From Nymphaea colorata (lineage: Eukaryota; Streptophyta; Magnoliopsida; Nymphaeales; Nymphaeaceae), in the NCBI RefSeq assembly GCF_008831285.2, contig NC_045140.1, positions 27,670,131 to 27,734,130 of the forward strand: 64,000 nt of DNA, read 5' to 3'. Below the pieces are notes generated by a model. It searched no databases and was not told the DNA's origin. It saw only the letters and a program-made list of their open reading frames with translations. Made by a program: the position numbers and the translations under genes. Shown piece after piece: positions 1 to 64,000 of the stretch (its first letter is position 1; the number at the start of each line of letters is the position of its first letter).

Positions 1-475
1 TGATATTTTTCCAATTATATTTATTTTTAAATATAAAATATATTTTAATCAATATGATTCTCGATTTGATTCACCTAAATCATTTGGCTTTTCAAATCGA
101 TTGAAAAACCCTTCTTGGTAACAGTGCTTGGCCGGCGTTATCAAATTTCACAGTAAACTGCGGATCGAGACATAAATAACCAAATCCGTTGTTCCATTTG
201 GTCCCTACCTTACCAAAATGGCCTCACTTTCCCAAAAAATTCTTCTTTCTCCATGGGCGTAAAAGTAAAACTGTCATCCATTCATCCCATCTACGTTTCT
301 AACAGCAGAAACAAGCATCAAATTTCATGAAAATTAGAGGCAGTTTGGCACGAGTGGCAAATTGATACCATCAAATAAATCTGCCTTGAACATTGGGGAG
401 GGTAGATTCATGTGCAAACGGCCACTAATATCTATATTTATTTATTTAAACTACAGTATGCATCCAGTCTTACAT
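1..475 (-). other. 3' flank of PR-1 gene 1, shared with PR-1 gene 4
   Basis: No coding sequence is seen. Read on the minus strand, this stretch matches the DNA downstream of the PR-1 gene at 37.6 kb (about 38,080-38,650) almost line for line, including the segment around 20-110 that corresponds to about 38,570-38,640. It is therefore duplicated PR-1 3' flank in inverted orientation. It does not resemble the 3' flank of the PR-1 copy at 34.4 kb, although the 5' side of gene 1 does match that copy. Confidence 0.75.
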
Positions 476-481
476 TTTATT
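476..481 (-). terminator. Polyadenylation signal of PR-1 gene 1
   Basis: AATAAA on the minus strand, about 95 bases past the stop codon. It sits in the same context (GGAATAAAATGTAAG) as the signals after the PR-1 copies at 37.6 and 60.0 kb, so the position is conserved between paralogs. Confidence 0.6.
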
Positions 482-573
482 CCAAGTAGACGAGCTGAGC
501 TGCTGCTCTGATTATTACAACGCAAAGTAAACTCAGGGCCAAGCCAAATGTTAACTTGGCACACACTATATAT

Positions 574-1068
574 CTAGTAAGGACGCTGGCCTTGAACGTT
601 ACCAGGAGGATAGTAGTTGCAGGTAATGAAGGTGCCACCATTGTCACACTCGACCCTGGCGCAGCCCAGCCGCACCGACTTGCGCCACACCATCTGAGTG
701 TAGTGCCCGCACATCTGCTCACTAGCACATGTGTTGGTGTCGTAGTCGTAGTTGGTCTTTTCATTCACCCAATCGCTCACGGCATCTGCGGCGGTCCACC
801 CAGAACCGCTGCCCTGGAAGATGTTCTCCCCATACCGGCCACCTGAGTGCTCCAGGTTGCAGTCACCAACCCTCTGGTTCGCATAGCCCTCGGCGTAGGC
901 TGCGACCTCGTCGTCCCAAGACATTGGGCCGACGCCAACTTCAGCACGAGCTGCGTTGTGAGGAGCAAGGAAGTCTTGGGGAGAGTTTTGGGCGTGGGTG
1001 CCATGGATGAGCATTCCAAGGCCCAGCACTAGGCAGACCCAAACAAGGGCACCAGTGGAGCGCTTCAT
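574..1068 (-). CDS. PR1: PR-1 type CAP-domain secreted protein (PR-1 gene 1)
   Basis: Intact single-exon gene for a 164-residue pathogenesis-related protein 1, an apoplastic defence protein of the CAP/SCP family. I chose the Met of MKRSTGALV because all paralogs start there; an in-frame Met seven codons upstream exists but is not conserved. Residues 1-26 form a signal peptide ending GTHA. The mature part has the six PR-1 cysteines (70, 114, 120, 136, 141, 150). The likely CAP cavity residues are H74, E81 in YGEN, E103 and H122 in GHYTQ, assigned by analogy with GAPR-1. The C-terminus has CNYYPPGN and ends with the 11-residue CAPE-like peptide [11 protein letters not shown]. Length is normal for PR-1. 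It lies alone on the minus strand inside the left arm of the large inverted repeat. Its TATA box is altered (see 1175). Family assignment is secure; activity is inferred. Confidence 0.96.
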
Positions 1069-1174
1069 TTGGCTAATCACAGGAAGCAAAGCAAAGAAAC
1101 AGAGAGAAGCCGTATTCCTTAAAGTGGAGCTAACTCTTGGCCCTTCTGATAGAAATACGGGGAGAGGTTGGCCA

Positions 1175-1181
1175 ATTTATG
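1175..1181 (-). promoter_or_regulatory. Degenerate TATA box of PR-1 gene 1
   Basis: All other PR-1 copies in the window, including the dead ones, have CTCTATAAAT about 115-170 bases before the ATG. At the same aligned position gene 1 reads CTCCATAAAT, so the TATA core has become CATA. The flanking block (GGTGCTCnATAAATT, then CCAACCTCTCC) is otherwise conserved. This may weaken or shift transcription of an intact gene. Confidence 0.55.
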
Positions 1182-3900
1182 GAGCACCTTGCACAGCTCG
1201 ACTTGCCTTCCAAAGTAGGAAGTCTTCGTCAAGCTTCACTTGCAAATCCTAGCTAGCTGGTGACATGGCCCACCTTTTAATATAAGGAAAAGGAAACTCC
1301 GCAAGAAAATTAATAATGGTGATTGTATTCCACTGTGATTTCCTCATCTTAGTTAGGTTACGGAATTTATTTTTCTCATGTACTTTTCTGTTCATAATTA
1401 AATGCCTGTTTCCAAGGGCAGCAAAAAGGTCCTCTTGACAAGGAACACAATGATTCTTATGAAACATACGTGTATTCAACGACGTAATGAGTACGTTTAA
1501 GAAATTAAGTGCAACGAAAATGAAAGGAAAAAAAAAACTACGACCAGGTTCCGGCGACAATCGCGTTGAGAACAAGTAAAATATAGGACGAGGAAGTAAA
1601 TGAGAGAATTGTATGTAAAGCCAAAAAACTATCTGAAGAGTGAATTTCCCATTTTAAAGGAACGGAAACTTTTGCAAGTGAGAAATGAAGTGAGTTTCTC
1701 CAAGTTAATTTCTGCTTCTTTTAGGAAGGGTAGAACTTTTAGCATTGAAAACCTTTCAAATGAAGTAGAAGTCTTTGGTATATGTGGTACCACTCCTCCC
1801 TATGAAAGTAATCCAACTGATGATGACAGCATTGGAATAGTTTCTGCTCTCCATTAATATATTTCCAAGAGCAAGACAGGGCAGAGCCAGTAACTTTTTT
1901 TTTTTTCTATGAAGCAACAAATATATAGTTAAGAAAAATTTTTCAGTTAACCTTGAGGAATTATCTTGATCTCATGAGAACATTCTATGTGAGGCTGTCT
2001 TTGAAGCGAGATTATGAGTCTGACAACCTCTCAAACAATTGGCGTTCCATTGCCGTGTTCAAAGTGCTATTAAACAAGCTGCTTTCCACGAAAACAAACA
2101 AACAGAAGAAGAAAGGAAAATAAGGCGTGTTTGATTTGTTCCCACAACTGCTTGACCAAACTTGTTCAGTTGGTGTCCACGAAGAAATTAAACAAAAGAC
2201 CTCACCTGGTCCATCGACTGTAGCACGTCCAGTTGCTACAGTTCTGATGTTTCTTGGGCCGAAATCAGCGCCTTGAACAAGTTGAAACCTGCATGAAAAA
2301 AAGCTATGGCTCCTTTCACTTATCAGCCGATAAAATATGCGAACCAAATAAACGTTGCAGCATACGCCCATGTTGGCCATTGCAGTACTCTCTTACGATT
2401 TCTTTTTTTATTTAAACAAAAAGTTAAAATATAAATAAGAAAAAATGGCCGACACTGCGCAATATCGGTCCTGATATTTAGAGACATGCATCAAAGACCA
2501 GAGTGGTGGGAACACGTCGACTGGTAGAGACATGCATGTGATACGTCCAGTGAGCCTCTGGGACTGGACCCATATTACGTTGTAGGATTTAAAAGTTTTC
2601 ATTATCATAGCGAATTCGTAAATACATAATGATAATGACTTGACATATATATTATATATAATAATAATAGAAATGAGTACAACCAGTTTCATACTAAGAA
2701 TGTCCTTTTCAGGTTTCCATCAGTATCTAGATGCTTGTAAAAACAAAAAAAACAAAAACAAAGAGAGCGAATTAAGTAAATATGTGAGTAAAAGAGCACA
2801 CGGAGAGGAGAAAGAAATCGTTTCATTTTAGAATTGACTCAAAAAGTGAAAGTGAAGTAGGGACTTATGTCGTAGACCTGTCGTTTCAAATAATTAAGTT
2901 TGTCAAGATGCAGAATTTGAGCAACAGATCTCTGGTTTTCATAACAAGTATCCTAATCGGACTTGACGAAGCACAGGTCCATTCCCAATTCAACTCGAAT
3001 CACATCATTGCTAAAGAAAAACAATGCCGGTCTGCGACGACCCCTGCGTCCGGAAAGGGTCATGAACTCCCATTTCTTCCATCATATATGCGGATGATTT
3101 ACTCCACTTTTAATGGCCGACTGTTCCGGTGGATCAAGTATGCATAATCTCAATAATTGTGTTCGATTGAACATGTCAAGCCTTTCACTATTGAAATCAG
3201 ACATTAATATGACATTTTATATACATCTCAAACACTAATGGTCTTACATTTCTCAACTCATGAAATTTAATTCAGACATTACATTTGATGATATCCGGAT
3301 TTCACATTTATCTAGAAAAACATAACGGGAAAGCAGAACCACTAGGACTAATCAAAAGGCAAAGAGTGCTAACCAGGTAGCGAAAGAAGACATGAATGGA
3401 AGTATCCATACGTCAGTGCTATTAATAATAGTAGGGCGACAGCCATTAAGGACGCAGGAGTCACAGCCGACCCACATTGTTTTTCTTAAGTTCGATATTC
3501 ATTGGACGTCTGCTATTCCAAGTTCGCTGAGTCACACATTTCTTAATTGCGTTCAGTTCAAATCCAGAGTCGGTCAGAAATACTTTTCATAAACTTAACC
3601 CTTCCCGCTATGCTGAAATCCACATTTTCCAATTTAAATAATGGAATTAACGGAGGAGAACAAATGAATATTTCCATGCATGGAAGCCATGCAAGTGCAG
3701 GGGCTACTCTGGCAAGCCTCTTCTTTTGTTTTTTCATATTTATTTTCTCTGTCTACAATATTCATCATCTATTATCTTCTCTCTCTCTCTCTCTGTTGTT
3801 TTTCTTGCAAATCTATTTCATTTGATGCAATTTAATTGTTTGAGCCTAAATGTAGATCCTTTATCTGATTTTTGAGTTGCTTTCTTTGTTTCTCTTGCAG

Positions 3901-4290
3901 ATGTGTCTGCTCAAAGTTAACATTCATTGTCATGGATATCAGCAGAAGGTCAAGAAGCTGCTGCAAGAAATAGATGGTGGGTATTATTCTTCAAATTCAT
4001 AAAGTTCTGTTTTCTATTCATAACTTTTGTTTTTCCTTAGATGTGTCTGTACATCCGACTGTTTCCCCTTTTATTTTCCTATTACGTACACTCTTAAAAC
4101 ATTTGCTTTATGTTGATACTCATGTTTTCTCGTCTTGTTATGTGGTTCATTTGTCATGGCTATTGACGACCACCAATGATGCAGAACAGGGCAAGATGCA
4201 CAACATGGGAATGGCTAGATATTGATCCTGCTGTATCAGTTGCTGTACTATTAGCTGTTGTTGGGGCTGGCCTTTCTAATCTTCATCTTT
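3901..4290 (+). pseudogene. HMA-domain (HIPP-type) gene relic A, left arm
   Basis: A copy of a heavy-metal-associated-domain gene with two recognisable exon pieces. The first (3901-3976) follows a TTGCAG acceptor and reads [13 protein letters not shown] then [13 protein letters not shown], the classic first half of a plant HIPP HMA domain. It ends at a GT in the phase typical of HIPP genes. The second piece, from about 4160, reads [10 protein letters not shown] and then degenerates with a stop. The metal-binding CxxC is broken because the second cysteine is Tyr (HCHGY). No C-terminal isoprenylation motif is seen. It faces relic B on the other strand, tail to tail. HMA origin is clear; function as a metal-binding protein is unlikely. 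Confidence 0.72.
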
Positions 4291-4309
4291 TTGGCTCTTA
4301 CTATTGTAT

Positions 4310-4659
4310 TAATTTCTCTGCTCGCCTGAGACCTTCACCTTCTTTTGTTATTCATCTTGCCCTGTTCCGCATTAATGGTGGTCGTCCAACCCATTATGAC
4401 AAATGAACCAGATAACAAGATAAGGAAACATGATGAGTACCATTAGAGAGAAAAAAGGTTTGAAGAGTGTACATAGATGGAAGATAAAACTGGAAAACTC
4501 TTGGATGTACAAAAATATTCATGGAAAAACAAAAAGTTAGGGATAGAAGAACGAAGCTTGAAGAATTTGAAGAACAACGTCCAACATTTATTTCCTGCAG
4601 CAGCTTCTTTACCTTCTGCTTACATCCATCCAATGAATGTTAACATTGAACAGACACGT
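4310..4659 (-). pseudogene. HMA-domain (HIPP-type) gene relic B, left arm
   Basis: The mirror partner of relic A. On the minus strand, after a TTGCAG acceptor at 4660-4665, the first exon piece encodes [15 protein letters not shown] preceded by IHW. The second piece, about 4395-4310, contains TTTINAEQGKM. Here the first cysteine of CxxC is lost and the second kept, the opposite of relic A. Leading ATG and frame are not intact (ACG at the usual start of the exon). Relics A and B converge near position 4300 and are clearly similar to each other through exons and intron. Confidence 0.7.
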
Positions 4660-5345
4660 CTGCAATAGCAACAAAAAACAAAGCAACTAAGGCAACAGAC
4701 AAAGGAGCTAGATTTGGTCTCAGAACAATTGAATTGCTTCAAATGAAATAGATTTTCAAGAAAAGCAGCCGAGAGAGACAGGAGAATAGAAAACGAGTGT
4801 TGCAGAAAGGAAAAAAAAATTGGGAGACTTCTGTAAGCGGAGTCCCTCCACCACCAATGGAGAGAGATAGTGGGCCTCAAGGCTTGAGTGCATGCGCACC
4901 TAAAAATTTTCTAAAATATTATCTAGTAGCCGCAGGAGATGAAATTCTAGCTCTGCCCCTACTAAGAGAAACCAAATTCAAAACTATCGGTACCATTTAT
5001 AAATGTCCTCTAAGCTAAGTGGTTAAAGATTCTACTGTGGCTTGGAAATTTAATTATTTTGATCCTCCTGTCCTGTGGCTTCCATTAAAAGCAAACAACC
5101 ACGTGAAGCAGGAAAAAGCATGAAATGCCCAAATGCTGGTCGATAATATATAACGGATGACTAAAACAATTGCCAAAAGCACCATCCGACAACAGAAAGG
5201 TCGTTTTTCAAATTTGGGTGTGCATGACCGATAATCCAGAAGGTGCAGTCATACAGATCACGATGACAGGTTTCTTGTTGATGACAACGACGACGAAGGC
5301 TAGGATGAAGATTGTGATGGCAAAAGCGGTGAGTTATGAGCTCAC

Positions 5346-5406
5346 AGGTTGACAAGAAGAAGAAGGCTATAAGGACCAATAGAAACGTATACATATGGGA
5401 ATTCAG
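5346..5406 (-). pseudogene. Orphan DEFL exon 1 (signal peptide), start codon lost
   Basis: A 61-base copy of the DEFL first exon on the minus strand. It encodes a hydrophobic signal peptide (YTFLLVLIAFFFLS) and ends at a GTGAGC donor in the same phase as the intact DEFL genes. The initiator is CTG where the right-arm copy at 29694 has ATG. The following 190 bases are recognisable DEFL intron. No second exon follows within the arm. Confidence 0.6.
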
Positions 5407-5960
5407 GGCCTCTTTGGCTGATGAAGGTTCCCTCTACTTGGACTTTTCGATGAGAAAGGCCTGCTGAATGAAGATGATTTTATAGAGAGAGAGAGAGAGA
5501 GAGAGAGACATAGCCATAAATGGTAATCTTGCATTGATGAGTGAGTAAATCATTGAAATCTAGGATATACACATATAGACAGATTCCCACAGAGTGTCAC
5601 AGCAAAGAACTTACTTATTTTGTGTTTGCTTTTTTGGGATAATTGTGAAGTCATTAGAACTTCATGTTTCTTTTTGAAAGAGTCGTCTATTAGAACCGGC
5701 TACCAGATGCTGTGAAGGAAATTTCACCAGCATTCTTAGAATGATCCGACTTTGTATAACTGGATTCTAATGAAGTTGGCTTCTTATCTTTGTTTTATAA
5801 TTCCTAGAGTAGGCAGAATAACATTCCATAAATCTGAGTTGTTCAAATCTTTTATTACCATTGATTTCTTCTTTCAATGAAAACATTTCCAAATTTGAAC
5901 TTTTTTTTTTCAGATTTTAATTTAAAAGTAACAATTAAAAAAAGGAAATAAAATCGGAAT

Positions 5961-6841
5961 AAAATCTAAAAATATATAGCTGGATTAGAAGCGTATGTGC
6001 GGTGTAATCCGTCTGAATTAGTATATTTGGTTTGGGTTCCAAGCTTCATTGCACCAAAAATCGCCCTATTTTCTTGGGAATCGGTCAAATCCGGAAAGAA
6101 TCTTGCGACTCAATGGCCTGATTTTGTCCTCCCATAAAAAAAATTGCAATGCTTGTTTGGGACTTTCTTCCTTCTTTTTCCCTTCTTATTGTGAAACTTA
6201 AAACTTTCATCTACCAAATGATGCATAAATCCGTCGACCTGAAAATGGTGGATGGTGCAACTCATGGCTGGATGGTGTGTGTACCCACGTCCTCTGTCTT
6301 GATTTTTGGAGAGTGTTAATCTGATGATGCGAGAGAAGCAAATTCAAACGCCCAAGCATGGCCCAAGGCAGGGAGTTCCTTCGCTCCGGCCGACGAACAT
6401 AGAATGAGACATCACTTACTCTAGCGCCGAGCCTTTCTTCCCCACTGGGGACAAGTTGCAGGGAGGGTGGAGGCTCTCCAAGGTAGACGGACCGTATCAG
6501 CTTTGTTCTGTTCGTCCCGTTAAGATGGGCGAAACGTTTTTCATTTGTAGCAACTTGAACAGCTCCTACTAAAGTATTGTGTTGTATTGCTTCTTTTCTT
6601 GCAATATTCTATGACCACAACCATTCTTCTAAGTTAAGCATACATACATATCTTCAACAACGTACCGCCAAGTTTAGAAAATTAGGAGTGACTCAATGAA
6701 GGAAAAGAAAACCAGGTCTCAAGTCAACTAGTTACATTAATTCAATACAAATCAATTGACTCTTTAACCAACTTATATATTTTGACGCAGTCAGTCTCTA
6801 AGCACGGAAGGTAAGGCAAAAGTGGACGTCGTGGTTGACTG

Positions 6842-6908
<67 letters not shown>

Positions 6909-7700
6909 CATGGATGACTATTCTCACCTTCGACAGTAACGTGAAGATTAGATTTCAATGAAATAGCATGAGGAGTACTCTTTGTTCTCCAATCTAACTC
7001 ACGACATGATGTAGTTGGTTAATGAATATTCGATACCAACCATTGTATGTACCAATGGCAGCCTGTGATATCTTTCTTTTTACCCTCTTGCATGTAGCCA
7101 GGCAGCCACTTGCAGAAACGCTCGATAACATGTCGCAGACAAGGACGAAATTTAAGACCCTTTTACGAACGAGTATGAACTGCCATTCATAAAATCGGAA
7201 ACATAAATTATTGCGGCATTTTCTAGAAGTGTTTCTCTGTGCGCGTCGTTAAGTGCGTCCACGGTTTAGAGTGTTGAAGTAGAAAAGTAAGGCTTTTTAA
7301 TTAAAAGAACTGCAAGGTTGAGGTTTAGGAAGAAAACTAAAGTAAGGAATGGTGAACATCCATCTTCCTGCTGACAGGTTCAAGAAATCAAAGGGCATAG
7401 CCATTTGAAAAAGGGAAGTTGAAAGAAATAAAAATCATCTGGTTCACAGTCCTCTAGTCAACATTTTCTTTCAACAACTTTTTCAGCAGGGATTCGATTG
7501 ATGCAATCTAATATCCCACAATTTCTGTGCAACTGCGTTTCAGATTGTCTTCTCAATTCTGTTTCCAAATTGTAATAAGCTTGCAGATGTATTAAGTTTT
7601 AACAATTTAATCATTTACACTTGCATCCTTCTTTATGTAACTTGCATATACAATGACAGCCATTAGATGTCAAATTTGAATAAACATTATGAATGATCTT
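5961..7700. other. Non-coding stretch with PR-1 promoter-like remnants
   Basis: No gene is supported. Around 6940-7200 there is weak but repeated similarity to DNA 600-1000 bases upstream of the PR-1 genes at 37.6 and 60.0 kb (the ACTCACGACATGAT and CTTGCATGTAnC blocks), so part is old duplicated PR-1 upstream DNA. About 6580-6760 resembles 12,560-12,780. Confidence 0.45.
6844..6907. repeat. Compound microsatellite (TC)n(TA)n
   Basis: About ten TC units run directly into about 22 TA units. Confidence 0.95.
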
Positions 7701-9540
7701 TTTCTGCAAAGAAATCCTATTCAGACATCAAAACAAAATCGTCTGCAAGAATCCACTTCACTTTTGAGCCATAGATGGATCATGTGTACGAAATTAGCAG
7801 GTAAGCTCGCATATTAAGAAGCGATATAGTGGTCTATTGAGATGAAAACAGGCTTTCGGTATTCGAGGTAATTGCCGATAAATATGCACCTTTGAGGATG
7901 ATAATAGTTGAATATTTTTTGAGTCAGCATTAGAGCTTCCTCTTCCTTCTTTGAGTTTCACATTCCAATTAGAAAAGAAGAGTAAAATAAAAGAAAAGTA
8001 TCTCGAATATGATCGCGGCGTTTTCCGGTGCATGCAGTTTCATTACACCGAAGCAAGACACGAAAGCTGGGGTCCGAATGAATGGCAGGCTTAGAGAAGC
8101 ATGCAGTTTCTGCAATTACACTGTACGTACGCTTCTAATCCAGATATGATTAACATCCCGGAATTTAAAAAAAAAAAACTCTATCATTTTGAATTTTTGC
8201 TGGGTTATTGCAGTTTCCTTTTCCTTTTCTTCAACTGCAATTCGATTCTGCTGTCCTAGAAAGCCTGTTATCGTATTATGCTGTCTGTCTAATCCACCAA
8301 TATATATATATATATGATCTCTTAATATATATAAATATGATTTGTGGATTTTTATATTGGAGTTTGGACAGAGAAATCGTCCACAATAAACTGTAGGACT
8401 CATTGCATTGGCAGTGTATCCAATCACAAGATTGAATAGGATCGTACGTTGTACAGACTTCCTAATAAATATTGTATGCCTTTCTTTCGCGGGTTACAAG
8501 AGGGAGTCTGATTTGGGTCGTCTATGCACACTGAATGAATGAATTAGATCCGCTCAAATCTCATTTAGACCTCATCTTTCCATCATAATTAAATAATCAC
8601 AAATGATTGATCTACATGCTATAATTATATTCGTGCAGGTATCATGCCCATTTAAAGAAAAATTTGCTCCAATGGAAGCAATTCGTTTTTCTGTAAACAA
8701 AGACCACCATTTTTCACCTTATAATAAGTATTAGGGACAATAATGTATAAGAAAATGAGGATGAAAGTTTACACTTTACAAACATCGCGCCGGGGCCCCT
8801 GTTTGGTAGTTGTTACCAAAAGTGATAGCTCAAATCGGGCACTTTTCTTATGGGAACCTTGCTTATAAAAACATACAAACAAATATTACCAAAATCATGG
8901 TAAAATATTACATATCAAATAACGAAAATTTTCCTAACAAAAATAGCAAAGGCTAGCCTAGCCCCGGAAGTTCTTTCTCCACGATAAATCGCTGGGAGAT
9001 ATCAAATTAATTTGTAACGTTAGATGAAATGGTTATACTAGGAAATCCTATGGAGGCATCAAAACAAAATCGTCCCAAAGAATCTGTTTTACTGTCTTGA
9101 ACCATGTGGATGGGAAAATATAAAAGGTTGTGGAGTTTCATCGCCTGGTCGTTTCGCTTCTGGATTAATTTCTTGTAATTTTTTGTCTTTTCTCTGTTAA
9201 AATGAGGGCCATGCATGTCATTGCGCGCAGTGGATACCGAAGGTTGACGAGAACTTTTTATTTCTGTATTCTACAACAATTTAAGGCAAAAAATACGAAA
9301 AGGTTTTGCGTTCTAGAAACATGTTACTTTAAGTTTGTTCGAAAGAATACCAAATTTGATCAAGATTGCACCGCACTTGTTTACATAATATTTTATGGAC
9401 AACGATAAGTCTTTTCCTATTTTTCCTGATGGCTTTATATATGCTGACTTAGAATTTGTTTGGAGATATTTTAGCCGCACTTTCTTATCATTTCACATTT
9501 TTGTAATGCTTATATGAGGACCAATTTTATGTTCAAACTT
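7700..9540 (+). repeat. Empty PR-1 duplicon: flanks kept, coding region gone
   Basis: The conserved block upstream of PR-1 genes (CAGACATCAAAACAAAATCG) occurs at about 7724. The downstream PR-1 flank seen after genes 2 and 5 (TGAATGAATGAnnTTGATC and the GCCTAG...CGGAAG region) occurs at about 8530-8980. Between them, at 7790-8430, no PR-1 codons can be found. The tail to about 9530 matches 44,140-44,240 downstream of gene 5. This is best read as a PR-1 locus that has lost its gene. Confidence 0.5.
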
Positions 9541-10073
9541 TAGGTTCTTTCCTCCCATTAGCTAGATAAAATTTTTTAGTAACCATCGCATATCTGCTTT
9601 CTAGCTACGAATGCCATGAAAAGGGTTCTGCTGCATTTGGATGTAGCAATTGATCAGTAGTTTCTGCTCTCCGCTTACATAGTTGTAAAAGCTGATCAGA
9701 CCAAATATTTCCACACAAAAATGGCTCCCCATTAGTTGGTCGCGGTTCTTCTTATTTGATGCCTTTGTGGAGTGTGATATTGTACTTGATTCTCAAGTAT
9801 CAGAGCCTCCTGTTGCTTCTCTGAGTTGATGTCACCCAACCATTTTGATTAGGAAAATATTGACGGTGATTTTTAGCATGTGGAGCTCCTTTGCTTCTGG
9901 TCCTTTCGCATGGGCATTAATTAATTTCTTGTGAAACTTCACGATAACTTTCAATATTGGATGGCCTACTTTTCAAAGATGACCACCAAGCTAACCAGCG
10001 AGCCCGTTCAAATGCCATACTTTTCAAAGATGACGATGAAGGTAACCAGCAAGCCCTTACGTTCATGGTGCTC

Positions 10074-10080
10074 TATAAAT
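10074..10080 (+). promoter_or_regulatory. TATA box of PR-1 gene 2
   Basis: TATAAAT in the conserved context CATGGTGCTCTATAAAT, about 130 bases before the ATG. Upstream, at about 9965-10060, an approximately 55-base promoter segment (TACTTTTCAAAGATGAC...) is repeated twice in tandem; the other PR-1 promoters have it once. Confidence 0.75.
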
Positions 10081-10208
10081 TCGACGACCTCTCCCCGTTA
10101 GTGTACCACAAGCCCAAGAGCCAGCTCCACTCAAGGAATAACCTGCTTCCTAGACCTGTTCTTTTCAGACATCTACATCACTTTCCTTCCTTTTTTGTGA
10201 TCATCCCG

Positions 10209-10712
10209 ATGGAGTGTTCCCCTCATGCCCGTGTTTGGGTCTCCCTACTGCTAGGCCTTGCCATGCTCATCCATGGCACTCAGGCTCAAAACTCACCCCA
10301 AGACTACGTTGCTGCTCACAACGCTGCTCGTGCCCAAGTTGGCGTCGGTCCAATCTCTTGGGACGATACCGTTGCAGCTTATGCCGAGAACTATGCGAAC
10401 CAGAGGATCGGTGACTGCAGCATGATCCACTCTGGTGGTAATGGTGGCCAGTATGGGGAGAACATCTTCGGAGGCGGTGGTTCTGGGTGGACTGCCGTAG
10501 ATGCCGTGAACTCGTGGGTGGATGAGAAGAGCAACTACGACTACAACACCAACACCTGTGCTAGTGAACAGATGTGCGGGCACTACACTCAGGTGGTGTG
10601 GCAAAACTCGGTGCGGCTGGGCTGCGCCAGGGTCGAATGCAACAACGGTGGCACCTTCATTACCTGCAACTACGACCCAGCTGGTAACGTTGATGGGGAG
10701 CGTCCCTATTAG
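10209..10712 (+). CDS. PR1: PR-1 type CAP-domain secreted protein (PR-1 gene 2)
   Basis: Intact single-exon PR-1 of 167 residues. The frame stays open for 84 codons upstream, through the TATA box. I start at [10 protein letters not shown] because it aligns with all paralogs and begins the signal peptide (1-26, ending GTQA). All six PR-1 cysteines are present. The probable cavity residues are H74, E84, E106 and H125. The C-terminus is CNYDPAGN with the CAPE-like end [11 protein letters not shown]. It differs from the other copies by a three-residue glycine-rich insertion ([12 protein letters not shown]), apparently a small GGTGGT-type slippage duplication just before the conserved YGEN. Promoter and 3' flank are most like those of the frameshifted copy at 42.2 kb, so the two are sister duplicates. 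Family call secure. Confidence 0.96.
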
Positions 10713-10758
10713 ATATGCAGGACATGCCCTGCGTTTGGCTTGTCCTTTTTGGGTATGT

Positions 10759-10764
10759 AATAAA
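10759..10764 (+). terminator. Polyadenylation signal of PR-1 gene 2
   Basis: AATAAA 47 bases past the stop, conserved at the same place after the copies at 34.4 and 42.2 kb. A second AATAAA lies about 34 bases further on. Confidence 0.6.
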
Positions 10765-10799
10765 CAGAGCGTAGGCTCTCTCCTCTATATAAAATAAAT

Positions 10800-13700
10800 T
10801 GTAAGGGTGGACGTATGCAACGCCACCCACCGGCCTCCGTTGCTTGATTTATCCTGTTAAAAGTATCTATACATACTTTGCAGTAAAAATTGTTTGATTT
10901 TCTTTCCCTGTTTAAGATATGTGTGTGTGTGTGAAAGAGAGAGAGAGAGTGTGTCTGATCATGATTTGGGTAGTCCAGACATACTGAATGAATGAGCTTG
11001 ATCTCCATCAAATTCCATTTATGCCGTGGAATCTCAGAATGCTTCTATGGGTCCTCCAAGGGACTGCACTTAAACGTGTATAAATTTTCAAACCAAGGCC
11101 TAAAAACGCCATTGCCGCCATTTAAACTAAAATTGCTCCGACGAAGCAGCTTGATCCACTTCAACTAATAAATTTTGATGGAATATTAGACAGCATATAA
11201 CGTCAATTTCCTCGTAACAAGAATAACAGAGCCTAGTCGCCGAAGGAGGAGCTCATTGGGTCAGCTGTTCATGGCCGCTAGGTTGTGCATCCGTGTTTCT
11301 GGTGCAGTCGATACAGCCAGCTTTTCCACACTGATGTGATCACAAAAGCCCATACCAAAATTTAAGGTCTATCAAACTTCAATCCCAATCTTGTTCATGT
11401 GTCCACTTTTGATCTTATCCCTAAGGATCTTAAATTTGAAGAATTACAAATTATATGAAATCATGATGTTATCGGAGACTGGCATCATGGAAGAAGGGAA
11501 AGGAAAAAAGGGCCCTTTCTGGCGTCCCCGTGATCTTGATATAGCATCCATTATAAGCTACCGACATCTGCAGTTCGAATACATCGACCAATTTGCATGT
11601 AAGTATAGCAAAGAGGACAATTTCAGTATGCAAAAATACGGTAATTAGGATCTGTATTCCAGAATAGTATGACATTTTAAGTTTGTTCTTAAGAATACCA
11701 AATTTGACAAAGATGGTGACAGCTTAAGTGAAGCAAGGATTACCCAGATCCAACCACTGGTAAGAAGGTCTCCTCCCTTGAAGGCCAACCAGCCATCGTT
11801 TTATTTAGATGGAGGACGCCAATTAGTTCCCTTGTCTCGATCAAACGCGGCGCCGTGTCCCCGTCAACGTTCAAGGTCGTCGATGCGTTCGGTAACAGAC
11901 GGCCGTGACTGAAATCGTCGATGACGTTATTTTGTTCGTCGGCACCAAGCGACCCGGTCGGGACAATGCACACTCGTTACCTTCACGTCCACTTTTTTAT
12001 TCTGATGAGTCGGTTTTCATTAGTCAGTCAGGCTGAGGTAAACAGAACAATCCATGTGTAGCAAACAGCATTCTGAAAATCATTTTCGGACCAAAATCAT
12101 AGCGGGTGTCTGGACAACAACTTTATTTGATGATTTTTAATGAATTTTGAAAACTTGGTTTATTTGTGCGTTGGGTCATACACCCAAAACTTGGGCTTTT
12201 ATAAATAGCCTGAGGAGAACTAGTTTTTTCACTCTTATTTACAAAATCCGGTTCTATCAAAACTTAAAATATGTTTTCGATGGTATCAAAACACTCAAGC
12301 AGCTTGGTTTAGAATTTATATCGTTAGTTTAAGGGAAAACTAAAAAAAAAAAAAAGCTGAGAAATAAGAACTACAGAAGTGAAAAGAATATATTCAAAAT
12401 AAATAAAATTTAACGTATGCCCACGTAGTCACGGAAAGACTACAAGAAGATGAAGATACCATAAGTTCAATATCGGAGGGCCGGCTATGAATTTCTCGAG
12501 TCTGCCGATTCTTCCTAACAATTACCCGAGCGAGGGTTTTCTTCGTTCATTTTCTCCATAGTCAAGGCCATGTCTTGTAGCATTAGTCGCGTCTTATCAA
12601 TGGCAAGGCTCATGTCATGCCTTCTATCTTTCTCTTGCAATATTCGACTCTTCTAAAACATACATATCTTCAAAAACGTGCTGCCTAAGTTTAGAAAAAA
12701 AGTATTATGAGTGACGCAAAGAAGGAAGAAAACCACAAGGCACAAGCTGCCAAATTAATCACTTTATTGGAGCGTAAAGTCTTGCAAAACAACGCACTTG
12801 ACGGAGCAATGATCGATAATCTTCGTTTCAAACAGAAATCTACGGCTGGGCCTAAGGCTTAATTAGGGTTCAATATTATATGACATGTCATTTCAAAATT
12901 TATTATATAAATGAGAACAATATGTTAATATATATGTAGCGCATCCTAGATGAGAAAATTTGAAAAAACCAGTTCTAAAATGTGACAGTTTTGCTTAATT
13001 ATGTCTAATTATTATATACGTTTTTTGGGCTCTGCACATTGTTAATGTTAGTTTATTATCGTTTATATCGTGTAGACATGGCAAATTTCAAAAGTCTGTT
13101 AATATGTGGCAAATTAGATCCCCTGCATTCATGATATTAATATTTACTATAACATAATTAGATTTGAGAACATAGAACATGCATTGGGCTGTCCAAATTG
13201 CCTTTCATCTCCAGCGCATACATTCTTTACCGTTTCACATTTTTTCTCATTTATAAAGTAACTTTTGAAAGGGTTTAATTTTTTAGGCATCATTTAAGTA
13301 AGAAACATTTGATCGCACTTTAGTTTCCTACTCCTTGCAACCTTTTTGGAGAGGGTGTGACTGACTTGAAGCCCGTCGTGCCGGCCAAACTGGACAGTCA
13401 TCGTTCCGTTCGCGCAGACCAAGAGCTACAGTTAATCGCTGTTTGCAGGAATCTTTAGGATGGACGGGAACAGTCCCGGACAGTGACCGGAGACTTTGGC
13501 ACCGAATAGTCGGCGGTTTCTTCCTGGCAAAGTGGTGGCAACGTTGGAAACAAATTACGCGAATGAAATATGATAGAACCAAAACATCATTTTTTTGTGC
13601 TGGTTTCAGAATCGACCCATTCGATAGGCAATTCTCAAGGGTGCTGGATTCCAGCTTTCTTAAACTGTTTTTAATATAAACGATTTTGTATTTTTAATTG

Positions 13701-14289
13701 TTTTTATTTATTTTCTTATATTAATTGTTTCAAATTTTTTTGTTGATTGACAACCAGAAAATCGACTGTGTACCAAATCCCAAACGCTGTTTTATTTTTT
13801 AGGTGAGCGAGAGGCTAATCTCACCATCGAAGGCCAAAACCTCCCTCCTTTTCCTTCATTCTCCTAAGGGTTCAGAACTGCTTGATAGTGCAATATTAAC
13901 GTATTAATGTCTCCTATTTTGAAGCTGATGCAATATATATATATATATTGCCCGGATTTACACATTAATAGGGACAAACTGATTGGAAAGCGGCCGTTCA
14001 CAAACTACAAATTCATATTGCCCGGAATGATACATTTGAAGAAACTTTTTAATCTCTCAATATTAATAGGTTGATTGTTTTGCTCATGTATCTTTGAAAA
14101 GAGAAAAAGATATCATTACTTGAGTCATCCCAATAACAAAAAAATGTTTCATGTTTGAATCTAATTGGAGTTTACGGTGGTAAGAAAAAAAAAAGGGATT
14201 TTAATTGTAAGATATCTAAGGAGAATGGGGGGCGAAGGTGCCTTTTACGATGGAGTAGGATTTGGGGGCGGTTTATGCCAAACCGTCTA
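10800..14289. other. PR-1 gene 2 downstream flank, then anonymous AT-rich DNA
   Basis: To about 11,700 this is PR-1 3' flank shared with gene 5 (43.0-44.1 kb). Beyond that I see no supported gene. A short GC-rich patch at 11,740-11,975 is open on the minus strand for 77 codons but has no recognisable domain. About 12,560-12,780 is a diverged copy of 6,580-6,760. A second less AT-rich patch lies at 13,330-13,580. Confidence 0.5.
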
Positions 14290-17075
14290 TTGTTTAAATC
14301 TCTGATCATCTTCCATTCATTGGTTGCACAGTTACCAGGTTGAAGATTGGAGACCCATGAAGGGGAAAACAATGTAGAGAGCCAATAACAACGTTTAGTC
14401 GCTTATGATCCTGTGGTTAAATTAGCAATAGATGGTTTGGCATGAACCTCTGAATTGAAGAAAATGTTGTTCTCATTTATAAATAACCTCACGCCTCTGC
14501 GAGTTCATAAAAGGATACATTTTTGTTAGTGCATGGCAAAAGTACTAGGATACCTGACTTCTAACGTGATAATATTTTCATCGCGATCCATGAATTTAAG
14601 ATCAAATCCTCCTTTCCCTTCTACGCTTAGGCAAGACATTTTAGCAATGTAAATTAGGAATGCGTCTCTCCTGTATATCTCTGTCTAACCTGAGATCTTC
14701 ATCGTCTTTCTACCTCAGCCTGCCATTGACGAGATATAAAGAGCCCATTTCCAAGTTCAGATTGGGTTCCCTATCTAGCACGAGTAAAGAGAGAGAGTGT
14801 GTCCCATTCTAATTTCAGATTGAGTTTGAATACCAGTAGAAGGACATTTTAGAAGAAGAATGACAATGGTCAAGTCTGAACATGGATCTACCTTGGTTGG
14901 TTCAACTCCTTTACCAGCCAAACAATCTCTTTTAACTCCTCATCGTTTTATAACTCCGAGGAGGACTTGCCAATTCATGATGTAAGTAGAAGTTTGAGCT
15001 TTACAGAAGCTACCAAAGAAATAATGAAATGTGTATAGTTGCTTTTGAATGCAAAGAGCTTGTATAACATGACAACTTCACATAACTTCCAATTAAGTAG
15101 AGCAATGTATGTTATCACGCTCCAACGATATCAAACTTAGAAGTTTGTCCCACCACAGATCGGCAAAAATATTATTGGGTATGAATTAAACTTTGGAGAA
15201 AAAAAAAAAAGAAAAGTATGCAGGAAATATATATTATTAAAAGAGGTTTTCATCATTGGCTTAACTTTGAATGGCGCCAATAAAGGAAAAGGAAGCGATG
15301 CAAAAAAAATTGGCCGATTTTTTGAATATCGTCAAATTGGCCTCGTGTTTCGAACCGAAAAGAGACCATTCAAATCGAATCAACTAGTTCGTTATTGTCC
15401 CTCTTTTATTTTGAGATTTTACAGCTATATAGCTGATTTTCTCTGAATCGCCAGCCAGAAAATTGATCAATGTGAATTGGATTTTTTGTAGATTTTTTTT
15501 TCATTTTTTAAAAATATTCTTCTGTTTTTGAAATTTTAATTTAATATAATACCTTAAAACGACCAATCAAATTCATTTTTCCCATTTTTGGCTTTTTTTT
15601 TTTCCATTTCATTCCCGAAAGTCCTTTTATGGATCGACATCATCTATCTCTATATAGACACATTCTATCAGCAGCCCTTTTCACCGAAGAAATTAACTAG
15701 TGGGCAAGTCCAATTGGAGGGAACCATCAAAGAAAGAAGCCATGAAATCCCAGACGTTTCTGTTGGTCCTCATAACCATCCTCATCTTCTCTTTCGGTAA
15801 GCCTATTTAACTCGCTGCTTTTGCCATCATCATCCTCCTTCTCGTCGTCAACATGAAACCTACCGTCATCAGCATCATCATCACGACTTTTAGCTGCTGG
15901 ATTGTTTTTAAATATTGCTTGGTTGGGCGCAGGTACGCAGGAAGCATTTTCCAGAGTGGTGGCGGAGGGTAAGCTGCCATGCGGCAAGGTGCTGGACGAT
16001 AAAAACTGCGTGCCGCTGCAATGCAAACTAGAGTGTGCAACTCAATACAAGGGGAATGGTGTATGTACAGTGCGCATCGATCGGCCTCCTATGTGTGTCT
16101 GTTCTTACCCTTGTTGAAATGCCACCTTTATAGAAGGCGAAGGATCAAATGGCGCTCCTCATGAATGGAAAAATACGTGCATTACCCTTCCTTCCCCCTT
16201 CTGTTGTCGACCATCAACATTATTCCGGCATTAAAAACAAGAACTTTAACTTCTTGTTGCCATCTTAGGTTCTTCTACTTACTGGAGTTGAGTTCAATGT
16301 AAGAAGTTTAACTACAAGCTTATGTAACAGGACATCAGACGTATCCAATGTCTCATGCTGCTCTGTATTTGAAGTTAAAGATGCTATCCAGATGGTTATT
16401 TTTATGATGGATCAGTCCTTGAGTTGATGTAGTCCGGCGTGCATATAATTACAGTCATTTTGGATCCTTATAAATAAAAGCCTATCAAAACCTCCATGTA
16501 AACTAATTAATCTGGTTGTGGACATATATTCTTGGTTTATAGAAATTGTTCATCTGGTTTTGGAATTTTGAGAAGGAAATCGAAATAGGATTTCTAAAGT
16601 TTATGTCACGGTTCTTTTTAAATGCATTTGAGTTTCACAAGACCAATCTCGAGCTCCAAAGTAGGGAGGTCAGCAGATCGGATTCAAATAAGATATACCC
16701 TTAACCATATTTTTTTGTTCAGATTTTCACATATTCGAATTTGACCAAAGAAAAGTCGTATCTGAATTTGAATTTGATTTTAAGATCTGTATTTGATCGA
16801 AATCTGATTTTTATATTTATATCTGAATCCAAATCCGAATTTGGCCGATTTTCAAAATGCTCTTTATAGCGTTCACGACCACCTGAGAATTCCCTATAGA
16901 AACTCCACTTTTGAAGTGAGTCTTCAGACATTTCTAAACTTCCATATAGGTCATATTGCTAGGTAGAAGCTCATCCTCCAACATTTACCCAAAATTTTTC
17001 CTCGAATTTATGAAATGCAGAAAAGGTTGGGGAGAAATCCTGGCCTGATGCTCTGCAGGATGCGAACCACAACTC
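14290..17075 (+). repeat. DEFL tandem duplication, unit 1
   Basis: Two blocks make up the unit: 14,290-15,080 (non-coding, no gene recognised) and about 15,121-16,860 (the first DEFL gene and its flanks). Both reappear in the same order downstream at 17,076-17,985 and 20,437-22,170. Similarity by eye is around 95 percent over long stretches. Confidence 0.85.
15742..16117 (+). CDS. Defensin-like secreted cysteine-rich peptide, copy 1
   Basis: Two-exon gene: exon 1 is 15742-15796, the intron 15797-15932 (GTAAGC donor, GCGCAG acceptor), exon 2 is 15933-16117. It encodes 79 residues. Exon 1 is a signal peptide (MKSQTFLLVLITILIFSF). Exon 2 is the mature peptide with eight cysteines at 35, 44, 49, 53, 63, 73, 75 and 79, spaced C-x8-C-x4-C-x3-C-x9-C-x9-C-x-C-x3-C. 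The CxxxC and CxC pairs are the cysteine-stabilised alpha-beta signature of plant defensin-like (DEFL/LCR) peptides, and the intron after the signal peptide is typical of that family. It ends on its last cysteine. Such peptides are secreted and act in defence or signalling; the role of this one is unknown. TATA-like CTATATAGA lies about 92 bases upstream. Confidence 0.88.
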
Positions 17076-17984
17076 TCTGTTCATCTTCCATCCATTGGTT
17101 GCACAGTTACGAGGTTGAAGATTGGAGATCCATGAAGGGAAAAACAATGTAGAGAGCCAAGAACAACGTTTAGTCGTTTACGATCCTGTGGTTAAATTAG
17201 CAATAGATGGTTTGGCATGAACCTCTGAATTGAAGAAAATGTTGGTCTCATTTACAAATAACCTCACGCCTCTGCACGTTCATAAAAGGATACATTTTTG
17301 TTAGTGCATGGTAAAAGTACTAGGATACCTGACTTCTAACGTGATAATATTTTCATAGCGATCCATGGATTTAAGATCAAATCCTCCTTTCCCTTCTACG
17401 CTTAGGCAAGACATTTTTGCACTGTAAATTAGGAATGCGTCTCTCCTGTATATCTCTGTCTAATCTGAGATCTTCATATTTTGATGAGCGTCTTTCTACC
17501 TCAGCCCGCCAATGACGAGATATAAAGAGCCCATTTCCAAGTTCAGATTGGGTTCCCTATATAGCACGAGTAAAGAGAGAGAGTGTGTCCCATTCTAATT
17601 TCAGATCGAGTTTGAACACCAGTAGAAAAACAGTTTAGAAGAAGAAGAATGACAATGGTCAAGTCTGTAACATAGATCTACCTTGGTTGGTTCAACTCCT
17701 TTACCAGCCAAACAATCTCTTTAACTCCTGATCGTTTTATAACTCCGAGATGGACTTGCCAATTCATGATGTACGTAGAAGTTTGGGCTTTACAGAAGCT
17801 ACCAAGGAAACAATCAAATTTATGTTTTTGTCTTTCAGGAGTTGCAGCTCTTATGGTTATTACATAATAGGAGTATCTTTCGAAAATTATTCCAAAAGAA
17901 AATTTTAGATGTTTCATTCAATATGTCCTCGTCTTGTATAGTTGCTTTTGAATGCAAAGATCTTGTATAACATGACAACTTCTG

Positions 17985-20437
17985 TTAGCTTTCCAATACG
18001 GAAAGGAAACAACTGAAGGAAAAGGTGGAGCCATTAATAGGAATGAGGAAAATTCAGGCAATTGACATTCATGTTCCTCGGCTTAACATGCTTGAATGAG
18101 CGTCTCCTCATGTTAATCTGCTGTTACTTGTTTGTGAATTTAAAACAAGAGAAGGAAAATCTTCACGTTGTTGTCAAAAGAGCACAAAATCGAAAATTTT
18201 GCAATTAAAACGAGATCTTCAAGACATGCGAAAGGGAGATCTCTCCATGGTAGCTTTATCTGTTGTCAATGAAGTTGTTTCTGATGATACTATTATACAC
18301 CATACTTAATGAATTATCCACCTACATGAAAGTTCTATAACTTCAATTACCACCATGAAGAATCTGCCTGCTTTTGTTGAGATATAAGTTCTCTTGTTGA
18401 ATCATGAAAAAAGACTTTAAAATATGAATGATCATGCCTTCCAACAAGTTGAAAATTCTGTGGCCTTCTTTAGCCAGCGAGGACATGGGCGTAGTGGTTC
18501 CTATAGGGGGTGTGGTAGGGGTAGACAACAGTTTACTCAAAATAATGGAAATCAACAAAATAATTCTTATCATCAAAATCAAGGTAACAGTGGGTTTAAG
18601 GATTCTAACTCGATAAATCAGCCAGTAGTGTGTTAATTTTGGGATGTAAAATATCACACCACTCGCCCATGTTATGATATTCTTAAGTTATTTGGTGGCA
18701 TTGCCTTGAAACAACAACCTACAGATGTGGCGTGGTACCTAGACACAAGCACTTCCCATCATATGACTGCATAAGAAATCGGATTATATGGGTACAAATG
18801 GCGTGATGATCTCCAATGGATCTAATGTTCTTATCTCCAATATTGGTAATGCCTCTATCTCTGCCAATGAAACAAAATTTAATTTGCCTCAAGTTCTTTA
18901 TGTTCTTAGAATTGCAAAAAACCTACTATCCGTAGCCAAATTCACTAGGGACAATCAATGTTTATTTGAATTTGATCATCATAAATTCTTAGTTAAGGAC
19001 ATGTAGACCAAACACACACTTCATCAGAGATGAATAGGCGTGGACTTTTTGTCTGTCCCTCTTTGTTGGCCTCTCATAGTGGAGAATGGGCAGGTGTGCA
19101 ACAGTCAGGTGGAGAATCTTCAAGACTTCAGGATATCAAACGTTGTCTACTTTAGTAAAGAATAAAGATGCCACTGCTTTGGCACTATCGCTTTGGGCAT
19201 CCCAACTCTAGAATCTTGAATTTTTTGTTCAAACATCTTCTTTGTTAAATCATTCTCAATATGCTGTTTTTTCATTTTAGTTGTGTGGTTGGAAAAATGC
19301 ATTGCTTACTCATTGAAAGTTCAAATAAAGTTGCTAGTTTTCCTCTTTAAATTGTGTATGCGGATTTATGGGGGCAGCTCCTCAAGTCTCTAAAGAGGGT
19401 TATTGGTATTACTTACAGCTTGTTGACGATTTTTTTTTTTTTAAATTCTCATGCATCTTTCTTCTCACCAAAAAGTCAGACAATTTCCAATGTTTCAAAA
19501 ACTTAAAAAATATAGTTGAAAATCAAATTGGTTAGAGATTAAAATTTTTTAGAGTGATGGTGGGGGCGAATTCATGAACCATGAGTTCTCTCAATTTCCT
19601 AATGATCATGGAATAAAAAGAAGAATATCATCCCCACATACCCCTCAGCAGAACAACGTTGTCGAGCGTAAACATCGATATGTGGTTGAAACTGGTATCA
19701 CCATAATATCTAATGTTTTCCTAAAGGATTTTTTATGGTATGACACCTTCAAAACTGCAGCATACTTATTAATTACTTTCCTTCTTCGCAACTTGAAATG
19801 AAGTCTCCTTATGAAATGCTATTGAAATCCGAACCGGATTTAAAATACCACTGTGTGTTTGGATGTACATGTTATCCTTTTTTAGAGTCTTTCTTGTCAC
19901 CCAATCTTGCTCCAAAATCCAAGGCTTGCGTTTTTATTAGATATCCGTTTTGCTACAAAGGCTACCTTTGTTATGATCTCATCTCTAGAAAGACCATCGC
20001 CATGTAGATGTGATGAAGACAATTTCTTATTTCCAAGAAAAAATGTTAGTGCCCCAGAGATAACCAAATGGCTTCTAGAAGAAAAATCGTCTTCAATAAG
20101 CATGTTGCACAATGAAATTATTGAGTTCTCAATCCTCCTAATGGCACTCTTTATGGCTCACAACCTAGGTGAGAAGACGACCAAGTGATCTCTTAGAAAG
20201 ACTTGCACGAGGCAATAATGGTATAGAAATTGTTAATCAAACGTTTCAATGCAATCATCACATGGTGATCTGATAGCAAGATGGCACAAGACGACACAAG
20301 GTTCCTCTCTCTTTTCTATCATCTTATTATATAAAAGCAAGTCGAGGGGATGGGATGGAGAACCAAAACACTTTTCAGCAAGTTCAAAACAATGCCAAAT
20401 GAATGAATGCCATGAATGAAGAGATGTCTACACTACA
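17985..20437 (+). mobile_element. Ty1/copia retrotransposon fragment (gag to integrase), decayed
   Basis: Pieces of a copia polyprotein appear in order with many stops and shifts. A gag segment (LQDMRKGDLSMVA, near 18,220) is followed by a Gly/Arg/Gln-rich nucleocapsid region from 18,424 and a damaged zinc knuckle ending near 18,670. Next comes the protease-type motif WYLDTSTSHHMT near 18,735. A gag-pre-integrase segment with LWHYRFGHPNSRIL lies near 19,180. Integrase has YADLWG, SDGGGEF near 19,555 and HTPQQNNVVERKH near 19,640. The post-integrase block SPYEML...VFGCTCYPF starts near 19,800. No reverse transcriptase or RNase H follows, and I could not identify LTRs or a target-site duplication. 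It is a dead, truncated insertion inside DEFL unit 2. Confidence 0.9.
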
Positions 20438-21051
20438 ACGGTATCAAACTTAAAGTTTGTCCCTCCACAGATGGGCAAAAATATAATTGGGTATAAATTA
20501 AACTTTGGAGAAAAAAAAAGAAAAGTATGCAGGAAATATATATTACTCCTCAACTTAAATTAAAAGAGGTTCTCATGATTATGGCGCCAATGAAGGAAAA
20601 GGAAGCGATGCAAAAAAATTGGCCGATTTTGAATATCGTCAAATTGGCCTCGTGTTTCGAACCCAAAAGAGACCATTCAAATCGAATCAACTAGTTCGTT
20701 ATTGTCCCTCTTTTATTTTGAGATTTTACAGCTATAAAAAGCTGATTTTCTCTGAATCGCCAACCAGAAAATTGATCAATGTGAATTGGATTTTTTGTAG
20801 ATTTTTTTTTTCATTTTTTAAAAATATTCTTCTGTTTTTGAAATTTTAATTTAATATAATACCTTAAAAGGACCAATCAAATTCATTTTTCCCATTTTTG
20901 GCTTTTTTTTTTTCCATTTCATTCCCGAAAGTCCTTTTATGGATCGACATCATCTATCTCTATATAGACACATTCTATCAGCAGCCCTTTTCACCAAAGA
21001 AATTAACTAGTGGGCAAGTCCAATTGGAGGGAACCATCAAAGAAAGAAGCC

Positions 21052-21424
21052 ATGAAATCCCAGACGTTTCTGTTGGTCCTCATAACCATCCTCATCTTCT
21101 CTTTCGGTAAGCCTATTTAACTCGCTGCTTTTGCCATCATCATCCTCCTTCTCGTCGTCAACATGAAACCTACCATCATCATCATCATCACGACTTTTAG
21201 CTGCTGGATTGTTCTTAAATATTGCTTGGTTGGGCGCAGGTACGCAGGAAGCATTTTCCAGAGTGGTGGCCGAGGGTAAGCTGCCATGCAGCAAGGTGCT
21301 GGACGATAAAAACTGCGTGCCGCTGCAATGCAAACTAGAGTGTGCAACTCAATACGAGGGGAATGGTGTATGTACATTGCGCATCGATCGGCCTCCTATG
21401 TGTGTCTGTTTTTACCCTTGTTGA
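21052..21424 (+). CDS. Defensin-like secreted cysteine-rich peptide, copy 2
   Basis: Tandem duplicate of the gene at 15742: exon 1 21052-21106, intron 21107-21239, exon 2 21240-21424, also 79 residues. Exon 1 is identical to copy 1 at the DNA level. Exon 2 differs at five bases, four of which change the peptide: Gly36 to Ser, Lys58 to Glu, Val65 to Leu and Ser76 to Phe. All eight cysteines are kept. The first block of its duplication unit was separated from the gene by the copia insertion, about 600 bases upstream; the immediate promoter region is preserved. Probable role as for copy 1. Confidence 0.87.
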
Positions 21425-22170
21425 AATGCCACCTTTATAGAAGAAGAAGGATCAAATGGCGCTCCTCATGAATGAAAAAAATAGCATACGTGCATTACCT
21501 TTCCTTCCCCTTTCTGTTGTCAACCATCAACATTAGTGCTGCATTAAAAACAAGAACTTTAACTTCTTATTGCTATCTTAGGTTCTTCTACTTACTGAAT
21601 TGAGTTCAATGTGAGAAGTTCAACTACAAGCTTATGTAACAGTACATCAGATATATCCAATGTCTCATGCTGCTCTGTAATTGAAGTTAAAGATGCTATC
21701 TAGATGGTTAATTTTATGATGGATCAGTCCTTGAGTTGATATAGTCCGGCATGCATATAACTACAGTCATTTTGGATCATTATAAGTAAAAGCCTATCAA
21801 AACCTCCATGTAAACTAATTAATCTAGTTGTGGACATATATTCTTGGTTTATAGAAATTGTTCATCTGGTTTTGGAATTTTGAGAATGAAATCGAACTAG
21901 GATTTCTAAAGTTTATGTCACGGTTCTTTTTAAATGCATTTGAGTTTCACAAGACCAATCTCGAGCTCTAAAGTAGGGAGGTCAGCAGATCAGATTCAAA
22001 TAAGATATACCCTTAACCATATTTGTTTGTTCAGATTTCCACATATTCAAATTCAAACAAAGAAAAGTCATATCTGAATCTGAATCTGATTTTAAGATCT
22101 GTCAAATCTGATTTTTACATTTATATCTGAATCAAAATCCAAATTTTGAACCAAATTTGACCGATTTTCA

Positions 22171-24829
22171 AAATGGAAGGGCATTAGATATATGATTTTA
22201 TTTAGAAGTAAATCAGATTCAAATCCATCAGCTATTTATATATATCTTTAATCCAAATCTGATTGGATGTCATTTTTTAAATCTGAATATGATCCAATTT
22301 CTTAAACGGATATTATTATTTTTTACTTATCGGAACTTTTTTTTGGGTTCGGTTCAATCAAGATGTTCCATCCTAATCAAACGTATTGGCATACCACGTC
22401 CAAAGTACACATTCTCACACCAACCAAGTCAGAGGTCAATTGCAACACATTAATAAGCCGTGTAACTTGTATCGAGTTTGAGATGAAAGAAGTTACAACC
22501 TTATGATATTGATATAGAAAAGAGAGACACCTGGTCGTCTCATTATGATAAACTCGTTCGCGGATTGAAATGATGAAATTAGCACCATATCGACATGTCA
22601 TGATATGGGCGCTTGTCGCTTATCAAGGCGCACGCATGTGAATCGACTTTTCATTAAAAACATAGATTACATACTTAGTCTTTAGATTTGGTACTCTACT
22701 ACTGCTAAGGCTAAACTTCCGTAAGCAGGCTTGCAAATAATATTTGTGACAAGCAACAAGGCTTCTCCAGTTCGAGCAACTGCATCTGCACTCAAGCGAA
22801 TGCTTTCAGTGACAATTCAGAAAATTTGGAACACTAGAGGAAAAAAATTGACAGGAAGCACACATATCGACTCAACTCTATCAGCAAGCAGTCGGCAAGT
22901 CCTAGAAACTAAAATCACAAAACTGCATGCGCAAACCAATTGATTCGATATTTCAATTTGAATAGACAATCCTTGATATTCAAATCTGGAATCAAAATTC
23001 CGTCGACCGTGTTCTGCCCCCTCACCCAATGCCCTAACACGCCCTTCTCCTCCATCCCTGCCCGTTAGCTATCTTCTCTCTTTCTCCTTCATCTCCGCCA
23101 GCAGTGAAGTGCAGCCGATTGGGAGTCTTCAACTCTTCAACAACAGGTTACAGCAGGGATATGAAGATCTTCCTTGCCCTTGCTCTCTCTCTGTCTCACT
23201 CGCTCTGTCAAGGGATTGATGAGAGATGGCGTTTTCTCCACCCTTTCTCTATCTTCCCCACCCTTGTCTCTGGATCCTTCCCTGTCGTTGTGATATTTTG
23301 TCGAATTTTCATTCCAGAATCAAAATACCGGACCAATCAAACGCCCTTTTAAGTGCATATTTATCTTTAGCGGGATGAGCTACTCTAATCACAACACCAT
23401 TTCTGCGCTGCCAAGAACGAAGTGCGCGGCATAACTGCATGTTGAGGCAGCCATGGTTGGGGGCTTGGCGCGACATCCATGGCCGGCACATAAGTTGCAA
23501 TGAACTTAAAAATTCAAGCATCTAAAGGCGGAGTCAGACATTTTTGGCTCAGGTACAATAATTCAAATGGCTCAAGGGACACCCTACCCTCTATATAAAA
23601 AAGTAAATGATTAAGGGGCATATTAGCATATAAATATGCGAATAGATAGGATGGACTAATAAGCAGCTTGGGATGGTAATTCCAAACTGATGGTCCTGCA
23701 TATAATTGGATTGTGAATCGTATACTTCCTTGATCTATACGACTACTATTACAAATGTTAACAAAATGGGTCAATTATGGGTGTCTCAACAGCATATTTT
23801 CTCTCGGTACAACAGGAGGAGTAGAATAATATTCTTCTGGACAGAACAAGAATATCGAGAACATCATTTTTAGGCCTACATAGATTGAAGTTGCGATCAC
23901 CAAAATGCTCCGGAAGCAGCAGTAGATAAAAAAACATCCTATGATCTACCTTCTCCCCTTCATCAATGCATAACCAGAAAGAGCGAGTCCACTACTCAAA
24001 GACGGAAGAGAAAAATGCAAAAGACAAGCTGTCCTTCATTTCGCCGGAAATTGGATTGAGAGGACGGAAATCCGCCGGCCTATTTGATGCCCATCAGGCA
24101 TTCGTGGAATCGCCTGAGCAAAATCAAGATGGCTAGAGCATCGAACAGAACTATAGAGTCCTTACAGGATGCGCTTAGAAATCCTGTATTGCACAGTACA
24201 AGCTAACAATCAAAAGACCCATAGAACATACAAAAGCCAACTACAAGATGATTGGTTCGTGACGACGGCGAGGTTGAGATCCTCGTCCAAAAAAGAACCC
24301 CATAAATTTCCAAAGGGAACACCCAAAATGTCAAGACGTTAAAAGATGTTTGCCAAAGAATGTAAAATGGCCAAAGCAAGAATGCCGGGCACCAACGGAT
24401 GATCGTGGGAAATCGAAAATGGCCTTCAAAAATTTGTGAAACCTAAAGTCATCGGAGCTCCTTCATTCACCAAGTAGATGTTTTGCAGCCTCGATTGTTT
24501 TCATCTGCCATGAGAGGACGAGTCATCCACAGAAGAGAAAGAGGGTCGTTTCCCTTCATCGGGCAGCCTTAGGAAGAAAAAGAAGAAGGCTGCTGCCTGC
24601 TCAGGCGGTTGGTGATGGAGGTATCACAAGCGTCCGGCGGCTCCAGCGTAGTAAATAGTCAGCCACGTTTGATCACAGGAGGAAGAATTTTTCGTGAAAA
24701 AAAAAAGTAGGAGTGGAAATCCATACTATTTTCCCTTCTTTTTAACAAAAACGAGTTCTCAGTCAATGGATTAGATTTAGATGAAATACGATGGGACCGA
24801 ATGCTTTTGAAAGTTGGGTATGATTAAAA
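22171..24829. other. Stretch without recognised genes
   Basis: The first 200 bases are a low-complexity run of ATCTGAATCyGAAT-type words that recurs near 16.8, 24.9, 26.9 and 28.9 kb. The segment 22,700-24,700 is less AT-rich and contains no domain I recognise on either strand. Open frames are short (to 86 codons) and lack supporting signals. Confidence 0.4.
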
Positions 24830-26500
24830 AATTGGTTCAGATTGAGATTTAATAATGACAGATTAGAATTACATTCCGATTTAAATAAATATTCAATTAG
24901 GTCAGTTTGATTTTTTTATATCTAATATTCATACATTTTGGAAATCGGTTGTTAATATCATAACGTAGTTTGGGTTTTTAAAAGGCCGAACTCAGATTCA
25001 TTTTTGAATGGAAAACAAAGTCTGACTTGTATTGGGTTCACATGAGCTTAAACATTCATTTGAAATATGGTACATGTTTCTTTATTCGAATCCGAATATG
25101 TAAACATTCAGTAAATCAGATGTCGGCTATAGTCAAGTGCATTTTGATTGAATCCAATCCATTGACATCTTTAATTTTACCAACAGTAGCCCCACAAAAG
25201 GTGTGAGTAAATCAATTTGAATTGACTGATAAATTGGGCGTGTTGGCAGAATTGAATGGAAGGGGCGGACTGATTTTCTCCCGCTGGCTGATTCAATGGG
25301 AAATCTGATAATTCTGTATATCTTTTGATTTTGTTCTGATTTAATTTCTTTTTTTAATTGTTACTTTTAAATTAAAATCTAAAAAAATCAGTTAAAATAT
25401 TCAAAACAATCCCGACCCTTCTGGGTGAGCCGATTTTGAAACCTCCTTTCATTTAAAGAAGAAATCAACTGATCATAAAAGATTTAACAATTCAGATTTA
25501 TGGAATTAGTTGGTCGCTCACATATAAATGAAAATACCTCCTTGGTTGGGGGAAAAATGTTATTCTGCCTATTCCGGGAATTGTAAACCAAAAATAAGAG
25601 GCCAACTTCATCATGATCAGAATCTAATTATACAAAGGCGGACCATTCTAAAAATGCTGGTGAAATTTCCTGCACAGCGTCAGGTAGCCCGTTCTCAAAT
25701 GGCTTCACAATTATCCCAAAAAAAAGGGAAAAATAAGTAGCTTCTTTCCTGTGACACTCTGTGGCAATTAAAGAAAAGAAGAACTCAAGCAAATACTAGA
25801 AACAATCATATACGTGGGAAGGAGGAGCTCTTATTGAATGAGAAATTTTCCTGCTACACTCGTTACATGGTAGAGCATCAATTTAAAGAGAGTGTAGTTA
25901 CCTTCTGCTGATATCCATGACAGTGAATGTTAACTTTGAACAGACACATCTGCAAGAGCAACAAAAAAAGCAACTCAAAAATCAGATAAAGGATGTAGAT
26001 TTAGGCTCCAAACAACTAAATTGCATTAAATGAAATAGATTTTCAAGAAAAACAACAGAGAGAGACAGGATAATAGAGGATGAATATTGTGGACGCAGAA
26101 AAAAGAAAAAACAGGAGAAGGGGCTCCCCAGAGTAGCCCCAATCATGATTTCTTTTTTTCCGAGCATTAGGCAGTTTTTTGTAATTTTTTCAAATCCATT
26201 ATTTTTCATTAAATATTAAAAAAAGGGACGTGCATATTTTTAGAAATAATATGTTCTCTAACTCTCTTCCATCTGGGTTCCGGAACTGCCTGCAGAAAAA
26301 AACAAGCAGATACTTGTTCTGAAACAAGAGCTGAGTTGACCAAATACTGCATCTTGACAAACTTAATTTGAAACGACAGTGTAGGATAGAAATCCTTCAC
26401 TTCACTTTTCCGTTTGAGTCTTCAAATTTTAAAATCCAAGAATGTAACATGGGTTCTTTCCCAGAGACTCATTGGACGTATCATACGCGTCAAAGCGGAC
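24830..26500 (+). repeat. Third, rearranged copy of right-arm DNA
   Basis: 24,830-25,790 matches 28,800-29,500 (upstream of the DEFL exon 1 relic). 25,880-26,210 matches 31,260-31,650 (HMA relic A side), and 26,210-26,500 matches about 32,400-32,960. The pieces keep their order and orientation relative to the right arm, but the DEFL exon and the centre of the HMA pair are deleted. Confidence 0.7.
25880..25949 (-). pseudogene. HMA relic A, truncated copy
   Basis: On the minus strand, after a TTGCAG acceptor, the exon starts ATGTGTCTG and encodes [16 protein letters not shown], then breaks off at the lysine where the other copies continue KVKKLL. The partner relic B is absent here. Confidence 0.55.
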
Positions 26501-27220
26501 GTTTTCGCACTCTGGTCTATATTTAAAGTTAACGATGCAATCTAGATGGTTCATTTTATGAGGGATCAGTCCTTGAGTTGATATAGTCCGGCGCCCAAGT
26601 AATTAAAGTAATTTTGGATCCTTATACATAAAAGCCTACCAGAACCTCCACACAAACTAATTAATCTGGTTGTGGACATATATTCCGGGTTTTTAGACAA
26701 TAGACACTGTGTCCATCTGGTTTGCGTTTTGAGAAGGAAACTGGAATTGGATTTCTAAACTATATGTCACGGTTCTTTTTTTGCATTTGCGTTTCACAAT
26801 ACCAATCTCGGTATCTGCTTATTCGGATATTCACATAATCGGATTCAAAGTTAAACAAAGAAAAGTAATATCAGAATCCGAATCCAAAATTTGATTTCAT
26901 GATATGTATCTGATCCAAATCTGATTTTTACATGTATATCTGAATTCGAATCTCAATCTGAATTAGAAATTTGAACTGAATTTGGTTGTTTTTCAAAATG
27001 TAAGGGCATTAGATAGAGGATATTGTTTAAAAATAAATCTAATCTGAATCTGATCGGATATTTTTAGAACAGTTCAATCACATGACTGATCCAAATCACA
27101 TGTATTGACATCCCTACCAAAGTGTCACATTCTTACACCAAGTGGAGGGCCAACTGCTACAAAATAATAAGCCGTGCAACTTGTACCAAGTTTGAGATTA
27201 AGCAGATATATAGATACACA
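26500..27220 (+). repeat. Third copy of the DEFL 3' flank
   Basis: Matches 16,370-16,860 and 21,680-22,460 downstream of the two DEFL genes (landmarks GATCAGTCCTTGAGTTGAT and CTAATTAATCTGGTTGTGG) but has no DEFL exon in front of it. Confidence 0.7.
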
Positions 27221-28790
27221 CGCATATACCTACAGAGCAATTCAACCACATTTCAACAATGCTGAAAAAAAGCAACCTCAAAATCGGATGTTTAGATTTT
27301 CAACCAAAAAGTAGAATGATTTTGTTCGTGTTTTAAGTTTCAAGGCACTGGAGAATCAACGTCTTAAGTCAGGGACAGGGATGGTGCAGATAGTTTTGAA
27401 AAACATCTCCGTAGTCCAATTTAAGATCCATCAGATTTACTTACAGAAAAGCCAAACAACATCACCTTTATGGGCATGGGTATGAAGGTCACAATCATTG
27501 GGGACAAATATACCACCTTTATCATATCATGAGTGGCTACTTGAGGTTGGATTAAGCCAAAAAGTTCCGACAGGATGAACTCGGGAACTGAAGGTAGAGG
27601 TGCTTTTTGCAAATCATTGACCAAGCAAACGAAAAAGGCTAATTTAGTCACAGTTATGAATGAAGACCCCGTTTAGATGTTCTATCAATGCTGTCATAAG
27701 ATCTCGACATATGTTCATGCTGTATCTTTATGGGTTTCTGCTTTTTTGCGCAGACCCTCCACCATTGATGCTGGATAGCTTTATTTTGCTGCACAAAATC
27801 ACTACTAGCGGGCATAAGGAATGTCCGGCACTTAAGAAGTGTCGGCCAAAGCCCTCATGTCCACGCGCCCCACTTGCCTGAGTTGGGTATTTGGAGCTTG
27901 ACTCGGCCGTATATATATATATTTATATGTTCTTGCTTGGCATGATGCTGGCAGTTGGCTAGTTGGAAACCTTTTTGTGCATCACTAATGTCTTCCTTAT
28001 AAACTCTTCTTGTATCATCGATGGTTCTCTTAGAAACTCTTGTCTGGTCATCAAGGATTTTTTGAGATACTAAAATGTAAAACATTAAGAGTTTCAAATA
28101 TCAGAGACGTCAAATCGAGTACCCGACATGTATAAAATTGATAGTTAGGCTCATAAGTAAGCAGGCCTGGTTTGGCCCTTAACAAGGGCTTCGGGCCGAT
28201 GGAAACCCAATTTTGTTGGGCCTCAATCCGGCCCGGCCCAACACATTGCCCAGCCTCACCTACAACCTACTACAAACTAAAAGTTGGAAAGAAAATGGCT
28301 TTCAAACAGACCTAACTTGTAAACCCACATCTCAGTTTGATTCCAAAGAGGCAGCATCTTGATGGAATTGAGAGTCTTGAGCGTGGCCTGTTGCTGTATT
28401 GTGGTAGGTTTTTTGTCTTTCCCTTTGTAGACGCCTCAATTTTTTCATTATCAAAATGATCATTTTATTCCTCTTATTGAGCATGCTCGAACAGTTTGTA
28501 AGAGAGACAGATCAGATGGTCTACTCTAAAATATTTCAGCTCCTAAGTAAAGGTTCAGCAAAAATCTAATAACTCCGACGGCCTTGACAGGAAAGTGGAT
28601 TCAAGTGAAAAACGTCATACAGATCGTTGAAAGCACAGATTTGTACCAGTAAGAAAGCTTCAGCTAGTCAACAAGTCATAACCTAGACTCTTAACGTCAT
28701 AGGCGGCCATGTAATGGATACACGCCACTATCAAATTAGTAGACAGCAAAGATCTGAAAAATTAACGTGAGGGGATCCACATGCATTTAA
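27221..28790. other. Stretch without recognised genes
   Basis: No supported coding sequence. Near 28,160-28,250 there is a GGCCCGGCCCAACA-rich patch of the kind often found in plant repetitive DNA. A short TA run lies at 27,911-27,928. Confidence 0.4.
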
Positions 28791-29693
28791 CTAAATATTC
28801 AATTGGATAATAAGTATGAATATGGTGATCGGGTCAAAATTTTCTATATCTAATAATATTCATCCATTTTGAACATCAATTGTTAATGTTGTAATATAGT
28901 TTGGATTTTTAAAAGGTTGGACTCGGATTCATTTTTAAATCAAAAAAGGTCTGACTCGTATTGGATTCCAATCCGTTGACATTTTTAATTTCACCCATAA
29001 TAGTCCCACAAAAATGTGTAATTTGAGTTGGCTGATAAGATTGGCGTGAGTTGGCAGATTTGAATGGAAGGGGCCGACTGATTTTCTCCAGCTGGCTGAT
29101 TCAATGTTAATCTGATATTCTATAGATTTTTCGATTTTTTTCTGATTTAATTTCCTTTTTTTAAATTGTTACTTTTCAATTAAAATAAAAATATAAGTTC
29201 AGATATGGAAATTTTTTCATTGAAAGAAGAAATCAATGGTAATAAAAGATTTGAACAACTCAGATTTATGGAATGTTATTCTGCCTACTCTGGGAATTAT
29301 AAACCAAAGATAAGAAGCCAACTTCATTAGAATCTAGTTATACAAAGTCGGATCATTCTAAGAATGCTGGTGAAATTTCCTTCACAGCATCTGGTAGCCG
29401 GTTCTAATAGATGACTCTTTCAAAAACAAACATGAAGATCAAATGACTTCACAATTATCCCAAAAAAGCAAACACAAAATAAGTAGCTTCTTTGCTGTGA
29501 CACTCCGTGGGAATCTATCTATATATGTATATCCTATATTATAATAATTTACTCACTCATCAATGCAAGATTTTTTTTTCCAGATACCATTTATGGCTAT
29601 CTCTCTCTCTCTCTCTATAAAATCATCTTCAATCAGCAGGCCTTTCCCATCAAAAAGTCCAAGTAGAGGGAACATTCATGAGCTAAAGAAGCC

Positions 29694-29754
29694 ATGAAAT
29701 CCCATATGTATACGCTTCTATTGATCCTTATAGCCATCTTCTTCTTGTCATCCT
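29694..29754 (+). pseudogene. Orphan DEFL exon 1 with ATG
   Basis: A 61-base first exon encoding MKSHMYTLLLILIAIFFLSS, followed by a GTAAGC donor in the same phase as the intact DEFL genes. The preceding GAAGCC and 5' leader match them, and about 130 bases of recognisable intron follow. The acceptor and second exon are missing; DNA shared with the HMA region follows by about 30.3 kb. It could still donate a signal peptide by splicing to a distant exon, but nothing shows that. Confidence 0.65.
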
Positions 29755-30554
29755 GTAAGCTCATAACTCACCGCTTTTGCCATCACAATCTTCATCCTAG
29801 CCTTCGTCGTCGTTGTCATCAACAAGAAACCTATCATCATGATCAGTATGACTGCACCTTCTGGATTATCGGTCATGCACACCCAAATTTGAAAAACGAC
29901 CTTTCTGTGATAATTTCTTATCAGCAGGCCCGATGTTTTTGAATGGCTCATGTTTTAAAACCCATCATCAAAAGCATCATGAATAGTTGTTAAAAAAATA
30001 TTACACTATAAATTATTGATAATGCTTCTGTTGTCGGATGGTGCTTTCGACAATTAGTCATCCGTTATATTACACCATAAGTCTTTTTAAGAGGCCCAAA
30101 TCTTTTTCTTATTCTTTCGAAAGTTCTCCAGGACGGCCTGAACCAAAATTTTGTTGAAAAGTTTTAATTAATGAATTTAATTTTTCAAAACTTGAGGGGA
30201 CCAGAGCCCCTGCCCCCAACCCCTTGCAATTTGAGATCCAGGGTTTTTTCTTTCTTTCTTTCTTACCATGGTTGTTAAACTTAATGCATACGCTTCAAGG
30301 CTTAATGCATACGCTTCAATACTTTTTGTTTAAGATCCAGTTTTCTCTCTCTCCATTGGTGGTGGAGGGACTCCGCTTACAGAAGTCTCCCAATTTTTTT
30401 TTTCCTTTTTGCAACAATCGTTTTCTATTCTCCGGCCTCTCTCGGCTGCTTTTCTTGAAAATCTATTTCATTTGAAGCAATTCAATTGTTCTGAGACCAA
30501 ATCTAGCTCCTTTGTCTGTTGCCTTAGTTGCTTTGTTTTTTGTTGCTATTGCAG

Positions 30555-30900
30555 ACGTGTCTGTTCAATGTTAACATTCATTGGATGGATGTAAGCAGAA
30601 GGTAAAGAAGCTGCTGCAGGAAATAAATGTTGGGCGTTGTTCTTCAAATTCTTCAAGCTTCGTTCTTCTATCCCTAACTTTTTGTTTTTCCATGAATATT
30701 TTTGTACATCCAAGAGTTTTCCAGTTTTATCTTCCATCTATGTACACTCTTCAAATCTTTTTTCTCTCTAATGGTACTCATCATGTTTCCTTATCTTGTT
30801 ATCTGGTTCATTTGTCATAATGAGTTGGACGACCACCATTAATGCGGAACAGGGCAAGATTCATAACAAAAGAAGGTGAAGGTCTCAGGCGATGTGGATC
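30555..30900 (+). pseudogene. HMA-domain gene relic B, right arm
   Basis: The exon after the GCAG acceptor at 30551-30554 encodes [15 protein letters not shown]. The second piece from about 30,825 encodes TTTINAEQGK and then, one frame over, a VSGDVDQQE segment that corresponds to the usual VTVSGNVD of HIPP HMA domains. Start codon and the first metal cysteine are lost. Convergent with relic A at 30960-31324. Confidence 0.7.
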
Positions 30901-30959
30901 AGCAAGAGAAACTAATACAATAGTAAGAGCCAAAAAGATGGAAGATTAGAAAGGCCAGC

Positions 30960-31324
30960 CCCAACAGCAGCTAATAGTACAGCAACTGATACAGCAGCAG
31001 CAATATCTAGCCATTCCCCTCTTGTGCATCTTCCCCTGTTCCGCATCATTGGTGGTCGTCAATAGCCATGACAAATGAACCACATAACAAGACGAGAAAA
31101 CATGAGTATCAACATAAAGCAAATGTTTTAAGAGTGTACGTAATAGGAAAATAAAAGGGGAAACAGTCGGATGTACAGACATATCTAAGGAAAAACAAAA
31201 GTTATGAATAGAAAAACAGAACTTTATGAATTTGAAGAATAATACCACCATCTATTTCTTGCAGCAACTTCTTTACCTTCTGCTGATATCCATGACAATG
31301 AATGTTGACTTTGAGCAGACACAT
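30960..31324 (-). pseudogene. HMA-domain gene relic A, right arm
   Basis: On the minus strand, the exon 31324-31249 starts with ATG after a TTGCAG acceptor and encodes [20 protein letters not shown]. The second piece near 31,066 encodes [12 protein letters not shown]. The second CxxC cysteine is Tyr. The 3' ends of relics A and B meet at about 30,945, making a tail-to-tail inverted pair of roughly 0.6 kb per side. Confidence 0.7.
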
Positions 31325-34227
31325 CTGCAAGAGAAACAAAGAAAGCAACTCGAAAAATCAGATAAAGGATCTACATTTAGGCTCAAACAATTAAATTGCA
31401 TCAAATGAAATAGATTTGCAAGAAAAACAACAGAGAGAGAGAGAGACATGATAATAGATGATGAATATTGTAGACAGAGAAAATAAATATGAAAAAACAA
31501 GAGAAGGGCTTGCCAGAGTAGCCCCTGACACCTCCCTAAGGGTGTGTTTGATAGCTCGGGAAAACACTGTAGGCTGGTTGGTTTGGTCGAATCATGATTT
31601 GTTATTTTCCGAGCATTAGGCATCCTTTTCCATTATTTTTGCATTAAATATTAAAAAAAGGATGGGCGTATTTTTCAAAGTAAAGAATTTTTTTTTTTGG
31701 GTTGAAGGCATGGACCTGCACTTGCATGGCTTCCATGCACGGAAACATTCATTTGTTCTCCTCCGTTAATTCCATTATTGAAATTGGAAAATGTGGATTT
31801 CAGCATAGCGGGAAGGGTTAAGTTTATGAAAAGTATTTCTGACCGACTCTGGATTTGAACTGAACGCAATTAAGAAATGTGTGACTCCGTCCAATGAATA
31901 TCGAACTCAAGAAAAACAATGTGGGTCGACTGTGACTCCTGCGTCCTTAATGGCTGTCGCCCTACTATTATTAATAGGACTGACGTATGGATACTTCCAT
32001 TCATGTCTTCTTTCGCTTTTGCCTTTTGATTAGTCCTAGTGGTTCTGCTTTCCCGTTATGTTTTTCTAATAAATGTGAAATCCGGATATCATCAGATGTA
32101 ATGTCTAAATTAAATTTTACGAGTTGAGAAATGTAAGACCATTAGTATTTGAGATGTATATAAAATATCATATTAATGTCTGATTTCAATAGTGAAAGGC
32201 TTGACATGTTCAATCAAACACAATTATTGAGATTATGCATACTTGATCCACCGGAACAGTCGGCCATTAAAAGTAAAGTAAATCATCCGCATATATGATG
32301 GAAGAAATGGGAATGAGTCAGAAATTCATGACCCTTTCCGGACTCAGGGGTCGTCGCAGACCGGCATTGTTTTTCCTTAGCAATGATGTGATTCGAGTTG
32401 AATTGGGAATGGACCTGTGCTTCGTCAAGTCCGATTAGGATACTTGTCATGAAAACCAGAGATCTGTTGATCAAATTCTGCATCTTGACCAACTTAATTA
32501 TTTGAAACGACAGGTCTACGACACAAGTCCCTACTTCAGTTTCACTTTTGAGTCTTCAAATTTTCCCTGTATTTAATATATACATAAATCAATTCTAAAA
32601 TGAAACTATTTCTTTCTCCGCTCCTAGTGCTCTTTTACTCACATATCTACTTAATTCTCTCTCGCTCTCTTTGTTTTTGTTTGTTTGTTTGTTTTTTTTT
32701 TTACAATCATTTAGATACTGATGGAAGCCTGAAAGGACATTCTTAGTATGAAACTGGTTGTACTTATTTCTATTATTATTATACATAATATATATGTCAA
32801 GTCATTATCATTATGTATTTACGAATTCGATATGTAAGTAACGATAACGAAAACTTTTAAATCCTAGAACGTAATATGGGTCCAGTCCCAGAGGCTCACG
32901 GGACGTATCATATGCGTCAAATGAGATTTCCACCAGTCGACGTGTTCCCACCACTCTGGTCTTTGATGCATGTCTCTAAATATCAGGACCGATATTGCGC
33001 AGTGTCGGCCGTTACTTGTCGGCCAGTTTTCCTTATTTATGTTTTAACTTTTTTGTTTAAATAAAAAAATTCGTAAGATAGTGCTGCAATGGCCAACATG
33101 GCCGTATGCTGCAACGTTGATTATGTTCGTATATTTATCGGCTGGTAAGTGAAAGGAGCCATAGCTTTTTTTCATGCAGGTTTCAACTTGTTCAAGGCGC
33201 TGATTTCGGCCCAAGAAACATCAGAACTGTGGCAAATGGACGGAGCTGGACCAGGACACGTCCCTTGTTTAATTTCTTGTGGACACCAACTGAACAAGTT
33301 CAAACACGCCTTATTTTCCTTTCTTTTGTTTTCGTGGAAAGCAACTTGTTTAACAGCACTTTGAACACGGCAATGGAACGCCAACTGTTCCAGAGGTTGT
33401 GAGTCTCGCTCCAAAGACAGTCTCGTAGAGCTCAAACTCGGGTGAATTTAGGTTCAGTTGTATGGCAAAGGAATAGGAATCAGATCACTCCTCATGATCA
33501 ATTGAAAATTTGTTAACTATATATTTATGACTTAATTAAAAAAAAAAAAAAGTTACTCGCTCTGCCCTGTCTTGCTCTTGGAAATATATAATGGAGAACA
33601 GAAACTATTCCAATGCTGTCATCATCAGTTGGGTTACTTTCATAGGGAGGAGAGATACCACATTTACCAAAGGCTTCTACTTTATTTGAATGGTTTTCAA
33701 TGCTAAAAGTTCTACCCTTTTAAAAGAAGCAGAAATTAACTTGGAGAAACTCACTTCATTTCTCACTTGCAAAAGTTTCCTTTCCTTTAAAATGGGAAAT
33801 TCACTCTTCAGATAGTTTTTTTGGCTTTACATACAATTCTCTCATTTACTTCGTTGTTCTATATTTTACTTGTCCTCAAAAACTTTCTTCCTTTCATTTT
33901 CGTTGCACTTAATTTCTTAAACTTACGTCGTTGAATACATGTATGTCTCATAAGAAAGATTGTGTTCCCGGTTAATCGGACCTTTTGTTGCTCTTGAAAA
34001 CAGACATTTAATTATGAACAGAAAAGTACATGAGAAAAATAAATTCTCTAACCTAACTAAGATGAGGAAATAACAATGCAATACAATCACCATTATTAAT
34101 TTTCTTGCGGAGTTTCATTTTCTTTATATTAAAAGGTAGTCCATGTCACCAGCTAGCAAGGACTTGCTAGTGAAGCATGACGAAGACTTCCTACTTTGGA
34201 AGGCAAGTCAAGCTGTGCATGGTACTC

Positions 34228-34234
34228 TATAAAT
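34228..34234 (+). promoter_or_regulatory. TATA box of PR-1 pseudogene 3
   Basis: TATAAAT in the conserved PR-1 context GGTACTCTATAAATTGG. The promoter core is intact although the gene is not. Confidence 0.65.
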
Positions 34235-34308
34235 TGGCCAACCTCTCCCCGTATTTCCATCAGAAGGGCAAGAGTTAGCTCCACGTTAAGGGACGTGTTT
34301 TCTTAAGG

Positions 34309-34310
<2 letters not shown>

Positions 34311-34371
<61 letters not shown>
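34311..34371. repeat. (TC)30 microsatellite in PR-1 leader
   Basis: An uninterrupted TC run ending 25 bases before the PR-1 ATG. In PR-1 gene 1, the inverted-repeat partner, the same place has only CTTCTCTCTG, so the run expanded after duplication. Confidence 0.95.
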
Positions 34372-34373
<2 letters not shown>

Positions 34374-34395
34374 TTTGCTTCCTGTGATTAGCCAA

Positions 34396-34859
34396 ATGGA
34401 GCGCTCCCCTGCTGCCCTTGTTTCGGGCTGCCTACTGCTGAGCCTTGGAATGCTCAACCATGGTACTCACGCCCAAAACTCTCCTCAAGACTTCCTTATT
34501 CCTCACAACGCAGCTCGTGCTGAAGTTGGCGTCGACCCAATCTCTTGGGACGACGCCGTCGCAGCCTACGCCCAGGGCTATGCGAACCAGAGGATTGGTG
34601 ACTGCAACTTGGAGCACTCCGGTGGCCGGTATGGGGAGAACATCTTCTAGGGCAGCGGTCTTCAGTTTAATGCCGCAGATGCCGTGGACTCTTGGGTGTC
34701 TGAAAAGAGTGACTACAACTACAGCACCAACACCTATGCCAGTGGAAAGGTGTGCGGGCTGGGCTGGGCTGCGCCAAGGTTGAGTGTAACAATGGTGGCA
34801 CCTTCATTACCTGCAACTACGACCCAGCTAGTAACGTTGATGGGGAGAGTCCCTATTAG
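34396..34859 (+). pseudogene. PR1: PR-1 pseudogene 3
   Basis: Starts like an intact PR-1 ([10 protein letters not shown], signal peptide to GTHA, then QNSPQDF) and reads normally to YGENIF. There a CAG to TAG change at 34648-34650 stops it after 84 residues. Beyond, the frame resumes ([20 protein letters not shown]), but the first CTC-type cysteine is Tyr (NTYASGK). About 35 bases covering the GHYTQVVW motif are deleted out of frame. The C-terminal PR-1 codons are still visible in another frame to the aligned TAG at 34857. It is the inverted-repeat partner of gene 1, but its 3' flank matches genes 2 and 5. Not functional as PR-1. Confidence 0.92.
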
Positions 34860-35063
34860 ATATGCAAGACATGCCCCGTGTTTGGCTTGTCCTTTTTGAG
34901 TATGTAATAAACAGAGCGTAGGTTCTCTCGTCTATATAAAATAAGTGGTAAGGGTGCACGTTGGCTAGCCCTCCCATATATATCCTACGTACGTTCTTTT
35001 GTTTCGAGATAGAGCTTCTGATCTTGGCCGGCCATGTAACTAAGGCAATTATACGGACATTAA

Positions 35064-35189
35064 CTGTTTGAATTAAAAAAGCAACTCAAACTCAACATTA
35101 ACTGCTTACTGCACGAATGCAAGCAAGAGTGTGCAGATGAGGACCATGTGGACTTCTGCACACGCAAACACACATTTGGATACTTATAA
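35064..35189 (+). pseudogene. DEFL exon-2 relic with four conserved cysteines
   Basis: An open stretch ending at TAA encodes INCLLHECKQECADED then HVDFCTRKHTFGYL. The spacing C-x4-C-x3-C-x8-C matches the middle of the intact DEFL peptides (C-x4-C-x3-C-x9-C, with CKLECA aligned to CKQECA). The first cysteine region and the terminal CxCxxxC are absent, and there is no clear acceptor. It lies just after PR-1 pseudogene 3 and opens the 4 kb unit that is repeated at 57.5 kb. Probably a decayed DEFL exon; a divergent short peptide is possible but less likely. Confidence 0.55.
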
Positions 35190-35589
35190 AGCCCTTACAG
35201 AAACATCCATATATGCTCATCCGGATGTGGATACTGATCTCTAGGTTTGAAACTAGAGATATTACGTCCTTCTGGTTGGAATTTGGAGAAGGAATTCGGA
35301 ATTTGATTTTTGAATTGCAGCCCACGGTTTCTTCGCAATTGCGTTGAACATGATCCTTCATAAGCTTAGCTGCTTAGTCATCCAAGTCATACACTGTTAC
35401 GTCGGAAACAGAACGGGAGAAAAAAGAAGAAAACGTCAAAGGACAACTGCTACAAATCCGCCATGTAACTTGCACTCGAATTTGACAACATAAAACCCTT
35501 ATACACTGCGTTTGGGTGAGAAAGATGCAACGTTGATCTCTTGCATGTGGATTGATGATGAAATTAGAGATAAACACTCTCATGATCTG

Positions 35590-36000
35590 TGCTACAGGAT
35601 GGTATGGCAGAAAGGGAACCCTCCCCTTTTAACCCAAGACAAGCTCAAAAGATTTGGGATTCACTTAGCAAATGGACGTTACCTGTGTGGTAATCAGGAA
35701 CGGGCAAATTAGCAAGCATATCACTCATTGTCAGAAAGCCAAAATGGATTGGGGATTATCGGGAGGAAGGTTGAATATTGCTAGGAAGGACTGGAATTCA
35801 GTTCAAGAAGCAGATAGATGGTGGTGGCGTAGAAAGTTCAGGTTTATTAAATGGCTGAGTTGTAGTTGGCATGCTTGCTTCCCTATCCCCCTGACCAAAA
35901 TATGGAAACGGAGAAAATGCGATTCTCATGGAGATGAAGTTGATGTTTTGGACAAACTTCAGTCGAATATATGGATATAAATTAAAGAACTTGCTATTAA
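35590..36000 (+). mobile_element. LINE ORF2 tail (zf-RVT region), relic
   Basis: Encodes LLTQDKLKRFGIHLANGRYL followed by CGNQE, then after a stop and shift HITHCQKAKMDWG, a Trp-rich DRWWWRRKFRF and SNIWI. This is the order of the zinc-binding region at the end of plant LINE reverse-transcriptase ORFs (LPTQDKL...LCxxxxE...HxxxHC...). It is interrupted by stops. The following 500 bases, to about 36,540, are duplicated too but not recognised. Confidence 0.65.
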
Positions 36001-37479
36001 TGCTACTTAGAGCACGCAGGACAAAGAAGCAATATGTTCATGGTCGTCCACAGGCATCGGGCCAGACCCGTGGACATCTTTTGCAAATCATTCTGTCATT
36101 GTGCAATCTGCTTGCAGATCGCTGCATGGAAAGGGGACGACAGAAGCAGGTTTACCTGGTTAAAGTCAGAAACTGTTCAAAGACTGTTGCCGATGTAAGA
36201 TTTTTTTTATGAACGGTATAGCTCGAGTCCGCTGCAATTGCTCCACAACTTGCTTCACGACCTGCCTGATTTTGAGGGAGGATTAAAACGGCGATCAGAT
36301 TTTCATATGGTGGTTTTGGGAAATCTTTGGGTGTGGATAAGCACGGGAGAATTTTGTATATTCTGAAATTTTCTGATCCTTCAGAAGAGGCTATTGACCT
36401 TCTAAGATGGCCCATTCCCCTTAATTCCAAACTGGAATGGGGTTATTTAGTTGTGCAGAGAGGTCATACTGCCTCATTTCTTCTGTTATTTTATTCTCTC
36501 ATGTAAATCCCTTTATTATTTGTAATAAAAAAGTTAAAAGAGCGAAACTGCTTATGGTCACAATTCCGTGAACAAAAAATTGTATACAGAATGTATAATG
36601 ATTAAAATATTACTGTTTAAATTATTAAAAAATGGTTTTTTAAAAGGACAAAACAAGGTTACAAAAAGAAGTTAAAAGTTTCTAATGTACATTTCTTTAT
36701 AAAAGACTTGGAATATACTCTAACCATCCTTTTTGTTTCTTTGTTTTGTGTATATTTGTGCATGCACATAGTTGCGCAAGCAAGAGGCCTCTTAGTCTTC
36801 CTCCCACGGGTTTGCAACGAAACATAGAACAGTTATATGTGACTTTGATGCATAAAAAGTTACAATTGGTGGTCTACGTAAAGAGATGTCACTAGAATAG
36901 TATACGGTATATTCTCTCAGAGAAGGGTTGACTATCACCTTCAACTCAAGACATGCTTGGATATGATAACTACAGCCTATGATATGATGTCTTGCTTTTT
37001 TGTTTTTTTTTACTTCCCTTTTTGCATGTACCGAGGCACCCAAGTCACCTTCACTGGCGAAATTAGAGCCTGAAGGGAAAGCGTTACAGTGGAAAGAAAT
37101 TAAACTCTTCAGCTTCACGGTTCCCTGGTCAACGTTGTCCGCCATTAATTTTTTTCATCTGTAGATATCCAACGCCATCCAATTCTGCACAACGTTTGTC
37201 CAGTCACGCTTGGCGAATCAATGTCTTAATTGCTAGTAAAAGAATTTCTAACCTTGCAGATCCATTAACAACGTAAACAACTTACGTAATGCATGCATGC
37301 GTCTTTCCTTTCACAACTTGCAAGTGACAGACGCCAACTTTCGAAAACGGTAGGTCGACATCGAGTTTTTTATACTAATAATAAGTCCTATTCAGGCACC
37401 AAAACAAAATCAGTTGTCTAACTTTGGATGACATACTTCTCAAAAATGATGTCGCCTATTCAAGCTGGGCATGGTGCTC

Positions 37480-37486
37480 TATAAAT
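37480..37486 (+). promoter_or_regulatory. TATA box of PR-1 gene 4
   Basis: TATAAAT in CATGGTGCTCTATAAATTT, 101 bases before the ATG. About 90 bases further up, at about 37,394, is the shared block CAGGCACCAAAACAAAATC that recurs upstream of most PR-1 copies here. Confidence 0.75.
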
Positions 37487-37586
37487 TTGAAAACCTTTCT
37501 CCATTATGCTATCACAAGCCCAAAGTACTTGGTTCCTAGATCAGACCACTCTCTCTTTTCTTTTGTTTTCTTCTTGTGATCAGTCA

Positions 37587-38078
37587 ATGAAGCGTTCCCC
37601 TGGCCTTCTTGTTTGGATCTGCCTGCTGGGCCTTGGAATGCTGTTCCGTGGCACTCACGCCCAAAACTCTCCGCAAGACTTCCTTGCTGCTCACAACAAG
37701 GCTCGCGCCCAAGTAGGTGTCGGCCATATGGTATGGGACGCTAACGTTGCGGCCTATGCCCAGAAGTATGCCAAGCAGAGGATCGGTGACTGCAGGCTGG
37801 TACACTCCCATGGGCCGTATGGGGAGAACCTCTTCCTGAGCAGTGTGCACCAGAACACTGCAAAAGATGCTGTGAACTGGTGGGTAGCCGAAAAGAGGTA
37901 CTACAACCACGCCACCAACACCTGTGCCTGTGGACAGGTATGCGCCCACTACACACAGGTGGTGTGGCGCAAGTCGGTGCGGCTGGGCTGCGCCAGGGTC
38001 AAATGCCACAACGGTGCCATCTTCATTACCTGCAACTACTATCCACCTGGTAACGTTAAAGGCGAGCGTCCTTACTAG
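37587..38078 (+). CDS. PR1: PR-1 type CAP-domain secreted protein (PR-1 gene 4), basic, with an extra cysteine
   Basis: Intact single-exon PR-1 of 163 residues. I start at MKRSPGLLVW, aligned with the paralogs, although 27 further codons upstream are open. The signal peptide is 1-25 (ending GTHA). The six PR-1 cysteines and the cavity residues H73, E80, E102 and H121 are present, and the C-terminus is CNYYPPGN with CAPE-like end PPGNVKGERPY. Unlike its neighbours, the loop before the central motif reads CACGQVCAHYTQ, so Cys115 is a seventh, apparently unpaired cysteine in the mature protein. The protein is rich in Lys, Arg and His compared with the acidic genes 1 and 2 and is likely a basic PR-1. 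Its directly duplicated partner at 60.0 kb is dead. Confidence 0.96.
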   Translation: MKRSPGLLVWICLLGLGMLFRGTHAQNSPQDFLAAHNKARAQVGVGHMVWDANVAAYAQKYAKQRIGDCRLVHSHGPYGENLFLSSVHQNTAKDAVNWWVAEKRYYNHATNTCACGQVCAHYTQVVWRKSVRLGCARVKCHNGAIFITCNYYPPGNVKGERPY

Positions 38079-38164
38079 ATCTATAGTGCGTGCCAAATTA
38101 ACATTTGGCTTGGTCTTAATTTACTTTGAGTTGTAATAATCAGAGCAGAAGCTCGTCTACTTGG

Positions 38165-38170
38165 AATAAA
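38165..38170 (+). terminator. Polyadenylation signal of PR-1 gene 4
   Basis: AATAAA 87 bases past the stop in the context GGAATAAAATGTAAG shared with genes 1 and 6. Confidence 0.6.
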
Positions 38171-39329
38171 ATGTAAGACTGGATGCATACTGTAGTTTAA
38201 ATAAATAAATATAGATATTAGTGGTCATTTGCACATGAATCTACCCTCCCCAATGCTCAAGGCAGATTCATTTCATGGTATCCATTTGCCACTCGTGCCA
38301 AACTGCCTCTAATTTTCATGAAATTTGATGGTACTGGACGTTTTTTCGCTACTGCCCTTCACGTACACTATTCTATACTTGTTTCTGCTGTTAGAAACGT
38401 GGATGGGATGAAATGGATGACAGTTTTACGTTCAAGGAAAAAAGAATAATTGTTGGGAGAAGTGAGGCCATTTTGGTAAGGTAAGGAGCAAATGGCACAA
38501 CGGATTTGGTTGTGTCTCGATCTGCAGTTTATTTTGAAACTAGATAACGCGCGCCAAGAAATGTTATTTTTTCAATCATTTGAAAAGCCAAATGATTTTG
38601 GTGAATCAAATCGAGAATCATATTGATTAAAATGTATTTTATATTTAAAAATAAATAAAATTGAACAGAAATGGGTGACGAGAGGGAGAGCCTCCCCGGC
38701 CACCAAAAGAATCCGAAGAAAGGACCCCCTCTGAAAATTGAAAACCAAAAACTACAAACAGAAAAGAATACCGTGAAACTTTTTTGTCACAAGAGGATGA
38801 GCAGAGGCGACCGATTGTGCCACTATTGTGCATGTTACGCCGGCATGCTGCTGTTGCTTTAGCGAACAAAAAGGGAAAAGGTGCAAGGCAGATAGGAGCG
38901 TAAGAGGGTGCTACACTGTAAAATTTTGCAATCCTGCATGTCATGATCATTCATGTTGGATGAACAAAAACATATCAAATATTAACTTGTCTTCGTGTTG
39001 TCATTGCGAGAATCTACGAGGGATAGGACTCGACTCATCGGTATGAATCTGACCATTCTTGTTGCTTTTAACAAGAGTAATCAATCAAAAACCATATTAA
39101 GTGTTTAAGGTCCCATTGTTGTCAAACCTAAATGCAACAGGGAATCCTTAATTTAAAAATTGGAAGTTTTTGAAACTAAGTGGATCATTAAAGATTAGAA
39201 AACATGCATTAAGAAATTCTTTAATTAAGTAATATAGTTCATGATCCATGTCATCATAGATCCATGCAAGGGTTAATTCCTAGGTCTAATATAGATGCAT
39301 GAAAAACTAGATTCAACGCATAATTAAGA

Positions 39330-39920
39330 TCTGGTTTCCATGTTTGGGTCGTAGACCTAGGAAAACATCAATTCAAAGTTTAGATTCAAGTTCCTCAACT
39401 AAAGATGATGCAAACATTCATTAACGATCCAGAGAGTTGAAATCCTAACTGAGAGTTGACTCAATTCATAATGATTGTTGATTCAAAGTCCATGATCCAA
39501 ATCTGAAATGAAATTTAATGATCCAATGTCCAAGATGAGGGATTTAGGGTTTTGGATAAAGGTCTGAAATCTGGATCTGAGTAACATGAAATCCAAATCC
39601 AAAGGTGTTGATATGAAATCCAGTTCTAGGATCAATCCTTCATAAGGTCTAAGTTCAATAATCCAATTCTTTCGATCCAACTCATATTCAAATTTGTCAT
39701 ATCCAAATCCAATCTTGTTTCAATCTTAAATTCGATATTTAAATCCAATTCAATGAGATCTGGATTCAATTCCTTTAAGATCCACGTGTCCAACCTTATT
39801 GACAATTGGGTTAAACTTCCTAGGCTTTAGGCTCAGTCTAATTAGGGTTTGAGTTTAACTTGGCTAAGGTTTAGCTTTAACCTGACTGTGATTTAGTTCT
39901 ACCCTGACTAGGGTTCAAAC
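39330..39920 (+). repeat. Dispersed repeat, copy 1 (partner 51230-51850)
   Basis: About 600 bases shared at high similarity with 51,230-51,850 in the same orientation (landmarks GGGTCGTAGACCTAGGAAAA and GGGTTTTGGATAAAGGTCTG). Non-coding. It may be part of an LTR element, but I saw no diagnostic motif. Confidence 0.7.
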
Positions 39921-41412
39921 ATAGGTACATAATTTCAAATATCAAATCTTGGGTTAAGATATTGAGAGAAGACTCTGATTCAGGTAGGTTTAATACCAAG
40001 AATTAGGTTTCAATCATGAGCGAATCCAGGTTTTTAGAAAAATAAGTTTGAAAGAGGCCAATTTGACAAGGTTCATTCGAAAACTATGATTCTGAAAACT
40101 GTATTTTCATATAATCAATTGAAGCCAAGCATATGAATGAGATATTGCCGCAATTATATAGCTGACGATCATAACATGATTAAAATGAAACCTAGACATG
40201 TGCATTTTGAAGTGAATGGATGCATTACAAGAGCAAACTACGTAAATGCACACAATTAAGCAAATTAACGAGAATAAAATAAAGCAAAAGATATATAAAC
40301 GCATGAATGGTATGATATTTCAAAATTATATAGTATTCAAATTGAAATTAGGGCTTTCACCTGAAATTAGGGTTTTACTACCCCTTTCAAAGATGAAGGG
40401 TGGATGTCACACAATACAGCTTCCAAAGGTTTTTTAATTAAAAAAAAAAATTACCAAAACAGGCACTTCCATTTTTCAGGGAGAAAATCAGGCGATTCAG
40501 TCTGATTCGCCCGATACCCTAGAAGGTAGGGCGATCATTGGTGCCCCTTGAACAATGAGGCCAAGTCTGTTTAAAAAGCAGCCAAGCACGGGCCATGAGT
40601 CATGAGAATGTCAGGTTAAACTGCACATACGCTTCCAATCCAGCTGTGTTTAAGATATGGGAATGTAAAGAACACACCCACATAACACCGTGATCATGTA
40701 ATTTTAATTTCTTTCTAATTTTCTTTTCATTAATTTTGTCCGAAAAGCAATAGTTTATATTTCCATGTCAATCAAAAAACTGGCAGTTGTTTCTATCTAG
40801 ATGTCAAGGAATTTTATCATAGTCAATGACAGCATTTCTACAAAGAATGAATGGTATCCGTCATTGGCGCTTTCGGATGAATGGTATCCATCGATATTAT
40901 TAAGCTAATTAACATCTCGCTGTGGTACGGACTTAAATTGGACAACAAATACAATCCTGAATGACCATAATATCATTGATCATCAAAGTAGGAAGCTGAG
41001 AAAATTAAAAGTTCAAACAAACATTTATTTTTAAAAATTCCTAAAGTATCCCAACTCTCATTTTCTTTTTTTTTTAGGATGGATATACGTTGCGTGAACC
41101 ACCATGCACTCGGTTTGCCAAAGGATGCTCGTTATGCGCACATTCCTGTGCATAAAAATTGTGAACACGAGTGTTCAATGATCAAAATACTTTTGATAAC
41201 TTTTTTTTTAAAAGGATAAAAGAAAATGATGAAAAAGTTAGGAAGTCTAAATTTTCAATTGTTTTATAAAAAAAATAAAAAATACCCCCTAACTCATGCG
41301 TGTTGTACCCAATTTCATCTCCTTCTCCAATCCCTCTTCTTCAGCGAGAGGATAGTCCCGGAGGGTGATGCTTTCCCCTCCCACCGTCACCGCAAGAGGA
41401 GGTAAGGATCAC

Positions 41413-41416
<4 letters not shown>

Positions 41417-41476
<60 letters not shown>
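41417..41476. repeat. (TA)30 microsatellite
   Basis: Sixty bases of uninterrupted TA. Confidence 0.97.
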
Positions 41477-41479
<3 letters not shown>

Positions 41480-42102
41480 GACTTCCGGTCAATGTTTTCC
41501 ATCTTTTTATTTTTTTCGTCCGGTCAGCTTTTTCCATCATTTACTTTTCTCATCTGGAATCCAGTACAATCTAATTTCGTACAACTTGTGCGCAATCACA
41601 GGTCGCAACTCAATTTCTTAACTGCTCCATCCGATATTCTAATTCATTTTTTGACAACTTAACTGTTCATGCTTGGGTCTTTTTTTGCAACTTGCAAGTA
41701 ATTATGAGGACTCGAGAGACCAAATTTGAATTTCTATTCAGACATCAAATCAGAAATAGAATCGTCCGAAGGTTGGCGAAGTAAATTGTAAACATGAGGC
41801 TGATGTCTGTTCAGTTTCTTGAGTTTGAAAATGCTTGCACTCGTATTGTAAAGACTTCGATTCTCAATCACTAAAGCCTCTGCGCGCTTCTCTGAGTTTC
41901 ACCTACAATACAATGAGTTTCACCTCTGCGTGCTTCTCTGAGTTTCATGTACAATACAATATATATATACTTTTTGGTGTACGTCATTGGGCATACTACA
42001 TACAAAAACATCAGGGGAACCTTCTACCTTGGATGGCATACTTTTCAAAGACGATATTCACTAAGGTGACCATGGAGCCAGTTCAAGCTGTCCATGGTGC
42101 TC

Positions 42103-42109
42103 TATAAAT
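42103..42109 (+). promoter_or_regulatory. TATA box of PR-1 copy 5
   Basis: TATAAAT in CATGGTGCTCTATAAATTTGG, 134 bases before the ATG. The upstream block CAGACATCAAATCAGAAATAG at about 41,742 is a variant of the motif shared by the PR-1 promoters. Confidence 0.72.
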
Positions 42110-42242
42110 TTGGCAACCTCTCCCCATTTTTCTGTCACAAGCCCAAGAGATAGCTCCGCTTTGTTAAGGAAGTACCTGCTTTCCTACCTAGAGTTGTTCT
42201 TTGAAAACCTCTACGTTTCCTTTCTTTCGTGTGATCATCCCC

Positions 42243-42733
42243 ATGGAGCGTTCCCCTGCCCTTGCTTGGGTCTCCCTATTGCTGGGCCTTGGAATGCTCA
42301 TCCATGGCACTCACACTCAAGACTCACCCCAAGACTCAGTTGATGCTCACAACACCGCTCGTGCCGAGGTTGGCGTCGGTCCAATCTCTTGGGACGACAC
42401 CGTTGCAGCCTACGCCCAGAACTATGCCAACCAAAGGATCGGCGACTGCAACCTGGTGCACTCCGGCGGCCAGTATGGGGAGAACATCTTCTGGGGCAGT
42501 GGGCGTGACTACACCGCAGTTACGCCGTGAACTCTTGGGTGTCTGAAAACAGTGATTACGACTACAGCACCAACACCTGTGCCAGTGGGAAGGTGTGCGG
42601 GCACCACATTCAGGTGGTCTGGCGCAACTCGGTGCGGCTGGGCTGCGCCAAGGTCACGTGTAACAGTGGTGACATATTCATCACCTGCAACTACCACCCT
42701 GCTGGTAACGTTGTAGAGGAGAGTCCCTATTAG
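42243..42733 (+). pseudogene. PR1: PR-1 copy 5, single frameshift
   Basis: Reads as a normal PR-1 from [10 protein letters not shown] through the signal peptide (ending GTHT) to [15 protein letters not shown]. There one base is missing at about 42,519-42,521 and the frame ends at TGA. In the next frame the protein continues without interruption ([17 protein letters not shown]) to the normal end at 42731-42733. All six PR-1 cysteines are encoded. The central motif is changed to GHHIQVVW instead of GHYTQVVW, and the C-terminal peptide is [11 protein letters not shown]. Promoter, TATA box and 3' flank are intact and closest to gene 2. It is either a very young pseudogene or an intact gene with a base-call error. 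Confidence 0.9.
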
Positions 42734-42799
42734 ATATATAGGACATGCCTACATTTGGCTTGTCCTTCTGGCTTTGTAATAAACCGAGCGTAGGCTCGC

Positions 42800-45700
42800 T
42801 CATCTATATAGAATAACTTGTGAGGGTGGACGTTGGGTAGCTAGCCCCGTTGATATATCCTACGAACTTTATCCACCGTCCTCCGTTGCTTACTTATCCC
42901 GTCAAATAGTATCTACATGTACTTTGTGATAAAAATTGCATCCTTTTCTGTCGCTGTTTGAGAGAGACAAAAAGAGAGAGTCTAATCATGATTTCGGTCG
43001 TCGTCTATTCATGCTGAATGAACGAGCTTGATCCTCATCAACTTCCATTTATAACTGGGCGGCGATGCTCCAACGAAGGAGCTTGATTCATTTTAACTTT
43101 AAAAGTGAAGACAGGCACCATCTTTCATCCTAAAAGGACAAATGATATACGGGAAAACGGCTAGGGTTACTATTTGCAGCACTTCATGAGTGATCAGCTT
43201 AATTCATACCGAGGCACTCGCTTTGCTTTGTCATAAGCAAACGCTACAGCACCAATCAGGTGTACTTTTGGATGTGAACCTTGTTACCATATTTTGATTG
43301 AATATTATGCATCAAATAATGTTAATTGCCTGTTGACAAGAATGACATAGCGTCGCTAGGCGCACCGGAAGTTGCAGCACTTCTGGTCAAGGGTCAGGTG
43401 ATGGATAAAGAGCGCAGTATAGCAGTGGAAATAACCGTCGTCTGACTAGCAGGATAAGGGGCAGCACCTGTGACAAAGAAAATAGAGAGAAGAAAGAGGA
43501 GAAAGCGAAAAAGAACTGTATGAGGGTTTACTTCTGAGAGGCGCACAGTTGATTTCTCAACGATAATGTATTAAGATAAAGACGCTGGGTTTTATAGACC
43601 GCCTCTCAAGATTTCTCCAATTACCCAGCTACGGTTATGGCAAGGAGATTTAAGGTAAGAATCAAAACGGTAACATAATATCATGATTTATTTCTTGTTT
43701 TAATTCTATAATTGCAGGATCTTCTTTGCAGTTACAAAATGAAAGGATAGGGCTCAGGGCCACTACCCAACATGGGGTTCATGGCTGCCTAGCTTGTCCA
43801 TGGTCATATTTGAATACGCCAGGTTTCTGGTGCAGTCGGTACTACCAGCTTGTCCAAATGAGTCATACTGATGTGATCACATAAGCCCATACCATGATGT
43901 GATCACATAAGCCCATACCAAAATTTAAGGTCTATCAAACTTTAAACTTCAATCCAGATCTTGTTCAGTACCGCTTCCCGATTTCCCACTAACAACACAT
44001 GAATTGAAGATGAGGTTGCTTTTGAACTTGTCCGTAAGGTTCTTACATTTGAAGAATTTCAAATTATAACAAATCATGATGCAGTTCGAATACATCGACC
44101 AATTTGCATATAAGTAATTAAGGTGGCGACTGCTTCTGTTTTTATAAATAGTTATGACAAGTATTTGCCGATGGCTTTTGAGATATCTTAACCGTACTTT
44201 CACACAATTTTTCGTTTCTTCTCATGCTTACTTCAGGATCAATTTTGTAAAAATAGATCAAAACACGTCGCTTGCCTGTTGCCTAAATGATACAGCGTAT
44301 CAACCTGTATTGGCCAATATTTTTAACGTGATTCTATCTTATTTTTATTTGCAGATTTGTTTATTAAGTAAATTAAAAAAACTTTAAAATTTCTGGGTCG
44401 TTATACCCGTGATGGGCCGAAGCTGCTTTTGGGTCCACCAGCGAGCCGCGTCGTAGATCACGTAAGAAGGTCTGTTTGTTGATTTAATACTTGGTAGATA
44501 CAATCTGATCTGTCCCTCATCGTAGGGCTGCGCACGAGCAGAGTTGAGCTCGAGCTCAGTCAGCTTCAGCTTGGCTCGATTCATGTTTAGTCAGCTCGAG
44601 CTTGACACGAGCTTTACATTTTCAACTCAAGTTCGACTCAGGCGGCTCGTTTATTTTTTATTCATGCATGCTTTTCCACACTGACTATGCTATGGTGGTG
44701 TGTTCGGTAATGACACCTGCCATGAGAAGTGCTTAAAGGCAGGAGAAAAAGTGTGGGCGAGAAAAAAAAAGGAAGGAAAAATAACGATCAACTTGGTGAG
44801 AAAAGAGAAATTGGTGAGAAAAGAGAAAAATGAAAGGGAAAATGAAAATGTTGATTGATTGGAAAGCTTAAGATGAAATTGAGAATTGGGAGTGACTCCG
44901 TTTGTCTCCCTTTTGCAATTCCAATGAAAATCTTGTCGGGAGTGACTCCCATTTTATTGTCCCTTTTGCAATTGAACGATTGCAAAAGCACTTCACCGAA
45001 CTTGTTGAGAAGATGGGTTTAATTTTGTTCTTCAAACCCAAAATCAAAGTCAACGGTCAAATATCATAAGAAGACGTCACTCTTGCAGTCAGTCGTGCAC
45101 CAGCAGAGCCTAGGATGTTAAAGCTTGACTCGTTTGGAATGACTGGATCATTCATGTCTTAATGAGCTCGGTCGAGTTGAACTTATTTTTGGAAGCTCGA
45201 ACCAAGTTTAAGCCAATTGAGTTTTGAAACATCAAACTTCGTTGAATGAGGTAGAATAGCAACTCAAACTCATAGGTTAAAAAGTTTCAATTTTAAGTTA
45301 ATGGGGAAAACAAAACAACTCACCCATCGTGAGGAAAGCATATCAAAACATATGCATTTTTTTTTCCGTATGTCTAAAGTTTTGTTTTTCCAAAAAAAAA
45401 AAAGAAAAAGAAAAGCCAAGTGGGGAATGAATATGAAATATTGTTTTAGTTGTGCTCTTGTGGGGAGCCTCTTTGGTAGTGGTGGTGGAGAAGGAGGTGA
45501 CCGGTTGCCCGTGGCCGGTGGGTGGTTTGGGTCTTTTTTTTTTATATATATGCCAAAGGGAGAGTGTTGTGTAATTGTAGCTTTAGAATTGTCTAGATCT
45601 GTAAAATGATTTTAATTATTAGAGGAATTGTCATCTGCGTTTATTTTTTTCCAATGAATTGCATCTTTGACATGTGCAGCGGTGAAGGAGTCGTCTCTCC

Positions 45701-46252
45701 TCTTTTTTTTTTTTGTACGTCAGGTTCTTTTGGAGAGGCACTTCTTGTTTTCTTTGGACATAAACTATGGAAGTTCTTGCTTTTGGGATCCGTAGGGTCT
45801 CTTGCAAAAGATGATTATAAATAGTGCTGCGCTCATTAGCATTCCATACCCTTTTCGTACAAAATGTGGACATGAATCTCAGTCATCAAAACAATAAAAT
45901 CTATCTACCTAAAATGGCATTGCGACGCATAAATAAGTTTTTTAAGAGTCAACAACATCCTTTTAAGTATATAAAAGTCACTTTTGTGTTGATTTTCATA
46001 CTATAAAACATAAAGATTAATAAAGTTTGAGTTGAAATAATAAGTGGTTGTTATGTATATATATGTTTTGTTAATTTTTTTTTTGTCTTTCATTATGATA
46101 CAGACCAAGACCCATTTGTACAGGATCTGTATTTTTACTGAATTAGTTTTTTGTTCAAGTTACCAAACAAGAACACCATTCATCTAAATCCAAACAATTC
46201 TACTGATAGTAAATGTGAGATTGGAAGAACAAATTATGACTGTGTGCATACA

Positions 46253-46290
<38 letters not shown>

Positions 46291-46311
46291 AGCACTTAAT
46301 TTAATATATTA
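42800..46311. other. PR-1 copy 5 downstream flank and anonymous DNA
   Basis: To about 44,250 this is PR-1 3' flank shared with gene 2 (10.8-11.7 kb) and with the empty duplicon (8.4-9.5 kb). A 26-base segment beginning TGATGTGATCACATAAGCCC is tandemly doubled at about 43,869-43,920. From 44,400 to 46,300 no gene is supported. 44,520-44,650 is a GAGCTCGAGCT-rich patch typical of plant repeats. Confidence 0.5.
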
Positions 46312-46413
46312 ATGTACTCATTTTATTGCATGATGATACATAGTATCATAAGTAGGATTCGGTTAATGAGCAGCAACATGGTTGAAAGTGGGAAGCAGCG
46401 ACTGGTGGTTTGC

Positions 46414-46674
46414 TTAGGCAGTTTGGATGGGTTCGGCAATGAGAGAGTAGACACGGTCCATGGACTCATGCTTCAAGACACCAACGCTATCTTCATAATC
46501 GTACATGCACTGGGAGACCCTCGCAATGTTGAGCGCCACGTCCATGAAGGATCGAGAGAAGGCAGTATGTTGCTGATGTTGCTGAGCCGAGTGCATCTCC
46601 CTGTTCAGCCTCCTCCATGCATCCTTTAGCAAGTGCCATATGTGCTGCCATGTTTGTTCCTCCGCTACCATTGT
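46414..46674 (-). pseudogene. Terpene synthase terminal exon, isolated
   Basis: On the minus strand, after an AG at 46675-46676, an open exon of 86 codons reads TWQHIWHLLKDAWRRLN, then SRSFMDVALNIARVSQCMYD, and ends with a MDRVYSLIAEPI segment and TAA. This matches the C-terminus of plant class I terpene synthases (LARVSQCMYxxxD...RVxSLxxEPI), which is encoded by a separate last exon. A minus-strand AATAAA at 46322-46327 lies where a poly(A) signal is expected. No other terpene synthase exon, and no DDxxD or NSE/DTE metal site, is seen in the 2 kb upstream, which is filled by repeats. It is most likely a fragment copied with its 3' UTR, though a gene with a very long intron cannot be excluded. 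Confidence 0.82.
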
Positions 46675-46682
46675 CTGGTTAT

Positions 46683-47520
46683 GTTAACGATAAGGTTGAA
46701 AGACAATCGTTTTAGAGATATTTAAGGAAAAAATCCTCGCAAGATCAATCAAAACTAATCATAAAGAAAAAAGAAATTTTTTCTGCAAAAATCAGATTTA
46801 GTTTCTCATATGTATCATTGCCAAGATTTTAGCGTTAAATGATAAGGTTGAAAGACAACCGTTCTAGAGAAATTGAAGGAAATAATCTTAGCAAGATCTA
46901 TCAAAGTTAATGATAAAGAAAAAAAAAACTTTCCACAAAAATTAGATTTAGTTTCTCAAGTTTATCATTGCCAAGATTATAGGACCTTCAACTATTTAAG
47001 TTCGTTTCATGCATTGTGTAACCAAGGCTCATGGTGGCCTTTCAGGGTAAAAAACCATATACGTTTAATGAAAAGAATTTTTTCATGCTGGTTTTTATTT
47101 GTTTTACTTATTTTTTATTTTTTATCTTGGTATCAGAGCAGGATGCTTGATGAAAAAGAATGAAGCCCATAGGTGGTCTGCATGCAACCAAATTCATTGT
47201 TATCTTCTTCACCAAAATCTTGAGAAATCAAACTTGGGTTTTCTGAATTGCTGCCAAAGCACGATCTACCTTCACAAAAAACTTCATAAAGCAAATTTGG
47301 GCTCGTCAAATCATTGCCAAAGAGATGGCATGATCACCTTAGAGGATGTTAACGATAAGTTTGAAAGTCAATCATTCAAGAGAGATTCAAGGAAAGAATC
47401 CCAGCAAAATCAATCAAAATTAATGATAAATGAAAAATAAAATCTTTCCACAAAAATCAAATTTAGTTTTCTATGTTTATCGTTATCATGATTGTAGGAA
47501 CTTCAACTATTTAAGCTTGT
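46683..47520 (+). repeat. Three copies of a 160-base repeat around an LTR-element primer site
   Basis: Units start at about 46,683, 46,833 and 47,348. Each begins with a variant of GTTAACGATAAGGTTGAAAG and ends near CATTGCCAAGATT. Units 1 and 2 are adjacent; unit 3 lies about 350 bases later. Between units 2 and 3 is a primer-binding-site match (47128-47139). The units may be pieces of an LTR, which would make this a collapsed retrotransposon. Confidence 0.6.
47128..47139 (+). mobile_element. LTR retrotransposon primer-binding site
   Basis: TGGTATCAGAGC is the plant initiator-tRNA-Met primer-binding site used by copia and many other LTR elements. No recognisable gag follows. It marks a relic element next to the terpene synthase exon. 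Confidence 0.65.
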
Positions 47521-48448
47521 TCTATGCGTAATTATTTAAGTTTGTTAAGTATCAATTATGATTTGGTGTTTATGATTCATTTAGGATATTTTTGTGGGGG
47601 CGGTACCTTGCTCAAGAATTATGATATTCTGAGAATGTAGCGTTATTTTTTTATTTCACCTCTCTCTCGAGGCGTATGCAAACAATCGGTTGTCTTATTT
47701 CTGAAAAGAACAAAAGAAAAAACAAACTATGTATCTATTACTGCAAATGAAACTAATTGTTCGCTCTTCATGAGTAACTAATCTTCAAAATCTAGAATTA
47801 AAGATTATCAATATTTTTTAATTAATGATAAAGCGAATTGCATATATCTATATATATATTCACATCAAGAGAAAAATGGTGCTTCTGCTCTGGTCAGACC
47901 CGTGGTACCAAGAATGATAGAAATTTAAGGAGGTTGAGTCCAATTCAAACATGGGACCTGGAGCTATTAGGAAAATGACTTCTTTTTTTGATGCATACAT
48001 TTAACTAATCTTTGTAATCTGACAACAGTCCTTCTAGAACGAACGCCTGGGACAGAGTTGCTAACAATGACTTTGTTTTCCAGAACATGATTCCTCACAT
48101 CATTTCCATTTTACATCTCAAGCGTTGTTTCTCAAACTAACTTTCGTTTAGGAAACCAATTCTAACTAGCCAACTCATGAACCATTTTTCCCATGAACAT
48201 GATTCCTCTTGCAGCCTTTCAGTTTGCAGGTAGAGCTGATGAATAAATAGCAAGCTCATGGCTAACCGACAATTTATTTTTGTAAGGGGAGCCGTGCAAT
48301 TAGCAGCTCATTATGCATAAATGGGTAATTAGCACAAACACCGAGTGTCAAGTCGGCTTGTTTTGCCCTGCCAATGCTTAGCTAACGTGTAATATGAAGG
48401 TTACAGACTTATATCTAAGCTTGATAATGTTTTGCTGGTTATTCAATC
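47521..48448. other. Stretch without recognised genes
   Basis: AT-rich DNA with no supported gene on either strand. Confidence 0.4.
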
Positions 48449-49223
48449 TAATGATCTTTCAAATCCTTAGATTTAGATATTGTTGCTAGTGGATGTTTCA
48501 TACTTGCTGTTTGTTGTTTATTTTGGATGTTATATATTCATTCTGATTTGATTTTTGTTAATTGGTTTGTGTCTTTTGCAAATTTGCCGCAGGTTTTTTT
48601 TAGTGCATGTACATGTTTTTGTATTTCCTTTTATCATTAGGAGTCGCTGAAGAAAAAAATGTTGGCGTAACTTCATTTGTTTTGGTCTATTTATGTACAA
48701 ACAAAAAACCATCAACCATAAGTCAAGGCCAAAATGCGCTTTGCTTTATTGCTTTTGCCTATTTTTATACCAAAAAAAACCATCACACATTCAAACTTAG
48801 CAAACACCAGACAACCTCATTAAAGTCCTCTGGTTATGTGTTAACCAGAGGACTTTAATGAGGTTGTCTGGTGTTTGCTAAGTTTGAATGTCTGATGGTT
48901 TTTTTTGGTATAAAAATAGGCAAAAGCAATAAAGCAAAGCGCATTTTGGCCTTCGGCTTATGGTTTTTTGTTTGTACATAAATAGACCAAAACAAATGAA
49001 GTTACGCCAACATTTTTTTCTTCAGCGACTCCTAATGATAAAAGGAAATACAAAAACATGTACATGCACTAAAAAAAACCTGCGGCAAATTTGCAAAAGA
49101 CACAAGCCAATTAACAAAAATCAAATCAGAATGAATATATAACATCCAAAATAAACAACAAACAGCAAGTATGAAACATCCACTAGCAACAATATCTAAA
49201 TCTAAGGATTTGAAAGATCATTA
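48449..49223. repeat. Near-perfect 775-bp palindrome with a five-base loop
   Basis: The left arm (48,449 to 48,836) is the reverse complement of the right arm (48,842 to 49,223), with about a dozen differences by eye, including one six-base deletion in the right arm. The loop is TGTGT. The two arms encode almost the same 60- and 61-residue frames on opposite strands, which are mirror images and not genes. No flanking target-site duplication is evident. If transcribed across the centre it would fold into a hairpin stem of about 385 bp. Confidence 0.93.
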
Positions 49224-49753
49224 GAGAAAAAGAACAATCATAACAAAAGGAACCCATACAACCAAAAGAATTTTTATTACTGGCAAGAATCAGTCATCAC
49301 TTTTTCTTAAACAGCAAGCATAGGTTTAATACCAACCGGCATTGTCATTGACAATGCATTAACCCCAACCAGCATTCTTCAATGTTACAAGGACAAAATC
49401 AACTTAAATCGCTTTTATTATCACCTTCCACGGAGCAAATGAAAAGAAAACAAAAAGAAAAAACTTCCTCTCGGCAATTATAAAGTCTTTGTAGGAACTG
49501 CACTCGGTCCAATTGCCCATTCGGCTACCTTCCTCAGTTCAATTTCCTAATTACGGACTTGTATTGCACCAAACACATCCAGGGAACAAGTGAAAGCGGA
49601 AGGACGCAGTTCGGAAGGCAAAATCGCAGACCAAATCCAACATTAATATTTGTTCAACAAAATTGAGAAACATACTGAAGCCCCAAAAATGGAAACGAGA
49701 CATAATGGCGCCCATTTTCAATAAATAAAGGATGAAGAGAAACGGCAACCAAC

Positions 49754-50266
49754 CAGATGATTAACAATATGAGACCCGGACGTGTTGCCCCTTGAATTGC
49801 AGAACCACTTGCGGCAGGACGGGACGACGCAAGCAGGGTTCTGCACCCCGCAATACCGGGACGCATGCTCAGTGAAATCCCCTCCACATGTCCAACCTCA
49901 AAGCCCTCCTCATCGCCAGTTGCCTCGAAGCTCAGCTCACCGATACCCGCAGCCAAGGCATCTGTCACGCCCTGGTTCGACCGGCCTTTCGTCCCGGTAG
50001 GCCTGGGAGACGACGCGGCCGTGTTGGCAGACGCCGTATCCGCAGGCAGATCGCGGTTGTTCGACTCGTTGGCCGCCGCGGCACCGGTGGTAGGGAGGCG
50101 AGTTGTTGGGAGACCACACGGTCGACCTGATCGGCTGGCTGAGCTTCCTGAATTCGTAGTCGTAGTCGTCGCCTTGCGTGTTGAATTCTAGGAAGGTGTA
50201 AGGGTCGCCTGTGTCGGGCTGGGACGCTGTCTCGTAGAGGTTGGGGACGACATGCCGCGCGGCCAT
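49754..50266 (-). pseudogene. UPF1: UPF1 (RNA helicase of nonsense-mediated decay) first-exon pseudogene
   Basis: The minus strand starts MAARHVVPNLYETASQPDTG and continues YTFLEFNTQGDDYDYEF and LSQPIRS, the N-terminus of plant UPF1. A frameshift near 50,098 moves the sequence to a second frame (ALAAGIGELSFEATGDEEGF). A second shift near 49,872 leads to [19 protein letters not shown], then [20 protein letters not shown] and NHL, the start of the UPF1 CH zinc domain. About 12 bases (RCN region) are deleted there, removing a zinc-binding cysteine. After NHL the sequence passes into non-coding DNA at a GT, and no helicase domains follow. Upstream there is leader-like DNA with AACCCTAG and AGGGTTT motifs. 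This is a genomic copy of exon 1 plus leader, dead. Confidence 0.88.
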
Positions 50267-51229
50267 GGTGGGGGGAAACTGGAAAGGAAGGAAACCCTAG
50301 CCCCCTCGTGCTTCCCCCCTCCCGTGGAGAAAGACGATTGATTTCCGTTGAAGGGGTTCGCGCGCTGGGTTAGAGCCAGAGTTAGGGTTTCTTCTCCCTT
50401 TCGAGAGGACGAAGGAGGAAGAGGGAGAGGGGAAAGAGAGAAGAATTAGAGAGGACGAAGGAGGAAGAGGGAGAGGGAAAGAGAGAGGGAGAGGGAAAGA
50501 AAGAAGAAAAAAGCGGACAAAAAATCGATGAAGGGGAATGCGATCGCGTCCCTCAAATAGTAACGATGAGTTAAGAGAAGTAACTGCGGTTAAACCCAAA
50601 GTAACCGAGTCTTTGGTGACGCGTGGGCGTAGGGAAAGATCAAGCTCAGGGATTTCGTGCGAAAGACGTCGGACTCAATCGGGTTGACATCTCTGACAAC
50701 CGACCCGCACGGGAACATTGGTTGGAGCTGCAAACGGATCGAATATGGCTTTACGATTTGATTCGAATGCTACCCGTTATTACTGCTTTTGAACTTTAGA
50801 CCAGACCCATTTGGACCCGATACAAACAAAATTAATTCGTAGAGTGGATTTTAATACTACAAGACGGGCAATGGCTGTGGTGATTCGAACACAAGCAAAA
50901 AGGATGAGGCCTGATTAACTCACTCATTAAGTGAGACAGGCAGGAGGACCCGTTTTACAATAGGATTCTATTGCAGATTTAGGTCCAATATTTGGTTTAA
51001 TTAAGATGTTCCTTCTTCTAGCCTTTCGTTGCCCTCCTTTTGATTTGCAAGTTGGGATGAAAAGAAGCCCGAGCCTTTCTTTCTTTCTTTTGCTCTTTTA
51101 AGATCTAAACCAGTGAATAAAATTATTGCTCTTTGAGGTCCACTTTTTTTATAAATTGACCATCCAGGTGCAGGTCCAGAAAAGAAGATCCAATCGTCAT
51201 GGGCCGAAAATAGAAATTCGAGCAAAAGA
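50267..51229. other. UPF1-like leader and anonymous DNA
   Basis: About 50,270-50,560 is GA-rich leader-like DNA belonging to the UPF1 copy on the minus strand. No other gene is seen. Confidence 0.45.
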
Positions 51230-51850
51230 TCTGGTTTCTAAGTTTGGGTCGTAGACCTAGGAAAACATTAATTCAAAGTTTAAATTCAAGTTCATCAACT
51301 AAAGATGATGCAAACGTTCATTAATTGATCTAGGTATGGCATTTGGACTTAGGATCATCCTAATAGGGTCTTAGGTTCAAATCCCAACTGAGAGTTGACT
51401 CAATTCATATTGATTCTTGATTCAAAGTCCATGATCCAAATCTGAAATGAAATTTAACGATCCAACGTGAAAGTTTAGGGATTTAGGGTTTTGGATAAAG
51501 GTCTGAAATCTGGATCCGAGTAACATGAAATCCAAATCCAAAAGTGTTGATATGAAAGCCATTTCTAGGATTAAATCTTCACAAGGTCTAAGTTCAGTAA
51601 TCCAATTCTTTCAATCCAAATCATATTCAAATTTGTCAAATCCAAATTCAATCTTGTATTTGATCTTAAATTTGATATTTAAATCCAATTCATTGAGATC
51701 TGAATACAATTCCTTTAAGATCCACATGTCCAACCTTATTGAGATTTGGGTTAAACTTGCTAGGCTTTAGGTTGAGTCTAACTAAGGTTTGAGTTTAACT
51801 TGGCTAAGATTTAGCTTTAGACTATGATATAGTTCTAACGGGACTAGGGT
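51230..51850 (+). repeat. Dispersed repeat, copy 2 (partner 39330-39920)
   Basis: Same orientation as copy 1 and highly similar. Copy 2 has about 60 extra bases near 51,330-51,390. Confidence 0.7.
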
Positions 51851-52079
51851 TTCATCTCTGATTCCTCAGTCCCTTTGCCCCTGCCCTGCTGAGAAATGCA
51901 GCAGGGGAACTCGGAGCCTTGATGGCAAGCGTTGGAAAACTCGAAGAGTCCTCTCCCAGTAGTCAGATGAAAGCCTCTGAAGGATCCATCTATAATCGAG
52001 GCTGGAGAAGGGATCCCAGTCTATGGCTCCCTCACCATTTCATTAGCGGCCTGTGAAGAGCTTCTGCCAATTTCCTACG

Positions 52080-53470
52080 AAAATTTGATCAAAAGAGCAC
52101 AAATTCTGCACCCACTCTCTCTTTCGTTTTGGGCTTTCCATTAAACCCGCTAAATGTAAGCTTGCGCTCTTTCATGTAGATCCTGCAACAACACTTTTTG
52201 CTGAAGCTCTTGGCCTTTCGTTATCACAATTTTCTGCCGCCGCGTTTCTTCTGAGCGAACGTCGAGCAGCAGATGCTTTTTTGCCTGCAAGATTGATAGG
52301 CTAAGGTCTTCTCCCTTGCCAATAGAATCACCTGATCCGACATTCTCTCGTTTCCGTCCAACTACATGCCCTTCTCTTTATAAGCCATCAACTGCCACTT
52401 TCACCAGTCTCAATCATCTCATGCGCGTTTCCTTGGGAAGGCCTCGGATTGTAATATGTTCTCCCTACTCCTCACACATGGTATACCTTTAGCCCGGTAT
52501 GTTCTGCATTGCACATTTGAAAGAACATTTTTTTCTGCACTGCCAACCTTCATTCATCTGCCTCTCTTTTATTTTTACTTCGTGTTACCATGCTACTTTT
52601 GGGTCGGCCGTTCCATGGCTCTCTCGTTGTGCCCTTTGGTTTTTGGCCATTCACCCCGTGTCATGGTTTTCGCCTGGCTCCTTCCCACATCAACACATTA
52701 GATAATTGTGATCCATATAAGTAACCATTGTTTTTTTGTCTCTCTACTGCAGAGTCAAACATCATCTATTTGTTGACTATCATTTCTTTTGTCAGTTGCT
52801 TGCCACTACGTGGTATTCCCTCCCCCCATACTCTCCTATCTCCCCTTTTCCGAAAGCAAACCTTTACATTCAGTTTTTACATGGCCGTCTTGGTTCAGTT
52901 GCCATTGGTGGTGAATTTGGGAACACCACAACAATTGCATGTCTAGAGACACAACAAAGAGTGTCACTTTTGTAGGATGTATCGTGAAGGCACATGTCCA
53001 CCTTGCCATTTCCATTGGTTGCAGATGACTTCCGCCTCAGAATAGCTAGATTAGTTTATCTTCCTCCTTTTCTTTTTTGTTCATGCTATGATATCTGTTT
53101 CTGCATGTTTTCGTTTTTTGCTTCTTTTTTTTCTATTTTTCTTTGCTGTTTTCAATTACTTGTTTTTGTCTTCAATGAATTTTCATTTTGTCGGCTCTCT
53201 CTATCTTTGCTGCTAAGTGTTTGGTTGCACTTCTTCTTTTCTAGAAGCAGCTTTCTCTTTTCACCTTCATATTCAGTTAGCAGTGGGTGGCATTTTACAT
53301 GGTGGCCGTGGCTCAATTGTTATTGGCGGTTAATTTGGAAAGAACACAACAATCACATATTTAAGGACACAACAGAGAGTGTCGCTTCTATAGAATGTAT
53401 CGTGAAGGAAGATGTGCACCTTGTCATTTTCATGGGTCTCAAGATGACTTTCGCCTCAGACTAACTTGCT
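52080..53470 (+). mobile_element. LINE (non-LTR retrotransposon) ORF2 3'-part relic
   Basis: Near 52,150 the sequence encodes NPAKCKLALFHVDPATT followed by FAEALGLSLSQF, the segment just after the reverse-transcriptase domain in plant LINEs. Near 53,320 it encodes RLIWKEHNNHIFKDTTESVA and KEDVHL, the usual end of the zf-RVT region (IWKERNNRIF). Frames are broken throughout. The tail is doubled: 52,915-53,140 is a diverged direct repeat of 53,330-53,550, so two 3' ends are present in tandem. Confidence 0.72.
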
Positions 53471-53550
53471 CAGTTCATCTTCCACCTCTTATTTTTTGTT
53501 CATGCTTTGACTTTTTGTTTCTGCATGTTTTTGTTTTTTGCCATTTTTTA

Positions 53551-54739
53551 TTAGTGGTTGATTGGTGACGTCTTGTCATTGCTTTTATCTTCAAAGAATT
53601 TACATTTTGTCGGCTCTCTCTCTCTCCACAATGTATATAAATATAATAAAAAAGAGGAAGAGAGGGCAGATCGTGTGCTCTTTTGATCAAAGTTTGGGAG
53701 GAAACTAACACTAGAAGCTATTTCACGTGCCGTCAATAAACCTCTGCCTCCATTATGGATGGATTCTTCGACAACATTCATTGAACTAGCGGCTATTGGG
53801 AAAGGATTCTTCAGGTCTTCCAAGTTCTTTCAAAGTGTTCGGCTGCCACAACAGCCCCGAGTTCCTTTACTACATGTTTTCACAGGGCAGAGTGATAGAG
53901 AGAGGAAAAGAGAGAAGGGCAGAGAGAGATAGAGAGAGCCGGCAAAATGAAAAATGGAATAGCAAAAATTGTAACAAAAGTCACAAGGAACTGGAGACAA
54001 AATGACTACGAAAAAAATGCTAATGTTAGAAAGCATAAAATGAGGAAACAAAGGATGCGAATCGGAAGGGAGCAAAGGAAGGCAGCATCTTACGTGGTTC
54101 GGCTTGTAGCTTACATCCACGAGAGAAGAGGGGCGTTCTTCTTCATATTATTTCTCATGCTTTTACACTAGAAATTCACGATTTATATAGAGTTACAACC
54201 ATCTTTAGATGGAAACACCTTTATGAGGGAGTTACGAAAATCTTGGGATTGATTTCAACAATCATGAAGAAGATGGCGCTGAAAGGAGAAAACGCCCAAA
54301 TCTGTACTGATTGAAGAAACGCTCAAATCTGTAGATATCTCCTTCCCAAACATAGTGGATCGCCTCCTTATCTCTTTGTAACGGACAGCTAAAACAAACA
54401 AATAAAAATAGGTAAACTAAAACTGAGGAGGGGCAACTAGTGAGTAGCTGACCAAATAGCTATGTGCATTTCATCCCGAACAGAATAACCCACAAAAGTG
54501 ATCGAAGTAGCTGTGTCTCCGAAGACCCGATTGTTCTGCTCCTCTCATATTCTCTACCAATAATTGATAAACTAGGAATACCAAGTGAATTGTCAAGCAC
54601 CACTTACAAGGGTTGGGGGGAAGGAGTTGTGGAGAGGTTTAGTTTAGGAGAGTGGAAGGCAAGGAAGGCCAGACAAATAAAAGAAGGTGAAGATAAAAAG
54701 CAAGAGGGAAAAAAGATGATGCCAAGACTCGAGCCTTGA
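53551..54739. other. Stretch without recognised genes
   Basis: No domain is recognised. A purine-rich patch (AGAGAGA-type) lies at 53,895-53,940. Confidence 0.4.

Positions 54740-54741
<2 letters not shown>

Positions 54742-54797
<56 letters not shown>
54742..54797. repeat. (CT)28 microsatellite
   Basis: Uninterrupted CT run at the left edge of the third HMA-pair duplicon. Confidence 0.95.
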
Positions 54798-54799
<2 letters not shown>

Positions 54800-54999
54800 G
54801 TTGGTGGCAGAGGGACTCCGCTGACAGAAGTCTCCCATTTTTTTTTTCCCTTTCTGCAACACTCGTTTTCTATTCTCCTGTTTCTCTCGGCAACATTTCT
54901 TGAAAATCTATTTCATTTGATGCAATTCAATTATTCTGACACCAAATCTAGCTCCTTTATCTGTTTCCTTAGTTGCTTTGTTTTTTGTTGCTATTGCAG

Positions 55000-55335
55000 A
55001 CATGTCTGTTCAATGTTAACATTCATTGGATGGATGTAAGCAGAAGGTAAACAAGCTACTGCAAGAAATAAATGGTGGGTGTTATTGTTCAAATTCTTCG
55101 TGCACCGTTCTTCGATCCCTAACTTTTTGTTTTTCCTTGGATATTTTTGTACATTCGAGAGTTTTCCACTTTATCTTCCATCTATGTACACTCTTAAAAC
55201 ATTTTTTCTCTGTTGGTACTCATGTTTCTTTATCTTGTTATCTGGTTCATTTGTCATGGGATGGACGACCACCATTAATGCGGAACAGGGCAAGATGCAT
55301 AACAAAAGAGGGTGAAGGTCTCAAGCGATGTGGAT
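55000..55335 (+). pseudogene. HMA-domain gene relic B, third copy
   Basis: The exon after the GCAG acceptor at 54996-54999 encodes DGCKQKVNKLLQEINGG. A later piece encodes TTTINAEQGKMHN, with a VSSDVDQQE segment in another frame near 55,320. The first cysteine of CxxC is lost (IHWMDGC), as in the other B copies. Convergent with relic A. Confidence 0.7.
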
Positions 55336-55490
55336 CAGCAAGAGAAACTAATACAATTGTATTAGCCAAAAAGATGAAGATTAGAAAGGCCAGCCCCAGC
55401 AGTAGCAGCAACAACAACTAATAATACAACAACTAATACAGAAGCAGCAAGATCTAGCCATTCTAACCTTCATTCTTTTGGCTCTTGCTA

Positions 55491-55835
55491 CTACATTAGG
55501 TGTTCTTGGAGATCTACGTCGCCTGATACTATCACCTTCCCCTGTTCTGCATCATTGGTGGTCGTCAATACCCATGACAAATGAACCACATAACAAGATG
55601 AGAAAACTTGAGTATCAACATAAAGCAAACGTTTTAAGAATGTACATAGTAGGAAAACAAAAGGGGAAACAGTCGGATGTACAAACATATCTAAGGAAAA
55701 ACAAAAGAAATAAAAAGCAAAAAAAAAAAATTTATGAATTTGAAGAATAATATACCCACCATCTATTTCTTGCAGCAGCTTCTTTACCTTCTGCTGGTAT
55801 CCATGACAGTGAATGTTAATTTTGAGCAGACACAT
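55491..55835 (-). pseudogene. HMA-domain gene relic A, third and best-preserved copy
   Basis: Exon 1 (55835-55760, minus) encodes [20 protein letters not shown] and LQEIDG, with a GT donor. Exon 2 ends at 55491 and encodes [20 protein letters not shown], then EHLM and a stop. This is nearly the whole HMA fold, with the beta strand VIVSGDVD intact. A clear AG acceptor for exon 2 is lacking. The CxxC is CHGY. Canonical HIPP proteins continue with a Pro/Lys-rich tail and a CaaX box, which are absent. Confidence 0.75.
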
Positions 55836-56639
55836 CTGCAAGGGTAACAAATAAAGCAACTCAAAAATCAGATAAAGGATCTACATTTAGGCTCCAAACA
55901 ATTAAATTGCAGCAAATGAAATTTATTTCCAAGAAAAACAACAGAGAGAGACAGAATAATAGATGATGAATATTGTGGACAGAGAAAAAAGAAAAAAACA
56001 GGAGAAGGGGCTTCCTAGAGTAGCCTATGACATGTTTGATAGCTCAGGGAGACACTGTAGACTGGTTGAATAATGATTTCTTATTTTCCGAACATGAGGC
56101 GTTTTTTTGTAATTTTCTCAAACCCATTATTTTTCATTAAATGTTAAAAAAGGTATGTGCATATTTTTCAAAATAAATAATTTTTTTTTATTAACTTTGA
56201 GGCATCGATCTCCTCGACTTCCATGCATGGAAATGTTCATTCGTTCTCCTCCGTCAATTCCATCATTGAAATTGAAAAATGTGGAATTTTAGCTTAGCGG
56301 TAAGTTTGGTTTAAGTTTATGAAAAGTATCCCCGTCCGACTTTGGCTTTGAATCTGAACGCAATTGGGAACTCAAAGGACTTGAAATACCCGAGGTTGGG
56401 TGAATAGTAAACCTAAGAAAAACAATGTGGGCCGACTGTGACACTGACCCCTGTGTCCATCAGATCTGTCGCCTTACCAACATTAATTGGCCTGAGGAAT
56501 AGATACTTCCATTCATGTCGTCTTCCGTTACCCGGTCAGTACTCTTTTGCGTTTTGATTTGTTCTAATGGTTCTACTTTCCCATTATGTCTTTGCCTTTT
56601 GATTGGTTCTAATGGTTCTTCTTTCCCAGTATATATATA

Positions 56640-57360
56640 CATAGTCCGAAAGTTTAACCAATGACCAACTTTATACCGAAGCCATTGTTTGCTCGTCATA
56701 AGCAAAAAGCGGACGCTCCAATCAGGTATTTTTCTAGCTCGTAACAAGAAATAACAAAACTTAAGCCCAGAAGTCCCAGCAGTTCGGGTCAAGACTAGGC
56801 TTATCGGATCAGCTGATTCCAGGCTGCGGCGTAGCCAGCACATGATCATCGAATAGAGCAGGTATCTGATCTGATGCATTTGAGACAGCCATGCTTGAGC
56901 AAAGGAGTTGTACTGATACAACACGTTCTCACAACCACATCTAAGGCTTACCAGGTATCTTAATTGTCTATTCGCAATGAGCGTTTGACATTTTCTTCTC
57001 ACTTAATAGGAGGAGCAATGTTGTGCAAACAAAAAGGATGCTGCGAGTCAGAAGCCGAAAAGACATGGCGTGTCGGCCGGTATAGCTGGTTACGTTCTTA
57101 TTTTTATTTTCATTTTGCTTTCAAAGGAATCCGCGAAGAGGTTGAGGAAATCGGGTTGTAGTGCCCGGCACTAGCATTTATCTGGTCTGTATCGAGCCCC
57201 ATCACATTGCGGAACACCAAATCATGTAAGACGGTCAAGTTTTATTTAAATGTACCTCAATTAATCATCTACACCGACATTGGAATCTTCATAAAAGCTG
57301 ATAATTTCATCATGATCATCTTCAACTGCACCCGCTGGTTTTTTTTTTCATTGTTTGGTT
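56640..57360. other. PR-1 3'-flank remnant and anonymous DNA
   Basis: 56,640-56,830 resembles the flank 1 kb downstream of PR-1 copy 5 (43,200-43,420; shared CATAAGCAAAnnnnGACGCT-like and GnAGTnCCAGCA words). The rest has no recognised gene; the last 150 bases resemble the DEFL intron. Confidence 0.4.
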
Positions 57361-57368
57361 GGGTGCAG

Positions 57369-57626
57369 TATGGAAGCATCTGCCAAGGTCGTGGATGATC
57401 AGAATTAGCAATGCAGTGAGATGCTGGACCCTAACATTACATGTCGTACCGATGCATGAAATTTTATGCGTCAATACGGTTAATGACAAAAATATTCCTG
57501 TTTGGATTAAAAAAGCAACTCGAACTCAACATTAACTGCTTCTTACTGCACGAATACAAGCTAGAGTATGCAGATCAGGACCATGTGGACTTCTGCACAC
57601 GCACACACACATTTGGATACTTATAA
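57369..57626 (+). pseudogene. DEFL exon-2 relic, two cysteines mutated
   Basis: Just after an intron end TTGGTTGGGTGCAG, nearly identical to the DEFL acceptor region, the sequence reads EASAKVVDDQN, a stop, then QCSEMLDPNITC, matching EAFSRVV...PCGKVLDDKNC of the intact peptides. After a gap it continues NCFLLHEYKLEYADQD and HVDFCT up to TAA at 57624. Cysteines 3 and 4 are Tyr (YKLEYA for CKLECA). It is the counterpart of the relic at 35.1 kb and shows that the relics come from DEFL genes with the same intron. Confidence 0.62.
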
Positions 57627-58039
57627 AGCCCTTACAAAAACATCCATACATGCTCATCCGGTTGTGGATGCTGATCTCTAGGTTTGAAACCATAGAAGTT
57701 TTACGTCCTTCTGGTTGGAATTTGGAGAAGGAATTCGGAATTTGATTTTTAAATTGCAACTCACGCTTTCTTCGCAATTGCGTTGAACTTGATCCTTCAT
57801 AAGCTTAGCTGCTTAGTCATCCAAGTGATGCACTGTTACGTCGGAAACAAGACGAGAGGAAAAAGGCAGAAGAAAACGTCAAAGGACAACTGCTACAAAT
57901 AAGCCATGTAACTTGCTCTCCAACTTGACAACATAAAACCCTTAGACACTGCGTTGGGGTGAGAAAGATGCAACGTTGACCTCTTGCATGTGGATTCATG
58001 AAGAAATTAAAGATAAACACTCTCATGATCTGTGCTACA

Positions 58040-58410
58040 GGACGGTATGGCAGAAAGGGAGTCCTCCCCCGTTAAACCCAAGAGAAGCTCAAAAGATTTG
58101 GTTTTGACTTAGCAAATAGACGTTAGCTGTGTGGTAGTCAGGAACAGGCAAATTAATCATTCATTGTCAAAAAGCCAAAATGGATTGGAGTTTATCGGTT
58201 CAGGAAGCAGCTAGATGGTGGTGGCGCCGAAAGTTCAGGTTTAAATGGCTGACTTGTAGCTGGCAAGCTTGCTTCTCTAATCCCTATCTCCCTGACCAAA
58301 GTGTGGAAATGGAGAAATGTGATTCTCATGGAGATGAAGTTGATGTTTTGGACAAACTTCAGTCGAATATATGGATAGAAATTAAAGAACTTGTTATTAA
58401 TGCTACTTAG
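58040..58410 (+). mobile_element. LINE ORF2 tail, relic, duplicated copy
   Basis: Same zf-RVT remnant as at 35,590, with KLKRFGFDLANRR, LCGSQEQ, WWWRRKFRFKWL and SNIWIEIKELVINA. It moved as part of the duplicon, not as an independent insertion. Confidence 0.6.
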
Positions 58411-59907
58411 AGCAGGCAGGACAAAGAAGCAATATGTTCGTGGTCGTTCACAGGCATCAGGCCAGACCCGTGGCCATCTTTCGCAAATCATTCTGTCATT
58501 GTGCAATCTGCTTGCGGGTAGCTGCATGGAAAGGGGACGACAGAAGCTGGTTTACCTGGTCAAAGTCAGAAACTGTTTAAAGACTGTTGCCGATATGAGA
58601 TTTTTTGATGAACGATATAGCTGGAGTGCGCAGCAATTTCTCTACAACTTGCTCCACGACCTGCCTGATTTTGGGGGAGGATTAAAAGGGCCATCAGATT
58701 TTCATCTGGTGGTTTTGGGAAATCCTTGGGTGGTGTGGATAAGCATGGGAGAATTTTGCATATTCTGAAATTTTCTGATCCTTCAGAAGAGGCTATTGAC
58801 CTTCTAAGATGGCACATTCCCCTTAATTCCAAACTGGAATGGAGATATTTAGTTGTGTAGAGAGGTCATACTGCCTCATTTCTTCTGTTATTTTGTTCTC
58901 TCATGTAAATCCCTTTATTAATTGAAATAAAAAGGTTCAGCGAAACTGGTTATGTTTACACTTCATTGAACAAAAAATTGTATACAGAATGTGTCGTGAT
59001 TAAAATATTACCCTTTAAATTAAAAAAAAAAAAAACTTTTTAAAATGACAAAAAAGGTTATAAAAAAAGTTAAAAGTTTCCAATGTACATTTCTTTATAA
59101 AAAAGACTTGGAAAATACTCTAACCATTCCCTTTTTTTTTCTTTGTTTTGTGTAAATTTCTGCATGCACATAGTTGTGCAAGCAAGAGGCCTCTTCCTCC
59201 CACGGGTTTGCAACGAAACGTAAAACACTTATATGTGATTTTGATGCATAAAAAGTTACAATTGGTCGTCTAGTACATGATAAATTCATCGACCATGCGT
59301 GAGGAGGGACGTCACGTGAATAGTCACTATAATAGTATACGGTGTATTCTCTCATAGAAGGGTTGACTATCACCTTCAACTCACGACATGAATATGCAAA
59401 CTCATTTTAATTTTTAAAAGTATACGACTCGGATATGATAACTACAGCCTATGATGTCTTGGCTTTTGTTTTTCTTCACTTCTTGCATGTACCGAGGCAC
59501 CCAAGTCACCTTCACTCACGAAATTAGAGGGCATCAGCTCACCTGAAGGGAAAACATTACAGTGGAAAGAAATTAATTTTTTCATCTGTAGATATCCGAC
59601 GCCATCCAATTTTGTACAACGTTTGTCCAGTCACGCTTGGCGAATCAATGTCTTAATTGCTTTTCAAAAAAAATTCCTAACCTCACAGATCTATTAACAA
59701 CGTACGACTTACGTAATGCATGCATGCGTTTTTCCTTTCACAACTTGCAAGTGATAGACGCCAACTTTCGAAAACATTAGGTCGACATTGAGTTTTTTTA
59801 TACTAATAATAAGTCCTGTTCAGGCACCAAAACAAAATCAGTTGTCTAACTTTGGATGACATACTTCTCAAAGATGATGAAGCCTTTTCAAGCTGCGCAT
59901 GGTGCTC

Positions 59908-59914
59908 TATAAAT
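59908..59914 (+). promoter_or_regulatory. TATA box of PR-1 pseudogene 6
   Basis: TATAAAT in GGTGCTCTATAAATTTG, 122 bases before the ATG. The promoter block CAGGCACCAAAACAAAATC is at about 59,822. Confidence 0.65.
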
Positions 59915-60029
59915 TTGAAAACCTCTCTCCATTATGCTATCACAAGCCCAAAGTACTCGCTTCTTAGAGGTGCTTTTCGGACCACACTCTCTTTTTTTTT
60001 CTTTTGCTTTCTTCTTGTGATCAGCCAAA

Positions 60030-60479
60030 ATGGAGCATTCCCCTGGCGTCCTTGTTTGGTTTAGCTTACTGCTGGGCCTTGGAATGCTAATCCATGGCGC
60101 TCACGCCCAAGACTTCGTTGCTGCTCACAAAGTGGCTCGCGCCCAAGTAGGTGTTGGTCCTATGGTATGAGATCTTACCGTTGCGACCTATGCCAACCAG
60201 AGGGTCGGTGACTGCAGGCTGAAATGCTTGGGCGGGCCGTATGGGGAGAACCTCTACGCTACGTGAGTACACTATAGAAGATGCCGTGAACTTGTGGGTA
60301 GCCGAAAAGAGGCACTACAACTACACCACCAACACCTGTGCGACAGCCACTACACACAGGTGGTGTGCCGCAAGTCGTTGCGGCTGGGCTGCGCCAAGGT
60401 CAAATGCAACAACGGTGCCATCTTCATCACCTGCAACTACGACCCTCCTGGTAACTTTGTGGGGCAGCGTCCCTACTAG
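60030..60479 (+). pseudogene. PR1: PR-1 pseudogene 6
   Basis: Starts MEHSPGVLVW with a normal signal peptide (ending GAHA). It lacks four codons (NSPQ) at the mature N-terminus and stops where the conserved Trp codon is TGA (after VGVGPMV). Further on it has lost about four codons of the helix before QRVGDC and has a second stop after YGENLYAT. A deletion removes part of the loop with the third and fourth PR-1 cysteines. The C-terminal part ([18 protein letters not shown] and CNYDPPGN to the CAPE-like [11 protein letters not shown]) is still open from 60,294 to the TAG. Direct duplicate of gene 4. Not functional as a full PR-1. Confidence 0.9.
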
Positions 60480-60566
60480 GTATATAGTGCGTGCCAAATT
60501 AACATTTGGCTTGGCCTTTAATTTATTTTGCGTTGTAATAATCAGAGCAGCAGCTCGTCTACGTCG

Positions 60567-60572
60567 AATAAA
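60567..60572 (+). terminator. Polyadenylation signal of PR-1 pseudogene 6
   Basis: AATAAA 88 bases past the aligned stop, same context as after gene 4. Confidence 0.5.
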
Positions 60573-61080
60573 ATGTAAGACTGGATGCATACGGATACAG
60601 TTGTGTAAATAAATAAATGTATTTGATATATTAGAGGCCATGAATCTACCCTCCCCGATGTTCAATGCAGATGCATGAAATTCCCAAAAAAAGACGAATA
60701 GAAAAGGATGCCATGAAACTTTTTTGTCGCAAGAGGGTTAGCAGCGGCGACCGATTGTGCCACTATTGTGTATGTTACGCCGGCATGCTGCTGTTGCTTC
60801 AGTGATCAAAAAGAGAAAGGTGGAAGGCGGATAGGAGGGTAACATGTCATGATTGTTCATGTAGGATGAACAAAAAAATATCATATTAATTTGCCTTCGT
60901 ATTCTCATTGCGAAAATCTACTAGATATAGGACTCAACTCGTCCGTATGAATCTCAACATTCCTGTTGGTTTTAACAGGAGTAATAAGGTCAAAAGCCTT
61001 TAAGGTCCCAAGATATGATTGTTGTCAAACCTAAATGGCAAAAAAGAGAACCTTGATTTTAAAAATTGGAAGTTTTTGAT

Positions 61081-62056
61081 CTGAGCTCTTGAATTTAAAC
61101 TCTAAATCCGCAATCTAGCTCTGTAGTCTTTAATGTTTCCTATCTGGATCTCAAATCTGATATCCAAAATAATTCTTCCCAATTCAAAACCAGGTCGAAG
61201 CCTCTGATCTAATAAAAAATCCAAATTCACAGTTAGAATTCAGACCACAATCCTGATTAAGCATCAAATCCATCTTGAACTAGATCAATTTTAGTCGTCC
61301 TTGTTAGGTTTGCCCATGGTTTTTCATATTTTTTAAAAGCAAGCCCTAGGAGTGCCGCCCCCACTCCTATTTTCTTGGAATTAATTCAAAAAGTCAATCT
61401 CATCTCAAATTTTCAGCTAAATCTGCACCGTAAATCTGTCTAACACATCGTTCAAAGGAAAATCAATTGGCTCAACTGACTAAAATCTGGCCAAAACACT
61501 TATGAAAAAGGGTTTGGGGGCAGGGTGGTTTTCCAACCTTTTTATTCCTCCTCTTTTGTGTATGGTTCCAATGTTTTTTCTAAGGTACTCCAAGAGGTCT
61601 GGACGTGGTAACAAATGAAGGAGGAGGTTTGGACCTGCTCTAGAAAGACTAAACGAAGGAAGAAGAAGAGAAGAAAAAGAAATAAAAAGGCACGTCGCTT
61701 TTTCATTATATTCATGTATTTAAGTTTTATTTTATCATTTTCTTTCATCAGACTTAAATTTTAGTATGATCAGTTGACTGATTCACATTATTAACGTGGT
61801 CACATTTGGAGAGTTTCATTACAATCTAGTTTAATATATACACACGTATATATTAGCGTGGAAGGAGGGGTGGAGCCAAGATTTTTTTCGTGGGTGGGTT
61901 AAATGGGGGATGAGTTTTGTGGGTTGGATTTGGGTAGGGTTAAACTTAACTCACACTAAAAAAAATACATGAAAGCAAAAAAAAAAAATTAATTAATTTT
62001 TACACTATATATATATTTTTTTCATTTGGTTGGGGTGGGCATAGGCGCGCCCCCTG
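61081..62056. other. Stretch without recognised genes
   Basis: No supported coding sequence. The segment 61,865-62,060 starts with GGAGGGGTGGAGCCAAGATTTTT and ends near GCGCGCCCCCTGCGTGG, which looks like the borders of a small plant DNA repeat, but no terminal inverted repeat could be confirmed. Confidence 0.35.
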
Positions 62057-62081
62057 CGTGGAAGGGATAACAAAAATTAAT

Positions 62082-62113
62082 GGCATGGTTGACTATATAT
62101 AGTCAACCATGCC
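62082..62113. promoter_or_regulatory. Perfect 32-base palindrome with two W-box cores upstream of a PR-1 promoter
   Basis: The half-site GGCATGGTTGACTATA is followed exactly by its reverse complement. Each half contains TTGAC, the core bound by WRKY factors. Weaker complementarity extends the stem to about 62,057-62,140. It ends 61 bases upstream of the TATA box of the truncated PR-1 copy 7. A regulatory role is inference; it could also be the end of a small transposable element. Confidence 0.5.
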
Positions 62114-62174
62114 TTCACTTTTTGCTGCCCCTTCCATGTTTATATATATATAATTGAAGATTTGCATGGTGGTC

Positions 62175-62181
62175 TATAAAT
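62175..62181 (+). promoter_or_regulatory. TATA box of PR-1 fragment 7
   Basis: TATAAAT in CATGGTGGTCTATAAATTTGG, followed by the conserved CAACCTCTCC and the PR-1 leader. Confidence 0.6.
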
Positions 62182-62306
62182 TTGGCAACCTCTCCACATT
62201 ATTGTATCACAAGCTCCACATAAGGAAGTAGTGGCTTCCTAGAGCCGTTCTTTTGTGACCTCTGCATCATCTCTTTTCTTTTGCTTTTTTCTTGTGATCA
62301 GCCAAA

Positions 62307-62354
62307 ATGGCTGGCGCCCTTGTTTGGCTCTGCTTACTGCTGGGCCTTGGAATA
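62307..62354 (+). pseudogene. PR1: PR-1 fragment 7: promoter, leader and signal peptide only
   Basis: After a complete PR-1 promoter and leader (CTTGTGATCAGCCAAAATGG) the frame encodes MAGALVWLCLLLGLG and then leaves PR-1 sequence at GGAATATGA. No mature PR-1 codons follow. The junction is abrupt, consistent with a deletion or recombination breakpoint inside the signal peptide. Confidence 0.75.
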
Positions 62355-63050
62355 TGACAACTCACAATGGCCAGCGGCCCCGGAGAGAAGAAGTCGGTGG
62401 TGGCTGCTTAAACCGAATTCTATAATTTTATTTCATTTTATTTTATCTTTAACCATTACGTTTGAACACGACTTTCAAAAAGGAGGCTCACGGTCACAGA
62501 TTTTTGAGCTTTCAAGATTTTCTCCAAGAATCGGCGGCGATGACTCTCTGCCGTCTGTCTTAAGCCGGCCGGTTTGGCATTGGGGTTTTAATTTGCTCAC
62601 GACCTGATGAAAAGGACGCGAGCCTCGGCTTTTCTCATCAGCTTTTGCGTTTGCATAAATTCAAACCACTGATCAGGAGATACACTGGTTACAAAAACTT
62701 GTATCTGATACGAGAAGCGTTCTTTGAAAAGGACAAGAATCATGAAACCCAACTTTGTGAAAATCAGTCCCCGAACTGGATCCATATGTGTCCTTGGTAA
62801 GCAGATTTTATATGAGTCAGATCTGCAACTAAACCAACTCTATGGTTTTCCCAATTAACTCATACGTGCTTTACATTTGCAGAAAAGCGCCACTATTTTC
62901 ATTCCTTCTTCCGCATGATAGGAATCGCTTACTCACGTCACTGTTTGATTTAATTTGGCCTGTAGCTAGAAATATAATTGTAGCATGCATGTACAACTCT
63001 TGGAACCTCCGGAGATTATATATGGGCTCAAATTAAAGATGATGCATGTC
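62355..63050 (+). other. Unrecognised DNA after the PR-1 breakpoint, possible exon
   Basis: About 62,600-62,790 is open on the plus strand for some 64 codons without a Met (FSHQLLRLHKFKPLIRR, then YTGYKNLYLIREAFFEKDKN) and ends beside a CCTTGGTAAGC that could be a splice donor. A TTTGCAG acceptor-like site follows at about 62,875-62,881. Codon content looks protein-like, but I recognise no family. It may be exons of another gene brought next to the PR-1 promoter. Confidence 0.25.
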
Positions 63051-63056
63051 CAATGG

Positions 63057-63770
63057 AATTTGATGGGGATCAAGCTCATTAACTCACCACGCATAGCCGG
63101 CGCATGCAGATCAGACTAACATGAAAGAAAAATCACACAATCTTTTATCATGAAGTAATCACGCAAACGGTACTAGAAAACTACTACGGACATGAAGTTG
63201 GCCTGTAACATGAGCAGGACACAGGGGGCAGGTCAATGTCCACCCTTACGATTTATTCCGTAAAGACAAACCCATACATGCATGCATGGCCCAGATTTTA
63301 ATATAAAGAAGATGAAACTTAACAAGAAACAGATGGCGATGATAAATTGTCATGAGCAATGGAGCTGCACACGAAACAGTGCCGTTATAATTCATGAAAT
63401 CTCTTATATTTTTTTGTACGTGAAACTCAGAGAAGCATGTGGAGGCTTTGGTGATTGAGAATCCAAGTATTTATAATACGAGATCATCATCAAACTCGAC
63501 AAACTTCGGCCTAAAGTTCACAATTTATATCGCCAACTTTCAAACGATTCTGGTTTGATGCCTGAATAGGATTTCATAATATAGGATTAGTGAATTAATC
63601 TTTTTCAAACTTGATGTCTAGAGTCTCATATAATTACTTGCAAATTGCCAAAAAAAAGAAAAGAAAACAGAAGAAGACGCAAGCATCAACTGTTAAGATA
63701 TCAATGTATCTTCAAGGTTAATTAAAATATCGGAAGGAGCAGTTGCGAAATTGATTTGCGAATTGTGATT
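63057..63770 (-). repeat. Antisense PR-1 flanks with the gene missing
   Basis: Read on the minus strand, the block starting near 63,570 (ATTCAGGCATCAAACCAGAATC) and the CTCAATCACCAAAGCCTC segment near 63,450 match the promoter of PR-1 copy 5 (41,740-41,900). GTAAGGGTGGAC near 63,245 and AATGAGCTTGATCCCC near 63,075 match the PR-1 3' flank. No PR-1 codons lie between them. This is a second empty PR-1 locus, inverted relative to most copies. Confidence 0.5.
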
Positions 63771-64000
63771 GCAAAGAAGTTGTAAGAAATTAGATAGTAT
63801 TGGATCCCAGATCAAAAAGTAAATGATGAAAACGTTGACGGCAAGTCAACAATGAACCTCATCTTATGAATTTAATTTATTCCTATAATTGCACAGAAGT
63901 TGTAAGAAATTAGATTGTATTGGATCCCGGATGAAAAAGTAAATGATGGAAAACGTTGACCGGAAGTGAACTATGAACTTGATCGCATAGTTTTAATTTA
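63771..64000. repeat. 120-base tandem repeat at window edge
   Basis: Two units (63,771 and 63,891 onward) starting GCAnAGAAGTTGTAAGAAAT. The second runs off the window. Reverse-complement similarity to 41,490-41,620, upstream of PR-1 copy 5, marks it as part of the inverted PR-1 flank. Confidence 0.75.

What the first reader, a model, noticed from the sequence alone, without database searches (positions are those of the whole stretch)
48449..49223. Near-perfect 775-bp palindrome with five-base loop
Arms of about 385 bases differ by only about a dozen positions and a six-base gap, and the spacer is TGTGT. So young and tight a palindrome is very unstable in replication and rare in assembled genomes. 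It may be a foldback element, a recent fold-back repair event, a hairpin RNA gene, or a sequencing artefact from a missed hairpin adapter. The arm differences argue for a real structure, since an artefact would normally copy the same molecule with only read errors.
Basis: partly seen in the sequence, partly recalled or inferred. Interest (0 to 1): 0.7.

Follow-up and report, generated by a model that had tools for sequence, protein, structure and literature searches.

The report
Fold-back palindrome beside a UPF1 pseudogene
A 779-base near-perfect DNA palindrome in what looks like a plant chromosome is a real but probably functionless scar of DNA repair, in which part of a copied UPF1 gene intron was folded back and copied again; it is of interest mainly because a second, altered copy in the same genome lets its formation and later change be read step by step.

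Summary
The palindrome is real: arms 48447-48836 and 48842-49225, loop TGTGT, 379 of 390 aligned columns identical. It is not an artefact of one locus: the same 408-Mb genome holds a second copy about 434 kb away (C3:27283438-27284199) in an inverted segmental duplication; outside the palindrome the two blocks differ by 1.6% substitutions. The right flank and outer right arm are collinear with a UPF1 gene region on contig C4, inferred to be an intron; the left arm is an inverted second copy. Its outer end joins a multi-copy sequence through 7 nt of microhomology. The block is a mosaic of three UPF1 pieces, a piece of that repeat family and about 171 nt of unknown source. This fits fold-back priming with further template switches during repair. 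The second copy lacks 27 nt of the centre, as in deletions known to stabilise palindromes. One substitution and one 1-nt indel distinguish both arms of one copy from both arms of the other, hinting at arm-to-arm copying. No target-site duplication was seen and Rfam gave nothing. A hairpin-RNA role is untested and unlikely. A well-preserved example of a known process.

The parts
48447..48836 (+). Left arm: inverted second copy of the right arm
   Evidence: its outer flank belongs to another sequence family, not to UPF1
48837..48841 (.). Five-base loop TGTGT at the centre
48842..49225 (-). Right arm: the original copy; its outer 219 nt (49007-49225) are UPF1-like and run on into UPF1 sequence on the right
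   Evidence: window 49072-49425 matches C4:21429783-21429406 and 49007-49048 matches C4:21430198-21430158
48666..48836 (+). Inner 171 nt of the left arm (Y; mirror 48842-49006 in the right arm): no UPF1 similarity; found only in the two palindromes; holds an internal imperfect repeat (38 columns, 82%)
   Evidence: searched as 48664-48836
48446..48452 (+). Seven-base microhomology ATCTAAT at the junction between family X and the inverted UPF1 segment
49226..49424 (-). UPF1 flank (piece C), collinear with C4; 17 nt next to the arm are missing here but present in the second copy and C4
49425..51109 (-). UPF1 5' region (piece B): upstream sequence, exon 1 and start of the next intron (exon limits inferred); UPF1_Zn_bind match at 49736-49867 in a 59-aa open frame against 310 aa at C4, hence taken as a pseudogene
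45449..48446 (+). Piece of a multi-copy sequence family (X), cut off at the palindrome
44904..45403 (-). UPF1 upstream piece A (C4:21422087-21422584), now on the far side of the palindrome from piece B
42789..51226 (.). Block shared, in inverted orientation, with C3:27281452-27289840, which holds the second palindrome
   Evidence: 95.9% identity over 8522 columns

Best explanation
It is an inverted duplication made by fold-back (hairpin-primed) DNA synthesis during repair of a broken or stalled end in a relocated, truncated copy of the UPF1 gene. Shown: the right flank and outer right arm are UPF1 sequence in the original order; the left arm is an inverted copy; its outer end changes to another sequence family at a 7-nt microhomology; a second palindrome shares the left junction and, but for a 17-nt deletion just outside the window's right arm, the right border, and differs at the centre. 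Inferred: a 3' end near the present centre folded back with a 5-nt loop, was extended about 385 nt along its own strand, switched template at ATCTAAT into a copy of family X, and later into another part of the UPF1 locus (piece A). A segmental duplication then copied the finished palindrome. One copy later lost 27 nt of its centre, and the arms exchanged at least one sequence difference. No function is proposed; it is most likely a repair scar.
For: Two palindromes at paralogous loci. Collinearity of right flank and outer right arm with C4, and the identity of C4 as UPF1 from two Pfam PF09416 matches and a helicase exon matching UPF1 structures at E 1.9e-17. Left flank matches two C9 loci of family X up to 48452, after which they continue differently. 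7-nt microhomology, reached by chance in 0.076% of 400,000 simulated junctions. Further pieces of the same UPF1 locus joined out of order in the same block. Published yeast fold-back inversions start from single-stranded hairpins, with loops under 15 nt in one class and stems as short as 4 bp, and then undergo secondary rearrangements (PMC7467729, passages; PMC10622511, passages).
Against: The source of the inner 171 nt was not found, so the sequence in which the fold happened is not known. The X donor is represented only by two C9 relatives; in one of them the seven bases hold a mismatch that leaves about 4 nt of microhomology. [quoted passage not shown] The junction between UPF1 pieces B and C shows only 2-4 matching bases by eye. 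No unrearranged version of this locus was seen. The data do not separate hairpin priming from fusion of sister chromatid ends.
Confidence: 0.75

Rival explanations
1. Sister-chromatid fusion: two replicated broken ends joined head to head, and the dicentric product broke again about 385 bp away and was joined to X.
For: Would give the same palindrome with a few bases of asymmetry at the centre.
Against: Needs a second break only about 385 bp from the centre; the chain of out-of-order pieces and the microhomology fit template switching more simply.
Confidence: 0.15
2. Foldback or MITE-like transposable element with long terminal inverted repeats.
For: Long, nearly identical inverted repeats; a multi-copy sequence next door; by the border letters alone a TA duplication hidden inside the symmetric ends (TCTA...TAGA) cannot be excluded.
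Against: Only two copies, both explained by the segmental duplication; no other direct duplication seen at the borders; on the right the arm is continuous with UPF1 sequence also on C4, so no insertion took place there.
Confidence: 0.03
3. Sequencing or assembly artefact such as a missed hairpin adapter.
For: The palindrome form is typical; a published assembly that fits this genome in size used PacBio RSII reads.
Against: Two loci, 1.6% apart, with the same left junction and different centres; the symmetry stops at 48447 and 49225; two adapter fragments recalled from memory have no exact match in the window or in the 20 kb around the second copy. Whether the two blocks could be two haplotypes placed twice was not tested, but each would still hold the palindrome.
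Confidence: 0.02
4. A young hairpin RNA (proto-MIRNA or siRNA) locus driven by the duplicated UPF1 upstream sequence.
For: Piece B with exon 1 lies so that transcription on the minus strand would run into the palindrome; the predicted RNA fold is near-perfect; 26 21-mer positions of the fetched C4 UPF1 region are shared with the palindrome.
Against: No expression or small-RNA data; no Rfam match in the window; the shared 21-mers lie in what is inferred to be an intron, so absent from mature mRNA.
Confidence: 0.05

Closest known systems
Fold-back inversions (inverted duplications) of yeast, short-loop class (PMC7467729, PMC10622511; passages seen)
   Same: Near-perfect palindrome with a 5-nt loop and a second junction leading elsewhere
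   Different: Here the inverted segment is short (about 385 nt), interstitial, inherited and duplicated; the second junction uses 7 nt of microhomology; the yeast short-loop class was typical of repair mutants
Centre deletions that stabilise palindromes in mice and cultured cells (described in PMC8701086, passages seen)
   Same: A 27-nt difference removes the centre of symmetry in the second copy
   Different: Seen as a difference between two paralogues, direction inferred; the second copy still has a loop of only 6 nt (AAGTCC)
Arm-to-arm gene conversion in mammalian sex-chromosome palindromes (PMC6790999, start of abstract in a search listing only)
   Same: Both arms of one copy share changes absent from the other copy
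   Different: Arms of 0.4 kb, and evidence from one substitution and one 1-nt indel only
Inverted-duplication model of plant MIRNA genes (PMC3237417, title and start of abstract in a search listing only)
   Same: Inverted duplication of part of a gene gives a hairpin
   Different: The duplicated part is intron plus unknown sequence; no small-RNA evidence

Membership tests
Fold-back inverted duplication | Near-perfect inverted copies with a short central spacer | tested here: met
Fold-back inverted duplication | One arm collinear with the ancestral sequence, the other not | tested here: met
   shown for the outer 219 nt of the arm and its flank
Fold-back inverted duplication | Short inverted repeat at the centre of the ancestral sequence | tested here: inconclusive
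   the inner stretch, searched as 48664-48836, was found only in the two palindromes
Fold-back inverted duplication | Second junction to another sequence | tested here: met
   7-nt microhomology to family X
Foldback or MITE transposable element | Target-site duplication at the borders | tested here: not met
   flanks TTCAA and GAAAA are not direct repeats (read); a hidden TA cannot be excluded from the letters, but the right arm is continuous with UPF1 sequence in the second copy and C4
Foldback or MITE transposable element | Several copies at independent sites | tested here: not met
   7 matching stretches in the genome: two palindromes in one segmental duplication, partial single-arm matches on C4 and C13; the search skips very common words
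MIRNA or hairpin siRNA gene | Transcription and 21-24-nt small RNAs from the arms | not testable with these tools
   no RNA data held
MIRNA or hairpin siRNA gene | Match to a known RNA family | tested here: not met
   no Rfam match at gathering score in the window; a young locus would not be expected to match

The most novel reading that the evidence does not exclude
Repair built a natural hairpin-RNA cassette: the duplicated UPF1 upstream sequence and exon 1 transcribe straight into a near-perfect inverted repeat of UPF1 intron sequence, giving siRNAs that could methylate the UPF1 gene on C4 and so tune nonsense-mediated decay.
Probability: 0.06. Interest if true: 0.7.

Novelty: new member of a known kind. 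Interest (0 to 1): 0.35.

Why it matters
A long tight palindrome with a readable history is useful. Here a source gene, both borders, a second copy with a shorter centre and a few arm-shared changes are all in one genome, so formation, duplication, centre trimming and possible arm-to-arm copying can be put in order. That makes it a good worked case for fold-back repair in plants, not a new mechanism.

Tried and rejected
Transposable element: no target-site duplication seen and only two copies. Artefact: set aside because of the second copy. Rfam and tRNA scans of the window: nothing. Pfam on ten translated stretches of the window: 1 of 10 had a hit, a CAP (PR-1) domain at 37491-38078; the three UPF1-like stretches among them had none, and the 45-aa one of these also had no PDB hit at E up to 1. 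That stretch was later seen to be in another frame than the match found by the genome-wide family search. Source of the inner stretch (searched as 48664-48836): found only in the two palindromes by the genome search and by a lenient search of the loci fetched by then and the window. Circular intermediate: considered because piece A lies on the far side of the palindrome from piece B; serial template switching explains it as well, so it is not claimed. An 8-base match CTGGTTAT between the left flank and the centre was seen by eye and set aside as possibly chance. Identity of family X: open frames were listed in two copies but not searched; not identified.

Full report
Observation. The palindrome is present. 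Arms are 48447-48836 and 48842-49225 with the loop TGTGT between them. Of 390 aligned columns 379 are identical; the 11 others are 5 substitutions and one 6-nt gap, 9 of the 11 in one cluster. It is far beyond chance: 0 of 20 shuffles fold as well, and of 10 inverted-repeat pairs listed in the window (at least 50 nt, at most 3 kb apart) the 2 above 90% complementarity are both parts of it.

Host. The window is C3:27670131-27734130 of a 407.8-Mb genome in 783 contigs. It looks like plant sequence with an array of PR-1-like (CAP) genes: one was confirmed by Pfam, the others are judged by eye and by similarity within the window. The size fits the water lily Nymphaea colorata, 409 Mb, 14 pseudo-chromosomes, sequenced with PacBio RSII (PMC7015852, passages). 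This identification is inference.

A second copy. Searching window 48449-48835 in the genome gave 7 matching stretches: both arms here, both arms of a second palindrome (P) on C3, two stretches at C4:21429634-21430198 and a weak one on C13. P spans C3:27283438-27284199, is 762 nt long and 98.95% self-complementary. It lies about 434 kb away in a block that matches window 42789-51226 in inverted orientation at 95.9% identity. Aligned positions differ in 122 of 7541 outside the palindrome and 9 of 752 inside it. A sequencing artefact at one place cannot give this.

Source. Window 49072-49425, which is right flank plus outer right arm, matches C4:21429783-21429406; the arm's match goes on at C4:21430158-21430198. 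Between these C4 has 374 bp where the arm has 23; C13 matches the arm across that point without the extra sequence, so it is probably a later insertion in C4. C4 here is UPF1: two UPF1_Zn_bind matches at 21424110-21424253 and 21426088-21426354, and a helicase exon at L009:5331-5465 that matches solved structures of Regulator of nonsense transcripts 1 at E 1.9e-17. From the reading frames the matched C4 stretch is inferred to lie in an intron before that exon; there is no gene model, and whether the C4 gene is intact throughout was not tested. So the right arm is the original and the left arm the inverted copy. UPF1 similarity ends at window 48665, arm position 219; C4 and C13 continue alike there and the arm does not (read). 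The inner stretch, searched as 48664-48836, occurs only in the two palindromes.

Mosaic. Read on the minus strand the block runs: UPF1 5' region (51109-49418 = C4:21422884-21424580); a jump of 4.8 kb to the next UPF1 piece (49425-49072 and on); the inner 171 nt; the fold; the inverted copies; a piece of multi-copy family X (48446-45449); then UPF1 upstream piece A (45403-44904 = C4:21422087-21422584). Piece A matched nothing else than the window, P and C4 among 44 rows (40 of 343 candidates scored). Family X gave 49 matching stretches, two of them the window and P, most over 46004-47528 (40 of 262 candidates scored); only two places, both on C9, matched the last 220-260 nt before the palindrome. 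The UPF1 5' piece is taken as a pseudogene: its domain match sits in an open frame of 59 aa in the window and 155 aa in P, against 310 aa at C4. It differs from C4 at 117 of 1618 positions, 7.2%.

Left junction. The two C9 loci match the left flank up to 48452 and then continue differently. Compared with the UPF1 side, seen without the 17-nt deletion in P's right flank, the overlap with one C9 copy is ATCTAAT, 7 nt; the other C9 copy has a mismatch there that leaves about 4 nt. Random junctions between such sequences give 7 or more in 0.076% and 5 or more in 0.79% of 400,000 trials. The junction between the first two UPF1 pieces shows only 2-4 matching bases by eye.

After formation. Apart from the trimmed centre, no differing column groups the left arms of W (the window's copy) and P against the right arms, so the arms were identical, or nearly so, when the block was duplicated. 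Two differences between W and P are shared by both arms of each copy: a G/C substitution (W 48621 and mirror 49051) and one T more in P in a T run (W 48672-48673 and mirror). They suggest copying between arms; the T run could have slipped twice independently, so the case rests on one substitution. Changes private to one arm also exist: one substitution in P's right arm; in W two substitutions in the left arm, and one substitution and, as read by eye, two indels in the right arm. P's centre equals W's with 27 nt removed; that it was a loss in P rather than a gain in W is inferred. Centre deletions are reported to stabilise palindromes (PMC8701086, passages).

Mechanism. Fold-back priming with later template switches is the best account. 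In yeast, fold-back inversions form from hairpins with stems as short as 4 bp, in one class with loops under 15 nt, and then undergo secondary rearrangement, mostly by homology, at times by microhomology (PMC7467729, passages; see also PMC10622511, passages). Against a simple transfer of that model, the short-loop class was typical of mre11, sae2 or yku80 mutants, while strains with working MRE11 and SAE2 had a median loop of 36 nt. Sister-chromatid fusion cannot be excluded. The steps from break to fold are inferred.

Function. None is shown. The duplicated UPF1 upstream sequence points toward the palindrome, and 26 21-mer and 18 24-mer positions of the fetched C4 region are shared with the palindrome, so siRNA production is possible, but no RNA data were available.

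Literature. Eight searches were made. Those on plant palindromes and gene conversion (49, 68) and plant template switching (67) listed 15 of 16, 10 of 107 and 4 of 4 papers; none of the listed titles reports this locus. They cover open-licence papers only, and I did not search for the locus by name, so no claim is made that it is absent from print.

Noticed in passing
window 574-1176, 9948-10712, 34279-34650, 37491-38078, 42192-42530, 60223-60612: PR-1-like (CAP) genes and fragments on both strands, judged by eye; the palindrome block sits among them. Only 37491-38078 was tested against Pfam.
   Followed up: partly
window 45449-48446; L030, L031, L032, L034, L035: Multi-copy family X with units of about 150 bp (46681-46832, 46833-46984, 47346-47497). 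Four of the five fetched loci hold another inverted repeat of at least 117 nt nearby; whether that is more than chance was not tested.
   Followed up: partly
window 43461-43773: Dispersed repeat of about 310 bp: 37 of 44 rows of the genome search fall on it, on many contigs (capped list).
   Followed up: no
window 43777-44446: Pieces similar to C3:27229571-27230371, about 53 kb from the second palindrome.
   Followed up: no
C4:21429784-21430157 (L009): 374 bp inside the C4 UPF1 region where the C3 copies have 23 nt; absent from the C13 match, so probably a later insertion.
   Followed up: partly
C13:7524800-7524960 (L010): Short stretch similar to the same UPF1 region and continuing like C4; perhaps a remnant of another UPF1 copy.
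   Followed up: no
window 43869-43920: Perfect two-copy 26-bp tandem repeat.
   Followed up: no
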